Below the pieces are notes generated by a model, which saw only the letters and a program-made list of their open reading frames with translations, searched no databases and had not been told where the DNA came from. DNA of 60,986 nt from an uncultured Selenomonadales bacterium (lineage in GTDB: Bacteria; Bacillota; Negativicutes; Selenomonadales; Selenomonadaceae). Shown here piece by piece: positions 1 to 60,986 of this stretch. Within the stretch, counting starts at the first letter, position 1. Each line of letters begins with the position of its first letter. Both the position numbers and the translations under genes were made by a program. The stretch covers positions 1 to 60,986 of the forward strand of contig CAMJMR010000011.1 in assembly GCA_946407095.1 (NCBI GenBank), given 5' to 3'.

Positions 1-207
1 AACCAATCGCCGCGCTCAAAAGTTTTTACGGGTACATCGGAACAACTTCAAGCCCAACGCCTTCGTAGAAGCCCGCCGGCCGCTTTGAAAGCGGCGGAAC
101 AGATAACGCGGTCAGCTGCTCATAACTTTAACCAATCGCCGCGCTCAAAAGTTTTTACGGGTACATCGGAACAACTTCAAGCCCGACGCCTTCGTAGAAG
201 CCCGCCG
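1..207. repeat. Palindromic element with duplicated argC 3' end
   Basis: Bases 1-78 and 130-207 are the same sequence apart from one base, at an offset of 129. Each copy holds an element tail (about 17 bases with CGCCGCGCT) and the last codons of argC. Between them lies an element head whose perfect palindrome GCCGCTTTGAAAGCGGC is at 79-95, followed by GGAACAGATAACGCG. Only the copy at 130-207 belongs to the intact gene. The left copy runs off the window, so more units may follow outside it. Confidence 0.85.
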
Positions 208-1192
208 CTATGTTGAAGTTCTGAACGGCTTGCCCCGCCGCGCCCTTAACCAAATTGTCAATCGCGGAAAGAATTATAACACGGCGCGTCCTTTCGTCAA
301 TGTGCCAACCCAAATCGCAATAGTTGGAGCCGCGCACGAATTTCGTTTCGGGATAGGCGTCGCGTCCGAGCAGGCGAATGAATTTTTCCGAGCCGTACAT
401 TTTCTGAAAGGCAGCGTCAATCATATCCGCGCCGACGGTTTCATTGAGCTTGGCGTAGCACGTAGCCAAAATCCCGCGCGACATAGGAACTAAATGCGGC
501 GTGAAGTTGATGACGGTTTTTTCTCCGCCGAGGTCTTCTAGTGCCTGTTCGATTTCGGGCGTGTGACGGTGGTGCGCCACGTTGTAAGCCTTGAAGTTGT
601 CGTAAAGTTCGGGGAAGTGGTTGCCGAGCTTGAGCCCTCTGCCTGCGCCCGACACCCCACTTGCCGCGTCGACGATGATTGAGTTGACGTCGACCAGGTG
701 ATGTTTGACCAGCGGCGCAAGCGCAAGGATTGAAGCCGTCGTAAAGCAGCCCGCGTTCCCGATGATTTTGGCGTCGCGAATTTGCGCACGATAAATTTCA
801 GCCAAGCCGTAAACTCTGTCGGCGTCCTTGTGAATGTGCGGCACTTTGTACCATTCCTCATAGACGGCGGTGTCGGCGAAACGATAATCCGCGCCCAAGT
901 CGATTATCCTCACGGGCAGCGCGTCGAGCTTGAGGCCCGCGTCCATGGCGTGGCCGTGCGGCAGGGCGATAAAGATAAAGTCGCTGTCCTTGCCAATGTT
1001 CACTATGTCCGACAGACTTTCCAGCGTCATATCGCAGATGCCGCGCAGGTGCGGATACAGCTCCGATATTTTTTTGCCGGTGTGGCTCTCCGAGGTTATG
1101 TGCACGAGCTTTGCTTGCGGGTGCCTGTGCAGTATCGACAAAAGCTCTGCTCCCGCGTAGCCCGTCGCTCCTATTACGCTGACTTTGACCAA
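155..1192 (-). CDS. argC: N-acetyl-gamma-glutamyl-phosphate reductase
   Basis: Makes N-acetylglutamate semialdehyde from N-acetylglutamyl phosphate with NADPH, the third step of arginine synthesis, in the cytoplasm. The protein is 345 residues, the usual length. It opens with the Rossmann motif GATGYAGAELL, and GNAGCFTT near residue 150 holds the catalytic cysteine. The start is TTG at 1192, preceded by AGGAGG with 9 bases spacing. No other arg gene is in the window. Its 3' end is duplicated downstream by a palindromic element. Confidence 0.96.
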   Translation of the reverse strand: MVKVSVIGATGYAGAELLSILHRHPQAKLVHITSESHTGKKISELYPHLRGICDMTLESLSDIVNIGKDSDFIFIALPHGHAMDAGLKLDALPVRIIDLGADYRFADTAVYEEWYKVPHIHKDADRVYGLAEIYRAQIRDAKIIGNAGCFTTASILALAPLVKHHLVDVNSIIVDAASGVSGAGRGLKLGNHFPELYDNFKAYNVAHHRHTPEIEQALEDLGGEKTVINFTPHLVPMSRGILATCYAKLNETVGADMIDAAFQKMYGSEKFIRLLGRDAYPETKFVRGSNYCDLGWHIDERTRRVIILSAIDNLVKGAAGQAVQNFNIAAGFYEGVGLEVVPMYP

Positions 1193-1225
1193 AATTTTTC
1201 TCCTCCTAAAAATTTATAAAAGCCG

Positions 1226-1693
1226 TCAATTCGGCACTCTGGCGCGAATAGCGTCAAATTCTTTTCCAAACATAGTTTCAGGTGGAATAATATTCCATTT
1301 TATTTCACTGTACGGATTTTCAACACTGTCAATTACTTTACCGTCATGGTCATACAAAACAACATGAAGAAGACCACAATACTTAATTTCATTTTCTTCC
1401 TTAAAATACTCTAAATTTATTGAATGTGACATATTATAAATCCACTGAGGCACTGGGCTGCCTTTTGAACGATAGTGTTCGATTGCTCTGTTGCGTCCTG
1501 TTTCGCTATAAATTTTTTTAGTAAATGCACGAAAAACATATCCAGGATAATTATAATCACGGCGGATTGAGTTATTGTCAACGTAAATCGTGTGCTCTTT
1601 GTTTGAGGCAACCCAGACCCAATCAGCTGCCGAAGCCGTCAACGAAACCAGCACGGCGCAGAGCATGACGACAAGCGCGATAAAATTTTTCAT
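1226..1693 (-). CDS. Exported adhesin-E-like small protein
   Basis: Protein of 155 residues with a signal peptide (MKNFIAL, hydrophobic core, cleavage near ASA-ADW). The mature part starts with W-W-x-x followed by a yVDnnSI motif. This pattern resembles the surface-adhesin protein E family (PF16747), in which a lone strand-rich domain is exported; the exact function is unknown. Two further genes here, at 22587 and 54772, share the same plan and are probably paralogues. The ATG at 1693 has AAAGGAG ten bases upstream; a longer reading frame lacks a ribosome site. A likely promoter at 2027-2056 is separated from the gene by a transposon-like repeat. Confidence 0.7.
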   Translation of the reverse strand: MKNFIALVVMLCAVLVSLTASAADWVWVASNKEHTIYVDNNSIRRDYNYPGYVFRAFTKKIYSETGRNRAIEHYRSKGSPVPQWIYNMSHSINLEYFKEENEIKYCGLLHVVLYDHDGKVIDSVENPYSEIKWNIIPPETMFGKEFDAIRARVPN

Positions 1694-1735
1694 GGCAACC
1701 AAACTCCTTTCGATACCCGACAACGCAAAACACTA

Positions 1736-1998
1736 GGGTCTGTTGGTAAATTGAATTGGCGATTCGGATTCGGTGTTTTAACGGCTTTAAGTTGGTTTAT
1801 CTACTTTCTTTCAGCGAAGAAAGAAAGTAGCAAAGAAATTCGCCTCGCAGGGGCGGAAACCGACCACTTGTCCAGCGTCCGCGCAACCCGAAGCCGATTG
1901 TGCCCGCTGTTGTTGCATCACGCAACAAGACGCGGGCGGCCGCCATCCATGGCGGCCTCTGTCCTTTGCAACGTCTTAGTTAATTTACCAACAAACCC
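1736..1998 (-). mobile_element. Non-autonomous transposon (MITE), copy 1
   Basis: About 263 bp bounded by inverted repeats, GGGTCTGTTGGTAAATT on the left and its near complement on the right, and flanked on both sides by TA. The inside has a GC-rich hairpin (GGCCGCC...GGCGGCC) and no gene. It is related to the copies at 33257 and 37731, in the opposite orientation and more diverged. TA duplication and inverted ends fit mobilisation by an IS630/Tc1-type or similar transposase, but no transposase is in the window. Confidence 0.8.
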
Positions 1999-2026
1999 TA
2001 GCCGACGGGGAAACAGCTTTTCAAGT

Positions 2027-2056
2027 ATTATAATCGATACTTCGCGGAAAAGACAA
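2027..2056 (-). promoter_or_regulatory. Probable sigma-70 type promoter
   Basis: On the minus strand TTGTCT (2051-2056) is followed after 18 bases by TATAAT (2027-2032). It points toward the exported-protein gene starting at 1693, with the MITE in between. The remaining sequence from 1999 to 2111 holds nothing else I recognise. Confidence 0.45.
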
Positions 2057-2111
2057 CAAAAAAGCTCGCCCTGCACCAGGCAGAGGAGCCGTAAAAAATT
2101 CAAGCGTCGAA

Positions 2112-3026
2112 TCACATATCAATCAGCTGAGTTTTTTTGCCGTAAAGCAACATGTCGAACCAGTCGTAGTAGAAAAATTTTCCCATGGAGAAATTAAGCG
2201 AAACGTGTACAAACAACTTGGTATCTTTATCGAGAAGGTTACGGTCGATGTACCAGGCCGAATCCGAATCGGATTTGAACGGCACAAAACAAACTTTTTT
2301 TTCGTAGGGAAGTGCTTCAAACAGTTTAAACTCACCGGGGCTTGTTGTCCACGTCACGACGAAAAGATTATCCCAATTAATCAGCGGCTTCCTTCTTTCC
2401 CAAGCGGCAACAGATTCGTCGAAAGTTTTGTAGTGCATCATTTCCAAGGTAAGGTCGCCGAGAGTAACAACAGGCCAGCCTTTTGGTGATGTTTGTTTGA
2501 AGAGAATCTTTTCTTCCAAGTACTCATGCGGCTTGCCCAAAAATTTAAGGAAGTCTCTGTTTGACAAGTAGAGGTTGACGAAGGGCGAAAGGAACGGCAT
2601 AGCCAAACGATTCAAAATGTTTCCGCCAAAGCAGTTGACGGAGAAAATCGACAGGCGCGAGTTTTGGAGTGCACGATATTTTTCGAGCGTGAAGCCGGGA
2701 ATGGAAACGATCCAGTCGCCCAAAAGTTTTTCTTCAGGCAAATTAAGTTGGGCGGCAGCCTTTATCGCGTTACTCATATTTGCTCTACTTGTACCGGGAT
2801 ATTTTGTGCCGATGACGAGGATAACGTCATAATCCCCCCCCCCCATTCGACCGATTTCGTCGAGCGGAACGAATGGAATATTTTTGCCCTCATAGACGAG
2901 CGAAGTTTCTGCGCCCGCCGTCACGCCGACGAGTTCAAGCCCGTTGTGCTGACGCTCCAAAATGTTCAGCGCGTCGTCAAGACAACCCTTATCTTTTGCG
3001 AAGTTCCAAACCAAAATTTTCAGCAT
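2112..3026 (-). CDS. DUF1919 family protein, G tract in frame
   Basis: Protein of 304 residues. The first 90 or so look like a small Rossmann-type domain. From about residue 130 it matches the DUF1919 family (PF08942), with the pattern NCFGG...SPFVNLYL...F..FL and later LPYEKKVCFV. Family members are annotated as exopolysaccharide-biosynthesis proteins; the chemistry is not established. An 11-base G tract (2834-2844) encodes the glycine run after R-M near residue 62 and is in frame here, so the gene reads as ON. A close paralogue follows at 3042-3946 in the same operon, downstream of ileS. The ATG has GAGGTGATTCT upstream. Confidence 0.8.
   Translation of the reverse strand: MLKILVWNFAKDKGCLDDALNILERQHNGLELVGVTAGAETSLVYEGKNIPFVPLDEIGRMGGGDYDVILVIGTKYPGTSRANMSNAIKAAAQLNLPEEKLLGDWIVSIPGFTLEKYRALQNSRLSIFSVNCFGGNILNRLAMPFLSPFVNLYLSNRDFLKFLGKPHEYLEEKILFKQTSPKGWPVVTLGDLTLEMMHYKTFDESVAAWERRKPLINWDNLFVVTWTTSPGEFKLFEALPYEKKVCFVPFKSDSDSAWYIDRNLLDKDTKLFVHVSLNFSMGKFFYYDWFDMLLYGKKTQLIDM
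2834..2844. repeat. 11-base C/G homopolymer inside DUF1919 gene
   Basis: Eleven C on the plus strand (G on the coding strand). With eleven the reading frame is open from start to stop. Gain or loss of one base would truncate the protein, as at slippage-prone contingency loci. Confidence 0.9.
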
Positions 3027-3041
3027 AGAATCACCTCAATG

Positions 3042-3946
3042 TTACATGTCAATCAGCTGAGTTTTCTTTCCGTAAAGCAACATGTCGAACGGGTCGTAAT
3101 AAAATGGGGCGCCATTACCGTAACGATTGACAATCTCCCAAAGTGGTACGCCGTCGTTTATTTCGAGATTGATGTACCACGCCGAATCCAAATCCGACTT
3201 AAACGGCACGAAGCAAACTTTTTTGCCGTAAGGCAACGCGTCGAATTCCGACAGAACTTCTTCGCTTTCCGTGTAGCCCGTCACGAATAAGTTATACCAG
3301 TTGATTTTTTCGCGGCGTCGATACCAAGTTTTTTTTGCTTCATCGAAGTCGCGATAATGATTCATATTCAAATCGACGTTGCCGAGTGTGAAAATTGGAT
3401 AATTAAACTTCAAAGCGCTTTGCCAAGCTGTTTCTTTGAAATGCAAATGCTCTTCCATGTAGACGCGCGGCGCACGCAAGAAGCGAATATATTCTTTATC
3501 GTTAAGGTACATGTTGACGAACGGTGAACGGAACGGCAAGCCCAACGTATGGCTGATAAGACCGCCGAAACAATTCTTGGAGATAATCGACAGGCGCGAA
3601 CGTTGAAGCTTGCGATACTTTTCGAGCGTGAAGCCGGGGATAGTGACAATCCAATCGCCCAAAAGTTTTTCTTCGGGCAGGCGGAGTTGGCGGGCGGCTT
3701 GCGTGATTTTGCTCATGCCGATTTCCTTTGCGCCGACGACGAGGAGGACGTCATAACCCCCCCCCACGCGTTCAATTCGGCGAGCGGAACAAACGGAACA
3801 GCATAACCGTCCTTGGCGAGCTGAATCGGTGAACCTGCCGTAACGCCGACGAGTTCAAGCCCGTTGTGCTGACGTTCCAAAATGTTCAGCGCGCCGTTGA
3901 AAAATCTGCCGTCGTTCGAGACGACCCAAATCAAAGTTTTCAGCAT
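3042..3946 (-). CDS. DUF1919 family protein, frameshifted at a G tract (OFF)
   Basis: Paralogue of the neighbour at 2112, opening MLKTLIW and sharing LNILERQHNGLELVGVTAG and the DUF1919 core (NCFGG...SPFVNMYL, LPYGKKVCFVPFKSD, LLYGKKTQLIDM). The coding strand has nine G (3757-3765); ten or seven would join the N-terminal part (3946 to the tract) to the rest. With nine, translation leaves the frame and stops after 77 codons. I read this as a phase-variable gene in the OFF state, not a dead one, because both halves are otherwise intact. Its ribosome site AAAGGATTTAAGTC is itself part of a duplicated ileS 3' end. A sequencing error in the tract is the main alternative. Confidence 0.75.
3757..3765. 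repeat. 9-base C/G homopolymer causing frameshift
   Basis: Nine C on the plus strand. The same position in the paralogue at 2112 carries eleven. One extra base here restores the full-length frame. Confidence 0.9.
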
Positions 3947-3948
3947 GA

Positions 3949-4085
3949 CTTAAATCCTTTCTACGGCAAGAGAAATCTTTTCGCCGGCAACGTGACGTTG
4001 CATCCTGTTAGCGCGGTCAAGTTGCCCCGGCCGTAATTATTCGCCGCGCTTAAATCCTTTCTACGGCAAGGGAAATTTTTTCGCC
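3949..4085. repeat. Palindromic element with duplicated ileS 3' end
   Basis: Bases 3949-3986 repeat 4048-4085 (three mismatches), which code for the C-terminus ISLAVERI and stop of ileS. Between them is an element with the palindrome GCAACGTGACGTTGC at 3987-4001, then TTAGCGCGG, and a tail CGCCGCGCTT. The offset is 99 bases. The outer copy supplies the ribosome site of the DUF1919 gene that starts at 3946. Confidence 0.8.
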
Positions 4086-7000
4086 GTTGATGTCCCATTC
4101 CTTGGCGGAGGCGTGCGGCGCGAAGACAATCTCGTTCGCCAACGTGACAGCCATAATCTCAAGCGCGTTGTCCGTCATAAGTCGCGCAAGCTTTTCGTTG
4201 CCCGCCGTGAAAATCTTTATCCTGTCGGTGACTTCAAAATCGCTTTCGCGGCGCATGACCTGCACCTTGCTGATAATTTCGCGGACAAAGCCCTCCTCAA
4301 TCAGCGCGGGCGTCAACGTCGTCGACAAGGCAATCGAAACGTCGCCGTCGCTCTGGCAGTTGAAGTCTTCGCTCTGCGTTATCGTTATCTCAATGTCTTC
4401 CGCCGTCAACGTGATGTCGCCAAGCTTAAGTTCGCCCGTCTTGTCGAGTTCAAGCTTAGCGGCTTGACCGTTCAGACTTTCCAACGCGGCTTTGACTTCG
4501 CCCATGCGCTTGCCGACCTTCTTGCCCAAGACGCGGAAATTCGGCTTGATGTTGTAGCGGATGAACTCGCCCATATCTGCGCGGAATTCGACGCGCTTAA
4601 CGTTCAGCTCGTCGGCGATGATGTCAACGAAGAATTCGGGCAACGCCGCCGCCTTAACGAACATGTCGGCAACGGGTTGGCGATTCTTGATGTTGGAAGC
4701 GTTGCGCGCCGCACGACCAAGCACGACGATTTTCAAAACCGCGTCCATGTTGCGTTCAAGTTCGGCGTCGATAAAGTTTTCGTCGGCTTGCGGGTAGTCG
4801 CACAGGTGAACGCTTTCGGGAGCCGCCGCGTCGATTGAGCAGACCAGGTTGCGATAAATGTTTTCGGTGATAAAAGGCACCATAGGAGCCGCCGCCTTCG
4901 CCAACGTGACAAGCGCGGTGTAAAGCGTCATGTAGGCGTTGATTTTGTCCTGTTCCATGCCTTTCGCCCAGAAACGCGCACGACTGCGGCGCACGTACCA
5001 GTTCGACAGCTCGTCGACAAAATCCTGCAACGCCCGCGCAGATTCGGGGACTTTGTAGTTGGTCAGCGCGTCGTCGACCGTCTTGACCATCGTGTTGAGC
5101 CGCGACAAAAGCCACTTGTCCATGACGCCAAGCTTGTCGTATTCAAGGCGGTATTTCGTGGCGTCGAAGTCGTCAATGTTGGCGTAAAGCACGAAGAACG
5201 CGTAAGTATTCCACAGCGTGCCGAGGAATTTTCGTTGCCCTTCGGTGACCGCGCCGTCGTGAAAACGATTCGGCAGCCAAGGCGCAGAGTTTTCGTAGAA
5301 GTACCAGCGAATGGCGTCCGCGCCGTGCTTCGCCAAAGTCTCCATGGGTGCGACCGCGTTGCCCTTCGACTTCGACATCTTCTGCCCGTCCTTGTCCAAG
5401 ACCAAGCCCAAGACAATGCAATTCTTGAAGGCGGTGTCGTCGAACAGCAACGTCGAAATGGCCATGAGCGAATAGAACCAGCCGCGCGTCTGGTCAACCG
5501 CCTCGCTGATAAAGTCGGCGGGGAAATGCTCCTTGAACGCCTCGACATTCTCGAACGGGTAATGGAATTGCGCGAAAGGCATTGCTCCCGAATCAAACCA
5601 GCAGTCAATGACTTCCGGGACGCGATGCATTTCCTTGCCGCATTTCGGGCACGGGAAGGTTACCGCGTCGATATACGGGCGGTGCAGTTCGATGTCGTCG
5701 GGACAATTCGCCGACAACGACTTAAGCTCGCCGATTGAGCCGATTGAATGCTGATGACCGCATTCGCATTCCCAAATGTTGAGCGGCGTGCCCCAGTAGC
5801 GGTTGCGGCTTATGCCCCAATCCTGCACGTGTTCCAGCCAATCACCGAAACGTCCCTTGCCAATCGTCGGCGGAATCCAGTTGACCTTCGCGTTATTCTT
5901 CAGCAAGTCGTCTTTGACGGCCGTCATCTTGATGAACCACGACTCGCGGGCGTAGTAAATCAGCGGGGTGTCGCAACGCCAACAATGCGGGTAGCTGTGC
6001 TCGAACGGCGGAGCTTTGAACAACTTGCCCGAAGTCTTCAAGTCCTTGAGAATCAACGGGTCGGCGTCCTTGACGAACGTGCCCGCCCAATAAGTTTCAG
6101 CCGTCATGTTGCCCTTGCCGTCGACGAACTGCACGAACGGAATGTCATACTTGCGGCAGACGCGATTATCGTCCTCGCCGAAAGCCGGCGCGCAGTGGAC
6201 GATGCCCGTGCCGTCCTCGGTCGTGACGTAGTCGTCGCAAGTGACGTAATGCGCCGCTTTGCCCGAACGTTTGACAATTTCGTCGGCGAAGGGATAAAGC
6301 GGCTTGTACTTTTTATATTCAAGCTCCGCGCCCTTGCAACGCGCCAAAATTTTGCGCTCGCCGTCGACGCCCTCGAAGACCTTATCGACCAAAGCCTCCG
6401 CCAAAATGTAAATCGTATCGCCGACTTGAATCTTGACGTAATCGACTTTCGGATTGACGCACAGGCAAAGGTTGGAGGGAAGCGTCCAAGGCGTCGTCGT
6501 CCAGGCAAGGAAGTAAGCATCTTCGCCCGCCACTTTGAACTTTACGACCGCCGAACGCTCTTTGACGTCCTTGTAGCCCAAAGCGACCTCGTGACTGGAA
6601 AGCGGCGTTCCGCAACGCGGACAATACGGCACGACCTTGTGACCCTTGTAAAGCAAACCGCGTTCCCAAATCTTTTTGAGCGCCCACCATTCCGACTCGA
6701 TGTAATTATTTTCGTAGGTGATGTAGGGATTGTCCATGTCCGCCCAGTAACCGACAACGCCGCTAAAGTCCTCCCACATGCCCTTGTACTTCCAGACGGA
6801 CTCGCGGCATTTTTTTATGAAGGGCTCCATGCCGTAAGCCTCGATTTGTTCCTTGCCGTTAATGCCGATTAGCTTTTCGACCTCCAGCTCGACGGGCAAG
6901 CCGTGCGTGTCCCAACCCGCCTTGCGAAAAACTTTTTGCCCCTTCATAGAGTGATAGCGCGGGAACAAATCCTTAATGACGCGCGTCAAGACGTGACCGA

Positions 7001-7169
7001 TGTGCGGCTGACCATTGGCGGTCGGCGGTCCGTCGTAGAAAGTATAATCCTCGCAGCCCTCGCGCTTGTCGACAGCCTTCTGCGCGATGTCGTGTTCCGC
7101 CCAAAAGGTTTCGACTTCCTTTTCGCGGCTCGCGAAGTTCAAATTGGTATCAACCTTGCGATATAACAA
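4050..7169 (-). CDS. ileS: Isoleucyl-tRNA synthetase, IleS2 type
   Basis: Charges tRNA-Ile with isoleucine in the cytoplasm. The protein has 1039 residues. The class I motifs are visible: FYDGPPTANGQPHIGHVL (HIGH) and DGQKMSKSKGN (KMSKS). The motif wording and length fit the eukaryote-like IleS2 branch, which is known for low sensitivity to mupirocin, rather than the roughly 930-residue IleS1 branch. The start is TTG at 7169 behind AGGAGGAAAAAATT. I see no T-box leader between 7170 and 7440. The gene leads an operon with the two DUF1919 genes. Confidence 0.97.
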   Translation of the reverse strand: MLYRKVDTNLNFASREKEVETFWAEHDIAQKAVDKREGCEDYTFYDGPPTANGQPHIGHVLTRVIKDLFPRYHSMKGQKVFRKAGWDTHGLPVELEVEKLIGINGKEQIEAYGMEPFIKKCRESVWKYKGMWEDFSGVVGYWADMDNPYITYENNYIESEWWALKKIWERGLLYKGHKVVPYCPRCGTPLSSHEVALGYKDVKERSAVVKFKVAGEDAYFLAWTTTPWTLPSNLCLCVNPKVDYVKIQVGDTIYILAEALVDKVFEGVDGERKILARCKGAELEYKKYKPLYPFADEIVKRSGKAAHYVTCDDYVTTEDGTGIVHCAPAFGEDDNRVCRKYDIPFVQFVDGKGNMTAETYWAGTFVKDADPLILKDLKTSGKLFKAPPFEHSYPHCWRCDTPLIYYARESWFIKMTAVKDDLLKNNAKVNWIPPTIGKGRFGDWLEHVQDWGISRNRYWGTPLNIWECECGHQHSIGSIGELKSLSANCPDDIELHRPYIDAVTFPCPKCGKEMHRVPEVIDCWFDSGAMPFAQFHYPFENVEAFKEHFPADFISEAVDQTRGWFYSLMAISTLLFDDTAFKNCIVLGLVLDKDGQKMSKSKGNAVAPMETLAKHGADAIRWYFYENSAPWLPNRFHDGAVTEGQRKFLGTLWNTYAFFVLYANIDDFDATKYRLEYDKLGVMDKWLLSRLNTMVKTVDDALTNYKVPESARALQDFVDELSNWYVRRSRARFWAKGMEQDKINAYMTLYTALVTLAKAAAPMVPFITENIYRNLVCSIDAAAPESVHLCDYPQADENFIDAELERNMDAVLKIVVLGRAARNASNIKNRQPVADMFVKAAALPEFFVDIIADELNVKRVEFRADMGEFIRYNIKPNFRVLGKKVGKRMGEVKAALESLNGQAAKLELDKTGELKLGDITLTAEDIEITITQSEDFNCQSDGDVSIALSTTLTPALIEEGFVREIISKVQVMRRESDFEVTDRIKIFTAGNEKLARLMTDNALEIMAVTLANEIVFAPHASAKEWDINGEKISLAVERI

Positions 7170-7231
7170 AATTTTTTCCTCCTCGTTGAGTCAATGGCGC
7201 AAGTTTAATTCATTTGCGCGATTTTATCAAG

Positions 7232-7400
7232 CTTAGCGGCAATGTGACGTTTAAACTACTTTCTTTCAGCGGCGAAAGCAAGTAGCAAAGAAAGCAGCAT
7301 CTCGGTTTCAATTCGCGGCGTGTGCGCGCATGTCCGCGCAAGGCGCGCGTCCATGCGCGCCCTCATCCCCTGCAACGTCTTCGTTAATTTGCTAACAGCC
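7232..7400. mobile_element. Decayed MITE end and element remnant
   Basis: A piece of the palindromic element (GGCAATGTGACG at about 7232) runs into a degraded half of the MITE. It has CTACTTTCTTTCAGCG as in copy 1, a hairpin-rich middle, and CCTGCAACGTCTTCGTTAATTTGCTAACAGCC as the eroded right end (quoted in parts; the right end is at about 7365-7397). No gene is present between 7170 and 7453. Confidence 0.6.
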
Positions 7401-7414
7401 TCCCGTTTCGGGCA

Positions 7415-7454
7415 CAAAAAAAGACGCCCCGCTAAAAATTTCTCGGCACGTCTT
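7415..7454 (-). terminator. Rho-independent terminator after DUF499 gene
   Basis: On the minus strand AAGACG (7449-7454) pairs with CGTCTT (7421-7426) and is followed by a run of T. The stem begins at the stop codon of the DUF499 gene. Confidence 0.65.
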
Positions 7455-10400
7455 CACGGAATGAATCTGAAATTTTTTATTCCCAACTGACCACAATTAT
7501 AGGCAATGTCGTCCGCCATATCCTTCGCCACGCCGCCGGGCACCTCGACGTTCACGACCAGCTTAACCGAAGTCTTGACGTTCGGACAGGTTTCCAAAAG
7601 CTCGACGATCTCATTAAAGCAGTCGTTGACTTGCCGAATCGCTCGCGCCCGTTCGATTTCCGTTTCCAAGAAAAATTTCGTCGGCAACGGCTCGGCTTCG
7701 GATTCAAGCGGCGGCTTCGGCTCAACAGGTTGCGGCTCGACCGTTTCGGGTTCGGGAGGCGGCGGCTCGACAATCTCAAGCGTCTTTTTGGCGACTTCCG
7801 CCTTGACCAGCCAGCTCGACAGCTCGACTTTTCCGCTGAAGTCTTCGCCGAATTCCAAGCCGTCAAGGTTTTCATTTTCCGCCAAGGCAAAAGTTTTCGC
7901 CTCGACGCCGCGCTTAACCGTCTCAAGCAAAACATTCACGTCGACCACTCGCGGCAAGTAGTGATACGTCATGAAATATTCCCAGAGTTTGTTCAGCTCG
8001 ACGCCGTCGGTATCTCGCCAAATGTAAGCGTCCAACAGCCCGCGCAAGTGCTCACAGCCCAGCGAAGTCAGCAACATTTCGCCGCGCCGGAATTTTTCAG
8101 CCGCCGCCGCCAAGTTGTCTTCCTTCGTGCAAAGAATTTCCTCGACGCGCCAAAACCAACCGTTCGGCTCGGACGTCCCGACAATCGCGGGCACCAGCAG
8201 GCAACTGTAGGCTTGCGAAACTTTCATTGCGAAGGTCTCTGCCGCCGTCTTGAGGTTGCCTTCCGCGTCTTCCAGCTGCAAGGCGTCCAAGTTCAGCTTG
8301 CGCGTCTCGTTGAGGACTTCGCGCCACGCCATGAAGTCGCGGGTTGCCTGTCGGAGGACTTCCATATTTTCCGCGTGCGCCGCCATGAACAGCAATAAAT
8401 TTTTATTTCTGCGCGGTATCGTCCCGCATGTGTCCAAAATTTTTTTCGCCGCGTCCGTCGCGGGGTTAATCAGCTGTTTGTCGTCGTAAAGGCATTTCGG
8501 AGGCAAAATCACGAGTTGCGCGGTCTGTTTGTCGTTTGGTACGTCCGCTGAGCTTTTCGGGCAAAGAACTACCGCTTTGAACAGATTTTTGCCTTGCCAA
8601 CCTTTCAGCCGCTGTTCGATTTCGTATTCGATGTCGTCGTCGGAATATTGGTCGCGTTTGTCGTCCACCAGCTTCCGCAACGTGGGATTGACGCCGAACC
8701 ACAGCCGCGAGCCTTGCGAATACAGGTAGTAGAGATTTGCCTTGAGTTTCGTCAGCGCGTCGTTGAAGGTCGCAATTTCGTTGATGTCCTGCAGTTGAAT
8801 CGTGCCAAGGCGAATTTCGTTTTCCTCGACGCCGCGAACGTCTCCTTGCCGACTGCCGGGCGCCGTCCCCATGAATATCGCGCGTGCTGTCTTCCGCGCC
8901 GCCGTCAAGCGTCCGAAACGTGAATTTTCGTCGTCCAGCTCTTGCGGCTTGGATTTCGCGCCGTCCACTTCGGAATTGACTATCGCGTCCCAATTCCCCT
9001 TGAGATATTTCGTCAGCTCGTCGCGCACCTCCGAAGCCGCCAGCGGGATGCTCCCCGGCATTATCAGCGCGCTTTCGTCGTTGCTCGACCACAAGTTGTG
9101 AATCACATTCGCCATCAAGCGCAGGACGCCGCGCGTCTTTTGGAAGTTTTCAAGCCCCGTCCACTTGTCGTAAAGATAATCGAACAGCTTGGGGTGAATC
9201 GGGTAGCACGCAAGCATTTTGTCTTTGTAGTTGCTTTGGCGGCTCTCATAGGGAAAATCGTTCGCGTTGTTCAGGTACATGTCGAAGAACGCCGCGCAGG
9301 TTTGCTCGCGTGCCGAAATGTCATTGCACGGCTTGAACAGGCGGCGGCGAACAATTTCGTAGCCCTCGACGACACTAACGGGCGTCCAGACGAACTCGAC
9401 GCGCCCGAAAAATTTTTCGACCTGATTCAGTACGCGCCGACCCAAATCGCCGCCGATTTCCACGTCCGACTCGGGAATTGACACGACGACCGCCGACTTG
9501 CGGCTTGCCTTCGCCGCCTCCGTCAACTCTTGTATGAAGCTCATCAAGTTCTCGAACGTCCCGCCCGCTTTTATCTTGCCCGCGCGCATTTTGCGGCTGT
9601 AAGCAACAATCTCATCTATCAAAATCAAGCACGCGCCCGCCTCGTCGAAAAGCGTCTTCAACAGCTCCGCGCCAGGCGATATGCCTTGTTCGTCGTGTTC
9701 CCGAATCATTTCGTACAATTCGGGCTTGCCCGCCGACTTCGCCAACTGCGCCGCGATTTGTCCCCACAACGTCGCTCGCAACGGATTTTCCCACGTGCCG
9801 ACGATTACCGCCGTGTGCACCGCAGGCAACGCCGCAACGTCAGCCGCCGATAAAATTTTTTCTACCGCCTCCGACTGCGCGGGCGTTATCCTTCCGCCGA
9901 AAAGGTGATACAGGGCAAGCAGGCTGTGCGTTTTCCCGCCGCCGAATGACGTTTTTAATTGGATGACGGGCTCGCCGTTGCCCGCCGTCAATCGCCGCAA
10001 CGTCTCGACCAAAAGTTTTTTCAAGCCGTCAGTCAAATACGTGCGCGAAAAAAATTCTGCGGGGTTGGTGTACTCGGAACGCCCCTCGTTGCGAACGACT
10101 TGCGCCAAATCCGCCGCGAACTCCGATTGCAGATAACTGCCGCGTGCCACGTCGGGATGAGGCTCAATCACTTTGCGCCAAGACTTTAAGGCATTGGGCG
10201 GCGAAAAAATTTTTTCGTCCTGCGCGGGCGGAAGAGCGTCTTTGCCCGAAAGTTTCGCTCGCCACATTGTCCGCAGTTGAGTCGCTGCCTCCTCGTCGAA
10301 CACGTCGCTGATTAACGCCATCGTGTCCAATGCCCGCACCGTCGTTGCGTCGTCGAAGGCGTCTTGCTCGTGCGCCCAGCTGTTCCGTATCGATTGAAGC

Positions 10401-10696
10401 TCCTTTATCCAGTTGAAGCCTTGACGCGGGAACTTCGCCAAGAAAATGTCGTTCCAATGAAGCTCAATCAGCAACAGGCAAACTTGCACGTCAAGCTTGT
10501 CGGTCAAGGTGCCGTATTCGCCGACGCGCGGCAAAAATCTGCGCTGTTCTTCCCGCAAGACGTTCAGCACGCCTCGTTGCCACCAAGCGTCTTTGCCGAA
10601 GTGTCGCTCCAAGTTTTGGGTGACGAACGCCGCCAACATCGGGCGCAAGACAAAATTCATCGCCTTGCTGATTTGCGTGTGGTTGTCTTCGTACAC
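7454..10696 (-). CDS. DUF499 domain ATPase, probable defence protein
   Basis: Protein of 1080 residues. A P-loop is visible in TSFGGGKTHSLLALYH, with a Walker B stretch CLILIDEIVAYSRK further on, so it should bind and hydrolyse ATP. Near the C-terminus a linker rich in proline and glutamate precedes a small conserved end domain. DUF499 proteins recur beside DUF1156 methylases in defence islands; that partner lies directly upstream here. The start I chose is GTG at 10696, behind GGAGGAGGTGAGACC; the frame stays open further upstream, but there it runs through a terminator. No helicase or nuclease partner is adjacent, so the module may be reduced to two genes. Confidence 0.8.
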   Translation of the reverse strand: MYEDNHTQISKAMNFVLRPMLAAFVTQNLERHFGKDAWWQRGVLNVLREEQRRFLPRVGEYGTLTDKLDVQVCLLLIELHWNDIFLAKFPRQGFNWIKELQSIRNSWAHEQDAFDDATTVRALDTMALISDVFDEEAATQLRTMWRAKLSGKDALPPAQDEKIFSPPNALKSWRKVIEPHPDVARGSYLQSEFAADLAQVVRNEGRSEYTNPAEFFSRTYLTDGLKKLLVETLRRLTAGNGEPVIQLKTSFGGGKTHSLLALYHLFGGRITPAQSEAVEKILSAADVAALPAVHTAVIVGTWENPLRATLWGQIAAQLAKSAGKPELYEMIREHDEQGISPGAELLKTLFDEAGACLILIDEIVAYSRKMRAGKIKAGGTFENLMSFIQELTEAAKASRKSAVVVSIPESDVEIGGDLGRRVLNQVEKFFGRVEFVWTPVSVVEGYEIVRRRLFKPCNDISAREQTCAAFFDMYLNNANDFPYESRQSNYKDKMLACYPIHPKLFDYLYDKWTGLENFQKTRGVLRLMANVIHNLWSSNDESALIMPGSIPLAASEVRDELTKYLKGNWDAIVNSEVDGAKSKPQELDDENSRFGRLTAARKTARAIFMGTAPGSRQGDVRGVEENEIRLGTIQLQDINEIATFNDALTKLKANLYYLYSQGSRLWFGVNPTLRKLVDDKRDQYSDDDIEYEIEQRLKGWQGKNLFKAVVLCPKSSADVPNDKQTAQLVILPPKCLYDDKQLINPATDAAKKILDTCGTIPRRNKNLLLFMAAHAENMEVLRQATRDFMAWREVLNETRKLNLDALQLEDAEGNLKTAAETFAMKVSQAYSCLLVPAIVGTSEPNGWFWRVEEILCTKEDNLAAAAEKFRRGEMLLTSLGCEHLRGLLDAYIWRDTDGVELNKLWEYFMTYHYLPRVVDVNVLLETVKRGVEAKTFALAENENLDGLEFGEDFSGKVELSSWLVKAEVAKKTLEIVEPPPPEPETVEPQPVEPKPPLESEAEPLPTKFFLETEIERARAIRQVNDCFNEIVELLETCPNVKTSVKLVVNVEVPGGVAKDMADDIAYNCGQLGIKNFRFIP

Positions 10697-10731
10697 GGTC
10701 TCACCTCCTCCGAAAATTTTCTTCGACGCGC

Positions 10732-10767
10732 AAAAAAAAAATCCCGCCGCCGTTTCGCGCACGGGAT
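10732..10767 (-). terminator. Hairpin with T run between DUF1156 and DUF499 genes
   Basis: ATCCCG (10762-10767 on the minus strand) pairs with CGGGAT (10741-10746), followed by at least nine T. It could lower expression of the DUF499 ATPase relative to the methylase. Confidence 0.7.
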
Positions 10768-10776
10768 AAAATTTTT

Positions 10777-13485
10777 TCAGAACAACTCGCCTTGCACGGG
10801 TGCCGACTCCGCCGCCGCCTTGCGCATGAATTCGCCGCGCTTGTCCAAAATGTCCTGCCACTCGACGACAAGGTCGTTGTAACGTGTGCCCTCCTTTGCG
10901 CGTTTGCGTCGTTCGCAGATGTCGTACAGCCGATAAGCCAAATTCTTCAACGCCTCCAAGTCGCCGTCGTAACTCGCCAAAAGTTCGCCGCTTGCCGCAA
11001 TGCCCGCCTTCGCCAACACGTCAACCGCCGTCTGCACCCACAGCCACGCGCAATTCTTTGCCGCCAAAGTCTTCAGCCATTCGCGATTCAGTTGCCGATT
11101 CTCGTCCACGGCGGAAAATTCTTCTCGGCTCTTCAAGCGAACACTGCCGCGCTCCGCCGTCACTGCACCCGAATCCTTCAGCCCGTCGACCGATATGTTT
11201 TTCGCCCGCGCCAATACGTCAGCGTCTCCGAATGAAATTTCCTTGAACTCGCTTTGAGTGTAGATGTCCACGCAAAATTGGCTCGCCGCGTCCAGCCGCC
11301 GACTTTGCCCGTTGAAATACTCGTCCAGCTCCGCGTTGATTAGCACCAGCGCGTCCCGTATCGTCAGCTCCACGTCGTTCATGTCAGATATCTTGTCGTA
11401 GCGTGAATACACGCTGATGCCCGGCCCTATAGCCGCCTGCGCCATGTCCACCGGCGCGATTGTCGCTTGCGTCCAATTGTCCAGCGCGGGCTTGAGCTCC
11501 GTCTTCAACGCGTGCAGAAAGTCATTCTTGCTCAAGCGTTTGTTTTCGGGCGGGCGTTTGCGGCAAGCCAACACAACCGACGACGCCAACGCGTTTGATT
11601 CAATTTCGCGCAGTCGCCCAGGTCTTTCCGTCCTCATCGGCAAAGTCGCCGTGATTTGGAAGCCTGCGCGGATTATCGCCGTCAACATCGTTTCCCAGCC
11701 CGTCGAAGCCTCGCCGTCGCCTTCCGCCTCCTGTTGCTTGAACGCGTAATAAATCGTCGCGGGGTAATCTGCGCGGGTGGCGGCGTGAATGTTTTTCAAC
11801 GCCTGAAACATTCCGTCCTCGAAAAATTTTTTTGCAACCGTCTTGTCGCCCTCGAAGCGCGCGGGCTCCGCGATAAGCTCCTCGTCCTTTGGAAACGTCA
11901 TGCGCCCTAAAAGTTGCGGATACACTCGGCGAATCGAACGACGCAGCCACACGTAAAAGAACTCCGACAAGTTCGCGTAGCCGATGTTGTCATAATACGG
12001 CGGGTCGCACGAAATAAGGACGTTGTTCAGCGGGAAAGGCTCAAGCGCACTGTGCTTAAAGACTTCGCCGCCAATCTGCGCGGGCAATGCTTTGACGACT
12101 TTATAAATCCAATCAAGCATGTTGTCAAAGCAGCCGCTCGAATTACTGAACGGATTCGCCTCCGCATAATACCAAACCATTGAAAGAGCTTGCCGACCAA
12201 AGACGTGCTCAACTTTTTCACCGCTTGCATTCCATAAGGACAGCACGGAATATTTATCGGCGAAGCGGTCAATTAAAAAAGCCAGGTACACGGCGAGGGC
12301 GTCGGCATAATCCTTGGAGCCGCCGTCAGCCAGTACCTGCGCTTGAATGTCGGGGAGGAGGTCGCTGAAAGTCGTCAGGGCAGTCAGTTGCCTGTTGGTG
12401 AAGAGTTGGTGCCATTGAGTGATGCCGTATTCTTGGACGCGGAAGCCGAGAGCCTTGTCGGGCAGGTCGCCTGTCGGGAAGTCGTCGGGCATGGGCAAGT
12501 CGGCGGCTTGAAGGTGTTGGTCGTCGGGCGCGAGGTAAATTCGTCTGCCTTTGCCTTCGGCAACAATCGCCATGAGTTTTGCTTGCATGTTGCCCTGCTT
12601 TGCCTGCGCGCGGACGTGTTCCAGCTTGACATTCGAGCCGCAAAAGATACAGGTCGCGCCGTTGCGATTGACGGTGCCTTCGGGAGCGTCGTCGCCGGTT
12701 CGGACTTCAAAGCGGACGGTTTTGCCTTCGACGACGGGCTGAACGAAAGTTTTTTGCTTGGTCGAGAGCTTGAAGGAATGAACGAGCGGCATTTGACACA
12801 AGCACGCGGGATTGGAGCAGGGGACGGTGCGCGCCCACAGCCACGCGATAACGGTCATGCCTTGCGCCTTCGGGTAGTGCTTGCCGATGAGTTCAAAGGC
12901 TTTTGACTTTAACAGCTTGCCGTAGTGGAGGATGTCTTCCGCGAGCCCTTGCGCGCCGCGATAGGTTTCATTGCCGAGCGTGCCTTGAACGTTGCGGCTG
13001 ACGGGCGGTCGGTCTTGGAACTTGGCGGGCAGTTCAATCATTGCCTTGTTTATGACGACGGCAACGGGGTTCAGGTCGGCCGCGCAGGCTTTGAGGCCGA
13101 GACGTTGAGCTTCGAGCGGAATGGTGCCGCCGCCCGCGAAGGGGTCGAACACGGCTGGCAAGTCGTCGGTGTAACGTTTGATTTCGGCGAGAGCCTCCGA
13201 GAAAATTTTTTGCTTGCCGCTGTTTTCCCATTCGACGATTTTGGCAATGATTTTGAATAAGCGTTCGCGTTCGGCCTGTTGAGCTTCGGGCGTCGGGAAA
13301 AGTTCGGGGTGAGCGGAGGGGTCGTCGACGAGCGAGGCAAACAAAACCGCCCGCGCAGTGGCGAGCGGTCGCCTTGCCCACCACAAGTGGAGGGTTGAAG
13401 GATGTCCGTGACGGATGGATTTTTCGCGCGCCGACGCTTGATTAATCACGTCGAGCGGTAGCGCCACTTCGATTAGCTTTTTCAT
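10777..13485 (-). CDS. DUF1156 domain DNA methylase, probable defence protein
   Basis: Protein of about 902 residues. It begins with the DUF1156 signature (KKLIEVALPLDVINQ, then HGHPSTLHLWWARRPL). Methyltransferase motif I is FDPFAGGGTIPLEA and motif IV is CDPPYYDNIGYANL, the (N/D)PPY type used by amino-methylating DNA enzymes. Cysteine pairs (CSNPACLC, CIFCG) in the middle may bind zinc. The gene lies upstream of the DUF499 ATPase on the same strand, and such pairs are known from anti-phage loci. The ATG at 13485 matches the family start; an ATG at 13500 is an alternative, but it directly abuts AAAGGA. Confidence 0.85.
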   Translation of the reverse strand: MKKLIEVALPLDVINQASAREKSIRHGHPSTLHLWWARRPLATARAVLFASLVDDPSAHPELFPTPEAQQAERERLFKIIAKIVEWENSGKQKIFSEALAEIKRYTDDLPAVFDPFAGGGTIPLEAQRLGLKACAADLNPVAVVINKAMIELPAKFQDRPPVSRNVQGTLGNETYRGAQGLAEDILHYGKLLKSKAFELIGKHYPKAQGMTVIAWLWARTVPCSNPACLCQMPLVHSFKLSTKQKTFVQPVVEGKTVRFEVRTGDDAPEGTVNRNGATCIFCGSNVKLEHVRAQAKQGNMQAKLMAIVAEGKGRRIYLAPDDQHLQAADLPMPDDFPTGDLPDKALGFRVQEYGITQWHQLFTNRQLTALTTFSDLLPDIQAQVLADGGSKDYADALAVYLAFLIDRFADKYSVLSLWNASGEKVEHVFGRQALSMVWYYAEANPFSNSSGCFDNMLDWIYKVVKALPAQIGGEVFKHSALEPFPLNNVLISCDPPYYDNIGYANLSEFFYVWLRRSIRRVYPQLLGRMTFPKDEELIAEPARFEGDKTVAKKFFEDGMFQALKNIHAATRADYPATIYYAFKQQEAEGDGEASTGWETMLTAIIRAGFQITATLPMRTERPGRLREIESNALASSVVLACRKRPPENKRLSKNDFLHALKTELKPALDNWTQATIAPVDMAQAAIGPGISVYSRYDKISDMNDVELTIRDALVLINAELDEYFNGQSRRLDAASQFCVDIYTQSEFKEISFGDADVLARAKNISVDGLKDSGAVTAERGSVRLKSREEFSAVDENRQLNREWLKTLAAKNCAWLWVQTAVDVLAKAGIAASGELLASYDGDLEALKNLAYRLYDICERRKRAKEGTRYNDLVVEWQDILDKRGEFMRKAAAESAPVQGELF

Positions 13486-13527
13486 TGGACATAGTGTCAT
13501 TCCTTTGCAAAAAATTTTACCCGACAG

Positions 13528-14406
13528 TTACGGGCAGAAAAAGTTCAGTACGTGTTTGAGCGTTTGAATCTTTAGGGGCAAAGGGTCGCCCGCCTCCCCG
13601 TCGAGGTCGCCTGTCAGCGCGGCAGTGGTGCTTATTGTGAAGTTGGCGGCTTGCAGGGCAAAAATGTTTTCGTCGTCGTCGATTGTGTCGCCCGCCAAGA
13701 TTTTTTTCGCCAATGCCATGAGATTGCGCGGCGAACATTTTTTCAGAGCCAACAAGTTCAGCTTGCCGTCGTCAATCTGCGCGGCGGCGGAAAGTTTTTT
13801 GAAGCCCGCAACGGATGGCGAATTGAGTACCAGGAACAGAAACGCCTCCGTGGAAAAATTTTGTCCGTCAGCCGTGATATCGAGCGGCACGGCGCGAAAG
13901 TTCTTGAGTTCGCCGAGCCCGCGCAGGTAGTAAGCGGACTTGCCCAAAAAATTTTTCAGGCGCGAATCGACTTCGTGAGCAATGGAGGTGAAGACGCCCG
14001 CGCTTGCCACGTTGATGAAGTAGTCTTTTCCGTTCGCCAAGCCCAAATCGACGGGACGCGTCCGATTGTTGGCAACGGCGTCGAAAAATTTTTCGGCGTC
14101 GAGTTGCAAGTGAGCGGCGAAGTCGTTGGACGTGCCGCTGCCGATAATTCCGACGGGCAAGTCAAAATCGTTTTGCTTTAGCCAATTAATCACCGCGTGC
14201 AAGGTTCCGTCGCCGCCCGCCGCTATCACGCCTTGCGCCCCCGACATCTTCACGCATTCGGCGAAATTTGAGTTGTCGCCCGCGCAAGTTCGATATACGG
14301 ACAAAAAAATTCCGCGTCGCTGAAAATTTTCAATGACGCCGTCCAAACAATTCTTGAAGGCGGCATTCCCGGACATGGGATTGTAGACGAGCAAAATTTT
14401 TTTCAT
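13528..14406 (-). CDS. Diacylglycerol kinase family lipid kinase
   Basis: Protein of 292 residues. It starts with ILLVYNPMSGNA and carries the nucleotide-binding GGDGTLHAVI and GSGTSNDFA motifs of the DAGK catalytic family (YegS/DgkB/BmrU group). It would phosphorylate a lipid such as diacylglycerol at the membrane; the substrate cannot be read from sequence. It overlaps the flippase gene upstream by ATGA, so the two are translationally coupled. The DUF1156 gene follows after a short gap. Confidence 0.88.
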   Translation of the reverse strand: MKKILLVYNPMSGNAAFKNCLDGVIENFQRRGIFLSVYRTCAGDNSNFAECVKMSGAQGVIAAGGDGTLHAVINWLKQNDFDLPVGIIGSGTSNDFAAHLQLDAEKFFDAVANNRTRPVDLGLANGKDYFINVASAGVFTSIAHEVDSRLKNFLGKSAYYLRGLGELKNFRAVPLDITADGQNFSTEAFLFLVLNSPSVAGFKKLSAAAQIDDGKLNLLALKKCSPRNLMALAKKILAGDTIDDDENIFALQAANFTISTTAALTGDLDGEAGDPLPLKIQTLKHVLNFFCP

Positions 14407-16028
14407 GATTTAAAGATTCCGAGCTTGCGAAAGATTTTTATTCCGAAACGTCCAATCATCGGTATGCGCGCCATATCCTCTTCGAGCAGGCCGCCGATTA
14501 ACGCCAACGTCGCCACATAAACCACACAGCCCGCGCCTATCGCGCCGAACGTCGAGATAATCTCAATCTGCCACTGCGCCATAGTAAAGTCGTAGAAAAA
14601 CTTCACGACCAATGCCATGACGCCAGCCGCGCAGATTGTCTTGAACAGCTGACCGAGTTCCATTTTGTAGCCGATATATTTCCAGATGAAGTAAAGGTTT
14701 ATGAATGCCGCAACGCCCATGTCGGCCGCCGTAGCCCAAGCCGCGCCCATGATTCCCAAGGCAGGCATTGCCGTCAAAGTCCAGTTGAGCGCGACCTTGG
14801 CCGCCGCCGCCAATATCATGTTGACCATCGGGATTGTCGTATGACCCAGCCCTTGCAAGACGCCCGTCGACACCTGGTGAAGCCCAAGCAGGATTATCGA
14901 CACCGCGCTTATCATGACGGCGGGTCCCGCGCCCGGCGCGTTGTAGATGAGGCTGGCTATCGGCGTGGCAAGAAAGAAGACTATCACGAACGCCGGAAAG
15001 CAAACGAAATTCGATATTCGGACGGCCGCCGCCGTTTGTCGGAAGATGCGCGCCGTGTCTTTGAGGGCTCGCGCCTCCGATATCGCAGGGACGATTGATA
15101 CCGCCAACGACGCCGTCAAAATCGTAGCCAAGTTGACAAGCGGCACAGCCATGCCCGTCAAGTAGCCGAAAAGCTCCGTGGCCTGCCGCACGCTGTAGCC
15201 CGCCACTTCCAGGCGTTGAGGCACTATCATTAAGTCCAAATTCGACACGACGGGCAACATAATCGACGCCGCGCTGACGGGCAGGGCAAGCTTGAATATC
15301 CGCTTGATGATTGAAGTCGTCGGCTCTTTTGCCGATTCGGGCGAAGGTTTCAAGTCCGCGCCGTAAGTCCGCTCGATGTCACGATTCAGCTTTATGTGGA
15401 AGTAGACAAGGACGATTAAGCCCGTGACTGCACCCGCCAACGCTCCCAAGCTCGCGCCCGCCGCCGCGTAGTCAAGTCCCCAAGGCAAAAGCAAATCGGC
15501 AAGCACAATCATGGTTATCACGCGGAAAATCTGCTCGACGATTTGACTGACCGCCGTGGGCGTCATTCGCTGCCAACCTTGCAAGTAGCCGCGACTCGAC
15601 GCCAAAAACGTCACGAAGAAAATCGTCGGCGACAAAGCCACGACTGCCATGTAAGCTCGCGGGTCTCGTATGAATTGCCAATCAATTAGCCATTGCGCCG
15701 AAAAATACGTAAGCACCGAAAAAAATATGCCCGTAAACAGCATAAGCAGCATTGATATTCGGAAGACGCGCTTTGCCCCGTAAATGTCGTGCAAGGCGAC
15801 GCGCTCCGCCGTGATGATTGATATCGCCACGGGCACGCCCGCTTGCGACACAGTCATTGCGAAAAAGTATACGGGAAAGGCATACTGATATATGCCTATG
15901 CCCTCGCCTCCTAATATTCTTGATACGAAAATCCAATTCAACGAGCCTATGATTTTAACGACAAATGACGCAACAGTTAAAATCATCGTGCCCTTTAAAA
16001 ATTTTTCGCTCGGTTTAGTTTCTGCCAT
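14403..16028 (-). CDS. MurJ/SpoVB-like polysaccharide flippase
   Basis: Integral membrane protein of 541 residues with about 14 hydrophobic segments, of the MATE-like polysaccharide transporter fold. The N-terminus (KGTMILTVASFVVKIIGSLN, then GGEGIGIYQYA) is typical of the SpoVB/stage V sporulation B branch, which moves lipid-linked oligosaccharides across the membrane. It may be the lipid II flippase or a carrier for another glycan. It is coupled to the lipid kinase at its 3' end. The start has only a weak ribosome site. Confidence 0.87.
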   Translation of the reverse strand: MAETKPSEKFLKGTMILTVASFVVKIIGSLNWIFVSRILGGEGIGIYQYAFPVYFFAMTVSQAGVPVAISIITAERVALHDIYGAKRVFRISMLLMLFTGIFFSVLTYFSAQWLIDWQFIRDPRAYMAVVALSPTIFFVTFLASSRGYLQGWQRMTPTAVSQIVEQIFRVITMIVLADLLLPWGLDYAAAGASLGALAGAVTGLIVLVYFHIKLNRDIERTYGADLKPSPESAKEPTTSIIKRIFKLALPVSAASIMLPVVSNLDLMIVPQRLEVAGYSVRQATELFGYLTGMAVPLVNLATILTASLAVSIVPAISEARALKDTARIFRQTAAAVRISNFVCFPAFVIVFFLATPIASLIYNAPGAGPAVMISAVSIILLGLHQVSTGVLQGLGHTTIPMVNMILAAAAKVALNWTLTAMPALGIMGAAWATAADMGVAAFINLYFIWKYIGYKMELGQLFKTICAAGVMALVVKFFYDFTMAQWQIEIISTFGAIGAGCVVYVATLALIGGLLEEDMARIPMIGRFGIKIFRKLGIFKS

Positions 16029-16040
16029 TACATTCCCCTA

Positions 16041-16073
16041 CTAGTTCCCAGTTCCTAGTTCCTTGTTCCTACT
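16041..16073. repeat. Heptanucleotide microsatellite
   Basis: About four units of a 7-base repeat (CTAGTTC with variants such as CTTGTTC and CCAGTTC). Related arrays lie at 19305, 21447, 45211 and 48689. Confidence 0.75.
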
Positions 16074-16085
16074 TTCGCCGCCGTG

Positions 16086-16094
16086 TGATATAAT
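16086..16094 (+). promoter_or_regulatory. Extended -10 promoter of the GIY-YIG gene
   Basis: TGATATAAT is an exact extended -10 box lying 31 bases before the gene start. The -35 region, which falls in the heptanucleotide repeat, is weak, so the repeat length could set promoter strength. Confidence 0.5.
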
Positions 16095-16125
16095 CCTTTA
16101 AAACATAATGAAAGGATAGAGCTTT

Positions 16126-16845
16126 ATGGGTGGCGTAGTTTATCTTATCCTTAACAAAGTCAACGGTAAGCGGTACGTGGGGCAGACCACACAGCCGTTG
16201 AAAGTTCGCATGGCACAACACATGTGCGGCAACTGCGTCGTCGACAAGGCGATTCAAAAGTACGGCATTGAAAATTTTTATTGCGGCGTTATCAAAACTT
16301 GTGCGTCGAAAGCAGAACTGAATTATTGGGAAAAATTTTTCATTGCCGTGCTCAAGAGCAAAAAACCTTACGGCTACAATTTGACGGACGGCGGCGAAGG
16401 AACTGTCGGCTATCATCTGTCATCCGAATCACGTGCAAAAATCAGCGCGAAAAATTCGGTCGCCCTGCTCGGAAACAAAAACACTCTGGGTTATCATCAT
16501 ACTTCCAAATCTCGTGCAAAAATATCGGTGGCTTGTAAAGGCAAACCTAAATCGCTTGAATGGTGTGCAAAAATTTCTGCGATGTTCAAAGGTCGAAAAA
16601 AATCTCTTGAACATCGTGCAAAAATCGGAGTTGCAAATCGCGTATATACACCGTTCAAAAATTTGCTTCGAGAAATTGACGAGCGGCAACTCACTTACAT
16701 CGCGTTGGGCAAAATTTTAGGTCTGTCATTTCAGTCAGTATCCCGTAAAATGCGCGGCGAAAGAAAATTCACGGAAAGCGACAAAGTAAAACTCGAAAAA
16801 TTTTTCGGCAAGCCGGCGGATTATCTGCTAGAACGCAATTTCTAA
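16126..16845 (+). CDS. Free-standing GIY-YIG nuclease with NUMOD3 repeats
   Basis: Protein of 239 residues. The GIY-YIG core is near the start (VVYLILNKVNGKRYVGQT, then an arginine and an EKFF glutamate region). It is followed by four repeats of the NUMOD3 type (S-x-E-x-R-A-K-I-S at about residues 101, 124, 143 and 164), which bind DNA in homing endonucleases. The C-terminus has a helix-turn-helix-like part with LSFQSVSRKMRG. It resembles phage-type free-standing homing endonucleases. I see no intron or intein next to it. AAAGGATAGA lies before the ATG. Confidence 0.85.
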   Translation: MGGVVYLILNKVNGKRYVGQTTQPLKVRMAQHMCGNCVVDKAIQKYGIENFYCGVIKTCASKAELNYWEKFFIAVLKSKKPYGYNLTDGGEGTVGYHLSSESRAKISAKNSVALLGNKNTLGYHHTSKSRAKISVACKGKPKSLEWCAKISAMFKGRKKSLEHRAKIGVANRVYTPFKNLLREIDERQLTYIALGKILGLSFQSVSRKMRGERKFTESDKVKLEKFFGKPADYLLERNF

Positions 16846-16877
16846 CGGACGACTTGACTTTTGGGAGGCGATAAGGC

Positions 16878-17639
16878 GTGAACATCAACCTTGTAAAATT
16901 CAACACGGACATAGGCAAGACGAAACCCGCGACACTTGCTCACGCCGAGACCGCCTGCCCTTTTTGCGACGTGGAACATTTGACCGGGATAATCGACACC
17001 GACGACGATATCATCTTCCTGCGCAACAAGTACAACGTGATTGAGGGCGCAGACCAATTCGTTTTGATTGAGGGGCGCGACTGCCAAAGCGATATGCCCG
17101 ACTACCCGAAAGAAAAAATGCGCCGCGTCATAAGGATGGGCGTGCGTCATTGGCAAAATCTTTTGGCGTCGGGCAAGTACGAGGAAGTTTTGTTTTTCAA
17201 AAACTACGGGCTGATGAGCGGCGGGACGATACGGCACCCGCACATGCAACTTGTCGGCTTCCCGCGCTTGAATTCCGATTTGCTTTTCGACGAGGCGGAA
17301 CTGCGCGGCATTGTGATAGCCGAGCGTGACGGCGTCGAGTTCAACATATCGGATTGCCCGCGAGTCGGTTTCGGCGAGTTGAATGTCGTCGTCGAGGCGG
17401 GCGGCAGTTTGGAGGCTTTGGCCGACTTCATTCAAATCGGCGTCCACTACGTCAAAAATTTTTTCAACAAGCGCACCACGAGCTACAACATTTTTTTCTA
17501 CCGCCGCGCAGATAAAATTTTCGCCAAGGTGATGTCGCGCTACGTCACGAGCCCGTACTTCGTCGGCTACAACATTCACTTCCTGCCGAACAATATCGAG
17601 CGCATTGCCGAAGAGATTCGCGAACATTATTTCGCTTAA
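16878..17639 (+). CDS. DUF4931 / GalT-like HIT superfamily protein
   Basis: Protein of 253 residues. A CPFC pair near residue 29 suggests zinc binding. IRHPHMQLVG holds the H-x-H-x-Q triad of nucleotidyl transferases and hydrolases related to galactose-1-phosphate uridylyltransferase. The substrate is unknown. It starts at GTG 16878 behind GGGAGGCGATAAGGC, 32 bases after the GIY-YIG gene, and ends just before a terminator. Confidence 0.75.
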   Translation: MNINLVKFNTDIGKTKPATLAHAETACPFCDVEHLTGIIDTDDDIIFLRNKYNVIEGADQFVLIEGRDCQSDMPDYPKEKMRRVIRMGVRHWQNLLASGKYEEVLFFKNYGLMSGGTIRHPHMQLVGFPRLNSDLLFDEAELRGIVIAERDGVEFNISDCPRVGFGELNVVVEAGGSLEALADFIQIGVHYVKNFFNKRTTSYNIFFYRRADKIFAKVMSRYVTSPYFVGYNIHFLPNNIERIAEEIREHYFA

Positions 17640-17652
17640 GGCGTCCATGCAA

Positions 17653-17684
17653 TAAAAAACCTCCCACGCGGGGAGGCTTTTTTT
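17653..17684. terminator. Bidirectional terminator
   Basis: CCTCCC-ACGCG-GGGAGG (17660-17676) is flanked by A6 on the left and T9 on the right, so it can stop transcription from both converging genes. Confidence 0.9.
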
Positions 17685-19241
17685 TTAGGCGTTTTGATAG
17701 CCGATGTTGCGAAGTTTCTTAATGGCGGCGGGCAAGTGATTCATGACGTCGGAGGCGATAAGCCCTTCGGCTTTGTCCTGCGCGGCGAGGTCGCCTGCAG
17801 TCCCTTGCAACCAGACACCCGTCAGCGGCGCGAAGGGCGTTTGCTTCATGAGACCGGCAATCGCGCCCGCCAACACGTCACCGCATCCGCCCGTAGCCAT
17901 TGCGCTGTTTCCGAGCGGCGAGATGAAAATTTCGCCGTTGGGATAGCCGATGATTGTCGTTTCGCATTTCGCCACGATAATCGCTCTGAAGTCCTGCGCG
18001 GCGCGTCGAACTTCGGGGACGAGGGCGGCGCGAAGTTTATCAACGGGAATGTCCAACAGCGCGGACAGTTCGCCCAAGTGCGGCGTGAGGATTGGAATTT
18101 GCTTGCAAGCCTTGAGTTCGTCGGCGTTGCCGTTGAAGGGGTAAATCGCGTCGGCGTCGAGAATCAGCGGCTTGTCGACCTCTGCGGCGATTTTTTTCAC
18201 GAGGGCTTGAGTTTCGCGTTCGCGACCGAGCCCGCAACCCATAAGAATCGCGTCGACCTTTTCCGCCAAGTCCAAAATTTTTTCAGCCGCCTTATCGCCG
18301 CCGATTATGCCCTGCTTGACTTCGTCGAGCGGAGCCGTCATGACTTCGGTCAACTTGACTTCGTAAATCGGATTGAGGCTTTCGGGGACAGCCAACGTCA
18401 CGAGCCCCGCGCCGACTTTCATTGCGCTCATTGCCGCGAGGCTAGCCGCGCCCGTCATGCCGCGCGAGCCCGCCACGATTAAAATTTTCCCGCAAGTGCC
18501 CTTGTGCGCGTCTTTGGGGCGAGCGGGCAGGAAAGTCAGCGCAAGTTCGTCGTCGACGAGAGTTTGATGAATTTCTTCGCCGAGCAAATCGGCGGGCAGC
18601 CCTATGCTGTCGATAACGAGCTTGCCGACGTGAGACGCGCCGGGGCAAATGTAATGACCGACCTTGGGCAAGCCGAGCGCAACCGTGCAGACGGCATTCA
18701 TGGCGGCTTCGCCGATCGCGCCCGAATCGGAATCGACGCCCGACGGAATGTCGATTGACACGACGGGTCTTTTTGCGGCGTTGACGAGGCGAATCAGGCG
18801 CAAGGCTCCGGGACGTAGTTGCCCGTTGAAGCCCGTACCCAAAATCCCGTCGACGACCGCGTCGCAAAAGCGCAACGTGACTTGCAAACGTTCCCAAGCT
18901 CTGTCGCTGTCGAGCTGTTGAAGTTCGACGCCCATGCCGCGCAAGATTCGCATTTGGACGTTAAAGGACGCCGTGCGGTGGTCTTTATCGCCGAGCAGGA
19001 AAATTTTGACGCGTGCGCCCGCGTTGACCAGGTAGCGCGCCGTCGTCAAAGCGTCACCGCCGTTATTGCCGCTGCCCGCCAATATGCAAACGCTTTTCTT
19101 GCCGACGACGCCGAAAAAATTTTTAATCGCCTCGAAGACACGGTGCCCCGCGCTTTCCATGAGCGACAATTCGGGCAAGCCGTATTCTTCGACCGCGCTT
19201 TTGTCTATTTCGTGCATTTGTCTGGCTAATGCCACTTTCAT
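17685..19241 (-). CDS. nnr: Bifunctional NAD(P)H-hydrate epimerase/dehydratase
   Basis: Repairs damaged hydrated NAD(P)H. The N-terminal half (about residues 1-215) is the NnrE/YjeF_N epimerase, with GSGNNGGDALTTARYL. The C-terminal half is the ADP-dependent NnrD dehydratase, with VAGSRGMTGAASLAAMSA and ATGGCGDVLAGAIAGLM. The protein is 518 residues, the usual fused length. The start is ATG 19241 with GGAGGAAAGCTT before it; an upstream extension only reads through a palindromic repeat. It stands downstream of acpS, as in many Bacillota. Confidence 0.95.
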   Translation of the reverse strand: MKVALARQMHEIDKSAVEEYGLPELSLMESAGHRVFEAIKNFFGVVGKKSVCILAGSGNNGGDALTTARYLVNAGARVKIFLLGDKDHRTASFNVQMRILRGMGVELQQLDSDRAWERLQVTLRFCDAVVDGILGTGFNGQLRPGALRLIRLVNAAKRPVVSIDIPSGVDSDSGAIGEAAMNAVCTVALGLPKVGHYICPGASHVGKLVIDSIGLPADLLGEEIHQTLVDDELALTFLPARPKDAHKGTCGKILIVAGSRGMTGAASLAAMSAMKVGAGLVTLAVPESLNPIYEVKLTEVMTAPLDEVKQGIIGGDKAAEKILDLAEKVDAILMGCGLGRERETQALVKKIAAEVDKPLILDADAIYPFNGNADELKACKQIPILTPHLGELSALLDIPVDKLRAALVPEVRRAAQDFRAIIVAKCETTIIGYPNGEIFISPLGNSAMATGGCGDVLAGAIAGLMKQTPFAPLTGVWLQGTAGDLAAQDKAEGLIASDVMNHLPAAIKKLRNIGYQNA

Positions 19242-19251
19242 AAGCTTTCCT

Positions 19252-19375
19252 CCAAAAGCCGCTTTAAAAGCGGCGGAACAGATAGCGCGCCGTACAGTCA
19301 CTTTAGGAACTAGGAACTGGGAACTAGGAACTAGTTGATACGCTGGCGCATTTCTAGCCCACTAACCGCCGCGCT
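19252..19375. repeat. Palindromic element cluster between acpS and nnr
   Basis: AGCCGCTTTAAAAGCGGCGGAACAGATAGCGCG begins at about 19257 (quoted core palindrome GCCGCTTTAAAAGCGGC). A heptanucleotide array follows at 19305-19334, and then a tail with GCATTTCTAGCCC and CGCCGCGCTT. I see no duplicated gene end here. Confidence 0.75.
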
Positions 19376-19382
19376 TTAAAAA

Positions 19383-19748
19383 CTATTCAATTATGCAAAC
19401 CGCCGTTGCGAAGTCTCGGCAATGACTCAAGCTGACGGAAATTTTCTTGACGCCCGCCGCTTCAGCCAAGCTTGCCGCGTGTCCGCGCAGATTTATTTTC
19501 GGAGCCCCGTGCTCGTCGTTGGCAACTTCCACATCCGTGAGCCGCGTGACAATCCCCGTGCCCAATGCCTTGAAAAAAGCCTCCTTAGCGGCAAATCTTG
19601 CGGCATAGGAGGCGGCGGAATTTTTCCCGCGACTTTCGCAATAAGCTTGTTCAATTTCTGTGAAGACGTTGTTTCTGAAATGTTCTTTGCCGACAGCCTT
19701 TCGCACGCGTTCAATTTCGATTATGTCCGTACCCAGCCCGATAATCAT
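19383..19748 (-). CDS. acpS: Holo-[acyl-carrier-protein] synthase
   Basis: Transfers 4'-phosphopantetheine from CoA to acyl carrier protein. The protein has 121 residues, the normal AcpS length. The metal-binding motif GLGTDIIEIERV opens the protein and the second motif is RFAAKEAFFKALGTG. The start codon overlaps the motB stop (ATGA), so it is translated with the motor genes. Confidence 0.95.
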   Translation of the reverse strand: MIIGLGTDIIEIERVRKAVGKEHFRNNVFTEIEQAYCESRGKNSAASYAARFAAKEAFFKALGTGIVTRLTDVEVANDEHGAPKINLRGHAASLAEAAGVKKISVSLSHCRDFATAVCIIE

Positions 19749-20539
19749 TTCGCGACCAAATCGGCGTCCGTTTGCGCGCGGAAGCCTTCATTGGGATTGA
19801 AGCGGAGCGTCCTGGCGATAAGGATTTCGACGCGGCGATTCTTTTGCTTGTTGTCGGGCGTGTCGTTCATGGCAATGGGGCGGTATTCGCCGTAGCCGAT
19901 AGCGGAAAATCTGGCGGGGTTGAGCTTGTCGTTAATCGAGAGCAGGTATTTCATGAACGTCATGGCGCGCACCGAGCTAAGTTCCCAGTTGGAGGGGAAT
20001 TGCGCGGTAGCAATCGGGTCGGTGTCGGTGTGGCCGCTGATTAAGACGCGTTCGGGCACTTCCGCCAACAAGCCCGCTACCAAAGGACCAATGCGTTGCG
20101 ATTCGGGGACGAGGTCTGCCGAGCCCGACGGGAACAAAGCTTTTTCCTTTATGCGAATCATCAAGCCTTCTTCCTGCAATTCGGTCGACAATTCGTCTTG
20201 AAGATTGTTTTCCTTTATGTATTGTTCGAGTTGGGCTTGTAAGTCTTGGAGCTGTTGATTTTCCTGCAGATAAGCCGCGTTGCCTTGGTCTTCGGACGTT
20301 ATAATTTCGCGTTGCATTGAGTTGGAAGGTCCCGCCTTGTCGAAGAACGACGGACCGCCCATGTTGAACGCCGCCGTGAATGCCTGCGCCATTTGCACGA
20401 GCTTTGTCTGGTCGGTCTGCGAAATGGCGAACAGGCAGATGAACAACGCCAAAAGCAACGTCATCAAGTCGGAATACGGCAGCAACCAAGCTTCGCTGGC
20501 TTCCTCTTCGTGTTTCTTCGCGTGTTTCTTTCGCGCCAA
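19745..20539 (-). CDS. motB: Flagellar motor stator protein MotB
   Basis: Stator subunit that anchors the proton channel to peptidoglycan. The protein has 264 residues. The single membrane helix starts with PYSDLMTLLLALF and its proton-binding aspartate is residue 24. The C-terminal OmpA-like domain has ISGHTDTDPI and a NRRVEI end motif. It follows motA by 16 bases. No other flagellar genes are in the window. Confidence 0.95.
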   Translation of the reverse strand: MARKKHAKKHEEEASEAWLLPYSDLMTLLLALFICLFAISQTDQTKLVQMAQAFTAAFNMGGPSFFDKAGPSNSMQREIITSEDQGNAAYLQENQQLQDLQAQLEQYIKENNLQDELSTELQEEGLMIRIKEKALFPSGSADLVPESQRIGPLVAGLLAEVPERVLISGHTDTDPIATAQFPSNWELSSVRAMTFMKYLLSINDKLNPARFSAIGYGEYRPIAMNDTPDNKQKNRRVEILIARTLRFNPNEGFRAQTDADLVAK

Positions 20540-20555
20540 TTAAATCACCCCTTGC

Positions 20556-21326
20556 TTAAGAGCGTGCGCTTTCGCGTTCGCCCTGCGGAATGTAAATCAT
20601 CAATTTGGATTCGATTTGCGTAGGAGAATCGCCCGCTTGCAACGAGAGGATGCCTTCCATAATCATGCGCTTGTGGCTGACTTCGTTTTCGGATTTGATT
20701 TTGAGTTTATTGGCGAAGGGCAGCCACAGGACGTAGCCGGTGAAGATGCCGAGGATTGTGGCGACGAATGCCGCCGCGATTGAGTGACCGAGCTTGTCAA
20801 TGTCGTTTAGGTTACCGAGAGCCGCGATAAGCCCGACGACCGCGCCCAACACGCCCAGCGTCGGTGCGTAAGTTCCTGCTTGAGAGAATATCGAGCGCAT
20901 TTCGGCATGACGCTGTTCCATTATCGTCAATTCGGCGTCAAGGACATCGCCGACGAATTCGGGATCCATGCCGTCGATAACCATGCTCAAGCCGTTGCGG
21001 AAGAACGGGTCTTGAATGTCTTCGACGCGGCTTTCCAAGGCGAGGATACCTTCGCGGCGCGCCAGCTGCGACAGCTCCACGAAAGTTTTAACAATATCGC
21101 CGCGGCTTTGCTCTTCGCTGCCCTTAATCAGCAGTTTGAAGAGAGTCGGCACTTTCGAGATTTGTTCCATTGTGAAGGCGTTGAATATGCAGGCGACCGT
21201 TCCGCCGATGATGATAAGGAACGCGGCGGGGTTATTGAGTGCGGTTAGCGGCGCGCCCTTTAGAATCATGCCGACGAAGACGGAAATTATACCGCCTATC
21301 AGCCCTATTACTGTAGATTTTTCCAA
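20556..21326 (-). CDS. motA: Flagellar motor stator protein MotA
   Basis: Proton-channel stator subunit with four membrane helices. The protein has 256 residues. Helices lie at the N-terminus (TVIGLIGGIISVFVGMIL, AAFLIIIGGTVA) and around GVLGAVVGLIAALGN and FVATILGIFTGYVLWLPF, with a charged cytoplasmic loop between. The start is TTG at 21326 behind AGGAGGAGG. Confidence 0.95.
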   Translation of the reverse strand: MEKSTVIGLIGGIISVFVGMILKGAPLTALNNPAAFLIIIGGTVACIFNAFTMEQISKVPTLFKLLIKGSEEQSRGDIVKTFVELSQLARREGILALESRVEDIQDPFFRNGLSMVIDGMDPEFVGDVLDAELTIMEQRHAEMRSIFSQAGTYAPTLGVLGAVVGLIAALGNLNDIDKLGHSIAAAFVATILGIFTGYVLWLPFANKLKIKSENEVSHKRMIMEGILSLQAGDSPTQIESKLMIYIPQGERESARS

Positions 21327-21446
21327 AACCGGAAGCCTCCTCCTGTCTTTTGAAGTCCTGCGAACATCACAATATTTCGGTCGTGCCGAATCGTTAAATC
21401 CTGTTCAATGCCGAAAAAAAAATTCCTGCCGCCGCGAAAAATTTTA

Positions 21447-21478
21447 AGGGACAAGCGCGAAGGGACAAGGGACAAGTT
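21447..21478. repeat. Heptanucleotide microsatellite
   Basis: Three imperfect GGGACAA units, one interrupted by GCGCGA, lie upstream of a divergent promoter pair region. Confidence 0.65.
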
Positions 21479-21487
21479 CATTTCGCA

Positions 21488-21516
21488 TTGCTTTTCCGCC
21501 GCCGCTGTTGTATCAT
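21488..21516 (+). promoter_or_regulatory. Promoter of the YdcF-like gene
   Basis: TTGCTT (21488-21493) is followed by 17 bases and TATCAT (21511-21516), which lies about 34 bases before the chosen start codon. Confidence 0.5.
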
Positions 21517-21549
21517 AACCGAAATTTAATCGAGCGGGTGATTTTTTTG

Positions 21550-22311
21550 GTGTACGTCTTGAAATTCGGGGCAAGTTGGATTTTGCCGCCGGGGATTTTT
21601 ATAATCCTGCTCATCGCCCTTTGCGTCAAGCTTTTCAAAATCGACAGGAGACTTACGGCGGCGGTCGCGGTCTGTACCGTCATATTCTACCTGCTTTGCA
21701 CAAGCCTCGTCGCCGAAAGGTTGATGGGTTGGCTTGAGGAATTGCACACGCCGCCCGCGCAGATTGAAGATTCGGGCGCAGATATAATCGTCCTGCTCGG
21801 CGGCGGCGCGATAAGCCAGGTGCCCGATGTCGACGGCGTCGGAGCTTTGTGCGCCAGCCCCGCCAACAGACTTTTGACGGCGGTCAGACTGCAAAAAATT
21901 TTGAACGTGCCCATTCTGATAAGCGGCGGGCAAGTCTACAGCGATTCGGGAGCGGAGGCCGAAATTTCAGCGCGCGTCCTCAAGTCGTTGGGCGTCCCCG
22001 AAGACAAAATCATAACCGAGACCAAAAGCATCAACACTACCCAAAATGCCCGCTACTGCGCCAAAATCCTGCGCGATAACGCCTTTGAAAAGCCCGTGCT
22101 CGTGACAAGTGCTTTCCATATGAATCGCGCCATGCTGAACTTCAACCTGTGCCGCTACCGCCCGATTGCCTACCCGACCGACTTCACCGTCGCGCACAAT
22201 CCGACTTTCCACTACACCAAGTTGCGCCCGCAAGCCGAGGCTCTGCTTTTGAACGTGACCGTCATGCAGGAGCTGTTGAGGACTTGCGTCACGGAAATTT
22301 TCGGCATTTGA
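21550..22311 (+). CDS. YdcF-like DUF218 membrane protein
   Basis: Protein of about 253 residues. Two membrane helices at the N-terminus are followed by a DUF218 domain with DIIVLLGGGA and the strand-loop ILISGGQVYSD. Further on are SINTTQNA and LVTSAFHMNRA, typical of the ElyC/SanA/YdcF group, which acts in envelope polysaccharide metabolism. The start is uncertain: GTG 21550 or TTG 21547. It heads a three-gene plus-strand operon. Confidence 0.85.
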   Translation: MYVLKFGASWILPPGIFIILLIALCVKLFKIDRRLTAAVAVCTVIFYLLCTSLVAERLMGWLEELHTPPAQIEDSGADIIVLLGGGAISQVPDVDGVGALCASPANRLLTAVRLQKILNVPILISGGQVYSDSGAEAEISARVLKSLGVPEDKIITETKSINTTQNARYCAKILRDNAFEKPVLVTSAFHMNRAMLNFNLCRYRPIAYPTDFTVAHNPTFHYTKLRPQAEALLLNVTVMQELLRTCVTEIFGI

Positions 22312-22343
22312 ATCGAAACGTTCGCGAAGGAGGCGAGGCTGTC

Positions 22344-22565
22344 ATGTTCAATACCGTCGGAGGCTTCTTGCTGATTCTGGTCGTGATAATTTACGCTATC
22401 GGCTTTGTTCAGAACAGCATACACACGACGCGCCAAATCATAGACGTGTGGGAAAACGGCTTGCCGCCCTTGCGCGAAGGTTACATTCCGCCGAGCAAAA
22501 GGAAGATTGAAGGCGTTATGTTCGTGCCCGAAGGCGAAGACCCTGCCAAGTACATAAAGCCTTAA
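22344..22565 (+). CDS. Small single-span membrane protein, unknown
   Basis: Protein of 73 residues starting MFNTVGGFLLILVVIIYAIG, that is one membrane helix, then a polar tail ending GEDPAKYIKP. GAAGGAGG lies before the ATG. I do not recognise the family. The position between the YdcF-like gene and an exported protein suggests an envelope role. Confidence 0.7.
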   Translation: MFNTVGGFLLILVVIIYAIGFVQNSIHTTRQIIDVWENGLPPLREGYIPPSKRKIEGVMFVPEGEDPAKYIKP

Positions 22566-22586
22566 AATCGACGCGGAGGCGATGTC

Positions 22587-22958
22587 ATGAAAAAATTTTT
22601 GCTTATCCTTGCCGTGATGATTTTGACAGGCGGCTCGCCCTGCGCGGCGGAGGATTTGAAGTTTATCGACGCGCTGGGCGATACCGGCTACTACTACGAC
22701 GCCGAGAGCGTGCGCGAAGAAAATTCGTCGGTGCTTTACGTGAAAATGGCGGTCATCAAGGCGAATTTCAATCGCATGTACACCTACGACGTGCGAATCA
22801 CTCATACCAAGCGCGTCTACGAAATTTTGTCGTCGAAAATCCTTTCCTACGACACGCGCGCCGAACTTGAATCGAACAGCAACCGCCGCCCGCCGCAACG
22901 CTATTCCGACAAATCCGAAATGGGGCAAATGGTCAGACTGATTCTTTACGGCGATTGA
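22587..22958 (+). CDS. Exported adhesin-E-like small protein
   Basis: Protein of 123 residues with a signal peptide (MKKFLLILAVMIL, cleavage near CAA-ED). The mature part has the DTGYYYDAESV motif and strand-rich pattern seen in the proteins at 1226 and 54772. Ribosome site GCGGAGG precedes the ATG. The gene ends at a terminator. Confidence 0.7.
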   Translation: MKKFLLILAVMILTGGSPCAAEDLKFIDALGDTGYYYDAESVREENSSVLYVKMAVIKANFNRMYTYDVRITHTKRVYEILSSKILSYDTRAELESNSNRRPPQRYSDKSEMGQMVRLILYGD

Positions 22959-22960
22959 AA

Positions 22961-22990
22961 AAATCCTCGCGAAAGCCGCGAGGATTTTTT
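22961..22990 (+). terminator. Rho-independent terminator
   Basis: AAATCCTCGCG pairs with CGCGAGGATTT over an AAAGC loop and ends in T6, three bases after the stop codon of the exported protein. Confidence 0.9.
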
Positions 22991-23089
22991 GTCGCTTTGA
23001 AAGCGACGGAACAACGGACGCGCTCAAACGTTTGCACCACTTAGAGTTAATCACCCGCGCCAATACGCAACGCTTGCGCATTGCTAGCC
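22991..23089. repeat. Palindromic element, two hairpins
   Basis: GTCGCTTTGAAAGCGAC GGAACA at the left is the head hairpin. On the right is ATACGCAACGCTTGCGCATTGCTAG, a second stem type with the core CGCAACGCTTGCG (about 23068-23092). The same second stem recurs near 33230 and 36072. Confidence 0.7.
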
Positions 23090-23149
23090 TCACAATTTAA
23101 GCAATGTAAAGGCGAAAAAATTCCTCGTCACATCCTGATTTTGAGTTTA

Positions 23150-23854
23150 TCAATACACTCCAGGCATAGCGATAAGCCACGGCTGATTCCGCTCGCTCTT
23201 CGGCAACATGCAATAGTCGAACCACATAAAATAAAACCTGTCGAGGCTGCCAATCGCGTAGCCGTCTTGCTTATGGTCGCCGGTGTCGTAGGGCTCGGCG
23301 AAAATCAGCACGTCGTCATAAAGATTGTCCGCCGTGCCCATTGTGTCGATGCCGATTATAACGCGCCAATGCCCGCCTCATTCGACGTTCTCAACCATAA
23401 TCGGTCTGCCCGCCGCAAGATTCCTCACGACGAACTTTTGAAAGGCGTCTTCGTCCATGGGCGGGCGGTCAAGACTGCTTTGCACCTTCCAGCCGATGTC
23501 GCGGAAAAATTTCAGCATGTTGCTCAAGCTCGTGCCGACACGCGGCTTGAACTTCATGCGCTTAATCAGCGTCGTCTCGTCGAAGTCGCGGTTGCCGTAG
23601 TAATGAAGCACCGTCAAGGCGGCGGCGTTCCCGCAACTGTATTCGGTCGTCTGCTGATAAGTCGGGTAGTGCGGCAAAATGATTCGGGTGTCGGTCGAAG
23701 GCATTTCGTAAAAGTCGGGGTGCGCGTAGTAAATCGAATCGGCGTGATTGATTTCGGCGGGCGCGGCGGCGGCTCCCGACGGCTCTTGTTCTTCCGCGCA
23801 GGCAGTTCCGGTGAACAGCGTCGTCATCAGCGCGGCGATTAAAAATTTTTTCAC
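23150..23854 (-). pseudogene. C39-like exported cysteine peptidase broken by TGA
   Basis: GTG start at 23854 with AAGGAGG, then a signal peptide ending GTACA-EE. The papain-like C39 pattern has its cysteine in TTEYSCGNAAALTVLHYYG. An in-frame TGA stands at 23378-23380. Beyond it the same frame continues GGHWRVIIGIDTMG, with the expected histidine, and FAEPYDTGD, to a TAA/TGA end at 23150. The TGA replaces what is most likely a tryptophan codon (VE-W-GGHW), a single G to A change. As it stands the protein lacks its histidine. The start overlaps the mrnC stop. Confidence 0.7.
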
Positions 23855-24456
23855 GTCGAAGCCTCCTTGAATGCAAGTTCGCAAATCTCGTCGAGACGGA
23901 CAAAATTTTTCCTGAGGAACAGGTCGCCAAGCAGAGCCTCAAAGCCCGTGCTTGCGTGGTATTCGGCAACGGTAGCCTTGCGCGGCGCGTGACTTTTGGC
24001 ATTTCGTCCGCGCCTGAAGATATCGCGTTCGGCGTCGGTCAAAAAATTTTCTATCGCGCGATAAGTCTTTGCCTGCGCGGTCGCCGAGACGATTTGCGCG
24101 CTAAGGTCGTGGAGGCGATTGACGTTGTGAGTGACTTGCAAAAGGCGCGTCCGAACGTACAGATGAAAATACGCGTCGCCGATGTGTGCAAGAATCAAAG
24201 GCGATAGCGTCTTGATTTCGTCGGGCGGGAAGTCAAAGGCGCGGGGGTTTATTGCGGTTGTCGAGTGGTTGACCGCGCTAACTGGATGCAACGTCACGTT
24301 GCCGTCGGGCGGGAAGTCAAAGGCGCGGGGGTTTATTGCGGTTGTCGAGTGGTTGACCGCGCTATCAGGATGCAACGTCACGTTGCCGTCGCCGATGTGC
24401 GCAAGAATCAGCGGGGACAGCGTCTTAATTTCTCCGGCGGCTAGGCTCTGTGCCAT
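23851..24456 (-). CDS. mrnC: Mini-ribonuclease 3 with an in-frame repeat insertion
   Basis: Mini-III trims 23S rRNA in Bacillota and is a single RNase III domain without an RNA-binding part. Here 201 residues are coded, against about 130 in the family. The real domain begins at the second EIKTLSPLILAHIGD and continues AYFHLYVRTRLL; STGFEALLGDLF is the second metal motif. Before it stand a first copy of EIKTLSPLILAHIGD and two 28-residue repeats of GNVTLHP...FDFPPD type, all in frame. The extra 71 residues come from a palindromic element. The gene follows cysS with a 16-base overlap, which is the conserved order. Confidence 0.85.
   Translation of the reverse strand: MAQSLAAGEIKTLSPLILAHIGDGNVTLHPDSAVNHSTTAINPRAFDFPPDGNVTLHPVSAVNHSTTAINPRAFDFPPDEIKTLSPLILAHIGDAYFHLYVRTRLLQVTHNVNRLHDLSAQIVSATAQAKTYRAIENFLTDAERDIFRRGRNAKSHAPRKATVAEYHASTGFEALLGDLFLRKNFVRLDEICELAFKEAST
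24175..24432. repeat. In-frame palindromic element array within mrnC
   Basis: Bases 24175-24219 and 24388-24432 are copies of 45 bases of mrnC, offset 213. Between them are two near-identical 84-base units (24220-24303 and 24304-24387). Each unit ends in the stem GCAACGTCACGTTGC, preceded by GCGCTA, the same head as in the elements near ileS and the symporter. Confidence 0.92.
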
Positions 24457-25973
24457 GTTGCACCTTGCGGCGTGTCTTCGACGATTATGCCCGCCTCCTT
24501 GAGTTCGTGGCGTATCTTGTCGGCCATTACCCAATTTTTCGTGACGCGTGCGCCTTGCCGAATGTTGAGGATGATTTGCATGAGCGCGTTGACAAGTTCG
24601 TCGTCATTGGAAGATTTTTCCGCCTCCTCCGCCTCGACGGGCACGGGCTGCTCGAATATCCCGATTATCGACGCCATTTCCAGATAAATCGCTTGGACGC
24701 GCAAAATTATATCGCCGTCAATCGTCACGGGCAAAATTTCCCCCTTGGCGAAGGCTCCGTAATAGTCGCCGACTTCCTTCGCCAGCTCGAACATGTGAGT
24801 TATCGCCAACGCGGTGTTGAAGTCGTCTTCCATTGCCGCGTAGAAATTCGCAAGCAAACGCTCCGCCACTTCGACCAGCCCGCCCGCAGGGCTTACCGTT
24901 ATCGCGAAATTCTTGTCGCTCGTGTCCTTGACGAATTCGCCCGCGTGAATTTTCCTTGCCAACGTGTCCAGTTGCCAATAAGCCCGCGCCAACTTGCCGA
25001 AGAACTCTTGAGCCTCCTTGACGCGCTCCTCATTGAATTCAAGCGGGTTGCGGTAGTGCGTCTGCAAAAGCAGCAAGCGTATGACTTCGCCGGGATATTT
25101 CGCCAAAACCTCTTCGACTGTGAAAAAGCCCTTGTTGCGCTTGACCATTTCCTTGTTCGACTTGCTGACCTTTTCGTTGCCGTCGGTTATGAAGCCGTTG
25201 TGCACCCAATAGCGCGCGAAAGAATTTTCGTCGCCGATAGCCGCTTGAGACTGCGCGATTTCGTTTTCGTGGTGCGGGAAGATTAAATCGGAGCCGCCGC
25301 CGTGGAAGTCAAATTTTTCGCCCAGATACTTCAACGACATGGCAGAGCACTCGATATGCCAGCCGGGACGCCCTTTGCCCCAAGGACTTTCCCAATAGGG
25401 CTCGTCGGGCTTGGCCGCCTTCCACAAGGCAAAATCCATGGGGTTGCGCTTGCGGTTGTCGACTTCGACGCGCGCGCCCGCCATCATGTCACTAAGCTTG
25501 CGGCCGCTAAGCTTGCCGTAGTTGGCGATTTTCTCGACGCTGTAAAAGACATCGCCGTTATCCAGCACGTAAGCGTAGCCCTTGTCGACCAGCGTTTGAA
25601 TCATTTTGATGATGTCGTCCATTGTGTCGGACACTCGCGGGTAAAAATCTGCGCGGCGGATGTTAAGGGCGTCCATGCTTTTGAAATAGGTTTCGATATT
25701 TTTTTCGGCGACTTCCTTCCATGTGACGCCTTGCGCGTTGGCAGTCTTGATAATCTTGTCGTCAACGTCGGTGAAATTCTGAATGTAGCGGACGGCGTAG
25801 CCCTCCTTTGCGAAAAAACGACGAATGACATCCCACGTCACGAAGGGGCGGGCGTTGCCGATATGCGGCGCGCTGTAGGGCGTCACTCCGCAGCAGTAAA
25901 TGCTGACTTCATTGGGCTTGAGCGGCTTGAAAATTTCTTTCGTGCGGCTCATCGTGTTAAAAACTTTAATCAT
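24441..25973 (-). CDS. cysS: Cysteinyl-tRNA synthetase
   Basis: Charges tRNA-Cys. The protein has 510 residues. The HIGH-type motif is in [14 protein letters not shown], with the zinc cysteine in YCCGVTPY, and the KMSKS-type motif reads KVSKS. A zinc-ligand GWHIECSAM stretch is also present. It lies in the usual cysE-cysS-mrnC order, with a toxin-antitoxin pair and a PHP gene between cysE and cysS. Confidence 0.97.
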
Positions 25974-25979
25974 TGGCTG

Positions 25980-26414
25980 TCACTCCTTGAAAATATCTTT
26001 GACGTATTGGCAAACCTGTTCGGGGGTAAAAATTTTAACGGCGTCGTCGGTAAAGCCTTCCATGTTGCGCGTAACGATAGCGTCAAAGTTATTCGACTTG
26101 GCGACGGCGTATTGAACAGAGTCCTCGAAGTCTTTCCAATCCAAATTCACCGCAAGATAAATGTCCTTGTGTGTCACTTTGACAACTTTTACTATCCGCA
26201 AAAATTTTCTGAGCAACGTCATAACCGCTTCGTGATTCTTCAAATGACGCTTGGCGATGTAGTAGATATCTGTGACGGTAGTTGCCGAAACGAATTCATT
26301 GATGCCGGCATTTTCAGTCAGCGAAATAACTTCGACGCTTGCCTCAAAGAAAGGTTCGCGCTCCAAGATGAAATCCAAAGCCACATTCGTATCAATCAGC
26401 AAGTTTAATGCCAT
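25980..26414 (-). CDS. PIN domain toxin
   Basis: Protein of 144 residues. The PIN fold acidic residues are visible: LLIDTNVALDFI at the start, TVTDIYYIA in the middle, and DFEDSVQYAVAK with FDAIVTRN near the end. Such proteins are RNases of VapC type. The upstream neighbour is a small acidic protein that overlaps it by 23 bases, as in toxin-antitoxin pairs. ATG at 26414 has GGAGG. Confidence 0.85.
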   Translation of the reverse strand: MALNLLIDTNVALDFILEREPFFEASVEVISLTENAGINEFVSATTVTDIYYIAKRHLKNHEAVMTLLRKFLRIVKVVKVTHKDIYLAVNLDWKDFEDSVQYAVAKSNNFDAIVTRNMEGFTDDAVKIFTPEQVCQYVKDIFKE

Positions 26415-26658
26415 AACGTTCCTCCAACCTTTCTCTGCGCCAATCGTCAAGGGTTTTCGACGGGTCTGCGCCCTTCAAGCAACCTGCGAGACTTTTGATA
26501 ATAGCCCGCCGCTCTTCGGGCGTCAGTTCTTTTTCTTCGTCAGTGGGCTGAATCAGGACTTCAACGAGCTGATTGTCGGCGTAGTCGGGCAGGTCGATTA
26601 TCCCTTTCAAGTCGCCCGCCGTCATTTCCTTGCGGACGGTTTTCAGTTCAGCTTTCAT
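26392..26658 (-). CDS. Antitoxin partner of the PIN toxin
   Basis: Protein of 88 residues, starting MKAELKTVRKEMTAGDL and ending in a charged helix WRRERLEERYGIKLAD. Size, order and overlap with the PIN gene fit an antitoxin. The DNA-binding family is not clear to me. GAGGAG lies before the ATG at 26658. Confidence 0.75.
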   Translation of the reverse strand: MKAELKTVRKEMTAGDLKGIIDLPDYADNQLVEVLIQPTDEEKELTPEERRAIIKSLAGCLKGADPSKTLDDWRRERLEERYGIKLAD

Positions 26659-26670
26659 GTTCAACACTCC

Positions 26671-27378
26671 TCAAAAACGAATGAAATTTTTCAGCTTGTC
26701 GACGGCGGTGTTGAGAATCAACGTCTCGTCGAAATTTATTTCCCGCAAAAATTTTTCAGCCAAAGCAAATTCGCCGACGCCCGAAGGATCATGCGCATCG
26801 GAACTGACGATTATCGGCACGGAAAATTTTTCGCACAAGGCGAGCATCGTCCTGTAATTTTCACGGCAATTAAGCCGCTTGTCCTCCTTGACGAACGAGC
26901 TGTTATTGACTTCCAAGGCAACGTGAAATTTTTTCGCGCCGTCAACCAGTCGTTCGTAATTCAGCGGCGTGTGGTCGTCGTCGGGGTGCGATACGAAAAA
27001 AACTTTTTCATTCGCCATGCAAGACAGCAGGTTATCGGTATTCTTTTCGCGCCCGACGTTTTCGTAGCACTGGACGTGAATGCCCGCAATGCCGAAGTCG
27101 AGCCTGTCGATAAGTTCCTGTTCCAAGTCGAGCGTGCCGTCGTTGAGTACGTCGATTTCGCAGCCGTGAATGATTTCTACGCCGTAAAGGGTGCGCGGAA
27201 TGACGACAAAGTTGCGGAAGTAAAACGGGTTAATCGCGCCGGGGATTTTGGGTCCGTGTTCGGCGAAGCCCAAAAGTTTCAAGCCGCGTTCGGAGGCAGC
27301 TTGCGCCATTTCGCGAATGGTGCCGTAAGCGTGTCCGCTGGCTATCGTGTGCGTGTGAATGTCCAGAATCAAATTCAT
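26671..27378 (-). CDS. PHP domain phosphoesterase
   Basis: Protein of 235 residues. The metal-binding motifs of the PHP family are visible: [15 protein letters not shown] at the start, [26 protein letters not shown] and IVSSDAHDP. This is the YcdX-like branch, with zinc-dependent phosphatase activity of uncertain substrate. The ATG overlaps the cysE stop. Confidence 0.9.
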
Positions 27379-28226
27379 TCCGTCACGTCCTTTGATAAGT
27401 TAATTTTTTTTTCGGTCAAAGCAACTTCGATAGACGACGTGCGCATTGCCTCCGCTGAAATTTCGGCCTTGGCGGCGGCAAGTTCCGTTTCCAATTCGCT
27501 TATGCGAGCCTCAAGCCGCTGAATCTGTCGCAGGGCAACTTCAATCATTTCGCGGTCGGGGTCGGGCAAAACGTCATGATTCAAGTCGACGTCGATTTCC
27601 TCCATCAGCTCTGCGCGGACGTGAGGGTCGTTGGCGTCGTAGCCGCGCGCTCTGCACAATTCGGCAACGGCTTCGCGATATTCCTCCTCGTTGTGAATGC
27701 GCTTGCCGTGCAGGACGACGACTCTGCCGGGAATGCCGACAACCGTCGCGTGAGGCGGCACCTCCTTAAGCACGACGGAACCCGCGCCGATTTTGGCATG
27801 GTCGCCCACTTTGAACGAGCCGAGAACCTTCGCGCCCGTCGCCACCACGACGTTGTTGCCGATTGTCGGGTGACGCTTGCCCTTTTCCTTGCCCGTCCCG
27901 CCGAGCGTCACGCCTTGATAAAGCGTCACGTTCTTGCCGAGTTCCGCCGTTTCGCCTATGACGATGCCCGTCCCGTGGTCGATAAAAAGTCCGTCGCCGA
28001 TTGTCGCGCCGGGATGAATCTCAATGCCCGTCAAGAATCGGCAGAAGTTCGATACCAGCCGCGCAGAGACAATCCAGCCGCGCGTGAAGAGGGCGTGCGA
28101 AATTCTGTGCAACCAAATCGCGTGCAGTCCCGAATAGCACAGGACGACTTCCAAAACGCTTTTTGCCGCAGGGTCGCGCTCAAAGATAACGCGAATGTCT
28201 TTCTTGATGCGCGAAAAAAATTTCAT
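27375..28226 (-). CDS. cysE: Serine O-acetyltransferase
   Basis: Makes O-acetylserine from serine and acetyl-CoA, the first step of cysteine synthesis. The protein has 283 residues. It shows the left-handed beta-helix hexapeptides with [21 protein letters not shown] and [14 protein letters not shown]. The C-terminal extension (about 60 residues) ends in a coiled coil ([19 protein letters not shown]), longer than in the typical EpsC form. It is coupled to PHP downstream and follows ispF by 23 bases. Confidence 0.94.
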
Positions 28227-28249
28227 TGCCGCTCCACCTCGACCGCCGA

Positions 28250-28720
28250 TTATTTTTCCAAACTTGCCACTGCGTATGCCGATATGCCCTGCTCGGTGCC
28301 CGTGAAGCCCAAACCTTCCTCGGTCTTCGCCTTTACGCTCACCGCGTCCAGTTCGATGTTCAAAACTTTCGCCAGCCGTTCGCGCATTGATAAAATATGC
28401 GGCGCAAGTTTCGGACGTTGCGCCACGATTATCGAATCGATGTTGCCGACCGTGTAGCCCTTCGCCGCAAGCAGCGCGCAGGTTTTCTTCAGCAAGTCGA
28501 CGCTTGAAACGTCTTTGAACTCCGCCGTCATGGGGAAGTGCTGTCCTATGTCGCCGAGCGTCGCCGCGCCCAGCAATGCGTCTATTATCGCGTGAATCAG
28601 GACGTCGCCGTCGGAATGCGCCTCAAGTCCAAGCGAATGCTCAATTTCGACGCCGCCCAATATCAATTTCCTGTTCGGCACGAGTTTGTGCACGTCGTAG
28701 CCGATACCGAATCGAATCAT
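28250..28720 (-). CDS. ispF: 2-C-methyl-D-erythritol 2,4-cyclodiphosphate synthase
   Basis: Non-mevalonate isoprenoid pathway enzyme of 156 residues. The metal ligands are in GIGYDVHKL and the HSDGD loop is in [14 protein letters not shown]. Downstream of ispD as usual. An ancestral ATGA overlap with ispD can still be read: the displaced ispD 3' end abuts this start codon. Confidence 0.97.
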
Positions 28721-28740
28721 TTAATTTCGCCTCTTAGTAA

Positions 28741-28950
28741 AGTTTCAGCGACGCTCAAGTCTTCGGGCGGCCGCTTTAAAAGCGGCGGAACAGCAAACGC
28801 GCTTTGCCGTTCGATAACTTCAGCCACTCGCCGCGGCCGCTTTAAAAGCGGCGGAACAGCAAACGCGCTTTGCCGTTCGATAACTTCAGCCACTCGCCGC
28901 GCTTCAACGTTTTAATAAAAAAGTTTCAGCAACGCTCAAGTCTTCGGGCG
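28741..28950. repeat. Two palindromic elements with duplicated ispD 3' end
   Basis: Two identical 66-base units (28769-28834 and 28835-28900) each start with GGCCGCTTTAAAAGCGGC GGAACAG and end with CACTCGCCGC. Bases 28741-28769 repeat 28922-28950 of ispD with one mismatch. The left copy, read on the minus strand, continues in frame as ETLLRGEIK and stops with ATGA into ispF, so it looks like the original gene end. Confidence 0.92.
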
Positions 28951-29584
28951 TCGTGATTTTTATGTTGTCGTAGCCGCTCTTCACGACTTTGACTTTCGCG
29001 CCGAGCCGTTCGACCAAGCTTGCGTCGTCCGTGCCCAAAAATTTTTCTGCCTGCGCCTGCGCGTATGCTTGCAATAAAATTTCGCGCTTGAAGCCTTGCG
29101 GCGTCTGCACCGAGACCAAATCCCTGCGCGGCGGCGTCTGCTTGACGAAGCCCTCCGCGTCGACGATTTTGATTGTGTCCTTCGACGGGACTGCCGCTAT
29201 CGCTCCGCCGAATGCCTCTGCCGCGTCGATAACGTCGTTGATTGTCCGCGCAGAGATTAGCGGGCGTGCCGCGTCGTGCACCAAAATTATTTCGGCGTCG
29301 TCGGGCAAAAGTTTCAAGCCGTTCGCGATTGAATATTGCCGCTCGCTGCCGCCGACCGTCACGCGCCACGGTTTGAGCCCTTCCGTCGATGACAAAAGCC
29401 TTTCGACCGTTTCGACTTCATGCGACGCCACGACAACGATTAAAAAGTTCACGCGCTCGACTCGCGAAAAAGTTTTCAGCGTCCGAATCAAAATCGGCTC
29501 GCCTGCCAAAGCCAAAAGATTTTTATTGACGCCGCCGCCCATGCGCACGCTTGAGCCCGCCGCCGGAAAAATCGCCGTAACCAT
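28904..29584 (-). CDS. ispD: 2-C-methyl-D-erythritol 4-phosphate cytidylyltransferase
   Basis: Adds CMP to methylerythritol phosphate. The protein has 226 residues. The nucleotide-binding start is IFPAAGSSVRMGGGVNKNLL, followed by VHDAARPLIS and the typical TPQGFKR. The current C-terminus (ETFLLKR) is set by the inserted element, the older one being ETLLRGEIK. It starts directly after the HAD gene. Confidence 0.96.
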   Translation of the reverse strand: MVTAIFPAAGSSVRMGGGVNKNLLALAGEPILIRTLKTFSRVERVNFLIVVVASHEVETVERLLSSTEGLKPWRVTVGGSERQYSIANGLKLLPDDAEIILVHDAARPLISARTINDVIDAAEAFGGAIAAVPSKDTIKIVDAEGFVKQTPPRRDLVSVQTPQGFKREILLQAYAQAQAEKFLGTDDASLVERLGAKVKVVKSGYDNIKITTPEDLSVAETFLLKR

Positions 29585-29585
29585 G

Positions 29586-30392
29586 TCAAATCAGCCCGTA
29601 AGCGATGAGCCGCCGAATGCCGACCAATACGCCCGCCTCGTCGTTGCTCGTCGTCTCGAACTTGGAAATGCGTTTCAAATCGGGGTGCGCGTTTGCCATA
29701 GCGAAGGGATAGCCGACTTCCTGAAGCATTTCAAAATCGTTGAGGTAATCGCCGAACGCCGCGCACTCTTCGGGCTTGAAGTTCATGACGCGCTGAATAT
29801 TTTTGACGGCCTCGCCCTTGTTGATGTTCGGCGACATCACGTCGACCCAATAATCAGAGCTTAGGACGATTTTCAAGCCGTCACAGCTCGGCGCAAGTTT
29901 ATCGTAAATATTTTCCTTTGAGTGACCAGTTGCGTCGAAGAAGGCAAGCTTGAGCGGAATGTCGTCAAGCGTGTTGAAGTCGTCGACAACGCCGTTGTGT
30001 GTGTAATATTTTTCAAGCTCGAAGCGGAATTCGGGGACGTCCTGCTCGCGGCGCAGGTAGGCATCCTTTTTGCCGCAGTAGACGCGCAGAATGTCTTCGC
30101 CCAAAGATTCGCTCGCCGCCAAAACTTTTCGTGCCGCCTCGAAGCCGATGGGGCTGCTGAAAATTTCTTTGCCCTTGTACATGACAAGCGTCCCGTTCTC
30201 GGCAAGGAACAAAAATTCGTCGCGATAGTCCTCGAATGAGCGCAGCAACGAAAAATATTGTCTGCCGCTGGCGGGCGCGAAGATGACATTGCGGCGTTTG
30301 AGTTCGGCCATTGCCTCCGCGAAGCCTTCGGGCAATTTGTTCTCGCTCGTCAAAAGCGTACCGTCCATGTCGGAAAAAATTATCTTGACCAT
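29586..30392 (-). CDS. Cof-type HAD hydrolase
   Basis: Protein of 268 residues. HAD motif I is FSDMDGTLLTSENKLP and motif IV is AFGDYLNDFEML, followed by YPFAMANAHPDLK. The cap is of the Cof/YidA (C2B) type, so it is a phosphatase, probably of sugar phosphates or FMN-like compounds. It is the first gene of a long minus-strand operon. AGGAGGCAGAGCA lies before the ATG, and a promoter sits at 30421-30449. Confidence 0.88.
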   Translation of the reverse strand: MVKIIFSDMDGTLLTSENKLPEGFAEAMAELKRRNVIFAPASGRQYFSLLRSFEDYRDEFLFLAENGTLVMYKGKEIFSSPIGFEAARKVLAASESLGEDILRVYCGKKDAYLRREQDVPEFRFELEKYYTHNGVVDDFNTLDDIPLKLAFFDATGHSKENIYDKLAPSCDGLKIVLSSDYWVDVMSPNINKGEAVKNIQRVMNFKPEECAAFGDYLNDFEMLQEVGYPFAMANAHPDLKRISKFETTSNDEAGVLVGIRRLIAYGLI

Positions 30393-30420
30393 TGCTCTGC
30401 CTCCTAAAAATTATGTGGCG

Positions 30421-30449
30421 ATTGTATCACGCGCAAGATTTAATTGCAA
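30421..30449 (-). promoter_or_regulatory. Promoter of the HAD-ispD-ispF-cysE operon
   Basis: On the minus strand TTGCAA (30444-30449), a 17-base spacer and TACAAT (30421-30426) precede the HAD start at 30392. Confidence 0.6.
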
Positions 30450-30546
30450 AATTCGCGGCGGCATTTTGGAAGCGGTAGCAATTCGCGTTCCTGTATGCTA
30501 AGATACGATTCGGTTTTCAAATTTCGTTTCGCTTATGGTGAACTCT

Positions 30547-31311
30547 ATGGACAAAAAAATTTTCTTAATCGCGGGTACGGAGGACGGGCGCAAACTCGCC
30601 GAATGCCTCCTTGGGCGCGGCTTCGACGTGACGGCGTCGGTTGTCAGCGATTACGGGCGCAAGCTGCTCGAAACCTGCGCGGGCGTCAAAATCAACGACA
30701 AGCCTCTCGACCGCAACGACCTGGAAAAAATTTTGCGGGCGGGCAATTTTTCTGTCGTCGTCGACGCAAGCCACCCCTACGCCCAAAACGTTTCCGCCAA
30801 TGCCGTTTCAGCCGCGCAAGCCGCGCAGATTCCCTACGTGCGCTACGAACGGGCGGAGGTTGCCTTCGACTACGAAAAAATTTTTCACGTCGACGGTTAC
30901 GAGGCGGCGGCTCTCAAGGCGTCCGAATTCGGCAAAAATATTTTTCTCACGACGGGCAGCCGCAACTTGAAAATTTTCGTCGACCTGCTCAAGGATTGCA
31001 ACTTGACCGTGCGCGTCCTGCCGACCGCCGACGTCTTGGCGCAATGTGAAGCTTTGGGCTTGACGCCGAAACAAATCGTCGCCATGCAAGGAGCTTTTTC
31101 CGTCGAACTCAATGCCGCACTGTTCCGGCACGCGGGCGCGGAGGTTATCGTCACGAAGAACAGCGGGCAAATCGGCGGCGCAGATACGAAACTCGCGGCG
31201 GCTAAGCTTTTGAACTTGCCCGTCGTCATGATTGACCGCCCGAAGATTTTTTACCCGAACTTGGCCGCGACCTTTGACGACGTTTTGAAATTTTTGGAGG
31301 AGATTAAATGA
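30547..31311 (+). CDS. cobK: Precorrin-6A / cobalt-precorrin-6A reductase
   Basis: Reduces the precorrin-6A macrocycle with NADPH in cobalamin synthesis. The protein has 254 residues. It begins with IFLIAGTEDGRKLAECLL, a Rossmann start, and has VVDASHPYA and FLTTGSRNLKIF, typical of CbiJ/CobK. No other cobalamin gene is in the window. ATG 30547 is chosen over ATG 30535 because GGTG precedes it; either is possible. Confidence 0.9.
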   Translation: MDKKIFLIAGTEDGRKLAECLLGRGFDVTASVVSDYGRKLLETCAGVKINDKPLDRNDLEKILRAGNFSVVVDASHPYAQNVSANAVSAAQAAQIPYVRYERAEVAFDYEKIFHVDGYEAAALKASEFGKNIFLTTGSRNLKIFVDLLKDCNLTVRVLPTADVLAQCEALGLTPKQIVAMQGAFSVELNAALFRHAGAEVIVTKNSGQIGGADTKLAAAKLLNLPVVMIDRPKIFYPNLAATFDDVLKFLEEIK

Positions 31312-32096
31312 AAACTTGCACCGTTCAAGCCGCAGCCGATGCCGTCAATCGCCTCGCGCCGCGCAAACTCGCCGAAGAGTGGGATAATCCCGGACTGTTA
31401 ATCGGCGATCCGTCAGCTGAAGTCAAAAAAATTTTCGTCTGCCTCGACGTGCTCGACGATAAAATTTCGGCGGCTGTCGAACTCGGCGCGCAGTTAATCG
31501 TTGCTCACCACCCGCTGATTTTCCGCGCGATTAAGAACGTCCGCTTCGACTTGCCGCTCGGCAAAAAAATTTCTCGGCTCATCAAAGGCAATGTGGCGGT
31601 TTTCGCGGCGCACACGAACTTGGACAGCGCGGCGGGCGGCGTCAATGACGTGTTGGCTCGCAAGCTGGGGCTCGGCGACGTGAAACCTTTCGACGACGAA
31701 GAAATTTCTATGGGACGGCTCGGCACGCTCGAAACGCCGATGACTGCCGCCGAATTCGCTCGCCACGTGAAAGCCGCTCTAAACGCCGACAACGTCCGAC
31801 TTGTCGACGCGGGCGACTTCAAAATCAGCAAGGTTGGACTTTGCGGCGGCGCGGGCGCAGATTTCATTCAGAAGGCAAAATTTTTCGGGGCGCAAGCGTT
31901 CGTGACGGGCGACGTTAAATATCACGAGGCTCAAGCAGCGGTCGAAAGCGGGATTCACGTCGTCGACGCGGGTCACTTCGCCACGGAATTTCCGATTGTT
32001 CACGAGTTGGCGGAATATCTGCGTGAGGAGCTGAAAAATTTCGACGTTGAAGTTATCGAAGACACGACGGCAAAAGATTTCTTCACGACGGTTTAA
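31308..32096 (+). CDS. Nif3-like dinuclear metal centre protein
   Basis: Protein of 262 residues of the Nif3/YbgI family (also named GTP cyclohydrolase 1 type 2 homolog). Metal ligands are visible in IVAHHPLIFRAI and FAAHTNLDSA, and near the end in VVDAGHFATE. Function is not settled. The ATG overlaps the cobK stop by four bases. The last 70 bases of the gene are duplicated downstream. Confidence 0.93.
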   Translation: MKTCTVQAAADAVNRLAPRKLAEEWDNPGLLIGDPSAEVKKIFVCLDVLDDKISAAVELGAQLIVAHHPLIFRAIKNVRFDLPLGKKISRLIKGNVAVFAAHTNLDSAAGGVNDVLARKLGLGDVKPFDDEEISMGRLGTLETPMTAAEFARHVKAALNADNVRLVDAGDFKISKVGLCGGAGADFIQKAKFFGAQAFVTGDVKYHEAQAAVESGIHVVDAGHFATEFPIVHELAEYLREELKNFDVEVIEDTTAKDFFTTV

Positions 32097-32273
32097 GCGC
32101 GGCGAGTGGCTGAAGTTATCGGACGTTGAGGCGCGTTATCTGTTCTGCCGCTTCTAAAGCGGCCGCGGGGAGCTGAAAACATTCGACGTTGAAGTTATCG
32201 AAGACACGACGGCAAAAGATTTCTTCACGACGGTTTAAGCGCGGCGAGTGGCTGAAGTTATCGGACGTTGCAA
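32028..32273. repeat. Palindromic element with duplicated Nif3 3' end
   Basis: Bases 32028-32131 and 32170-32273 are copies (two mismatches, offset 142) that contain the last codons of the Nif3 gene, its stop and an element tail GCGCGGCGAGTGGCTGAAG. Between them is the element head with GCCGCTTCTAAAGCGGC (32147-32163). The copy at 32170 has no start and is not a gene. Confidence 0.9.
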
Positions 32274-32460
32274 GGGACAGAGGCCGCCAAGGATGGCGGG
32301 CAACGGCGAATGCGCGAGGCATGAGGTTTGCATTCGGATAGCGCGTTGAAAGTCGTTGACGGCTTAGGGGTGGATGCCGCGTCCACGCTGTTCCCCCGCT
32401 TTTAAAGCGGGTCTTTCTTCGTTGAAAGAAAGTAGATATAAAACGTCTTGACTTAAAGCC
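32262..32460 (+). mobile_element. MITE fragment
   Basis: GACGTTGCAAGGGACAGAGG and GCCGCCAAGGATGGCGG match the left part of the MITE at 33257. A stretch CTTTCTTCGTTGAAAGAAAGTAG (about 32408-32434) matches the right part of copy 1. The ends are missing. It is fused to the palindromic element on its left. No gene lies between 32097 and 32514. Confidence 0.6.
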
Positions 32461-32514
32461 GACTTGAACTGCTAAACTTGTGCGGGAAAATTTTTTCGGT
32501 CGGAGTTGATTGGT

Positions 32515-32871
32515 ATGACGATTGGCGAAGTCAGCGAGAAATACGAAATGACGACGGACACGCTCAGGTACTACGAGAGGATCGGGCTGATACCGCCGGT
32601 GCCGCGCAAGAAAAATGGGATTCGCGATTACGACGAGCAGGCGTGCAAGTGGGTTAGTTTCGTCAAGTGCATGAGGAGCGCGGGCGTGCAAATCGAGCCG
32701 TTGATTGAGTACGTTGCGCTGTTGCAGGCGAACACGGGCATTGAGCGGCGCAAAAACATTCTAATCGAGCAGCGGGCGCGTCTCCAAAAGCAGGAAGAAC
32801 ACTTGCGCGCAACGATTGAGCGGCTCGACTACAAAATCGACCACTACGAAGAACTTTTTGCGAAGCGTTAA
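32515..32871 (+). CDS. MerR family transcriptional regulator
   Basis: Protein of 118 residues. The helix-turn-helix and wing read MTIGEVSEKYEMTTDTLRYYERIGLIPPV, followed by a coiled-coil dimer helix to the C-terminus. No metal-binding cysteine pair is at the end (one cysteine only in the dimer helix), so it is not a MerR/CueR metal sensor but closer to the AdhR/YfmP type. GGAG is nine bases before the ATG. No target gene is obvious in its surroundings. Confidence 0.9.
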   Translation: MTIGEVSEKYEMTTDTLRYYERIGLIPPVPRKKNGIRDYDEQACKWVSFVKCMRSAGVQIEPLIEYVALLQANTGIERRKNILIEQRARLQKQEEHLRATIERLDYKIDHYEELFAKR

Positions 32872-32884
32872 AACTTTTTCAATC

Positions 32885-32916
32885 GGTCTCGTTCAAAAGA
32901 CGAGGCTGTTTTTTTT
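32885..32916 (+). terminator. Terminator of the merR-type gene
   Basis: GTCTCGT-TCAAAAG-ACGAGGC with a following T run (32909-32916), 14 bases after the stop codon. Confidence 0.7.
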
Positions 32917-32938
32917 GGCGGATAATGTAAGGTATTTC

Positions 32939-33205
32939 TCAAGAGAGGCGGCAAAATGGGCTTTGACAGACGGCAATCAAATTTCTGACGGCATGCAACA
33001 AAATTTCATCGACGCACTTGAAAGCGGAAGTCATCGGCGTCTTCGGGTCGACGACTTCCAAAAGTTTATCGTTGCGAATTTTTATGACGGCGTCGGCGCA
33101 TTCGGACAGCTTTTTCAAGGCGGCGTCGGCTTTGGCAGTTCGTTTCAAGCCTTCAAAAGTATAAGGACGAGTGACGACCGCAATCGTCAACGCGCCGAAT
33201 CGTCC
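32939..33205 (-). pseudogene. ftsZ fragment
   Basis: The frame reads GALTIAVVTRPYTFEG, then DAVIKIRNDKLLEVVD and FKCVDEILLHAVRNLIAV, which match the central part of FtsZ (after the GTP-binding domain). Neither the tubulin signature GGGTGTG nor the rest is present, and the end is unrelated. The upstream side is cut by a palindromic stem at about 33225-33256, next to the MITE. It is a leftover, and the functional ftsZ must be elsewhere. Confidence 0.75.
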
Positions 33206-33256
33206 GATAAAGGAAACGTTATCGCCGCGCCAGAACGCAACGCTAGCGCATTGCTA

Positions 33257-33522
33257 GGGTCTGTTGGTAAATTAACGAAGACGTTGCAAGGGACAGAGGC
33301 CGCCAAGGATGGCGGCCGCCGGCAACAAAAACATGGAAGTTTTTTTGCCGGCACAAGCGGCTTCGGGTTGCGCGGACGCTGGACAAGTGATCGGTTTCCG
33401 CCCCTGCGAGGGGTCTTTTCTTTTGCAACTTTTCTTTGGACAAGCAAAGAAAAGTTGATTCTAAATACAAAAGGTATCGAAACGCCGAATCAGAATCACC
33501 AATTCAATTTACCAACAGCCCC
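33257..33522 (+). mobile_element. MITE copy 2
   Basis: 266 bp from GGGTCTGTTGGTAAATT to its imperfect complement, flanked by TA on both sides (33255-33256 and 33523-33524). It differs from copy 3 at only three positions. Inside are a strong hairpin GGCCGCCAAGGATGGCGGCC and an AT-rich right part. Apparent reading frames within it are not conserved as proteins in copy 1. Confidence 0.9.
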
Positions 33523-33534
33523 TAGTTGTACCGT

Positions 33535-33630
33535 TCATTTTATCGTGACGAGCGTCAAGCCCGAATCAATCATGTGATTCACAGCGTTGAGCTCGCCGTT
33601 GCCCACGCTGACGACTTCCAAATTTTTCAT
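33535..33630 (-). CDS. Small open reading frame, unknown or truncated
   Basis: 31 codons, MKNLEVVSVGNGELNAVNHM and on, with GGAGGTTTAACGCCCT before the ATG. It directly follows the amidohydrolase gene and ends 12 bases before the MITE. It may be the start of a longer gene cut by the MITE. I do not recognise it. Confidence 0.4.
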   Translation of the reverse strand: MKNLEVVSVGNGELNAVNHMIDSGLTLVTIK

Positions 33631-33636
33631 AGGGCG

Positions 33637-34485
33637 TTAAACCTCCAACAGGCGTTGCGCGTTGCCGCCGAGGATTTTGGCTTTGTCGACGGTAGCAAGC
33701 GGCAAGACATTCACGAAGGCAAGCGAATCCTTTTGCGAAGACCACGGGCTGTCCGTCCCGAATAAAATCCTGTCCGCGCCGAAGACTTCAACGAACGTCA
33801 TGAACTGCGCGGCGTCTAAAAGCTTCAAGTCAGCTGGCTCCCAATGGCTGTCATTGCGCGGAATGATTTTGCCCGTCGAAAAGGCCGTGTCGATGAAAAC
33901 TTTCGTGTCGCCCAAAATTTTTAGAACGTCGTCCCAATTTTTCCAGCCGCCCATGTGCGCAAGCACGAATTTGAAATCGCCGACCTCCTCGACGACATGC
34001 CGCGCCATTTGCGGCGAACACCTGACAACTCCCGGAAAACCTATGTCAAGCCCGGCGTGTGCCACGACGATTAAATCCAGCTCCGCCGCGCAATACAGCA
34101 CGCGCAAAAATTTCACGTCGTCAAGGTTCGCGTCTTGATAAACGGGATGAATTTTGATACCCTTTAGCCCGCGATTTTTCACGCGGCGCAATTCCTCGCG
34201 ATAGTTGACGTAATCGGGGTGAATGCAGCCCAATGAAAAAATCCCCGCCTCGCCGAAACGTTCATTGAGCGCGGCGGCCGACGAATTTATTTTCTCGACT
34301 TGGCCGGTGTTCGTCGCTACGGGCAGGATAACCGACAAATCAATCTGCGCGGCGTCCATTGAGCTTTGCAGACCGCGCAGGGTGCCGTCCGTGAAGGCGG
34401 GCGTGCGGCTTATGCGGCTTAGCTTGTCGATGACGGCGGCTGAAATTTTTTCGGGGAAATTGTGCGTGTGGAAGTCGATAATCAT
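33637..34485 (-). CDS. Amidohydrolase family metal-dependent hydrolase
   Basis: Protein of 282 residues of the amidohydrolase-2 type (PF04909). Metal-binding DFHTH opens the protein. GLKGIKIHPVYQD, VVAHAGLD, FVLAHMGG and ILFGTDSPW follow in the family order. Substrate unknown. It is transcribed away from the symporter, with 42 bases between their starts, so the two may share regulation. Confidence 0.88.
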   Translation of the reverse strand: MIIDFHTHNFPEKISAAVIDKLSRISRTPAFTDGTLRGLQSSMDAAQIDLSVILPVATNTGQVEKINSSAAALNERFGEAGIFSLGCIHPDYVNYREELRRVKNRGLKGIKIHPVYQDANLDDVKFLRVLYCAAELDLIVVAHAGLDIGFPGVVRCSPQMARHVVEEVGDFKFVLAHMGGWKNWDDVLKILGDTKVFIDTAFSTGKIIPRNDSHWEPADLKLLDAAQFMTFVEVFGADRILFGTDSPWSSQKDSLAFVNVLPLATVDKAKILGGNAQRLLEV

Positions 34486-34527
34486 GGCAGGTCAACTCCT
34501 TAAGTTTTGCGTGGAGGTTTTGTTTCG

Positions 34528-36066
34528 ATGAAAGTTGTACTGTTGGTTTTGTATTTCGCGGTGCTGATAGGCATAGGGCTCTACTGCCGCAAGCACGCCA
34601 CTGACGTCGACGGCTTTGTCTTGGGCGGGCGCAATGTCGGCGCGTGGCTGACGGCTTTCGCTTACGGCACGAGTTATTTTTCGGCGGTCGTGTTCGTCGG
34701 CTACGCGGGGCAGTTCGGTTGGAAGTACGGCATTGCGGCGACGTGGGCGGGCATCGGCAATGCGCTAATCGGCTCGCTTATGGCGTGGTTTATCTTGGGC
34801 AGGCGCACGCGCGTCATGACTCGCCACCTCGACACCGCTACCATGCCGCAGTTCTTTGAAAAGCGATTCGGCTCGCCGTCTCTGAAAATCGGCGCGGCGA
34901 TTATAATTTTTATCTTCATGATACCCTACACCGCCTCGCTTTACAACGGGCTTTCAAGGCTGTTCGGCATGGCGTTCAGCATTGACTATTCGGTTTGCAT
35001 TTTGCTTATGGCGGTCTTGACGGCGGTCTACGTCATAGCGGGCGGCTACATGGCGACGGCGATTAACGACTTCATTCAAGGCGTCGTGATGTTGGCAGGT
35101 ATATCGGCGGTCATCTACGCGGTGCTTGAGTCGAAGGGCGGCTTCGTTGCGGCTCTCGACGGCTTGGCTCGAATCACCGACGACAAAGTTTCGTCGACGC
35201 CGGGGATATTCGCGTCGTTCTTCGGCACCGACCCGCTGAATTTGCTTTTCGTCGTGATTTTGACTTCGCTGGGCACGTGGGGCTTGCCGCAGATGGTTCA
35301 GAAGTTCTACGCGATAAAAAACGAACAGGCGATTCAAAAGGGCACAGTCATATCGACGCTGTTCGCGTTCGTGGTGGCGGGCGGTTGCTACTTCCTGGGC
35401 GGCTTCGGGCGGTTGTTCTCTGACCAAATCGACATTGCGGCGAATGGTTACGATTCGGTCGTCCCGACGATGTTGAGCGGATTGTCGGAGGGCATGATTG
35501 CCTTGGTCGTGATTTTGGTCTTGTCGGCGTCAATGTCAACGCTGTCGTCATTGGTTATCGTCTCGGCGTCGACTTTGACGCTCGACTTGATAAAAGACAA
35601 TTTCGTCAAGGGAATGAGTGACGCTCGGCAAGTGCTGATGATTCGGGGCTTGGTCGTCGTGTTTATCGCGATATCGGCGGTGCTTGCGCTTGTCCAGTAC
35701 AAAAGCTCGGTGAATTTTATCGCGCAGCTCATGGGCATATCTTGGGGCGCGATGGCGGGCGCGTTCCTTGCGCCGTTCATGTATTCGCTTTATTCGAAAA
35801 AAGTCACGACGGCGTCTTGCTGGGCGTGCTTTATCTTCGGCAGCGTGCTAATGACGGCGAACATGTTGGCGCGTCCGCTGTTCCCCGCTATCATGCAGTC
35901 GCCGATAAATTCGGGCGCGATAGCGATGCTTGCGGGCTTGTTGATTGTCCCGATAGTCAGCGCGATAACTTCAAAGCCCGACGAAAAGCTTGTTGACCAT
36001 GCGTTTAAGTGCTATGAAGAGAAAATCCTTGTGCCGCTCAGCACGTCACTTAATAGCGAAAAATAA
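34528..36066 (+). CDS. Sodium:solute symporter (SSS family)
   Basis: Membrane protein of 512 residues with about 13 helices. The start reads MKVVLLVLYFAVLIGIGLY, followed by DVDGFVLGGRNVGAWLTAFA, typical of the sodium/solute symporter family. The transported solute cannot be told from the sequence. The start at 34528 has TGGAGG upstream. The stop region is duplicated downstream. Confidence 0.9.
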   Translation: MKVVLLVLYFAVLIGIGLYCRKHATDVDGFVLGGRNVGAWLTAFAYGTSYFSAVVFVGYAGQFGWKYGIAATWAGIGNALIGSLMAWFILGRRTRVMTRHLDTATMPQFFEKRFGSPSLKIGAAIIIFIFMIPYTASLYNGLSRLFGMAFSIDYSVCILLMAVLTAVYVIAGGYMATAINDFIQGVVMLAGISAVIYAVLESKGGFVAALDGLARITDDKVSSTPGIFASFFGTDPLNLLFVVILTSLGTWGLPQMVQKFYAIKNEQAIQKGTVISTLFAFVVAGGCYFLGGFGRLFSDQIDIAANGYDSVVPTMLSGLSEGMIALVVILVLSASMSTLSSLVIVSASTLTLDLIKDNFVKGMSDARQVLMIRGLVVVFIAISAVLALVQYKSSVNFIAQLMGISWGAMAGAFLAPFMYSLYSKKVTTASCWACFIFGSVLMTANMLARPLFPAIMQSPINSGAIAMLAGLLIVPIVSAITSKPDEKLVDHAFKCYEEKILVPLSTSLNSEK

Positions 36067-36179
36067 TCGGGCTAGCAATGCGCAGCGTTGCGTATGGACG
36101 CGGGTGTTACTTCGAATTATCGTAACGTTGGAGCGCGACATCTGGATGCAACGTCACGTTGCCAGCGAAAAATAATCGG
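36055..36179. repeat. Palindromic elements with short duplication of the symporter end
   Basis: AGCGAAAAATAATCGG occurs at 36055-36070 and again at 36164-36179 (offset 109). In between are the second-type stem (GCTAGCAATGCGC/GCGTTGCG at 36072) and the head stem GCAACGTCACGTTGC (36147-36161). Confidence 0.85.
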
Positions 36180-36192
36180 CGTAAAAAAAATT

Positions 36193-36222
36193 AGCTCCTG
36201 TCATATCGACGGGAGCTTTTTT
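36193..36222 (+). terminator. Terminator of the symporter gene
   Basis: AGCTCCTGTC-ATATC-GACGGGAGCT followed by T6. The element inserted between the stop codon and this hairpin. Confidence 0.9.
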
Positions 36223-36239
36223 GTTGCAAAATTTTATCG

Positions 36240-37634
36240 TCAGCCGTTGTAGCCGAGTTGTTTAGCCTTTGCGAAGTCGGCTTGCGCTTTAGCCGCGTCG
36301 CCCATTGCTTGATAACATTTTCCGCGATTAAAATAACTTTCAGCCAAATTCGGCTTGAGTTGCAAAGCTTTGTTGAAATCCTTCAGTGCCTTATCGTAAT
36401 TTTTCATTGCCAAGTAGACGCAACCGCGACTGTCGTAAATTTCCGCCACATTCGGAAGGAGTTCAAGCGCCTTGTTGCTGTCCGAAAGAGCCGAATCCAA
36501 TTTCCCCCACTTCATGTAGCAATAAGCGCGATTGTTATAAACCACGGCGTCATCGGGATTGAATTGCAGAGCTTTGTTGAAGTCCTTAACGGCAAGCTCA
36601 TATTTTTTCAATTCCTGATAGGCAATGCCGCGATTGTTGTATGCCTCGGCCAAGTTCGGGTTGATTTGAATCGCCTTGTCATAATCTTGAACGGCTCGCT
36701 CGTATTGGCGCGAATTTCTGTAGGCTTCGCCGCGATTGTTGTAGGCGTTGGCGTAATTCGGCGCAAGTTGCAGAGCTTGATTGTAATTTTTAATCGCCTG
36801 TTCAAAGTTCTCAAGGTTCAGGTAAGCAGTGCCGCGATTGTTGTAAGTTTCGACCAGATTCGGGTAACGCTCAAGAACTCTATCGAAATCTTGAATGGCT
36901 TTTTCGTATTGATTAAAGCCGTCCATGTAGGTGACGCCGCGATTGTTGTACGCTTCGGGAAAGTCGGGCTTAAGTTGCAGAGCCTCGTTGAAAAGTTGAA
37001 TCGCGCCGCCATAATTTTGGGCGTAGTAAAGTTTGTTGCCCTCTTCGAGCTTTTGAATCGCCAAAAAGTCGCGGTCGGCGTCGTTGAGTTGCTTGCGGAT
37101 TTTGTCACGTTCGGCTTGAGTCGTGGCGCGCTTGTATTGTTCCTTCAAATCTTCGATTTGCTTATCGTTTTCGGCTATCGCGTCCTGCAAGCCGGTGTTC
37201 TGTTGAACGATTGTGACTTTTTCCTTGTCGTCGCGCTTGAGGAAATCGAAAATGCCGTCGGTGTCGATGTTGGCGGTCAGCGTCGCCGTCCAGATGATGA
37301 CGGGCTCGCCGTCAGCCGTCGTAACTTTCCTGTCGTACTTCACGTCGCCGACAATGTTCGTGATGTTGTTGGTGACGGCGGAAATTTCGTCGTCAGTCAG
37401 CTCGCTGTTTACGGAGCGCGAATAGGTTTTCAGATAAACGCCCGCTTGCTTTTGCGCGTTCTTTTCGGCGCGTTGACGGGCGCGTTGCTTGGCGATGTCT
37501 TGATTTTCAAAGTCGCTCATGACGTAACGCCCGACGCCGTCATAAGTTTTAATCTCGGCACCGACAATGACAGCCGTCAACAAGCCCGCAACAATCAGCA
37601 GAGCCGCCGCCGTTCGTCGAAAGATTTTCCCCAT
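36240..37634 (-). CDS. Exported TPR protein
   Basis: Protein of 464 residues. Signal peptide (MGKIFRRTAAALLIVAGLL, cleavage near VGA-EI), then a conserved N-terminal domain KTYDGVGRYVMSDFENQD, then a coiled coil around residues 160-200, then eight tandem TPR repeats each with AYNNRG-like starts. It is a protein scaffold outside the cytoplasmic membrane. A shorter paralogue is at 59705. ATG at 37634 has GAGGAGG. Confidence 0.88.
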   Translation of the reverse strand: MGKIFRRTAAALLIVAGLLTAVIVGAEIKTYDGVGRYVMSDFENQDIAKQRARQRAEKNAQKQAGVYLKTYSRSVNSELTDDEISAVTNNITNIVGDVKYDRKVTTADGEPVIIWTATLTANIDTDGIFDFLKRDDKEKVTIVQQNTGLQDAIAENDKQIEDLKEQYKRATTQAERDKIRKQLNDADRDFLAIQKLEEGNKLYYAQNYGGAIQLFNEALQLKPDFPEAYNNRGVTYMDGFNQYEKAIQDFDRVLERYPNLVETYNNRGTAYLNLENFEQAIKNYNQALQLAPNYANAYNNRGEAYRNSRQYERAVQDYDKAIQINPNLAEAYNNRGIAYQELKKYELAVKDFNKALQFNPDDAVVYNNRAYCYMKWGKLDSALSDSNKALELLPNVAEIYDSRGCVYLAMKNYDKALKDFNKALQLKPNLAESYFNRGKCYQAMGDAAKAQADFAKAKQLGYNG

Positions 37635-37692
37635 AACAATCCCTCCTCGCGAAAATTTTTCGGTACGCGAAAAGATTTTCCTGCGCGGCAAC

Positions 37693-37729
37693 AAAAAAGC
37701 GGCGGTCTCAATTGAGGCTACCGCTTTTT
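37693..37729 (-). terminator. Probable terminator of truB
   Basis: AAAAAGCGG (minus strand) pairs with CCGCTTTTTT, with a loop holding a second small stem. The MITE inserted directly at its edge, which pushed it 270 bp away from the truB stop. Confidence 0.7.
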
Positions 37730-37730
37730 A

Positions 37731-37996
37731 GGGTCTGTTGGTAAATTAACGAAGACGTTGCAAGGGACAGAGGCCGCCACGGATGGCGGCCGCCGGCAAC
37801 AAAAACATGGAAGTTTTTTTGCCGGCACAAGCGGCTTCGGGTTGCGCGGACGCTGGACAAGTGATCGGTTTCCGCCCCTGCGAGGGGTCTTTTCTTTTGC
37901 AACTTTTCTTTGGACAAGCAAAGAAAAGTTGATTCTAAATACAAAAGTTATCGAAACGCCGAATCAGAATCACCAATTCAATTTACCAACAGCCCT
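37731..37996 (+). mobile_element. MITE copy 3
   Basis: 266 bp with TA on both sides, nearly identical to copy 2 (three differences, one at the very end). Same inverted ends and hairpin. It lies between truB and its terminator. Nothing else is found in 37635-38004. Confidence 0.92.
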
Positions 37997-38004
37997 TAAT
38001 ATGT

Positions 38005-38859
38005 TCAAGCCAACTTAGACGACCGCAGCTCGCCGCCGACAATCCTCCCGACGCCCAAAAATTTTCCGCCCGCGCTGATTCGCAAAGCCGTAGCGTCCGC
38101 CGCGCGAACCGTCGTGGGCAAGCCGTTCATAAAGGCGCGGATTCGGTGTTCGGGCAAGTCAAAGGCGGGCAAGTGTTTCAAGCAAGCGTCAATCGGCAGG
38201 AGGCAACTCTCGCCGAATTTTTTTACGTCGTCGAAGGTCAGCGCGTCGTTCAAGGCGAAGTCGCCGACCCGAAGGCGCACGAGGCTTTTCAACGTCGCGG
38301 GCAAGCTCAAGCGTTCGCCCAAATCGACCGCCAAGCTCCGAACGTAAGTGCCCTTGCCGCAGTCAATTTCAATCGTCGCGGTGTCTTCGCCGAGCGCAAC
38401 GACTTCAAGCCCGTGAATCCTAACCAATCTGCGCGGCATTTCAAAATCAACGTCCTTGCGCACCAAATCGTAAGCCTTGCGCCCGTTGATTTTAATCGCG
38501 GAAAATTTCGGCGGTGTCTGCTCAATTTCCCCGACGAAATTTTTCAGCGCGGCGTCGAGGGCAACACGCGGCGGCATGGCAAAATTTTCTGCACGGGCAA
38601 TGACGGAGCCGTCGAGGTCGCCGCTGTCCGTCGCGAGCCCGAATAAAATTTCCGCCCGATAACTTTTGTCGCTGTCGGCAAGGTATTCGATAAACTTGGT
38701 CGCGCGCCCAATCGCCACGGGCAACACACCGCTTGCCGCCGGGTCAAGCGTGCCGGCATGTCCGACTTTGCGCACAGAAAAAATCCTCCGCACATGATTA
38801 ACCGCGTCGTGACTCGTCATGCCCGAAGGTTTGTTCAAGTTTATAAAGCCGTCTTTCAT
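38005..38859 (-). CDS. truB: tRNA pseudouridine(55) synthase
   Basis: Makes pseudouridine 55 in the T loop of tRNA. The protein has 284 residues. It has the family start FINLNKPSGMTSHDAVNHV and the catalytic aspartate in HAGTLDPAASGVLPVAIG. The start overlaps the nrnA stop (ATGA). Order rbfA-nrnA-truB is the standard one. Confidence 0.96.
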   Translation of the reverse strand: MKDGFINLNKPSGMTSHDAVNHVRRIFSVRKVGHAGTLDPAASGVLPVAIGRATKFIEYLADSDKSYRAEILFGLATDSGDLDGSVIARAENFAMPPRVALDAALKNFVGEIEQTPPKFSAIKINGRKAYDLVRKDVDFEMPRRLVRIHGLEVVALGEDTATIEIDCGKGTYVRSLAVDLGERLSLPATLKSLVRLRVGDFALNDALTFDDVKKFGESCLLPIDACLKHLPAFDLPEHRIRAFMNGLPTTVRAADATALRISAGGKFLGVGRIVGGELRSSKLA

Positions 38860-39794
38860 AACGCTTCGCCGATTGCCTCAATCAAAGTCTTTTCCGCCTC
38901 CGCGAGCGGCATTTTCAGCGTGCAACCCGCCGCCCGTATGTGTCCGCCGCCTCCGAGCTTCGCCGCAACCTTCGACACGTCCACGCCCTTTGAGCGCATG
39001 CTTACCCGACAAAAATTCGGTGCCCGCTCCGTTATCAGAAAAGCCACGTCAACCGTGTCAATCACGCGAATTTCGTCGATAAAGCCTTCGGTCGAGTCGA
39101 ATTTCTTTGCCGTCGCGTAGTCGAGAATCATCCCCGCAACTTTGTCGTCGTAAAACATTTTCAGCGAGTTCAAGGCGTCAATCAGCCCTTGCACTTCCGC
39201 CAAAGTTTTTTTCTCAATCTGTTCGGAAATGAAATTCGGGCTGACGCCGCAACGAATCAACTCCGAGGCAATGGCGAGCGTTTCTGCGCGGGTGTTGGAA
39301 AATTGGAAGAAGCCCGTATCGGTCGCGAGGCCGGTGTACAGACACGTCGCAATATCGGGCGTGATTGTCGCGCCGAATTCGCGGGCAAGATTGTAAACGA
39401 GTTCGCAAGTGGCGGCGGCTTCGGGCTCAACGTAAAGGTCGACGCCGTCGCCTTTGTTGGTCACGTGGTGATCGACGTTGAGGACGGGCGCGTCGGTCAG
39501 CTTGCGGACGTTGCCAATCCTGTCGGGCGAGGTGTCGAGAATCAGCAAAAGGTCGGCGTCGAAGCGTTCACCCTCCTTGGGGCGTTGAATCTCTTCAAAG
39601 TGCGGCAAAGCTTGCAGATTTTTTCGGGCGGTGTCGTCAATGAAAACCTGCGCGGACTTGCCGAGGGAACGGAGGATTTGCATCATGGCGAGCGTCGAGC
39701 CTATCGCGTCGCCGTCGGGCAAGATGTGAGCCGTCACCAAAATTTTATTCGCGGCCAGGATTTTCGCCGCCGCTTCCCTGAACGTTATCAGCAT
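38856..39794 (-). CDS. nrnA: DHH family nanoRNase / pAp phosphatase
   Basis: Degrades short RNAs of 2-5 nucleotides and 3'-phosphoadenosine phosphate. The protein has about 312 residues. DHH motifs: AHILPDGDAIGS and LNVDHHVTNKGDG; DHHA1 end motif LGGGGHIRAAGCTL. ATG 39794 is chosen because GGAAGGAG precedes it; the gene overlaps rbfA by 50 bases. Confidence 0.93.
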   Translation of the reverse strand: MLITFREAAAKILAANKILVTAHILPDGDAIGSTLAMMQILRSLGKSAQVFIDDTARKNLQALPHFEEIQRPKEGERFDADLLLILDTSPDRIGNVRKLTDAPVLNVDHHVTNKGDGVDLYVEPEAAATCELVYNLAREFGATITPDIATCLYTGLATDTGFFQFSNTRAETLAIASELIRCGVSPNFISEQIEKKTLAEVQGLIDALNSLKMFYDDKVAGMILDYATAKKFDSTEGFIDEIRVIDTVDVAFLITERAPNFCRVSMRSKGVDVSKVAAKLGGGGHIRAAGCTLKMPLAEAEKTLIEAIGEAL

Positions 39795-40149
39795 TTTTAT
39801 CGCGGTCTCCTTCCACTTGCAACAAAAGCTTTTGAATATGGTCTCCGTAGTCGAGCGAGGTATCGAGCGCAAAGGAAATTTCGGGCGTGAACCTTAGACG
39901 GACGCGCTGCCCTATTTCGCGGCGAACGAAACCCAATGCGCTGTTTAGTCCTTCGAACGAACTTTTAACTTGTTCCGCGCCGCCCATTATGCTGACGTAG
40001 ATTTTCGCCTCCCGCAAGTCGCCCGTCATTTCCACGTCGGTCACCGTCACGAAGCCGATTCGCGGGTCTTTCAAGTCCGTCAAAAGCATTTTGCTCATTT
40101 CCTGCTTGATAAGCTCCTGCAGTTTTTCTATCCTTAGTTGCTTTGCCAT
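39745..40149 (-). CDS. rbfA: Ribosome-binding factor A
   Basis: Small KH-fold protein that helps mature the 30S subunit. The protein has 134 residues, with LKDPRIGFVTVTDVEMTGDL and RFTPEISFALDTSLDYGDHI as in the family. Normally infB precedes rbfA, but here an HNH gene does. Confidence 0.95.
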   Translation of the reverse strand: MAKQLRIEKLQELIKQEMSKMLLTDLKDPRIGFVTVTDVEMTGDLREAKIYVSIMGGAEQVKSSFEGLNSALGFVRREIGQRVRLRFTPEISFALDTSLDYGDHIQKLLLQVEGDRDKNADNVQGSGGENPGRE

Positions 40150-40160
40150 GTTGAAGCCTC

Positions 40161-40901
40161 CTACAAATGTTCGTTGATTTGCAGAATTTCTTCGCGCCCG
40201 TTGGGGTAAAGATAAAGCTTGCGTTTGCGGTCGAAGGTCGGGTTTGCGGCGTGAATAATTCTGTGATGATTCGGACAGACAATCAGCAAGTTGGATTGGT
40301 CGTTGTTCAAGCTCTGCGAAAAGGGCGCAATGTGGTGGCAGTCGACGAGGTCAACGCCGTAAAATTCTCCGACGCTCTGCCCGCAGATTTGGCAACGGTA
40401 GCGGTAATTGCGTTTCAAGTCTTCGCCGATTTTCCGATTGAGTTTGCGATACCTAATCAAGCCGAACCTTTCAATCAAAGCGACTTGCGAATCGGTCAGC
40501 GTCGGCAAATCAAGAAGTTTTTCCAATGTCGACTCGTCGCACGCAATCTCTGGCTCAATATAAAACGCGTCCTTGATATCGGTCGGGTACAGCGTGAAAA
40601 ATTTTTGCCCTGCCGAAAAAATTTCGCGAAGTCTTTTGGCGAAGGGGCTGTTCTTCCCGTAAAGGATTTGCCATTGTTCGCTGTGATTCGGATTGGCAAC
40701 GACGTTGAAGCCCGAACTGCTCAGCTTAACCGAAAAATTTTCGTTGTCCAAAAAAATTGTAACCGTACGCTTTTCGCCGTGCGCAAGTCGCCCGCCGCTC
40801 AAGTAACACGAAAAAATTTCTTGCACGTGGACGGGAATTGCAAAGCCGCGTTTGAGAGCGGACGTGTCGAGTTCCTTGCTCAGCAAAAAATTTTTTCTCA
40901 T
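40161..40901 (-). CDS. HNH endonuclease-like protein
   Basis: Protein of 246 residues. The C-terminal HNH motif is clear: CQICGQSVGEFYG, VDCHHIAPFSQS and SNLLIVCPNHHRIIH, with cysteines that bind zinc. The N-terminal 150 residues have no motif I recognise. It stands where infB would be expected, in front of rbfA. Could be a restriction enzyme, or a repair or mobile nuclease. Confidence 0.85.
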   Translation of the reverse strand: MRKNFLLSKELDTSALKRGFAIPVHVQEIFSCYLSGGRLAHGEKRTVTIFLDNENFSVKLSSSGFNVVANPNHSEQWQILYGKNSPFAKRLREIFSAGQKFFTLYPTDIKDAFYIEPEIACDESTLEKLLDLPTLTDSQVALIERFGLIRYRKLNRKIGEDLKRNYRYRCQICGQSVGEFYGVDLVDCHHIAPFSQSLNNDQSNLLIVCPNHHRIIHAANPTFDRKRKLYLYPNGREEILQINEHL

Positions 40902-40945
40902 GATTTGTCCTCCGCGAGGTCGACGGCAAGGCTTGCCAAAAATTT

Positions 40946-41926
40946 TCAGTGCGCCAAAATAATTTCTTCAATGCGAGCACTTTCGGCCTCCCGCGTGCTT
41001 ATGACGCCCGTTTTCTCCATAGCGTCGATAACGACGAGCTGCCGCTTCTTGGCAAGGTGAAAGTCGACGTAGGGCGAGTAGAGGCTTGGCGCGTTCGGCA
41101 GGCCGGCAAGCATTGCGCATTCGGCGAGCGTCAAGTCGGCGGGCTCCTTCCCGAAGTAGCCCTGCGCGGCGTCGTGAATCCCGTAGTAATTCGAGCCGAA
41201 ATAAATCACGTTCAAATAAATTTCTAGGATTTTGTTTTTGTCGAAGTCCTTTTCCATGTTCATCGACAGGACGAGTTCTTCAGCCTTGCGCGTGAAAGTT
41301 TGGTCGCTGGTGAGGAAAAGATTTTTGACGGTCTGTTGCGTGATAGTCGAGGCACCCTCCTGAATTTCGCCCGCCTCCACATTGACGAGGACGGCGCGGG
41401 CTATTCCGAACAAGTCAAAGCCCCTGTGCGTGTAAAAGCGCGAATCTTCGACGGAAACGACGGCTTGGCACAAAAGTTGCGGCATGTCGTTCAGCGCGGT
41501 GTAGTGCGGAATGGTTTTAAGCTTTTCGTCGACGGCGGGCTTTATGGAAGTCATTCGGTCGAGCGTCGCCAACAATCCGATATCTTCGGCTTGCCGCGCA
41601 GGTTGCGGCGGAATGTCGGTAACGGGCGGCGAACTTTCGCTTGCCGTTTGCCCCGTATCCTTTGCCCCTGCCGCGTCGAAAGGCTGCTGGTTGCGGTCGT
41701 CGAAGAGCGTCTTTATTTCGGGCGCGTTGGCGGTCTTGACGACTTCCTCCTCCTCGAAAACTTCTTCGGCGTAAGAGTCAAGCAAGTCGGTCGGCTCGTC
41801 GGTCTTGAGGTAAAGCGTCACCGCGAACGATATGCAGAACGTCAGCACCATTGCGATAACGAACTTTATAAGCTTGAAGATGACGCGGAATGAACGTCGT
41901 TGCTTGGGCGGATTTTCGTTGCTCAA
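40946..41926 (-). CDS. Monofunctional GT51 peptidoglycan transglycosylase
   Basis: Protein of 326 residues. One membrane helix (residues about 15-40) is followed by an acidic, proline-rich linker and a GT51 domain with VSVEDSRFYTHRGFD, GASTITQQTVKNLFL, KILEIYLNVIYFG and CAMLAGLPNAP. It polymerises lipid II glycan chains. There is no transpeptidase domain, so it is an MtgA-like enzyme or a short class A PBP. The start is TTG 41926 with AAGGGAG, which lies inside the hairpin of the upstream terminator. Confidence 0.88.
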   Translation of the reverse strand: MSNENPPKQRRSFRVIFKLIKFVIAMVLTFCISFAVTLYLKTDEPTDLLDSYAEEVFEEEEVVKTANAPEIKTLFDDRNQQPFDAAGAKDTGQTASESSPPVTDIPPQPARQAEDIGLLATLDRMTSIKPAVDEKLKTIPHYTALNDMPQLLCQAVVSVEDSRFYTHRGFDLFGIARAVLVNVEAGEIQEGASTITQQTVKNLFLTSDQTFTRKAEELVLSMNMEKDFDKNKILEIYLNVIYFGSNYYGIHDAAQGYFGKEPADLTLAECAMLAGLPNAPSLYSPYVDFHLAKKRQLVVIDAMEKTGVISTREAESARIEEIILAH

Positions 41927-41962
41927 AAAAAATACTCCCTTCAAATTTCGTCGAAGGAAGTA
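41923..41962 (-). terminator. Terminator hairpin overlapping the GT51 ribosome site
   Basis: On the minus strand TACTTCCTTC pairs with GAAGGGAGTA over a loop, followed by T8. The 3' arm is the ribosome site and the T run leads directly into the TTG start of the GT51 gene. Confidence 0.8.
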
Positions 41963-42006
41963 TATCACAAAAAATTTTTCGCGTCGAAAGTTTATGCAGG
42001 ATTTTT

Positions 42007-43500
42007 TCAAAAAAATTTCACGGGCAAGCCGCAAGCCTTCAGCCACTCGCTCATGACGGGCGAATCAAATTGGTTATCGCTGAAAATCTCCGTAACGTTG
42101 TATTTCTTGGCGAAGTCGTTCAGAGCGTCGTTGTCTTCCTTCACGTCGAAGGCAATCAAAGAAAAATTTTCCGTGCAGACAAGTTTGGCGTCGGCGCGCT
42201 GAAGAATATATACGCCGCAACCGGGGAAGTCGCTCTCAAATTGATTGAGCAGCGATTTTTTTGCCACGGCGTCCGCAGCAGGAATGGAAGTCACGACCAA
42301 AATATTCCGCTTGAACGTCTTGCGAATCTGCGCGGCAACGTCGTTTAAAGTTTGTCGGAAATTGCGGCTCTGTTGGGCGGAAGCAGCCTTGCGAATATCG
42401 TCGTCATTTTGGTAGTAGTATTTTTCCATGACGGCGAATTTGTCGGCACTCTTGGCGAAGTCGGCAAAAAAATCTTTGCGCCGCGAATCTGCAGTCGTAG
42501 GAACCATGGCATGGATATTGCTTCTCACAGCGTTGGCAAATTTAACAGGTTGCGTCTTCAAATCTGCTTTCCCGAAAAAGTCCGCGCCCTTCGGCGTGTG
42601 CACGAATACTACGGACGTGCCGCGATTGTCAAACATTTCCGGCGCAAAATTTTTAACACCCCACGCGTCGCCGATAGTCAAGTCGCTCTGCCCGTTCAGA
42701 ATTTTAAATTTACAACTTTCACAGGAAGGACGCTCCGAAAGCCCCCGCAAGAAAAGTTTGCAATAAAGTTCTTGAGAATTTTGACTGGCATAATAGGCGC
42801 GGTCGAAAAAATTTATTTCGGTACGCGAGCCCCAACCGTTGCGTTTGCTACGGAAGTTGACGTGAGCGATTTCGTTCCTTTGACCGAGCTTGCCGATATA
42901 GAATTCCCAGACGGCGGGGGACGGCGTGCCGTGACAGATTATGTCGACAGTCAAAAGGTTTTCGTTGTCGCCGCCGAGGAAATGTTTCAGGCCCGCGCAT
43001 TGGCAGGGCGTGCCGCTGAATAAAACCTTCGTTGAATTGAGCGCATCCTTGACTTGCCGATAAACGTCGCCGATTTGACTTTGGACGTATTTACTGCCGC
43101 GTAGTTTTTCCAGTTCGTCAAGCGTACGTACCGCCGTGTGAAAGACGTGCCAATTTTTATCGAACGCCACCCCGAATACGACGCCTCCGTCGCGCAAAAT
43201 AATTTCGCTCAAAGCCGTGAAGACGCCGCCCGCCGAGCTATGGCGGAGGATTTTGTCATTCTGATAAGTCGCCACAAAAGTCGCAGGAAGCGCGTTGATA
43301 ATTGCCTTTTGGAAGTTGAGCGCGGGACAAGTGGCATCGCACCGCCCGCACTTGATGCAAAGGTCTGGATTGATTTTCGGATAGGCAAAGCCCTCGGCGT
43401 CGCGCGTCATCGTTATGGCGTTTTTCGGACAGATATTAGCGCACGCCGCGCAACCGCTGCAATCGGCGCGCTTAGCGGTGATCATCTCTTCAATTTTCAT
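42007..43500 (-). CDS. Coenzyme F420 hydrogenase/dehydrogenase beta-subunit-like protein
   Basis: Protein of 497 residues. Two 4Fe-4S clusters at the N-terminus (CSGCAACANICPKNAI and CIKCGRCDATCPAL) are followed by the FrhB-type domains with GTPCQCAGL and VDIICHGTPSP. A C-terminal extension of about 130 residues has a Rossmann-like look. Genes of this type are found with polysaccharide pyruvyl transferases, as here, and may supply or modify surface glycans. It overlaps the pyruvyl transferase gene by four bases. Confidence 0.88.
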   Translation of the reverse strand: MKIEEMITAKRADCSGCAACANICPKNAITMTRDAEGFAYPKINPDLCIKCGRCDATCPALNFQKAIINALPATFVATYQNDKILRHSSAGGVFTALSEIILRDGGVVFGVAFDKNWHVFHTAVRTLDELEKLRGSKYVQSQIGDVYRQVKDALNSTKVLFSGTPCQCAGLKHFLGGDNENLLTVDIICHGTPSPAVWEFYIGKLGQRNEIAHVNFRSKRNGWGSRTEINFFDRAYYASQNSQELYCKLFLRGLSERPSCESCKFKILNGQSDLTIGDAWGVKNFAPEMFDNRGTSVVFVHTPKGADFFGKADLKTQPVKFANAVRSNIHAMVPTTADSRRKDFFADFAKSADKFAVMEKYYYQNDDDIRKAASAQQSRNFRQTLNDVAAQIRKTFKRNILVVTSIPAADAVAKKSLLNQFESDFPGCGVYILQRADAKLVCTENFSLIAFDVKEDNDALNDFAKKYNVTEIFSDNQFDSPVMSEWLKACGLPVKFF

Positions 43501-44555
43501 TTTGCGTCGCCTCCCGAAAGTAATGCCTCCGTCAAGAAATGAAATGCCTTCAATCGCTCAATCGGCAAGACTTCATCGCGGCGCGCGAAGTCAATTTTCA
43601 TCGGGTCGGCAAGCGTTTGCATTCTGTCTTCCAAGCCAAAAAGTTTAAGGAACGACTCTAGACGCGGGTCATTTTGACTGCGCAGACCGTTGACGACAAA
43701 GGGATGCTTGAACAAAATCGAAAATGCCGCGCCGTGAAACGAATTCGTGAAAACCAACGACGCGTTTAAGAACAGCCAAACGAATTCAGCCGGTCCCACC
43801 GTGAAGTAATTGTAATTTTCAGCGTCCATTAAATTTATGACGGGCAAGTCGAGTTTGTCGGCAAGTGTCTTCACCGTGGGGGGGGGGTATTTGCTTAAGT
43901 GATAAGTCAAGACGTAGCCGCGCCGATATTTTTCTTTGAACCACGTCGGCTTTTGAGCCACGGCAAGCCAATCGTCCTTCGTCAGCAAAAGCACGGGGTC
44001 AAGCACCCAAAGCGCGGGCTTTCTCGAAAGGTCTTTGACGAGCTGAACGGCATTTTCCTCGCGCACGGAAATGTAATTGAAACCGGAAACGCCGCGCTTA
44101 AACATATCTGCTTTGTCGTCGGGAATGGCATTGACACCGAAACTCGCGGCGTAGGCGATTTTCTTTTCACTCGGCACGAAGGGCAGAAAGATTTTCCCGT
44201 AATTGGGATTCCACACTTGGTCGGAGCCCACGATAAAAAAGTCGTATTCGTCGGCAATATCCTCGAAGTACGGCAGATTAAAGCGCGTCTTTATGTGCAG
44301 GTTTTCAAAATCCTTGAACTTTGCTTGACGAGCTGCTTCGCGCGGGAAAAATTTTTTCTCCCAATCGCGTCGATCCTCAAACTTCACGCACTGTACCGTA
44401 GGCTTTCCGCCAACTTCAGAAAAAAGATTGGCTGCGCTAACCCAAAGAACTTCGGTGGCGTCCGTGAACTTTTTCAGCATGTAATGAAGCGCAAACTTTT
44501 GCAAGATGTTGCCGTAGTTAAAGTAGCCGTTCAAAGTAACTTGAGCGATTCGCAT
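43497..44555 (-). CDS. Polysaccharide pyruvyl transferase, G/C tract in frame
   Basis: Protein of 352 residues of the PF04230 family, which adds pyruvate ketals to polysaccharides. Motifs: NYGNILQKFALH at the start, FIVGSDQVWNPNYG, SVREENA and FTNSFHGAAFSIL. A ten-base C tract on the coding strand (43878-43887) codes for the prolines in KYPPPTVK (about residue 223). Ten bases are in frame; loss of one gives an immediate TGA. GAGGAGGTAAAAGA lies before the ATG. Confidence 0.9.
   Translation of the reverse strand: MRIAQVTLNGYFNYGNILQKFALHYMLKKFTDATEVLWVSAANLFSEVGGKPTVQCVKFEDRRDWEKKFFPREAARQAKFKDFENLHIKTRFNLPYFEDIADEYDFFIVGSDQVWNPNYGKIFLPFVPSEKKIAYAASFGVNAIPDDKADMFKRGVSGFNYISVREENAVQLVKDLSRKPALWVLDPVLLLTKDDWLAVAQKPTWFKEKYRRGYVLTYHLSKYPPPTVKTLADKLDLPVINLMDAENYNYFTVGPAEFVWLFLNASLVFTNSFHGAAFSILFKHPFVVNGLRSQNDPRLESFLKLFGLEDRMQTLADPMKIDFARRDEVLPIERLKAFHFLTEALLSGGDAK
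43878..43887. repeat. 10-base G/C homopolymer inside pyruvyl transferase
   Basis: Ten G on the plus strand. In frame as it stands. Comparable to the G tracts in the two DUF1919 genes at 2834 and 3757. Confidence 0.9.
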
Positions 44556-44569
44556 TCTTTTACCTCCTC

Positions 44570-44606
44570 AAAAAAAAATTACTTCCCTCAGGAGCCGAAG
44601 GAAGTA
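44570..44606 (-). terminator. Terminator of the redox cluster
   Basis: TACTTCCTTC pairs with GAGGGAAGTAA, followed by T9 on the minus strand. It is close in sequence to the terminator at 41923, so the two may be copies. Confidence 0.85.
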
Positions 44607-44626
44607 TATCATAAAAATTTTTCTTT

Positions 44627-45268
44627 TCAATAGCCCGAAGCTTTAAGCCAGACGTCAACGTCATTTTCGGCGTCGGCAGAGTCGTTTTGCGCGGTCGTGC
44701 CGACAATCGCCAAACCTTTGAGGACTTCGGCATGGGGGCAAGCGGCGGAAATTTCGCGTTGGGTGCCCGCCAAGCCGCTGCTTCCGTGCGTGCAGAACGG
44801 AAGGATTTTCTTGCCGCTGAAGTCATCGCTTTCAAGAAACGTCAAGACGACACGCGGCAACGCTCCCCACCAAATGGGATAGCCCAGGAAAATCGTATCG
44901 TATTGTGCAAGGTTACTAATATTGACGGCAAGCGCGGGGCGGGCGTTCGATTCAAGTTCGGTCTTCGCCAGCTCCGTGCAGGCGTGATAATCGTCGGGGT
45001 AAGCTTGCGCGGGCTTAATTTCAAAAATGTCCGCATCTACTTTCCGAGCAATCATTTCCGCGATAATCGCCGTGTTGCCCTTGGTTATGTAGCCGACGTT
45101 GTATTCTTCGCCCGTGCGCGAGAAATATGCGATGAGAATTTTTTTATCGGAGGAAATTTTTTCGGACGCGACGGGAGGCGTTCCTTGCGAATTGCCGCAA
45201 CCGGTAATTGCAAGAGATAAGGGACAAAGGACAAGGGACAAGAGAATCGCCAAAAAAATTTTCTTCAT
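44627..45268 (-). CDS. Flavodoxin-like lipoprotein
   Basis: Protein of 213 residues. Signal peptide with lipobox LAITGC, then a flavodoxin fold: ILIAYFSRTGEEYNVGYITKGNTA (FMN phosphate loop), IFLGYPIWWGALPRVV, and PFCTHGSSGL. It is the membrane-bound partner in a redox cluster and closely resembles the Tat-exported flavodoxin at 47991. The signal peptide core is coded by heptanucleotide repeats. It ends at a terminator. Confidence 0.88.
   Translation of the reverse strand: MKKIFLAILLSLVLCPLSLAITGCGNSQGTPPVASEKISSDKKILIAYFSRTGEEYNVGYITKGNTAIIAEMIARKVDADIFEIKPAQAYPDDYHACTELAKTELESNARPALAVNISNLAQYDTIFLGYPIWWGALPRVVLTFLESDDFSGKKILPFCTHGSSGLAGTQREISAACPHAEVLKGLAIVGTTAQNDSADAENDVDVWLKASGY
45211..45243. 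repeat. Heptanucleotide repeats inside a signal peptide
   Basis: Three to four GGGACAA-type units on the plus strand code, on the minus strand, for the hydrophobic stretch LLSLVLCPLSLA of the flavodoxin lipoprotein. A unit of seven is not a multiple of three. Confidence 0.75.
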
Positions 45269-45278
45269 GACATTACCC

Positions 45279-46112
45279 TCAATGTGTAGCTTTAAGATAT
45301 TGCAAATCGCCGAAGAAATAGGAAGCGGTCGTGCCGCCGTCGATAAGGAAGTCCGCGCCGCTTATGAAGCGTCCGCGACTGCTCATCAAAAATTCGGCGA
45401 GGTCACCCACTTCGTCGGGCGTGCCGGCTCTGCCTGCGGGCGAGGCCTTCAGCATGTTGCGGTAGCCTTCGCCGCGCGGCCCTTTGAGTTCGTCGGCAGC
45501 CAACGGCGTTATGATTATGCCGGGGCTGATAGAGTTAACGGTTGCGCCGCGTTTGCCCCAAGGTGTAGCTTGCCCCATGACGCGCAGGACATTGCACCGT
45601 TTGGAATACTGATACGCCTTGAGGGTGTCGGTTATCGCCTTAATGAACGGCAAATCCAAAAGCTCTTCGGTCGGCGTCGTGGCAAGTTGAAAATCTTGTT
45701 CAGCCGTCAATGCGCCGAGTCTGTGCCCGCTCTGCGACGAAATGACAACGCCGCTACCGCCGTCCGCTATCACCTTGCCGACTTCTTCAAGCAGGACAGC
45801 CGTCCCGTAAAGGTCGACTTTCAAAATCGCGGCAACGGGGGCTTGCGAAGGACTGACGCCCGCCGCGCAGATCAGATTCTTGACCGCGCCGAATTGTTGA
45901 GCGTGTTCGACGAGTTTCAAAATCGATTCGCGGCTTGAAATGTCAACGGCGATTGTCGAAACTTCAAAGCCCGCGCCGTCGAAAATTTCTGCCGCCGCCC
46001 GTGCCGCCTCCAATTTCAAATCGCCCAAGACGACGTGCTTGCCCGCGCCCACGCGCCGAGCTATCGCTTGACCGATTGAGCCCGCGCCTACCAATACCAC
46101 AACGTCTTTCAT
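45279..46112 (-). CDS. Short-chain dehydrogenase/reductase
   Basis: Protein of 277 residues. NAD(P) motif LVGAGSIGQAIARRV, active-site serine in VVISSQSGHR, and tyrosine-lysine in AYQYSKRCN, then ISPGIIITPLA. Oxidoreductase of unknown substrate. The ATG at 46112 has GAGGAGG. It lies in the redox cluster between the SnoaL-like and flavodoxin genes. Confidence 0.88.
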   Translation of the reverse strand: MKDVVVLVGAGSIGQAIARRVGAGKHVVLGDLKLEAARAAAEIFDGAGFEVSTIAVDISSRESILKLVEHAQQFGAVKNLICAAGVSPSQAPVAAILKVDLYGTAVLLEEVGKVIADGGSGVVISSQSGHRLGALTAEQDFQLATTPTEELLDLPFIKAITDTLKAYQYSKRCNVLRVMGQATPWGKRGATVNSISPGIIITPLAADELKGPRGEGYRNMLKASPAGRAGTPDEVGDLAEFLMSSRGRFISGADFLIDGGTTASYFFGDLQYLKATH

Positions 46113-46123
46113 AAAAAACCTCC

Positions 46124-46483
46124 TCAATATGTCGAAGCCTGCGCCTTGACAAGCAACCATTGACCGTCGCGCCGTTCGACTTGAAATTTCAGTTGAAGTC
46201 GCCAAACATTTCGCCCGCCGCCGAATACCGCCGCCTCTACCCGCGATTGTCCCGTCAGCGTTCCTTTGTCGTCCGCCGCGTCGACGATAAGGTTTTCCGT
46301 CGTCTCCGAATAGTAATTCAGCACGCCGTCGCGCACGCAACGAAAATATTCCTCTCGCGGCTGATGTAAGCCCGTCATGTGAATCAATACGAATTCTGCC
46401 GCGTGAAGTCTTTCAAGCGTCGCGATGTCCTTGGCGATTAACGCCCGCCACATTTCCTTGTAAAGTGCCCGCAATTCGTTCAT
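46124..46483 (-). CDS. SnoaL/DUF4440-like small protein
   Basis: Protein of 119 residues of the NTF2-like fold, with LYKEMWRALIAKDIATLERL at the start and FVLIHMTGLHQPREEY. Such proteins are isomerases or ligand carriers; the role is not readable. It starts one base after the stop of the DUF362 gene. Confidence 0.78.
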   Translation of the reverse strand: MNELRALYKEMWRALIAKDIATLERLHAAEFVLIHMTGLHQPREEYFRCVRDGVLNYYSETTENLIVDAADDKGTLTGQSRVEAAVFGGGRNVWRLQLKFQVERRDGQWLLVKAQASTY

Positions 46484-47545
46484 TCAATCCACCGCAATCA
46501 GCTCGTATTGAGTGTTGCCCATTTTGTGCTCGGCCATAGCACTGAGCTGCCGCAAGCCGTGCCTTGATTCGATACGCTCGCGCAAATCCCCGCTGTCGGC
46601 GGCAGAGTAGACGAAATCGCAACAAGCCTGGTCAATGGCAAGAATATCGTCCGAAGCGCAAATCCCGATGTCCTTCATGGTCGGCTCGGCGGCGGAGGTG
46701 CCCGCGCAGTCACAATCGACACTCAAACGGCGCATGACGTTGATAAAAACAATCCGCTTGCCGAAATAGTCACAAGTCGCCTTGCCCGAATCGGCCATGC
46801 GTTCCATGAACTCTTCCTTAAGCGGCATGTTGACGCCGTCAAACCAATAGGGACCGGGCGGCGGCATTTCGGTGCGTGTGTAGCCATGCACTTGAACTTT
46901 TCCGACGTGCCCGCTCGCCATGCCGATAGCGATATTCTTCAAGCTGCCGCCGAAGCCGCCCATTGCGTGCCCTTTGAAGTGCGTCAACACGATAATCGAA
47001 TCATAATCGACAAGGGTTTTGCCCATATTGACTTCTTGCAGGTGGAAGCCGCCGCGCACAGGCAGATTAACGCCGCCGTCCTCGTCCATGATGTCGACCT
47101 TGCAAAAATTCCAGCCGTTCGTCGCCAAAGTCTCGCGGTGCCCCGCCGTATCGTAGCGCGCGCCGCCGTAAAGCGTGTTCGTCTCGATGATATTGCTGTT
47201 GGGGACTTGCGCTTGAAATTCCTTAATCCATTCGCGCGGCAAGATGTTGGGACCGTGGGGCTCGCCCGTGTGCAGTTTGATGCCGACTTTGCCGAAAATT
47301 TCTCCGTTAATCATGTTGTAGAGCTTGATAAGGTGCGCGGCGTCGATTTTGTCGGTGAAGTAGACTTTCGCCGCCGTGCCCGTGTATTTGGTGCCCGTGA
47401 CGTTTTTTGAGCCGACGACGGGTGCTGCCTTGAGCTTGAGGGTTTTCTTTGCCGCCTCGACGGGTTGAGCATTGAACTGACCGACAGCCGCGCCGACAGC
47501 CGCCACGCCCGCCATTTTGAAAAGGTCGCGCCTCGTAATATCCAT
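46484..47545 (-). CDS. Tat-exported DUF362 protein
   Basis: Protein of 353 residues. The N-terminus MDITRRDLFKMAGVAAVGAA is a twin-arginine signal. The DUF362 domain has HTGEPHGPNILP and HFKGHAMGGFGGSLKNIAIG, where cysteine and histidine residues could bind a cofactor, and CDCAGTSAAEP later. DUF362 proteins are often ferredoxin-linked. It belongs to the cluster of cupin, flavodoxin and SDR genes. Confidence 0.85.
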   Translation of the reverse strand: MDITRRDLFKMAGVAAVGAAVGQFNAQPVEAAKKTLKLKAAPVVGSKNVTGTKYTGTAAKVYFTDKIDAAHLIKLYNMINGEIFGKVGIKLHTGEPHGPNILPREWIKEFQAQVPNSNIIETNTLYGGARYDTAGHRETLATNGWNFCKVDIMDEDGGVNLPVRGGFHLQEVNMGKTLVDYDSIIVLTHFKGHAMGGFGGSLKNIAIGMASGHVGKVQVHGYTRTEMPPPGPYWFDGVNMPLKEEFMERMADSGKATCDYFGKRIVFINVMRRLSVDCDCAGTSAAEPTMKDIGICASDDILAIDQACCDFVYSAADSGDLRERIESRHGLRQLSAMAEHKMGNTQYELIAVD

Positions 47546-47559
47546 GATTAAACCTCCTG

Positions 47560-47994
47560 TTACTCCACATGCATTATTTCAACTTTAAAGTAATCGACGT
47601 CCGTAACGGGTTCAAACCACTCGAAACGGGCGTCTTCGTTGTGATTCTCGACCGTTAGATGCGAAAACCAACTGTCGCTCGCCGCGCCGTGCCAATGTTT
47701 GACGCTGGGCTCGATGTTGACGTAATCGCCGGGCTTTAGGGCTTGCGGAACTTTGCCCCACTCCTGATACCAGCCGCGTCCGCCCGTGATAAGCAAAATC
47801 TGCCGATAATTGTGGTGGACGTGCCAACTGGTTCTGCACGCGGGCGAAAACGTCATGTTGTGAATCGAAACGTCCGTCGTCAAAAGCTGACTGATATAGG
47901 CTTGCCCGCTGAAATGTTCGTTGAACGCTTCGGGGAACGGCACGCCCAACTTGAACATGCTCGGATTAGATATGTCGGTTTCGTTCATTTTCAC
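47560..47994 (-). CDS. Cupin domain protein
   Basis: Protein of 144 residues. Cupin metal ligands appear in SWHVHHNYRQILLITGG and GDYVNIEPSVKHWHGA. The family includes enzymes and binding proteins acting with flavodoxins. It overlaps the flavodoxin stop by four bases. Confidence 0.87.
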   Translation of the reverse strand: MKMNETDISNPSMFKLGVPFPEAFNEHFSGQAYISQLLTTDVSIHNMTFSPACRTSWHVHHNYRQILLITGGRGWYQEWGKVPQALKPGDYVNIEPSVKHWHGAASDSWFSHLTVENHNEDARFEWFEPVTDVDYFKVEIMHVE

Positions 47995-48593
47995 AGCCCC
48001 AATCGTTTCAAGTGGTCGACGACGGCAGATTCGGTTTGCGTGCGATTATTTTGCGCCGTCCTGCCCGAAATGGCAAAGCCCTGCAAGATTTTGGCGGTCG
48101 GGCACGTCAAGGAAATTGTCTGGTCGGTGCTTGACAAGCCGCTGCCGCCGTGCGTGCAGAACGGGACGATTTTCTTGCCGCCGAAGTCGTGACGCTCCAG
48201 GAAGGAATAAACAATCTGCGGCGCGTCGCCAAACCAAATGGGATAGCCGACGAAAACCGTCGTGTAGGGCGCAACGTCCACGTCGCCGACGAATTCGGGA
48301 CGCGCCTTGGTCGCCTTCTCGCGGCTCGCAACTTTTTTGCAGTCTTCGTAGCTTGCGGGGTAGGGCGTCACGGGTTTCAGCTCGAACAGGTCGCCGCCGA
48401 CTTTTTGCGCGATAAGCTCCGCAACGATGGCCGTGTTGCCCTTGGTTATGTGTCCGAGCCCGTATTCCTCTCCCGTGCGCGAAAAGTAGACGACAAGAAT
48501 TTTTTCATTCGACGCGGCGTCAACCCGTCCGAACGACAGCAACAGCCCCGCCGAGCCCGCCAGCTTGAGAAAATCTCTGCGCGTGATGTTCAT
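47991..48593 (-). CDS. Tat-exported flavodoxin
   Basis: Protein of 200 residues. A Tat signal MNITRRDFLKLAGSAGLLL is followed by ILVVYFSRTGEEYGLGHITK, the same flavin-binding loop as in the lipoprotein at 44627. FVGYPIWFGDAPQIV and FCTHGGSGLSSTDQ follow. ATG at 48593 has GGAGGTG. It is the first gene of the redox operon (48593 to 44627). Confidence 0.9.
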   Translation of the reverse strand: MNITRRDFLKLAGSAGLLLSFGRVDAASNEKILVVYFSRTGEEYGLGHITKGNTAIVAELIAQKVGGDLFELKPVTPYPASYEDCKKVASREKATKARPEFVGDVDVAPYTTVFVGYPIWFGDAPQIVYSFLERHDFGGKKIVPFCTHGGSGLSSTDQTISLTCPTAKILQGFAISGRTAQNNRTQTESAVVDHLKRLGL

Positions 48594-48656
48594 TTCGACA
48601 CCTCCGAAAAATTTCTTCAAGCCGATTATAAAATCTTGAGTTTACTTCATGCAAGC

Positions 48657-48687
48657 AAAAAAAATCCCCGCACTTGTCGGGGAAAAA
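48657..48687 (-). terminator. Terminator of the transglutaminase-like gene
   Basis: CCCCG-CACTTGT-CGGGG (48666-48682) with A8 on the left, which is T8 on the minus strand. Confidence 0.85.
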
Positions 48688-48688
48688 A

Positions 48689-48720
48689 CTTGTTCCTTGT
48701 TCCTTATTCCTTGTTCCTTA
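48689..48720. repeat. Heptanucleotide microsatellite
   Basis: Four units of CTTGTTC type, directly abutting the TAA stop codon of the transglutaminase-like gene. Confidence 0.75.
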
Positions 48721-49311
48721 ATAAAACGGCTCGAAGTAGCCCCAACGAACTTCCGAATCGTAGTAGGAGCCGGGCGTCTCGTCGTAGGTCATGCAAAAGC
48801 GATAATAGACGCCCGCGCCGATGTTGTCGTCGATTTGCGGGTCGAAAACGTATTCGACGCCGTCAATCGCGATGACACACCAGATGTGCCCCGTATAGCC
48901 GCCGTCAGCGCGCGCCGTCTGCCCGTAGACCGTGTAGCAGTTCAAACCGATAGCTCTCGTCAAGGCGGCGAACGCGCAAGAATAATCGTCGCAAGCCCCG
49001 ACGTGCCCGACAAGCATTCCGTAGGCGCGGGCAGTGCCGTTGTCTTCGGCGAAGTTCAAGCGCAGGACGTTGTCGCCGTAGCTGCACGTGTTGACAAGAT
49101 AATCGTAGCATGCGCGCACTTTTTCGTAGGTCGTCATGTCATCGGTCGTGATTTGATTGAGCGTCTGCCGAACAATTTCGTCGCAATAAGCCGCGCCCGT
49201 CGAAGTCGGATAAAGCTCGGCGTTGTTTAGCAGGTATTCAACGTCGGACGCCTTCGCCGTGCCCGTCAGCAAAATCAAAGTCGCCGCGCAGATTGTCAAA
49301 AATTTTTTCAT
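48718..49311 (-). CDS. Exported transglutaminase-like protein
   Basis: Protein of 197 residues. Signal peptide (cleavage near AKA-SD). The transglutaminase triad is visible: cysteine in GACDDYSCAFAALTRAIG, histidine in GHIWCVIA, aspartate in VFDPQIDD. Secreted forms act as proteases or peptide linkers. The start overlaps the phytase stop (ATGA), so the two are translated together. Confidence 0.87.
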   Translation of the reverse strand: MKKFLTICAATLILLTGTAKASDVEYLLNNAELYPTSTGAAYCDEIVRQTLNQITTDDMTTYEKVRACYDYLVNTCSYGDNVLRLNFAEDNGTARAYGMLVGHVGACDDYSCAFAALTRAIGLNCYTVYGQTARADGGYTGHIWCVIAIDGVEYVFDPQIDDNIGAGVYYRFCMTYDETPGSYYDSEVRWGYFEPFY

Positions 49312-50240
49312 TGCTTAACCTCCAGCCACTCGCTCCACGGCAAGCCGATTTGTTCAGCCCGCGTGCCTTGAACGAAGTCGTAGAACAGGCGGATTTTTTT
49401 TGCGCGGTCTCGGCTCATCTTTGCGTACCAATCGTCGCCTTCGGGCTCAAGCAAAAGATTCGACCCGCCCAACAAGTATTGCCGCTTGCAAATTTCCTCA
49501 AGGGGCAAGTCGGGATTCTTCATGATGTCGTACATGACAAGGAAAGTCGTCGTCCTGCCGTGCCCGGCCTGGCAGTGGAAGTGCACCCAAGAATCGGCGG
49601 GCAGATTGACCACGAACGTTATGAAGTCGTCGACAACTTCGGGCGCAGGGAATTGCATATCGGCCGCCGCGAATCGCACGTACTCAAAGCCCGCCGCCAC
49701 AGAGGCCTTGCGCTCGGTAAGAATCACGCGCGGAATCATCGTTATCGGCTTGAAGGCTTGCTTGTCGGCGTTGCCCAAAGGCTCGAAGGTCGTATCGACG
49801 CCGCGCAGTTTGTTCAGCCGTTCAGTCTCGTCCGCCTCGACTTCGGAAACGGTTTTGCCGGCATTGGCGGCGTTGTGTTCGACGTACCAGCTGACGGGCA
49901 ACGAATTAACGTAGCCGTGTGACTCTTGCCGCAAGTCAACCATGAAAACCAGAGCGTCGGGCTCGTGCTCGCGAATCGCTCGGTAAATCGCCGAAAGCGC
50001 GGCAAACGACGGTTGACCGCTCGCCGAAGCCCAAAGCTTGTCCAAACCTGCGCGGCTCGGCTCTTTACCGCGAAAGTCAATCTTCCAATCGTCGTCCATG
50101 AAACGGAAACTGCGCGGCAGCTCGGCGGATGCATTCCCGTCAAGCCGCCATTGCCCCACGACTTTTTTGGCACTCGCCGCAGAAAAAATCGACGCGCTCA
50201 TCAAAACAATCAGCACGCCGATAAAAAACTTCCTGAACAA
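49308..50240 (-). CDS. PTP-like phytase (inositol phosphatase)
   Basis: Protein of about 310 residues with a signal peptide (FRKFFIGVLIVLM, cleavage near ASA-KK). The active-site loop reads HFHCQAGHGRTTTFLVMYD, the HCx5R of protein tyrosine phosphatase-like phytases known from Selenomonas ruminantium. It would release phosphate from inositol hexaphosphate outside the cell. The TTG at 50240 has AGGAGG at seven bases; the ATG at 50246 is too close to it. Confidence 0.9.
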   Translation of the reverse strand: MFRKFFIGVLIVLMSASIFSAASAKKVVGQWRLDGNASAELPRSFRFMDDDWKIDFRGKEPSRAGLDKLWASASGQPSFAALSAIYRAIREHEPDALVFMVDLRQESHGYVNSLPVSWYVEHNAANAGKTVSEVEADETERLNKLRGVDTTFEPLGNADKQAFKPITMIPRVILTERKASVAAGFEYVRFAAADMQFPAPEVVDDFITFVVNLPADSWVHFHCQAGHGRTTTFLVMYDIMKNPDLPLEEICKRQYLLGGSNLLLEPEGDDWYAKMSRDRAKKIRLFYDFVQGTRAEQIGLPWSEWLEVKQ

Positions 50241-50256
50241 AATCATTCCTCCTTAG

Positions 50257-50591
50257 GCTGTCGACAACCACCTAATCTCGCGCAATTCGGCAACCAGATT
50301 ATCTTTGAGCTTAGCCTCCAGCTCGTCAAGAATTTTGGCGTCGAAGGCGTAAACCACTTGCGGCGGCAACGTGACGGCCACTTTAAAAGTGGCGGAACAG
50401 ATAGCGCGCCGTGCCATTTGTGATTCAAAGGCTGTCGCCGCGCCGATACAAAATGCCTGAGCATTTCTAGCCCAAAATCATCGTGCTTGACAATCGCCTA
50501 ATCTCGCGCAACTCGGCAACCAGATTGTCTTTGAGCTTAGCCTCCAGTTCGTCCGTGGTTTTGGCGTCGAAGGCGTAAATTACTTGCGGTG
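50257..50591. repeat. Palindromic element with duplicated 3' end of the 50.5-kb gene
   Basis: Bases 50257-50365 repeat 50483-50591 with several mismatches (offset 226) and code, on the minus strand, for about 35 residues ending REIRWLSTA and TAA. Between are the head stem GCCACTTTAAAAGTGGC (50374-50390) and the second stem with GCATTTCTAGCCC. The old gene end therefore lies downstream. Confidence 0.88.
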
Positions 50592-51159
50592 CGCCGTTGA
50601 TTCGCCGCTCGCCGCTGAACTCGTCGGTGTAAATGTTGCGGTACAGCGTGAAGTCGCTGCCCTGCGCGAAGTCGGCGTAGTTGACGACGATAAAAGAGCC
50701 GTTCGTGACTTCGACGGGCGCGGCGGGCTTTATGAACAGCTCGAAGCCTTCAAGCGTCGCGGGCAAGCTTTGACCGTAAGCCCAAGAGTCAAGTTTCAGC
50801 TCGCCAAGGAAACGATTGACTTTGCCGCCTCGCAAGCCGCGCAGATTTTTCAGCACGTCGGCAAGCTCGTCGTCAAGCATCTCCTTGAAGTGCGCGAAGT
50901 CCTCGGTGAAAAATTTCGTCAAGCAAAATTCCGTCAAGCCGATTCGTTGGCGAACTTTGAACTCGGCGGTCTCCTCGTGAAAGTAAGTCGTCAATGCGCA
51001 ATGAATTTCGTCGTCGGCGCAAGTGTAGAAGATAAATTTGTCGTCGACGGGCGCGAAGATTTTTTTCGTCGCGAAGCCCTCAACCTCGGCGGGCAAGTCC
51101 TCCGCGAAATGAAGCTCGGCAATCTGCGCGGCGATTTTGTTAGTGGTCTCTTCTTTCAA
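50467..51159 (-). CDS. Conserved hypothetical protein
   Basis: Protein of 230 residues with no motif I recognise. It is mainly alpha/beta, acidic and without a signal peptide, so cytoplasmic. The TTG at 51159 has GGAG with a suitable spacing, five bases after the nadK stop. Its C-terminus (REIRRLSSTMILG) is altered by the element that follows; the older end reads REIRWLSTA. Confidence 0.75.
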   Translation of the reverse strand: MKEETTNKIAAQIAELHFAEDLPAEVEGFATKKIFAPVDDKFIFYTCADDEIHCALTTYFHEETAEFKVRQRIGLTEFCLTKFFTEDFAHFKEMLDDELADVLKNLRGLRGGKVNRFLGELKLDSWAYGQSLPATLEGFELFIKPAAPVEVTNGSFIVVNYADFAQGSDFTLYRNIYTDEFSGERRINGAPQVIYAFDAKTTDELEAKLKDNLVAELREIRRLSSTMILG

Positions 51160-51163
51160 GAAA

Positions 51164-52054
51164 TCAACTCCACATCTTGGCCTTAAGCACGTCATAATAG
51201 TTTTTGTCGTCGAACTTGACGATATGAGCGGTCTCCCGCGCCTTGCGGACGACGATATCGTCGTTGGGCTGAATCTTGTGGCTTACCTGCCCGTCAAGCG
51301 TGACAATCACATCGGGCATCGCGTCGATTTTGATTAGAACTTCGTCGTCCTCGTTGACGATAAGCGGGCGCATTTGGAAGGTGTGGGCACAAATCGGCGT
51401 AAGCAACAGGGCGCGAACAGTCGGATTGAGTATGGGACCGCCCGCGCTGAGCGAATAAGCCGTCGAACCCGTCGGGCTGGCAACGATAATCCCGTCCGCC
51501 TTGTAGTCCATCAGGTGCGTGTGATTGACGTAGAGCCCCAGGCGCAACATGCGCGCCACGCCGCCTTTGGTTATGACGACGTCGTTAATCGCGTTGCCCA
51601 AAAATTTTTCGCCAAGTTCGTTGCGAATGTAGCCGCTAAGCAAAAGCCGCTGCTCCACGCGATATTGACCCGCCAAAATCTTCGCAAGCCGACTTTCAAG
51701 CTCACGCGGCTCAATATCGGCAAGAAAGCCCAACGTCCCAAGGTTGATGCCGCAGACGGGGACGCTTTGCCCGCCGAACCTTCGACAGACGCCAAGCAAG
51801 GTGCCGTCGCCGCCGATTGACAAAGCCATATCGACGTGAACGCGTTCGACGCAGGGCAAGCCGTATTCTTCCTTGCGGAATTGGCGCGCCTCGGTCGCGG
51901 GCATGACAAGCCTAACGTCCTTGTTCTGGTAGAAATTAAAAATGCGGTCGACGATTTCACCCGCCCGCCGCTTGCTCATGTTCGGGAAAACCGCCAGCTG
52001 CATCATGCCGGCCTCGACGCCGAACACCGTCCCGAAAATATTTTGCCTAGCCAT
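51164..52054 (-). CDS. nadK: NAD kinase
   Basis: Phosphorylates NAD to NADP. The protein has 296 residues. GGDGTLLGVCRRF is the nucleotide motif, with GINLGTLGFLADI and SPTGSTAYSLSAGGPI as in the family. It overlaps tlyA (TGATG). GGAGAG lies before the ATG. Confidence 0.95.
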   Translation of the reverse strand: MARQNIFGTVFGVEAGMMQLAVFPNMSKRRAGEIVDRIFNFYQNKDVRLVMPATEARQFRKEEYGLPCVERVHVDMALSIGGDGTLLGVCRRFGGQSVPVCGINLGTLGFLADIEPRELESRLAKILAGQYRVEQRLLLSGYIRNELGEKFLGNAINDVVITKGGVARMLRLGLYVNHTHLMDYKADGIIVASPTGSTAYSLSAGGPILNPTVRALLLTPICAHTFQMRPLIVNEDDEVLIKIDAMPDVIVTLDGQVSHKIQPNDDIVVRKARETAHIVKFDDKNYYDVLKAKMWS

Positions 52055-52848
52055 CAGTCAAGCTCTCCATGTGCCGAATCTACAACCGATAAAATTTCGA
52101 CGCCCGCCGCCTCGCCGCCCTTCGACAAGTGCGCAAGGTATTCGATATTGCCTTCGGGACCTTTGACAGGCGAAAAGTCCAAGCCGCGAATCGTGAAGCC
52201 GATACTCGCCGCGAAGTTCAAAACCTGTTCGATAACCGCCGCGTGAATTTTTTTGTCACGGACGACGCCCTTCTTGCCGACGTGTTCTCGCCCCGCCTCG
52301 AATTGCGGCTTTATCAGCGCGACGACCTCGCCCGAATCGGTCAACACGTCGAAGACGACGGGCAAAACTTTTTCCAGCGATATGAATGCCACGTCGATTG
52401 AAACGAATTCGGGCAAGCCGTAAAAAAAATCCCGCCGCGTGACGTTGCGAATATTGGTGCGCTCCTTGTTGACGACGCGCAAATCTCGGCGCAGTTTCCA
52501 GGCAAGCTGCCCGTAGCCCACGTCGATAGCGTAAACCATCTTCGCGCTGCGTTGCAACATGCAATCGGTAAAGCCGCCCGTCGACGCGCCGACATCCGCC
52601 GCCATTTTCCCGACAAGATTAATTCCGAAGACGTCCAGAGCCTTTTGGAGTTTCAAGCCGCCGCGACTCACGAAAGGCATTTCCTCGCCGATAATCCTAA
52701 TCTGCGCGTCGGAGGGAATGAGCGTGCCCGCCTTGTCGACCTTTTGCTCGTTGACCAGGACTTTGCCCGCCATAATCATAGCTTGAGCGCGGGTGCGGCT
52801 GTCGAAGAATTTTTGCTCGGTTAGGAATACGTCAAGGCGTTGTTTCAT
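52054..52848 (-). CDS. tlyA: TlyA family rRNA methyltransferase
   Basis: Protein of 264 residues. An N-terminal S4 RNA-binding domain (MKQRLDVFLTEQKFFDSRTRAQAMIMAGKV) is followed by an FtsJ/RrmJ-like methyltransferase (DVGASTGGFTDCML, SIDVAFISLEKVLP, ALIKPQFEAGRE). It 2'-O-methylates rRNA. The start overlaps the dxs stop. Confidence 0.94.
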   Translation of the reverse strand: MKQRLDVFLTEQKFFDSRTRAQAMIMAGKVLVNEQKVDKAGTLIPSDAQIRIIGEEMPFVSRGGLKLQKALDVFGINLVGKMAADVGASTGGFTDCMLQRSAKMVYAIDVGYGQLAWKLRRDLRVVNKERTNIRNVTRRDFFYGLPEFVSIDVAFISLEKVLPVVFDVLTDSGEVVALIKPQFEAGREHVGKKGVVRDKKIHAAVIEQVLNFAASIGFTIRGLDFSPVKGPEGNIEYLAHLSKGGEAAGVEILSVVDSAHGELD

Positions 52849-54746
52849 GTCGTCACCATTAAGAAGCCGAAAATCAAATCGTTGAGGCGTTCGTGAATCC
52901 GTTGCGAAATTTTTTCCGCCGTCAAGCCGCACAAGTTCAAAAGCTCGGCTCGCGTGCCCTGTTCGACGAATTTGTCTGCTATGCCCAATCGCAACAGCGG
53001 CGTTGAAATTTTTTCGTCGACCAAAAGCTCGGCCACCGCCGACCCGAAGCCGCCCGCAAGCGTCCCCTCCTCGCACGTGACAAGCAGTTTCGACGCCCGC
53101 GCAGATTTTTTTATCAGCTCGGCGTCCAGCGGCTTGACGAAGCGGGCGTTTATCACTTCGACCGAAAATTTTTTCTCGCGCAAAAGCTTCGCCGCCTCGA
53201 CGCACGTTTTGACCATCGTCCCGACCGCGCAGATTGTCACTTCCGCCGCTTGAGCGCGTTCGACGACTTCAGCCTTGCCCCAAGGAATTTCTTGCGGCTT
53301 ATCCTCGACTTTGACGCCCAAGCCCGCGCCGCGCGGATAGCGAATCGCCACTGGGAAATTTTTATTCAACGCCGCGAAAATCATCTGCCGCAATTCGTTT
53401 TCGTCCTTCGGAGCCAAGACGTTCATGTTCGGAATGGTGCGCAGGTACGCCAAATCGAATACGCCGTGATGAGTGGCGCCGTCCTCGCCGACAAGCCCGC
53501 CTCTGTCCAGGCACAACAGCACGGGCAGATTTTGCAGGCAGATATCGTGAAGAATCTGGTCGTAACCGCGTTGCATGAACGTCGAATAAATCGCGACGAC
53601 GGGACGCAAGCCGCCCGCCGCCATACCCGCCGCCAAAGTTATCGCGTGTTCCTCGGCTATTCCGACGTCGAAGAATCTGCGCGGGAATTTCTCGGCGAAT
53701 TTCTTCAAACCCGTGCCCGACGGCATGGCGGCGGTTATCGCGACGATTTTGTTGTTTTGAGCCGCGCAGTCAATAACGGTTTGCGAAAAAATTTCGGTGT
53801 AGCTCGGCGGCGCGGGACGCTTGAAGACTTGACCCGTAGCCTTGTCGAACTTGCCGACTCCGTGAAATTTTTCGGGCGAAGTCTCGGCGGGCGCGTAGCC
53901 CTTGCCCTTGGTCGTCCGCACGTGAATCAGGACGGGCGCGTCAATCACGCCGACCTTTGAGAAAACTTCCTGCAAGCCCTTTATGTCGTGGCCGTCAATC
54001 GGTCCAATGTAGTTGAAGCCGAAAGCCTCGAACATTGCGCCGGGGAAGACCGCAGCCGTCACGCCCGTCTTGACCGAATTCGCCGCAAGCAAAATCTTTT
54101 CGCCGACGTCTCGGAAGGGAATGTTTTTGACGAAGTCCTCGAATTCACGCTTGGCGCGATGATATTGCGGCTTGAGTCTGATTTTGGAAAGGTATTCCGA
54201 CAGCGCGCCGACGTTCTTGTCGATTGACATTTCGTTATCGTTCAGGACGACAATCAGCTTTTTCTTGAGCTGACCCGCGTGATTCAAAGCCTCGAACGCC
54301 ATGCCGCCCGTCAAAGCACCGTCACCGATGACCGCGATAACTCTGTTCGACGTGTGCTTGAGCTCTTCGGCTATCAAGATGCCCAAAGCCGCGCTGATTG
54401 ACGTGGACGCGTGACCTACGCCAAAAGAATCAAAAGGCGACTCGGCACGCTTCGGGAAGCCCGTAATGCCTCCCAAAGTCCTAAGCGTGTGGAATGTGTC
54501 GCGTCGCCCTGTTAAAATTTTGTGCGTGTAAGCTTGGTGCCCGACGTCCCAAACAAGTTTGTCGTGTCTGAAATCGAACACCGAATAAAGCGCGAGCGTC
54601 AACTCGACCGTGCCCAGGCTCGGCGCGAGATGCCCGCCGTTTTTCGCGACCGTCGTCAAGATCAGTTCTCGAATTTCGCCCGCCAATTCCTCAAGTTGCG
54701 GCAAGCTAAGCTTTTGAAGTTCGGCAGGCGATTTTAATCTTTTCAA
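52845..54746 (-). CDS. dxs: 1-deoxy-D-xylulose-5-phosphate synthase
   Basis: First enzyme of the non-mevalonate isoprenoid pathway, using thiamine diphosphate. The protein has 633 residues. Motifs: GGHLAPSLGTVELTLAL, WDVGHQAYTHKILTGR, GDGALTGGMAFEALNHAG and VGIAEEHAITLAAGMA. The TTG start lacks a strong ribosome site. It stands in the dxs-tlyA-nadK order, separate from ispD-ispF. Confidence 0.97.
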   Translation of the reverse strand: MKRLKSPAELQKLSLPQLEELAGEIRELILTTVAKNGGHLAPSLGTVELTLALYSVFDFRHDKLVWDVGHQAYTHKILTGRRDTFHTLRTLGGITGFPKRAESPFDSFGVGHASTSISAALGILIAEELKHTSNRVIAVIGDGALTGGMAFEALNHAGQLKKKLIVVLNDNEMSIDKNVGALSEYLSKIRLKPQYHRAKREFEDFVKNIPFRDVGEKILLAANSVKTGVTAAVFPGAMFEAFGFNYIGPIDGHDIKGLQEVFSKVGVIDAPVLIHVRTTKGKGYAPAETSPEKFHGVGKFDKATGQVFKRPAPPSYTEIFSQTVIDCAAQNNKIVAITAAMPSGTGLKKFAEKFPRRFFDVGIAEEHAITLAAGMAAGGLRPVVAIYSTFMQRGYDQILHDICLQNLPVLLCLDRGGLVGEDGATHHGVFDLAYLRTIPNMNVLAPKDENELRQMIFAALNKNFPVAIRYPRGAGLGVKVEDKPQEIPWGKAEVVERAQAAEVTICAVGTMVKTCVEAAKLLREKKFSVEVINARFVKPLDAELIKKSARASKLLVTCEEGTLAGGFGSAVAELLVDEKISTPLLRLGIADKFVEQGTRAELLNLCGLTAEKISQRIHERLNDLIFGFLMVTT

Positions 54747-54771
54747 CAGCCCCGTGTTAATCGCTCCTCAA

Positions 54772-55278
54772 TCAAAGATCTGCCGCGTCGACTCTTTTGT
54801 AGCGTTTGCCGTCGACAATCAGCTTTGCCTCGTTGTATTCGACGTCGACTACCGAAGCCACCGGAATTTCTTGCCAGTTGTCGTTCGCGCCGTTGTAGTG
54901 CATGTCCGTGAGTTGCGCGCCGGAGGCGGTGTAAGAAACGCGCTCAAAAATGCGATAGTAGCGTTTGTCGCCTTCGAATTTGAATTGAATCGTCGTCACG
55001 TCGTAGGAAAGGTTTTCGATGCCGCGCGGCATTATCGAGTAGTCGCGATACCAATCAATCAGAGCTTTGCGCCCGCGTTCGCTGTATTCCATGCGGAAAA
55101 CGCCGCTGAACGTGATATCATCCCGCGTGCTGTCCATCGACGTGATTTGAACGGAATCGGTGTCGAAGTAAATCAGGTTGTCGTTTTGGTCGGTGTAGAT
55201 TTGTTGCCAAGTCGCCGCCAATGCCGTCGCCGCGCTCATCATGAAAATCATAAGCGCCGTCAAGAAAATCCTCTTCAT
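54772..55278 (-). CDS. Exported adhesin-E-like small protein
   Basis: Protein of 168 residues. Signal peptide (MKRIFLTALMIFMMS, cleavage near ALA-AT). The mature part has WQQIYTDQNDNLIYFDTDSV, like the proteins at 1226 and 22587. ATG 55278 has AAGGAG. Function unknown; it follows the large activase gene. Confidence 0.7.
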   Translation of the reverse strand: MKRIFLTALMIFMMSAATALAATWQQIYTDQNDNLIYFDTDSVQITSMDSTRDDITFSGVFRMEYSERGRKALIDWYRDYSIMPRGIENLSYDVTTIQFKFEGDKRYYRIFERVSYTASGAQLTDMHYNGANDNWQEIPVASVVDVEYNEAKLIVDGKRYKRVDAADL

Positions 55279-55342
55279 TACAAACAACTCCTTATAAAAA
55301 TTTCAAGCTGTATTCTGCGCGGCGAAGACAAAATCCTTTTTT

Positions 55343-58300
55343 TTAAAGACGGGCGGAGGAGGATTTTTGTGGCGGCAAAAGCTTTTTTGCAATGGTAAGC
55401 ATGAGTTTCAGGCGATTTAGCTGATTGACTTCGGAAGAGCCCGCCTCGCAGTCTATCGCCACGATGTTCGCCCGCTCGAAGTGTTGACGCAGCGCGTGCA
55501 TGACGCCCTTGCCCATTAAGTGATTCGGCAGGCAAGCAAACGGTTGCAGGCAAACGACGTTCTCGACGCCCTCGGAAATCAGCTTGACCATTTCGCCCGT
55601 AAGGAACCAGCCCTCGCCGTTCAAGTTGCCCGTGCTCACGAATCGACTCGCAAGCCGCGCCGTGTCCTTAATCGAATGCGGCGCGCGGAAGTGTTTCGAC
55701 TTCAACAGCGCGTTTTTCATCGGCAGGCGGAAAAATTCTATGAACTTGATAAAAAGCTCGGCGAAGATGCTGTCTCGCCGACTGCCGCCCAAAAGCTCGC
55801 GCTTAACAATCGCGTCGTGCGCGCAGTAAAGGAAAAAGTCAACGAAGTCCGGCATAACGACTTCCGCGCCCTCCTCAGCAAGCACGCGCTCCAAAAAGTT
55901 GTTGGCGACGGGATGATACTTGACCAGAATCTCGCCGACGATGCCGACTTTCGGCTTGGCAAGCGTCTCGTCAATCGGTATCGCGTCGAATTGGCGGACA
56001 ATCTCCTTGATGTTGCGGCGGTAGCTGAAATAGTTGCCGTCGACCAAATCCGCCTTGGCAAGCGTCATCCATTCCGCGAAAAGCTTATCGGTCTCGCCGC
56101 GCCGCAATTCGTACGGGCGCATTCGATTGGAAACGTTCATGAGCAAATCGCCGTAAACTGAAGCCTTAATCGCGTCCATGAGGCAATCGCGGCTGAGTTC
56201 AAAGGCGTCCGTCTCTTCGGGCAGGCCGTAGCACGCGAACACCGGCACTTGACCGAAGCCCGCGAACTTCAACGCCCGCCGCATCACGCTGATATAATTC
56301 GTGGCACGGCACCCGCCGCAAGTCTGGAACAGAATCACCGACGTGTTATCGGGGTCGCACTCGCCCGACTGCAACGCCGCAAGCATTTGTCCCGTCACGA
56401 CGATAGCCGGGTAGCACATTTCGTTGTTGACGTAGCGCAAGCCCAAATCGATAGCCGCCTTGTCGGGTAGCGCGGGTATCAGCACGCGGTAGCCGTATTT
56501 CTGCAAGACCGCCTGAATCAGTTCAAAGTGAATCGGCGCCATTTGCGGCGCAAGGATTGTGTGCTTTGATTTGCATTCGGGCGTGAAGTGCGGGCGGTCG
56601 GGAAATTTTTTCGGCGAATACGCGACGGGCGTCCGACGCTTGAGAGCCGCAAGCAACGAGCGCAAACGTATCCTTGCCGCGCCCAAGTTCGACACTTCGT
56701 CGAGCTTTATCATCGTGTAGATTTTCCCGTGCGCCTCCAAAATTTCCTTGACTTGTTCGATAGTCAGCGCGTCGAGTCCGCAACCGAACGAGCTTAGCTG
56801 AATCAGCGTGACGTTGGGATTTTGCGCGGCGAATTGCGCGGCGTGATACAGGCGGGCGTGATAGCTCCACTGATTGACGACGGAAATTTTCGGCGCGTCA
56901 ACCGCCACGTGATAAACCGAATCCTCCGACAGAATCGGCAGGCCGTAAGATTGAATCATTGCGTCGATTCCGTGATTGATTTCGGGGTCAATGTGGTACG
57001 GGCGTCCGACAAGCAAAATCGCGTGCTCGCCCGTCTGCTTGAGCCGCTCCAAAACCGCGTTGCCGTAAATCTGCACGTCCAGCCGATAATTTTCCATTTC
57101 AGCCGCCGCCTTGTCGACAGCCGCCGAAATTTCCTTTGCCGTCACGCCCTCCGACGCGAATTCCTCGGCAAGCCGCCGCTTAAGCTTTTTCAAGTCGTGG
57201 ACGGGCAGAAACGGTTGAATGAACTTTATGCCGCGCTCTTTGAGGATGTCCATGTTGTTGCGGATGTTTTCGGGGTAGCTCGCGACGATTGGGCAGTTGT
57301 AGAAGTTGTCAGAGCGCGTGTCGAAGTTGTAGGGCTCGCAAGGGTAGAAAATCTTCGTCAAGCCGCGTTCGACCAAATCCATAACGTGACCGTGCGCAAG
57401 CTTGGCGGGGTAGCACAATGAATCGCTCGGTATCGTCGAAATGCCCTTGTAGAAAATCTGCGCGGACGACTTGTCCGACAGCTCGACGCGATAGCCCAAC
57501 TCCGTCAAGAACGTGAACCAAAACGGATAGTCTTCGTAAATGTTGAGCACCCTCGGAATGCCGATTGAGCCGCGCTTGGGATTTTCCAGCGGCTTGTAGT
57601 CGAAGACGCGCCGGTATTTGTAGGCGTAGGCGTTCGGAATTTCGGAATCGGTCTTGGGCTTGCCGCCGACGCCTCGCTCGCAACGGTTGCCCGTAAAATA
57701 TTTGCCGCCGTCAGGAAATTTTTGCATGGTTATCAAGCAGTTGTTGCCGCAACGCCCGCAACGATAGGACTTCGTGACGACGGAAAAATTTTCCAGCTCG
57801 TCAGCCGATAAAAGTTTCGACGCGCCCGCGCAGTTTTCTCGCGCAAGGATAGCGGCTCCGTAAGCACCCATCAAGCCCGCAATGTCAGGGCGAATCACTT
57901 CGCGGTGAAGAATCTCTTCAATCGAACGGAGGACGGCGTCGTTGTAGAAGGTGCCGCCTTGCACGACGATATTTGAGCCCAGGTCGTCGACATTCTTCAA
58001 CTGCATGACTTTGAACAGCGCGTTCTTGATGACGCTAAGCGCAATGCCCGCCGAAATGTCATTGACGGTCGCGCCCTCCTTTTGCGCCTGCTTGACTTTC
58101 GAGTTCATGAAAACGGTACAGCGCGTGCCCAAGTCGACGGGTGCCTCCGAAGTCAGAGCCTTGCCCGCGAATTCGCCGACCGTCATGTTGAGCCCTTGCG
58201 CGAAATTTTGAATAAACGAGCCGCAACCCGCGCTGCAGGCCTCATTGAGCGTGATGTTGCCGATTGTGCCGTCCTTGACGAAGAAACATTTCATATCCTG

Positions 58301-59554
58301 CCCGCCGATGTCCAACACGAACGACACTTCGGGACAAAATTCCTGCGCGGCGGTCAAGTGGGCAAAGGTTTCGACTTCGGAGCCGTCGGCGTGCAGAGCA
58401 GCTTTGACAATCGCTTCGCCGTAGCCCGTCGTATAAACCCCGGCAATCTGCGCGGCGGGCGGAATTTTGGCGTAAAGGTCGCGAATCTGTTCGACGACGA
58501 TTTTCAGCGGCGCGCCCTCGTTCGAGCCGTAAGCCGTGTAAAGAATCTGTTTGTCTTCGCCGACCGCGCAGATTTTCGTCGTGGTTGAGCCCGCGTCAAT
58601 GCCGACGAAGATTTTCCCGCTGTAAGTCTGCAAGTCGCCGCGCTTAACCTTAGCCTTGTCATGCCGTTCGCGAAAGGCTTGCAAGTCTGCCGCATCTTTG
58701 AACAGCACGAAGTCAGCCTTGCGCGTTTCGGAACGAGCCGCCTCCTCCGATTTGGCTATCGACTGTTCAAGTTGCGCAACGGAAATTTCTTTAGCCTCGT
58801 CGCTTAGAGCCGCGCCCGTCGCAACAAAAAAATTCCCGTCGGGAGTGTCGACGACTTCCTCTTTGGAAAGTCCCAACGTCTCGACGAAACGTTTCTTGAG
58901 TTCGGGCAGGAAGTGCAGGGGGCCGCCCAAAAAGGCAACGTTGCCGCTAATCGGACGCCCTTGCGCCAGGTTGCCGATTGTCTGATTGACTACCGCCTGG
59001 AAAATCGAAAGCGCAATGTCAGCCTTTTTCGCGCCGTCGTTCATTAAGGCTTGAATGTCGGTCTTCGCGAAGACGCCGCAACGGGAAGCGATTGTGTAGA
59101 TTTGCTTGCCCTTTTCCGCCAAGGCGTTGAGCCCCAGCGCGTCGGTGGACAGCAAGCTTGCCATGTGGTCGATAAACGAGCCCGTGCCGCCCGCGCAGAC
59201 GCCGTTCATGCGAACTTCGGGCGCGTTGCCAAGGTAAATAATCTTCGCGTCCTCGCCGCCCAGTTCGACGACGGTATCGGTTTGCGGAATGAATTCTTCG
59301 ACGGCCTTTTGACAAGCGATGACCTCTTGCACGAAGGGCAACGAAATTTTTTTCGCGATGCCCATGCCCGCCGAGCCCGCCAATGCGATTCTGAAAGTTT
59401 TTTCGCCGATGACATTTTTCAGCGACGTTAAGGAATTCGTAAGCGCGGAGCCGATTTCGGAAAAGTGCCGCGCATAATTTTTGAAGACAAGCCGTTCCTC
59501 GTCCATGACGACAAGCTTAATCGTCGTGGAGCCGATGTCTATCCCGACTTTCAT
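55343..59554 (-). CDS. 2-hydroxyacyl-CoA dehydratase activase fusion protein
   Basis: Protein of 1403 residues. Two BcrAD/BadFG ATPase domains (VGIDIGSTTIKLVVMD at residue 3 and VGIDAGSTTTKICAVG near 315) carry cluster cysteines (NGVCAGGTGSF and EACSAGCGSF). After a cysteine-rich stretch (CGRCGNNC) comes DUF2229 from about residue 660. The C-terminal third resembles the dehydratase subunit (NEMCYPAIVVTGQ, FQTCGGCRATNYI). Such fusions are common in anaerobic Bacillota; the substrate is unknown. ATG has GAGGTG. A promoter is at 59579-59607. Confidence 0.92.
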   Translation of the reverse strand: MKVGIDIGSTTIKLVVMDEERLVFKNYARHFSEIGSALTNSLTSLKNVIGEKTFRIALAGSAGMGIAKKISLPFVQEVIACQKAVEEFIPQTDTVVELGGEDAKIIYLGNAPEVRMNGVCAGGTGSFIDHMASLLSTDALGLNALAEKGKQIYTIASRCGVFAKTDIQALMNDGAKKADIALSIFQAVVNQTIGNLAQGRPISGNVAFLGGPLHFLPELKKRFVETLGLSKEEVVDTPDGNFFVATGAALSDEAKEISVAQLEQSIAKSEEAARSETRKADFVLFKDAADLQAFRERHDKAKVKRGDLQTYSGKIFVGIDAGSTTTKICAVGEDKQILYTAYGSNEGAPLKIVVEQIRDLYAKIPPAAQIAGVYTTGYGEAIVKAALHADGSEVETFAHLTAAQEFCPEVSFVLDIGGQDMKCFFVKDGTIGNITLNEACSAGCGSFIQNFAQGLNMTVGEFAGKALTSEAPVDLGTRCTVFMNSKVKQAQKEGATVNDISAGIALSVIKNALFKVMQLKNVDDLGSNIVVQGGTFYNDAVLRSIEEILHREVIRPDIAGLMGAYGAAILARENCAGASKLLSADELENFSVVTKSYRCGRCGNNCLITMQKFPDGGKYFTGNRCERGVGGKPKTDSEIPNAYAYKYRRVFDYKPLENPKRGSIGIPRVLNIYEDYPFWFTFLTELGYRVELSDKSSAQIFYKGISTIPSDSLCYPAKLAHGHVMDLVERGLTKIFYPCEPYNFDTRSDNFYNCPIVASYPENIRNNMDILKERGIKFIQPFLPVHDLKKLKRRLAEEFASEGVTAKEISAAVDKAAAEMENYRLDVQIYGNAVLERLKQTGEHAILLVGRPYHIDPEINHGIDAMIQSYGLPILSEDSVYHVAVDAPKISVVNQWSYHARLYHAAQFAAQNPNVTLIQLSSFGCGLDALTIEQVKEILEAHGKIYTMIKLDEVSNLGAARIRLRSLLAALKRRTPVAYSPKKFPDRPHFTPECKSKHTILAPQMAPIHFELIQAVLQKYGYRVLIPALPDKAAIDLGLRYVNNEMCYPAIVVTGQMLAALQSGECDPDNTSVILFQTCGGCRATNYISVMRRALKFAGFGQVPVFACYGLPEETDAFELSRDCLMDAIKASVYGDLLMNVSNRMRPYELRRGETDKLFAEWMTLAKADLVDGNYFSYRRNIKEIVRQFDAIPIDETLAKPKVGIVGEILVKYHPVANNFLERVLAEEGAEVVMPDFVDFFLYCAHDAIVKRELLGGSRRDSIFAELFIKFIEFFRLPMKNALLKSKHFRAPHSIKDTARLASRFVSTGNLNGEGWFLTGEMVKLISEGVENVVCLQPFACLPNHLMGKGVMHALRQHFERANIVAIDCEAGSSEVNQLNRLKLMLTIAKKLLPPQKSSSARL

Positions 59555-59578
59555 AAAAAAATCACCTCGCCGACAGCA

Positions 59579-59607
59579 ATTTTATAATTCTGTTAGCAAG
59601 GTGTCAA
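59579..59607 (-). promoter_or_regulatory. Promoter of the activase gene
   Basis: On the minus strand TTGACA (59602-59607), 17-base spacer and TAAAAT (59579-59584). Confidence 0.7.
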
Positions 59608-59643
59608 TTATTCTTTGCTTGCGGCGGGGCGCGAAAATTTTCC

Positions 59644-59672
59644 TTGACAAGCGGCGCGATTCAGTACAGGAT
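59644..59672 (+). promoter_or_regulatory. Possible promoter of the broken TPR gene
   Basis: A perfect TTGACA at 59644-59649, with a poor -10 region (CAGGAT) 17 bases later. Confidence 0.35.
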
Positions 59673-59704
59673 AAGCAAACTTTAAATTCAAGGCGGTGAT
59701 TGAC

Positions 59705-60877
59705 ATGAAAAAATTTTTGGCGGCGATGATTGTCGGCAGTCTGCTGAACGCGTCGCCCGTGAGTGCCGAAGTCAGAAATTACGACGGAGTCGGCGAATAC
59801 ATTATGAGCGATTTCGAGACGCCCGACGTCGCCAAGCAACGAGCGAAGACCTACGCCGAACGCAACGCCTAGGAAAAAGCGGGCGTTTACATCAAAAGCT
59901 ATTCGCGCGCGGAAAATTTTGAGCTGGTCGACGACGAGATTGTCACGATGACGAGCGGCATTTTGAAAATTATCAGCGTCGACTATAAGCTGGTGCCCAT
60001 GGAGGAATACGGCGGCATTATGTATCGCGCCACGATTTTGGCGAGCATTGACACCGACAAGGTCGACGAATGGATTGCGCAAGGCGTCGGCGAGCGTGAA
60101 TCGCTGATTGAAAAGAATCGCGAACTTCAAAAGCAAATCGACGAACAGGAACAGCTGATTAAGCGGCTGAAGTCCGAGGCGGCGCAAAAAAAATCGCCCG
60201 AAGCTGTCGAGCGGCTTAAGGACGAATTCGCGACGGCCGACAGGATTTTTATGTCGAACGTCAAGCTGGAGGAGGGCGACCGCTTGAACTTGGTTATCGC
60301 CGATTGGGCGTACGAGGCGGCGGTCAAGTGTTGGACGGAGGCCATTGAGCTGAACCCGAACAATTTTTTGGCTTACGAATCGCGCGGCTACTACTTCCAC
60401 TTGTCTGACGTTGCGCGTTTCGCCGAGGCGATTGACGACTACACTAAGGCGATTGAACTGCGTCCCGGCACGGCGGACAATTATTTTTATCGCGGCGAGA
60501 CGTATATGCGAATCGGCGAGCGCGAGCTTGCAAAGCGTGACTTCGAGCGGGCATTGGGCTTGAATCCGCGAATGTCGGCTCCGTTGGGCGAGTTGGCTTA
60601 TCTTTACGCCACGAGCGGGCAGACGCAGCAGGCGATTGAGTTCGCGAATCGTGCGCTTGAGACCAACGAGCGGAATTGGCGGGCGTATTACAGTCGCGGG
60701 CTTGCGTTCTTTTCGCTTGGTGATTACGACGCCGCGCTTGCCGACGCGCAAAGTGCCCTTGATTGGGGTTGCGGCGATGCCTATCAGCTGATTGGCGATT
60801 GCTACGCCAAAATGGGTCGTCATGACGAGGCGGAAAAGTTTTGGGAACTTGCCAAAAACCCGCCGGCATTCGGTTAA
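59705..60877 (+). pseudogene. Exported TPR protein gene broken by TAG
   Basis: The frame opens at ATG 59705 with GGCGGTGATTGAC, a signal peptide and the conserved NYDGVGEYIMSDFETPD. The codon at 59870-59872 (number 56) is TAG. The paralogue at 36240 has glutamine nearby (EKNAQKQAGVY against ERNA-stop-EKAGVY), so a single C to T change is likely. Beyond it the frame continues through a coiled coil and several TPR repeats to 60877. As it stands only a downstream start could give the TPR part. Confidence 0.8.
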
Positions 60878-60956
60878 TGGATGGATTTTTGCCGTAAGTT
60901 GCGTTGTCTGCTCGAAACACTTTGCAAAATCATTCCTAGGAACTGTGGACAAAAAG

Positions 60957-60965
60957 TGATAAAAT
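60957..60965 (+). promoter_or_regulatory. Possible extended -10 box at the window end
   Basis: TGATAAAAT could be an extended -10 box of a gene beyond the window. No good -35 box is seen. Nothing else is recognised in 60878-60986. Confidence 0.3.
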
Positions 60966-60986
60966 ATATTTCGGGTGAAACAAAAT

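Follow-up and report, generated by a model that had tools for sequence, protein, structure and literature searches.

Background

Small palindromic repeats of bacteria are usually thought to be moved by REP or MITE transposases, which leave either no duplication or a short one of fixed length. SINE-like elements, which are moved by target-primed reverse transcription (TPRT), have one fixed end, one variable end and a target duplication of variable length.

Rickettsia palindromic elements (RPEs) are about 150 bp long, with 44 integrations in R. conorii, and eleven of twelve RPE homologues elsewhere are in frame, as described in the available part of PMC10969869; the RPE sequences of R. conorii end in CGTC (PMC3733652, available in part). 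Yeast mitochondrial GC clusters are small mobile hairpins that can merge and shuffle, have stems that are more constrained than their loops and are flanked by AG or ACT repeats (PMC4478555, available in part).

Here, we describe a hairpin element that lies in frame within mrnC, the gene encoding Mini-RNase III, of a rumen bacterium. In the reading that we consider probable, a hairpin element of the Quinella group, mobile but non-autonomous, inserted into mrnC shortly behind the start of the gene, by an insertion process that often duplicates a long and variable stretch of the target. Literature on bacterial palindromic elements, RPEs, MIRU, hairpin mobile elements and Quinella genomes contained nothing like this element in titles and the beginnings of abstracts, and a search of the same scope, with the subscription literature mostly outside, found no description of a long variable target duplication for RPEs or intragenic REPs. 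The sequence GCAACGTGACGTTGC was not found in the literature text searched, and the words 'palindrom', 'transpos' and 'mobile' were absent from the available text of the Quinella genome paper PMC9585023.

The mrnC gene contains an in-frame insertion

The window (the whole stretch of DNA analysed, 60,986 nucleotides) is part of a metagenome-assembled genome (MAG) of 2.6 Mb in 101 contigs that is 89% complete (G000). Relatives of its mrnC include three Quinella sp. MAGs (L040, L047, L050) and other Selenomonadaceae and Selenomonadales MAGs, many of them from ruminants, and these relatives suggest that G000 belongs to the Quinella group or genus. The mrnC gene is encoded on the minus strand (23851..24456) and shares its first bases with the end of cysS (24441-25973). 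Its reading frame extends without interruption from 5' of the ATG (24456) to the stop at 23851. The identification of the host gene as mini-RNase III in a first-pass annotation of this DNA is borne out by a match to the RNase III domain PF00636 (residues 89-183, E 1.4e-21) and by an alignment to a solved Mini-ribonuclease 3 (PDB 4oun).

In reading direction, the start and first codons are followed by an upstream (left) copy of duplicated host codons encoding EIKTLSPLILAHIGD (24388..24432), a first 66-nt hairpin element with a GGCAACGTGACGTTGCATCC head at its 5' end (24322..24387, encoding GNVTLHP...NPRA), 18 nt of host sequence that encode FDFPPD and are repeated along with the element (24304..24321), a second 66-nt hairpin element (24238..24303), FDFPPD again as the beginning of the downstream host copy (24220..24237) and the downstream (right) EIKTLSPLILAHIGD copy (24175..24219), which runs on into the RNase III domain; all these features are on the minus strand. 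The same annotation had described a pair of 84-nt units and a duplicate of 15 host codons, together adding 71 residues in frame, which is correct to the base (2 x 84 + 45 = 213 nt = 71 codons), and the two units (24220-24303 and 24304-24387) are also found by TRF (period 84, 97% matches, score 332). It had further claimed that the 84-base unit recurs outside genes: there is indeed recurrence, with copies outside genes, but the true recurring unit has only 66 nt. The remaining 18 nt, TTTGACTTCCCGCCCGAC, belong to the host sequence, as the insert-free mrnC of L044 encodes NFPPD at this position, and this rules out a plain 84-nt mobile unit.

The two host copies have 84% DNA identity across 51 nt; their 15 codons encode the identical peptide and have six differences, all silent. 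Judged from these sequences, the host duplication was probably about 63 nt long originally and the upstream copy has since been partly eroded. The alignment to 4oun begins at residue 74, which is the downstream FDFPPD, and, given this position and that of the PF00636 match, the downstream host copy is the one within the domain and the residues preceding it are an extension. The predicted mrnC product has thus gained an N-terminal extension, with the whole RNase III domain preserved by the downstream host copy.

Anatomy and copies of the element

With the entire mrnC insert as query, 50 matches were found in G000, and its 20-nt head GGCAACGTGACGTTGCATCC has 87 exact occurrences in this genome (45 + 42), compared with none for a reversed-pattern control. 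The window and 20 fetched stretches of G000 (255 kb) contain 44 element copies. These start with the GGCAACGTGACGTTGCATCC head (stem GCAACGT/ACGTTGC), mostly followed by GATAGCGCG, a variable body and CCGCG; long forms have an extra second hairpin with CTAGC at its end. The family has therefore one fixed end, the 20-nt head, and a variable far end. MITEs have terminal inverted repeats; in the present family, one end is a self-paired hairpin, the other is variable, and the second hairpin at the end of the long forms is a different one.

Further copies in the window are an H1 element (3986..4048, plus strand) between 38-nt direct repeats (3949-3986 and 4049-4086), a long-form H1 element with the second hairpin (36071..36163, minus strand) between 16-nt direct repeats (36055-36070 and 36164-36179), and two tandem 66-nt copies with the H2 head GCCGCTTTAAAAGCGGC (28767..28898, plus strand). 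A stretch with the H2 hairpin head GCCGCTTTGAAAGCGGC (79..129, plus strand) lies between 78-nt direct repeats (1-78 and 130-207) and is an array, since these repeats contain the element's own tail.

Similar bodies are also preceded by alternative heads, namely GCCGCTTTAAAAGCGGC, GCCACTTTAAAAGTGGC, CAAGCGTGACGCTTG, CAAGCTTGAAGCTTG and GGTTACTTT...AAAGTAACC, in which changes on one arm are compensated on the other. A head-free search of the fetched stretches with six bodies identified 43 places, a few of which may be chance matches: 28 have an exact H1 head, one has an H1 head with one change and 14 have no H1. A perfect stem of at least 6 bp is present in the head window at 41 of these 43 places, in comparison to 249 of 4000 random windows. 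Folding energies give the hairpin little support (z from +0.32 to -2.18 for 12 RNA folds of single copies and from -0.14 to -1.45 for four DNA folds); the case for a hairpin rests on the 41 paired heads with their several different stems.

At the drift rate of the flanks, about 21 head changes would be expected in 29 isolated copies and none was observed, a count biased by the choice of loci by head or element match (L290-L309 by exact head match, most others by BLAST to the element); the body-only search, in which 28 of 29 H1-type heads are exact, is less so. There were no gathering-level matches to Rfam families in the four sources scanned (the window, L055, L058 and L060), ruling out a known Rfam RNA as the identity of the element.

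The window has several other repeats: a pair of 270 nt with 99% identity, 4.5 kb apart (33255-33524 and 37729-37998), duplicated stretches near elements with other hairpin heads (32022-32270, 96%, and 50263-50589, 88%) and two 7-nt tandem repeats of 4.4 copies each (19304-19334, TAGGAAC, and 48689-48719, CTTGTTC).

Host DNA flanking the elements is often duplicated

At many elements, the left and right flanks are copies of each other. A score of at least 26 is reached by 30 of 41 elements (the 44 listed minus three near stretch ends, arrays included) when the left repeat is made to stop at the head; in the same stretches, which are rich in elements, 15 of 600 random positions do so. For a stricter count, 89 heads were used, 43 from G000 stretches and 46 from stretches of seven other genomes; all these genomes are multi-contig assemblies and the named ones are MAGs. 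Thirty clustered heads, with another head within 350 nt, were set aside, leaving 59 isolated ones. At a score threshold of 32, a direct repeat abuts 29 of them (15 in G000, 14 in other genomes), while the other 30 (11 in G000, 19 in other genomes) have no flanking repeat. In G204, only 4 of 11 heads attain a score of 26. The duplication of host sequence, reported by the first-pass annotation for the mrnC insert, is thus real and also common in the family rather than peculiar to the mrnC copy.

The direct repeats at the 29 isolated heads are 16-158 nt long (median 41), unlike the short target duplications of fixed length left by MITEs. The repeat runs directly up to the head in 25 of the 29, and both of its copies end in G in all but one of these (24 of 25). 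As an alignment must end in a match, we firmly claim only that these 25 of the 29 have a matching base from the target at the joint; the joint G could partly be the element's own base. At L073, the repeat spans the ribosome site and the gene start (METKNIIIVGVGG), and with such a repeat the downstream gene remains whole.

A search for repeat-insert-repeat structures with no head requirement, in stretches most of which had been picked for H1, returned 43 structures. Twenty were tagged H1 or H2; of the remaining ones, nine had by eye a part head or lay in element arrays and 14 had neither, mostly in repetitive proteins.

The sequences are from metagenome assemblies, and the host copies in mrnC differ silently, as they might if an assembly had fused two strains. 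We consider such an artefact very improbable, because seven assemblies have a related structure in mrnC and such structures are also seen at many loci of several genomes.

A second type of repeat (TGAAAGTCG... with a body containing CCCGCTTT-AAAGCGGG, or TTTCTTTG...CAAAGAAAGTAG) is found around some H1 heads, and a part of it is matched many times in G061. It occurs near H1 heads without flanking repeats at L057, L062, L066, L070 and L072 and, at L073, upstream of the element.

Empty sites in relatives

Nine relatives were searched for empty sites with the outer flanks of ten loci, joined around a single repeat copy, and with the L066 locus minus its element. Six of these 11 loci, elements included, were also compared with 25 fetched loci of relatives. 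At four of the six (L068, L059, L074 and the window locus at 3949, for which four relatives' loci show the empty site), both repeats map to one single stretch and the element is absent. L062 and L066 have no rows in this comparison, the relatives' loci matching L066 being outside the fetched set; in the joined-flank search, L062 and L066 are covered across the joint, and L058, L061, L064, L069 and L073 on one side only. In none of the 25 relatives' loci is there an H1 head, even when up to two mismatches to its 15-nt hairpin are allowed. Flanking repeats at 29 of 59 isolated heads and empty sites with one repeat copy indicate that it is often the insertion that duplicates the target, over a long stretch of variable length.

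Candidate machinery and proposed mechanism of insertion

Genomes were searched for reverse transcriptases (RVT_1, PF00078) and for the transposase family Y1_Tnp (PF01797). Among 14 genomes of the genus, RVT_1 is found in five (G012, G016, G021, G022, G035) and was not found in G000, G003, G006, G014, G023, G028, G029, G033 and G034. Four of nine further entries have it (G300, G312, G060 and G061, with G312 and G060 looking like one genome); it was not found in G204 (99% complete, 40 heads), G294, G305 (94%) and G326. Element carriers are therefore found both with RVT_1 (G016, G021, G035, G300, G312) and with none detected (G000, G204, G294, G305, G326, G014, G023, G029). Y1_Tnp is present in one of the 14 genus genomes and was not found in G000. 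With this patchy presence, neither family is a general companion of the element within these incomplete genomes, and a resident reverse transcriptase is ruled out in this role, as RVT_1 was not found in several carriers.

With PF01797 not found in G000 and present in one of 14 genus genomes, we also reject an identity as a RAYT-type REP. Like intragenic GTAG/CGTC REPs, as described in the available part of PMC3733652, the element is a short stem-loop repeat with some copies inside genes; by eye, the H1 head reads GG-hairpin-ATCC in the copies listed and has no GTAG/CGTC end tag. REP-type transposition by a RAYT/IS200-IS605 transposase, with the host duplications arising later by recombination, would account for short palindromic heads in high copy number, for intragenic copies and for the lack of a repeat at half of the isolated heads, but we regard it as improbable: the repeats, where present, usually abut the head exactly, and the transposase family was found in one of the 14 genus genomes searched, not in G000. 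REP transposition is not known to duplicate its targets, and long target duplications set the element further apart from REPs.

With its fixed and variable end and variable target duplication at 29 of 59 isolated copies, the element resembles SINE/TPRT retroelements; it differs in being bacterial and in that reverse transcriptase was not found in several carriers, which are incomplete genomes. Target duplications of SINEs are usually shorter than those seen here. In the mechanism that we propose, a nick after a G would free a 3' end of the target, from which the element would be copied, head first. A break in the other strand, 16-158 nt further upstream, would follow the pattern of target-primed copying or of a template switch, and fill-in would produce the long host duplication. 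In mrnC, the element (66 nt, or 22 codons) and the duplicated host stretch have kept the frame, and the element is doubled in tandem along with 18 host nt.

Template switching during replication may act with no dedicated enzyme: a stalled 3' end would jump to a hairpin copy elsewhere, copy it and then return to a point further upstream; the result would be host sequence duplicated in tandem, its two copies joined through the hairpin. Duplications of 16-158 nt with a variable far end, the existence of arrays of element and host sequence and the failure to find a reverse transcriptase or Y1 transposase in G000 all fit such events, and we consider them a realistic possibility, clearly below an even chance. 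They are less easily reconciled with a head end that is exact to the base in 25 of 29 isolated repeat-flanked copies; random filler would also be expected, and only 14 of the 43 repeat-insert-repeat structures lack a head or a link to an array.

mrnC insertions across relatives

The mrnC of related genomes was aligned, and a GNVTLHP-type insert is present in seven of 38 distinct mrnC starts read (G000, L010, L011, L012, L014, L041, L042). The remaining 31 are insert-free, with typical starts of M..LNFPADEIKTLSPL or MEESLIKTLSPL. Against its own reading, the first-pass annotation had named an insert in all relatives at equal divergence or an intact second mrnC; with 31 insert-free starts and no second mrnC found in G000 (a single mrnC match in a MAG that is 89% complete), neither is the case.

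In a tree of the mrnC core and cysS, insert carriers are scattered and five of the seven (G000, L010, L011, L012, L042) have insert-free nearest neighbours, with several branches weakly supported; the sister group of L014 is mixed and L041 has no close neighbour. One ancient insertion, lost many times through recombination between the host copies, is an alternative to repeated insertion that we place somewhat below even probability. The downstream junction is the same in all seven inserts, give or take one codon, and insert-free 'MEESLIKT' starts resemble scars of such losses. However, the upstream junctions differ (after HIGD, HVGD, HIG, HSGD, PLIL, FPP and EIK), the heads are identical in six of seven inserts, and the two L010 host copies differ at only 3 of 39 sites and share changes absent from L047. 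Across these 39 nt, copy-to-copy differences are 6 in G000, 3 in L010, 7 in L011 and 7 in L012, and the upstream copies are 5 differences from L044 (G000) and 5 from L017 (L012). The L010 copy pair looks younger than the L010/L047 split (3 versus 7-8 differences), while those of G000, L011 and L012 look, by these sequence distances, about as old as the species splits.

Another conceivable reading is that the insert was retained because it alters Mini-RNase III activity. The presence of an insert in seven starts and the silent nature of all G000 host-copy differences would fit retention, which we nevertheless regard as quite unlikely, as 31 of 38 starts lack the insert and the upstream copies of L010, L011, L012, L014, L041 and L042 have lost codons or changed residues.

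Copies in other genes

Copies inside other genes were sought, as the first-pass annotation had proposed, and in-frame examples were found in the FlhF protein of L067 (TIGR03499 above cut-off), at residue 152 in an open frame of 664 codons, and in an MBL-fold protein of L066 (PF00753 above cut-off), at residue 171 out of 302. A third in-frame copy is at a contig end, in a fragment weakly like the start of DusB (L063). The 543-codon frame of L055, which matched no family, is unlikely to be a gene. When the 22-residue peptide was searched, 15 of the rows listed were in frames of at least 200 codons, some running through stops; most were not.

The likeness to RPEs, suggested by the first-pass annotation, is a likeness of effect, namely of in-frame insertion. 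Like RPEs as described in the available part of PMC10969869, the element is palindromic, has many copies and is in frame within unrelated genes (mrnC, FlhF, MBL-fold); unlike RPEs, it has 66-95 nt, a 20-nt head common to several species and a long variable host duplication, which that part of the source does not mention for RPEs. In its way of working it resembles the yeast GC clusters, which are small mobile hairpins too (PMC4478555, available in part). In position, the mrnC copy is like MIRU of mycobacteria: the cysS stop overlaps the mrnC start, and the copy comes right after this overlap.

Distribution and copies on viral contigs

Long-form DNA was found in 19 of 60 genomes (G000 included); all 19 belong to the genus, represented by 37 genomes. 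Of the 300 genomes in a class sample, the exact head is present in 12 of 24 genus members (G000 included) and in none of 276 non-genus genomes; in a phylum sample it is present in 1 of 398 genomes, G000 only.

The exact head also occurs in IMG/VR, in 19 stretches on 17 contigs (among L125-L143) whose G+C ranges from 37 to 63%; a reversed 20-mer and one with an altered stem, used as controls, had 0 and 0 occurrences. These viral heads stand without the Quinella body, and several of them read QRDVAS in an open frame. The best local repeats around them score 15-27, with no separate control, and only one abuts the head (score 17, 11 nt); there is therefore no clear target duplication at viral heads. 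In the terminase of L132 (PF03354, PF20441), the head lies within a 14-residue insert that is absent from 27 of 29 aligned relatives (of 79 other loci); the two others have other inserts. In the L130 terminase (PF05876, PF20454), the insert that contains it is longer: 27 of 62 relatives were aligned, of which six have a longer stretch there, 13 do not and eight have no usable alignment. By eye, L130 (623-2638) has two palindrome-like inserts (QRDVAS... and ...DATSRC) corresponding to the two head orientations. No exact full head was found in named phage and plasmid collections, where the nearest match is a Microviridae record (MH572465, 20 of 21 bases, E 0.8) and the rest are partial.

Significance

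More tentatively, the element may represent a class of hairpin-headed mobile elements, present in Quinella and in viruses of other uncultured hosts, that copy themselves head first from a target 3' end; their landing would duplicate tens of host bases and could spare the target gene, and old copies would retain an unchanged 20-nt head even as their body and flanks drift. The head is identical in different Quinella species and also occurs in viral contigs whose G+C differs widely, which raises the question of what keeps a 20-nt hairpin unchanged. The 29 isolated insertions with long variable duplications contrast with what is expected of REP or MITE transposition, and the mechanism of insertion is testable, as four loci have empty sites in relatives. 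A duplicated flank can rebuild a gene start, which bears on how such elements may enter coding genes harmlessly.
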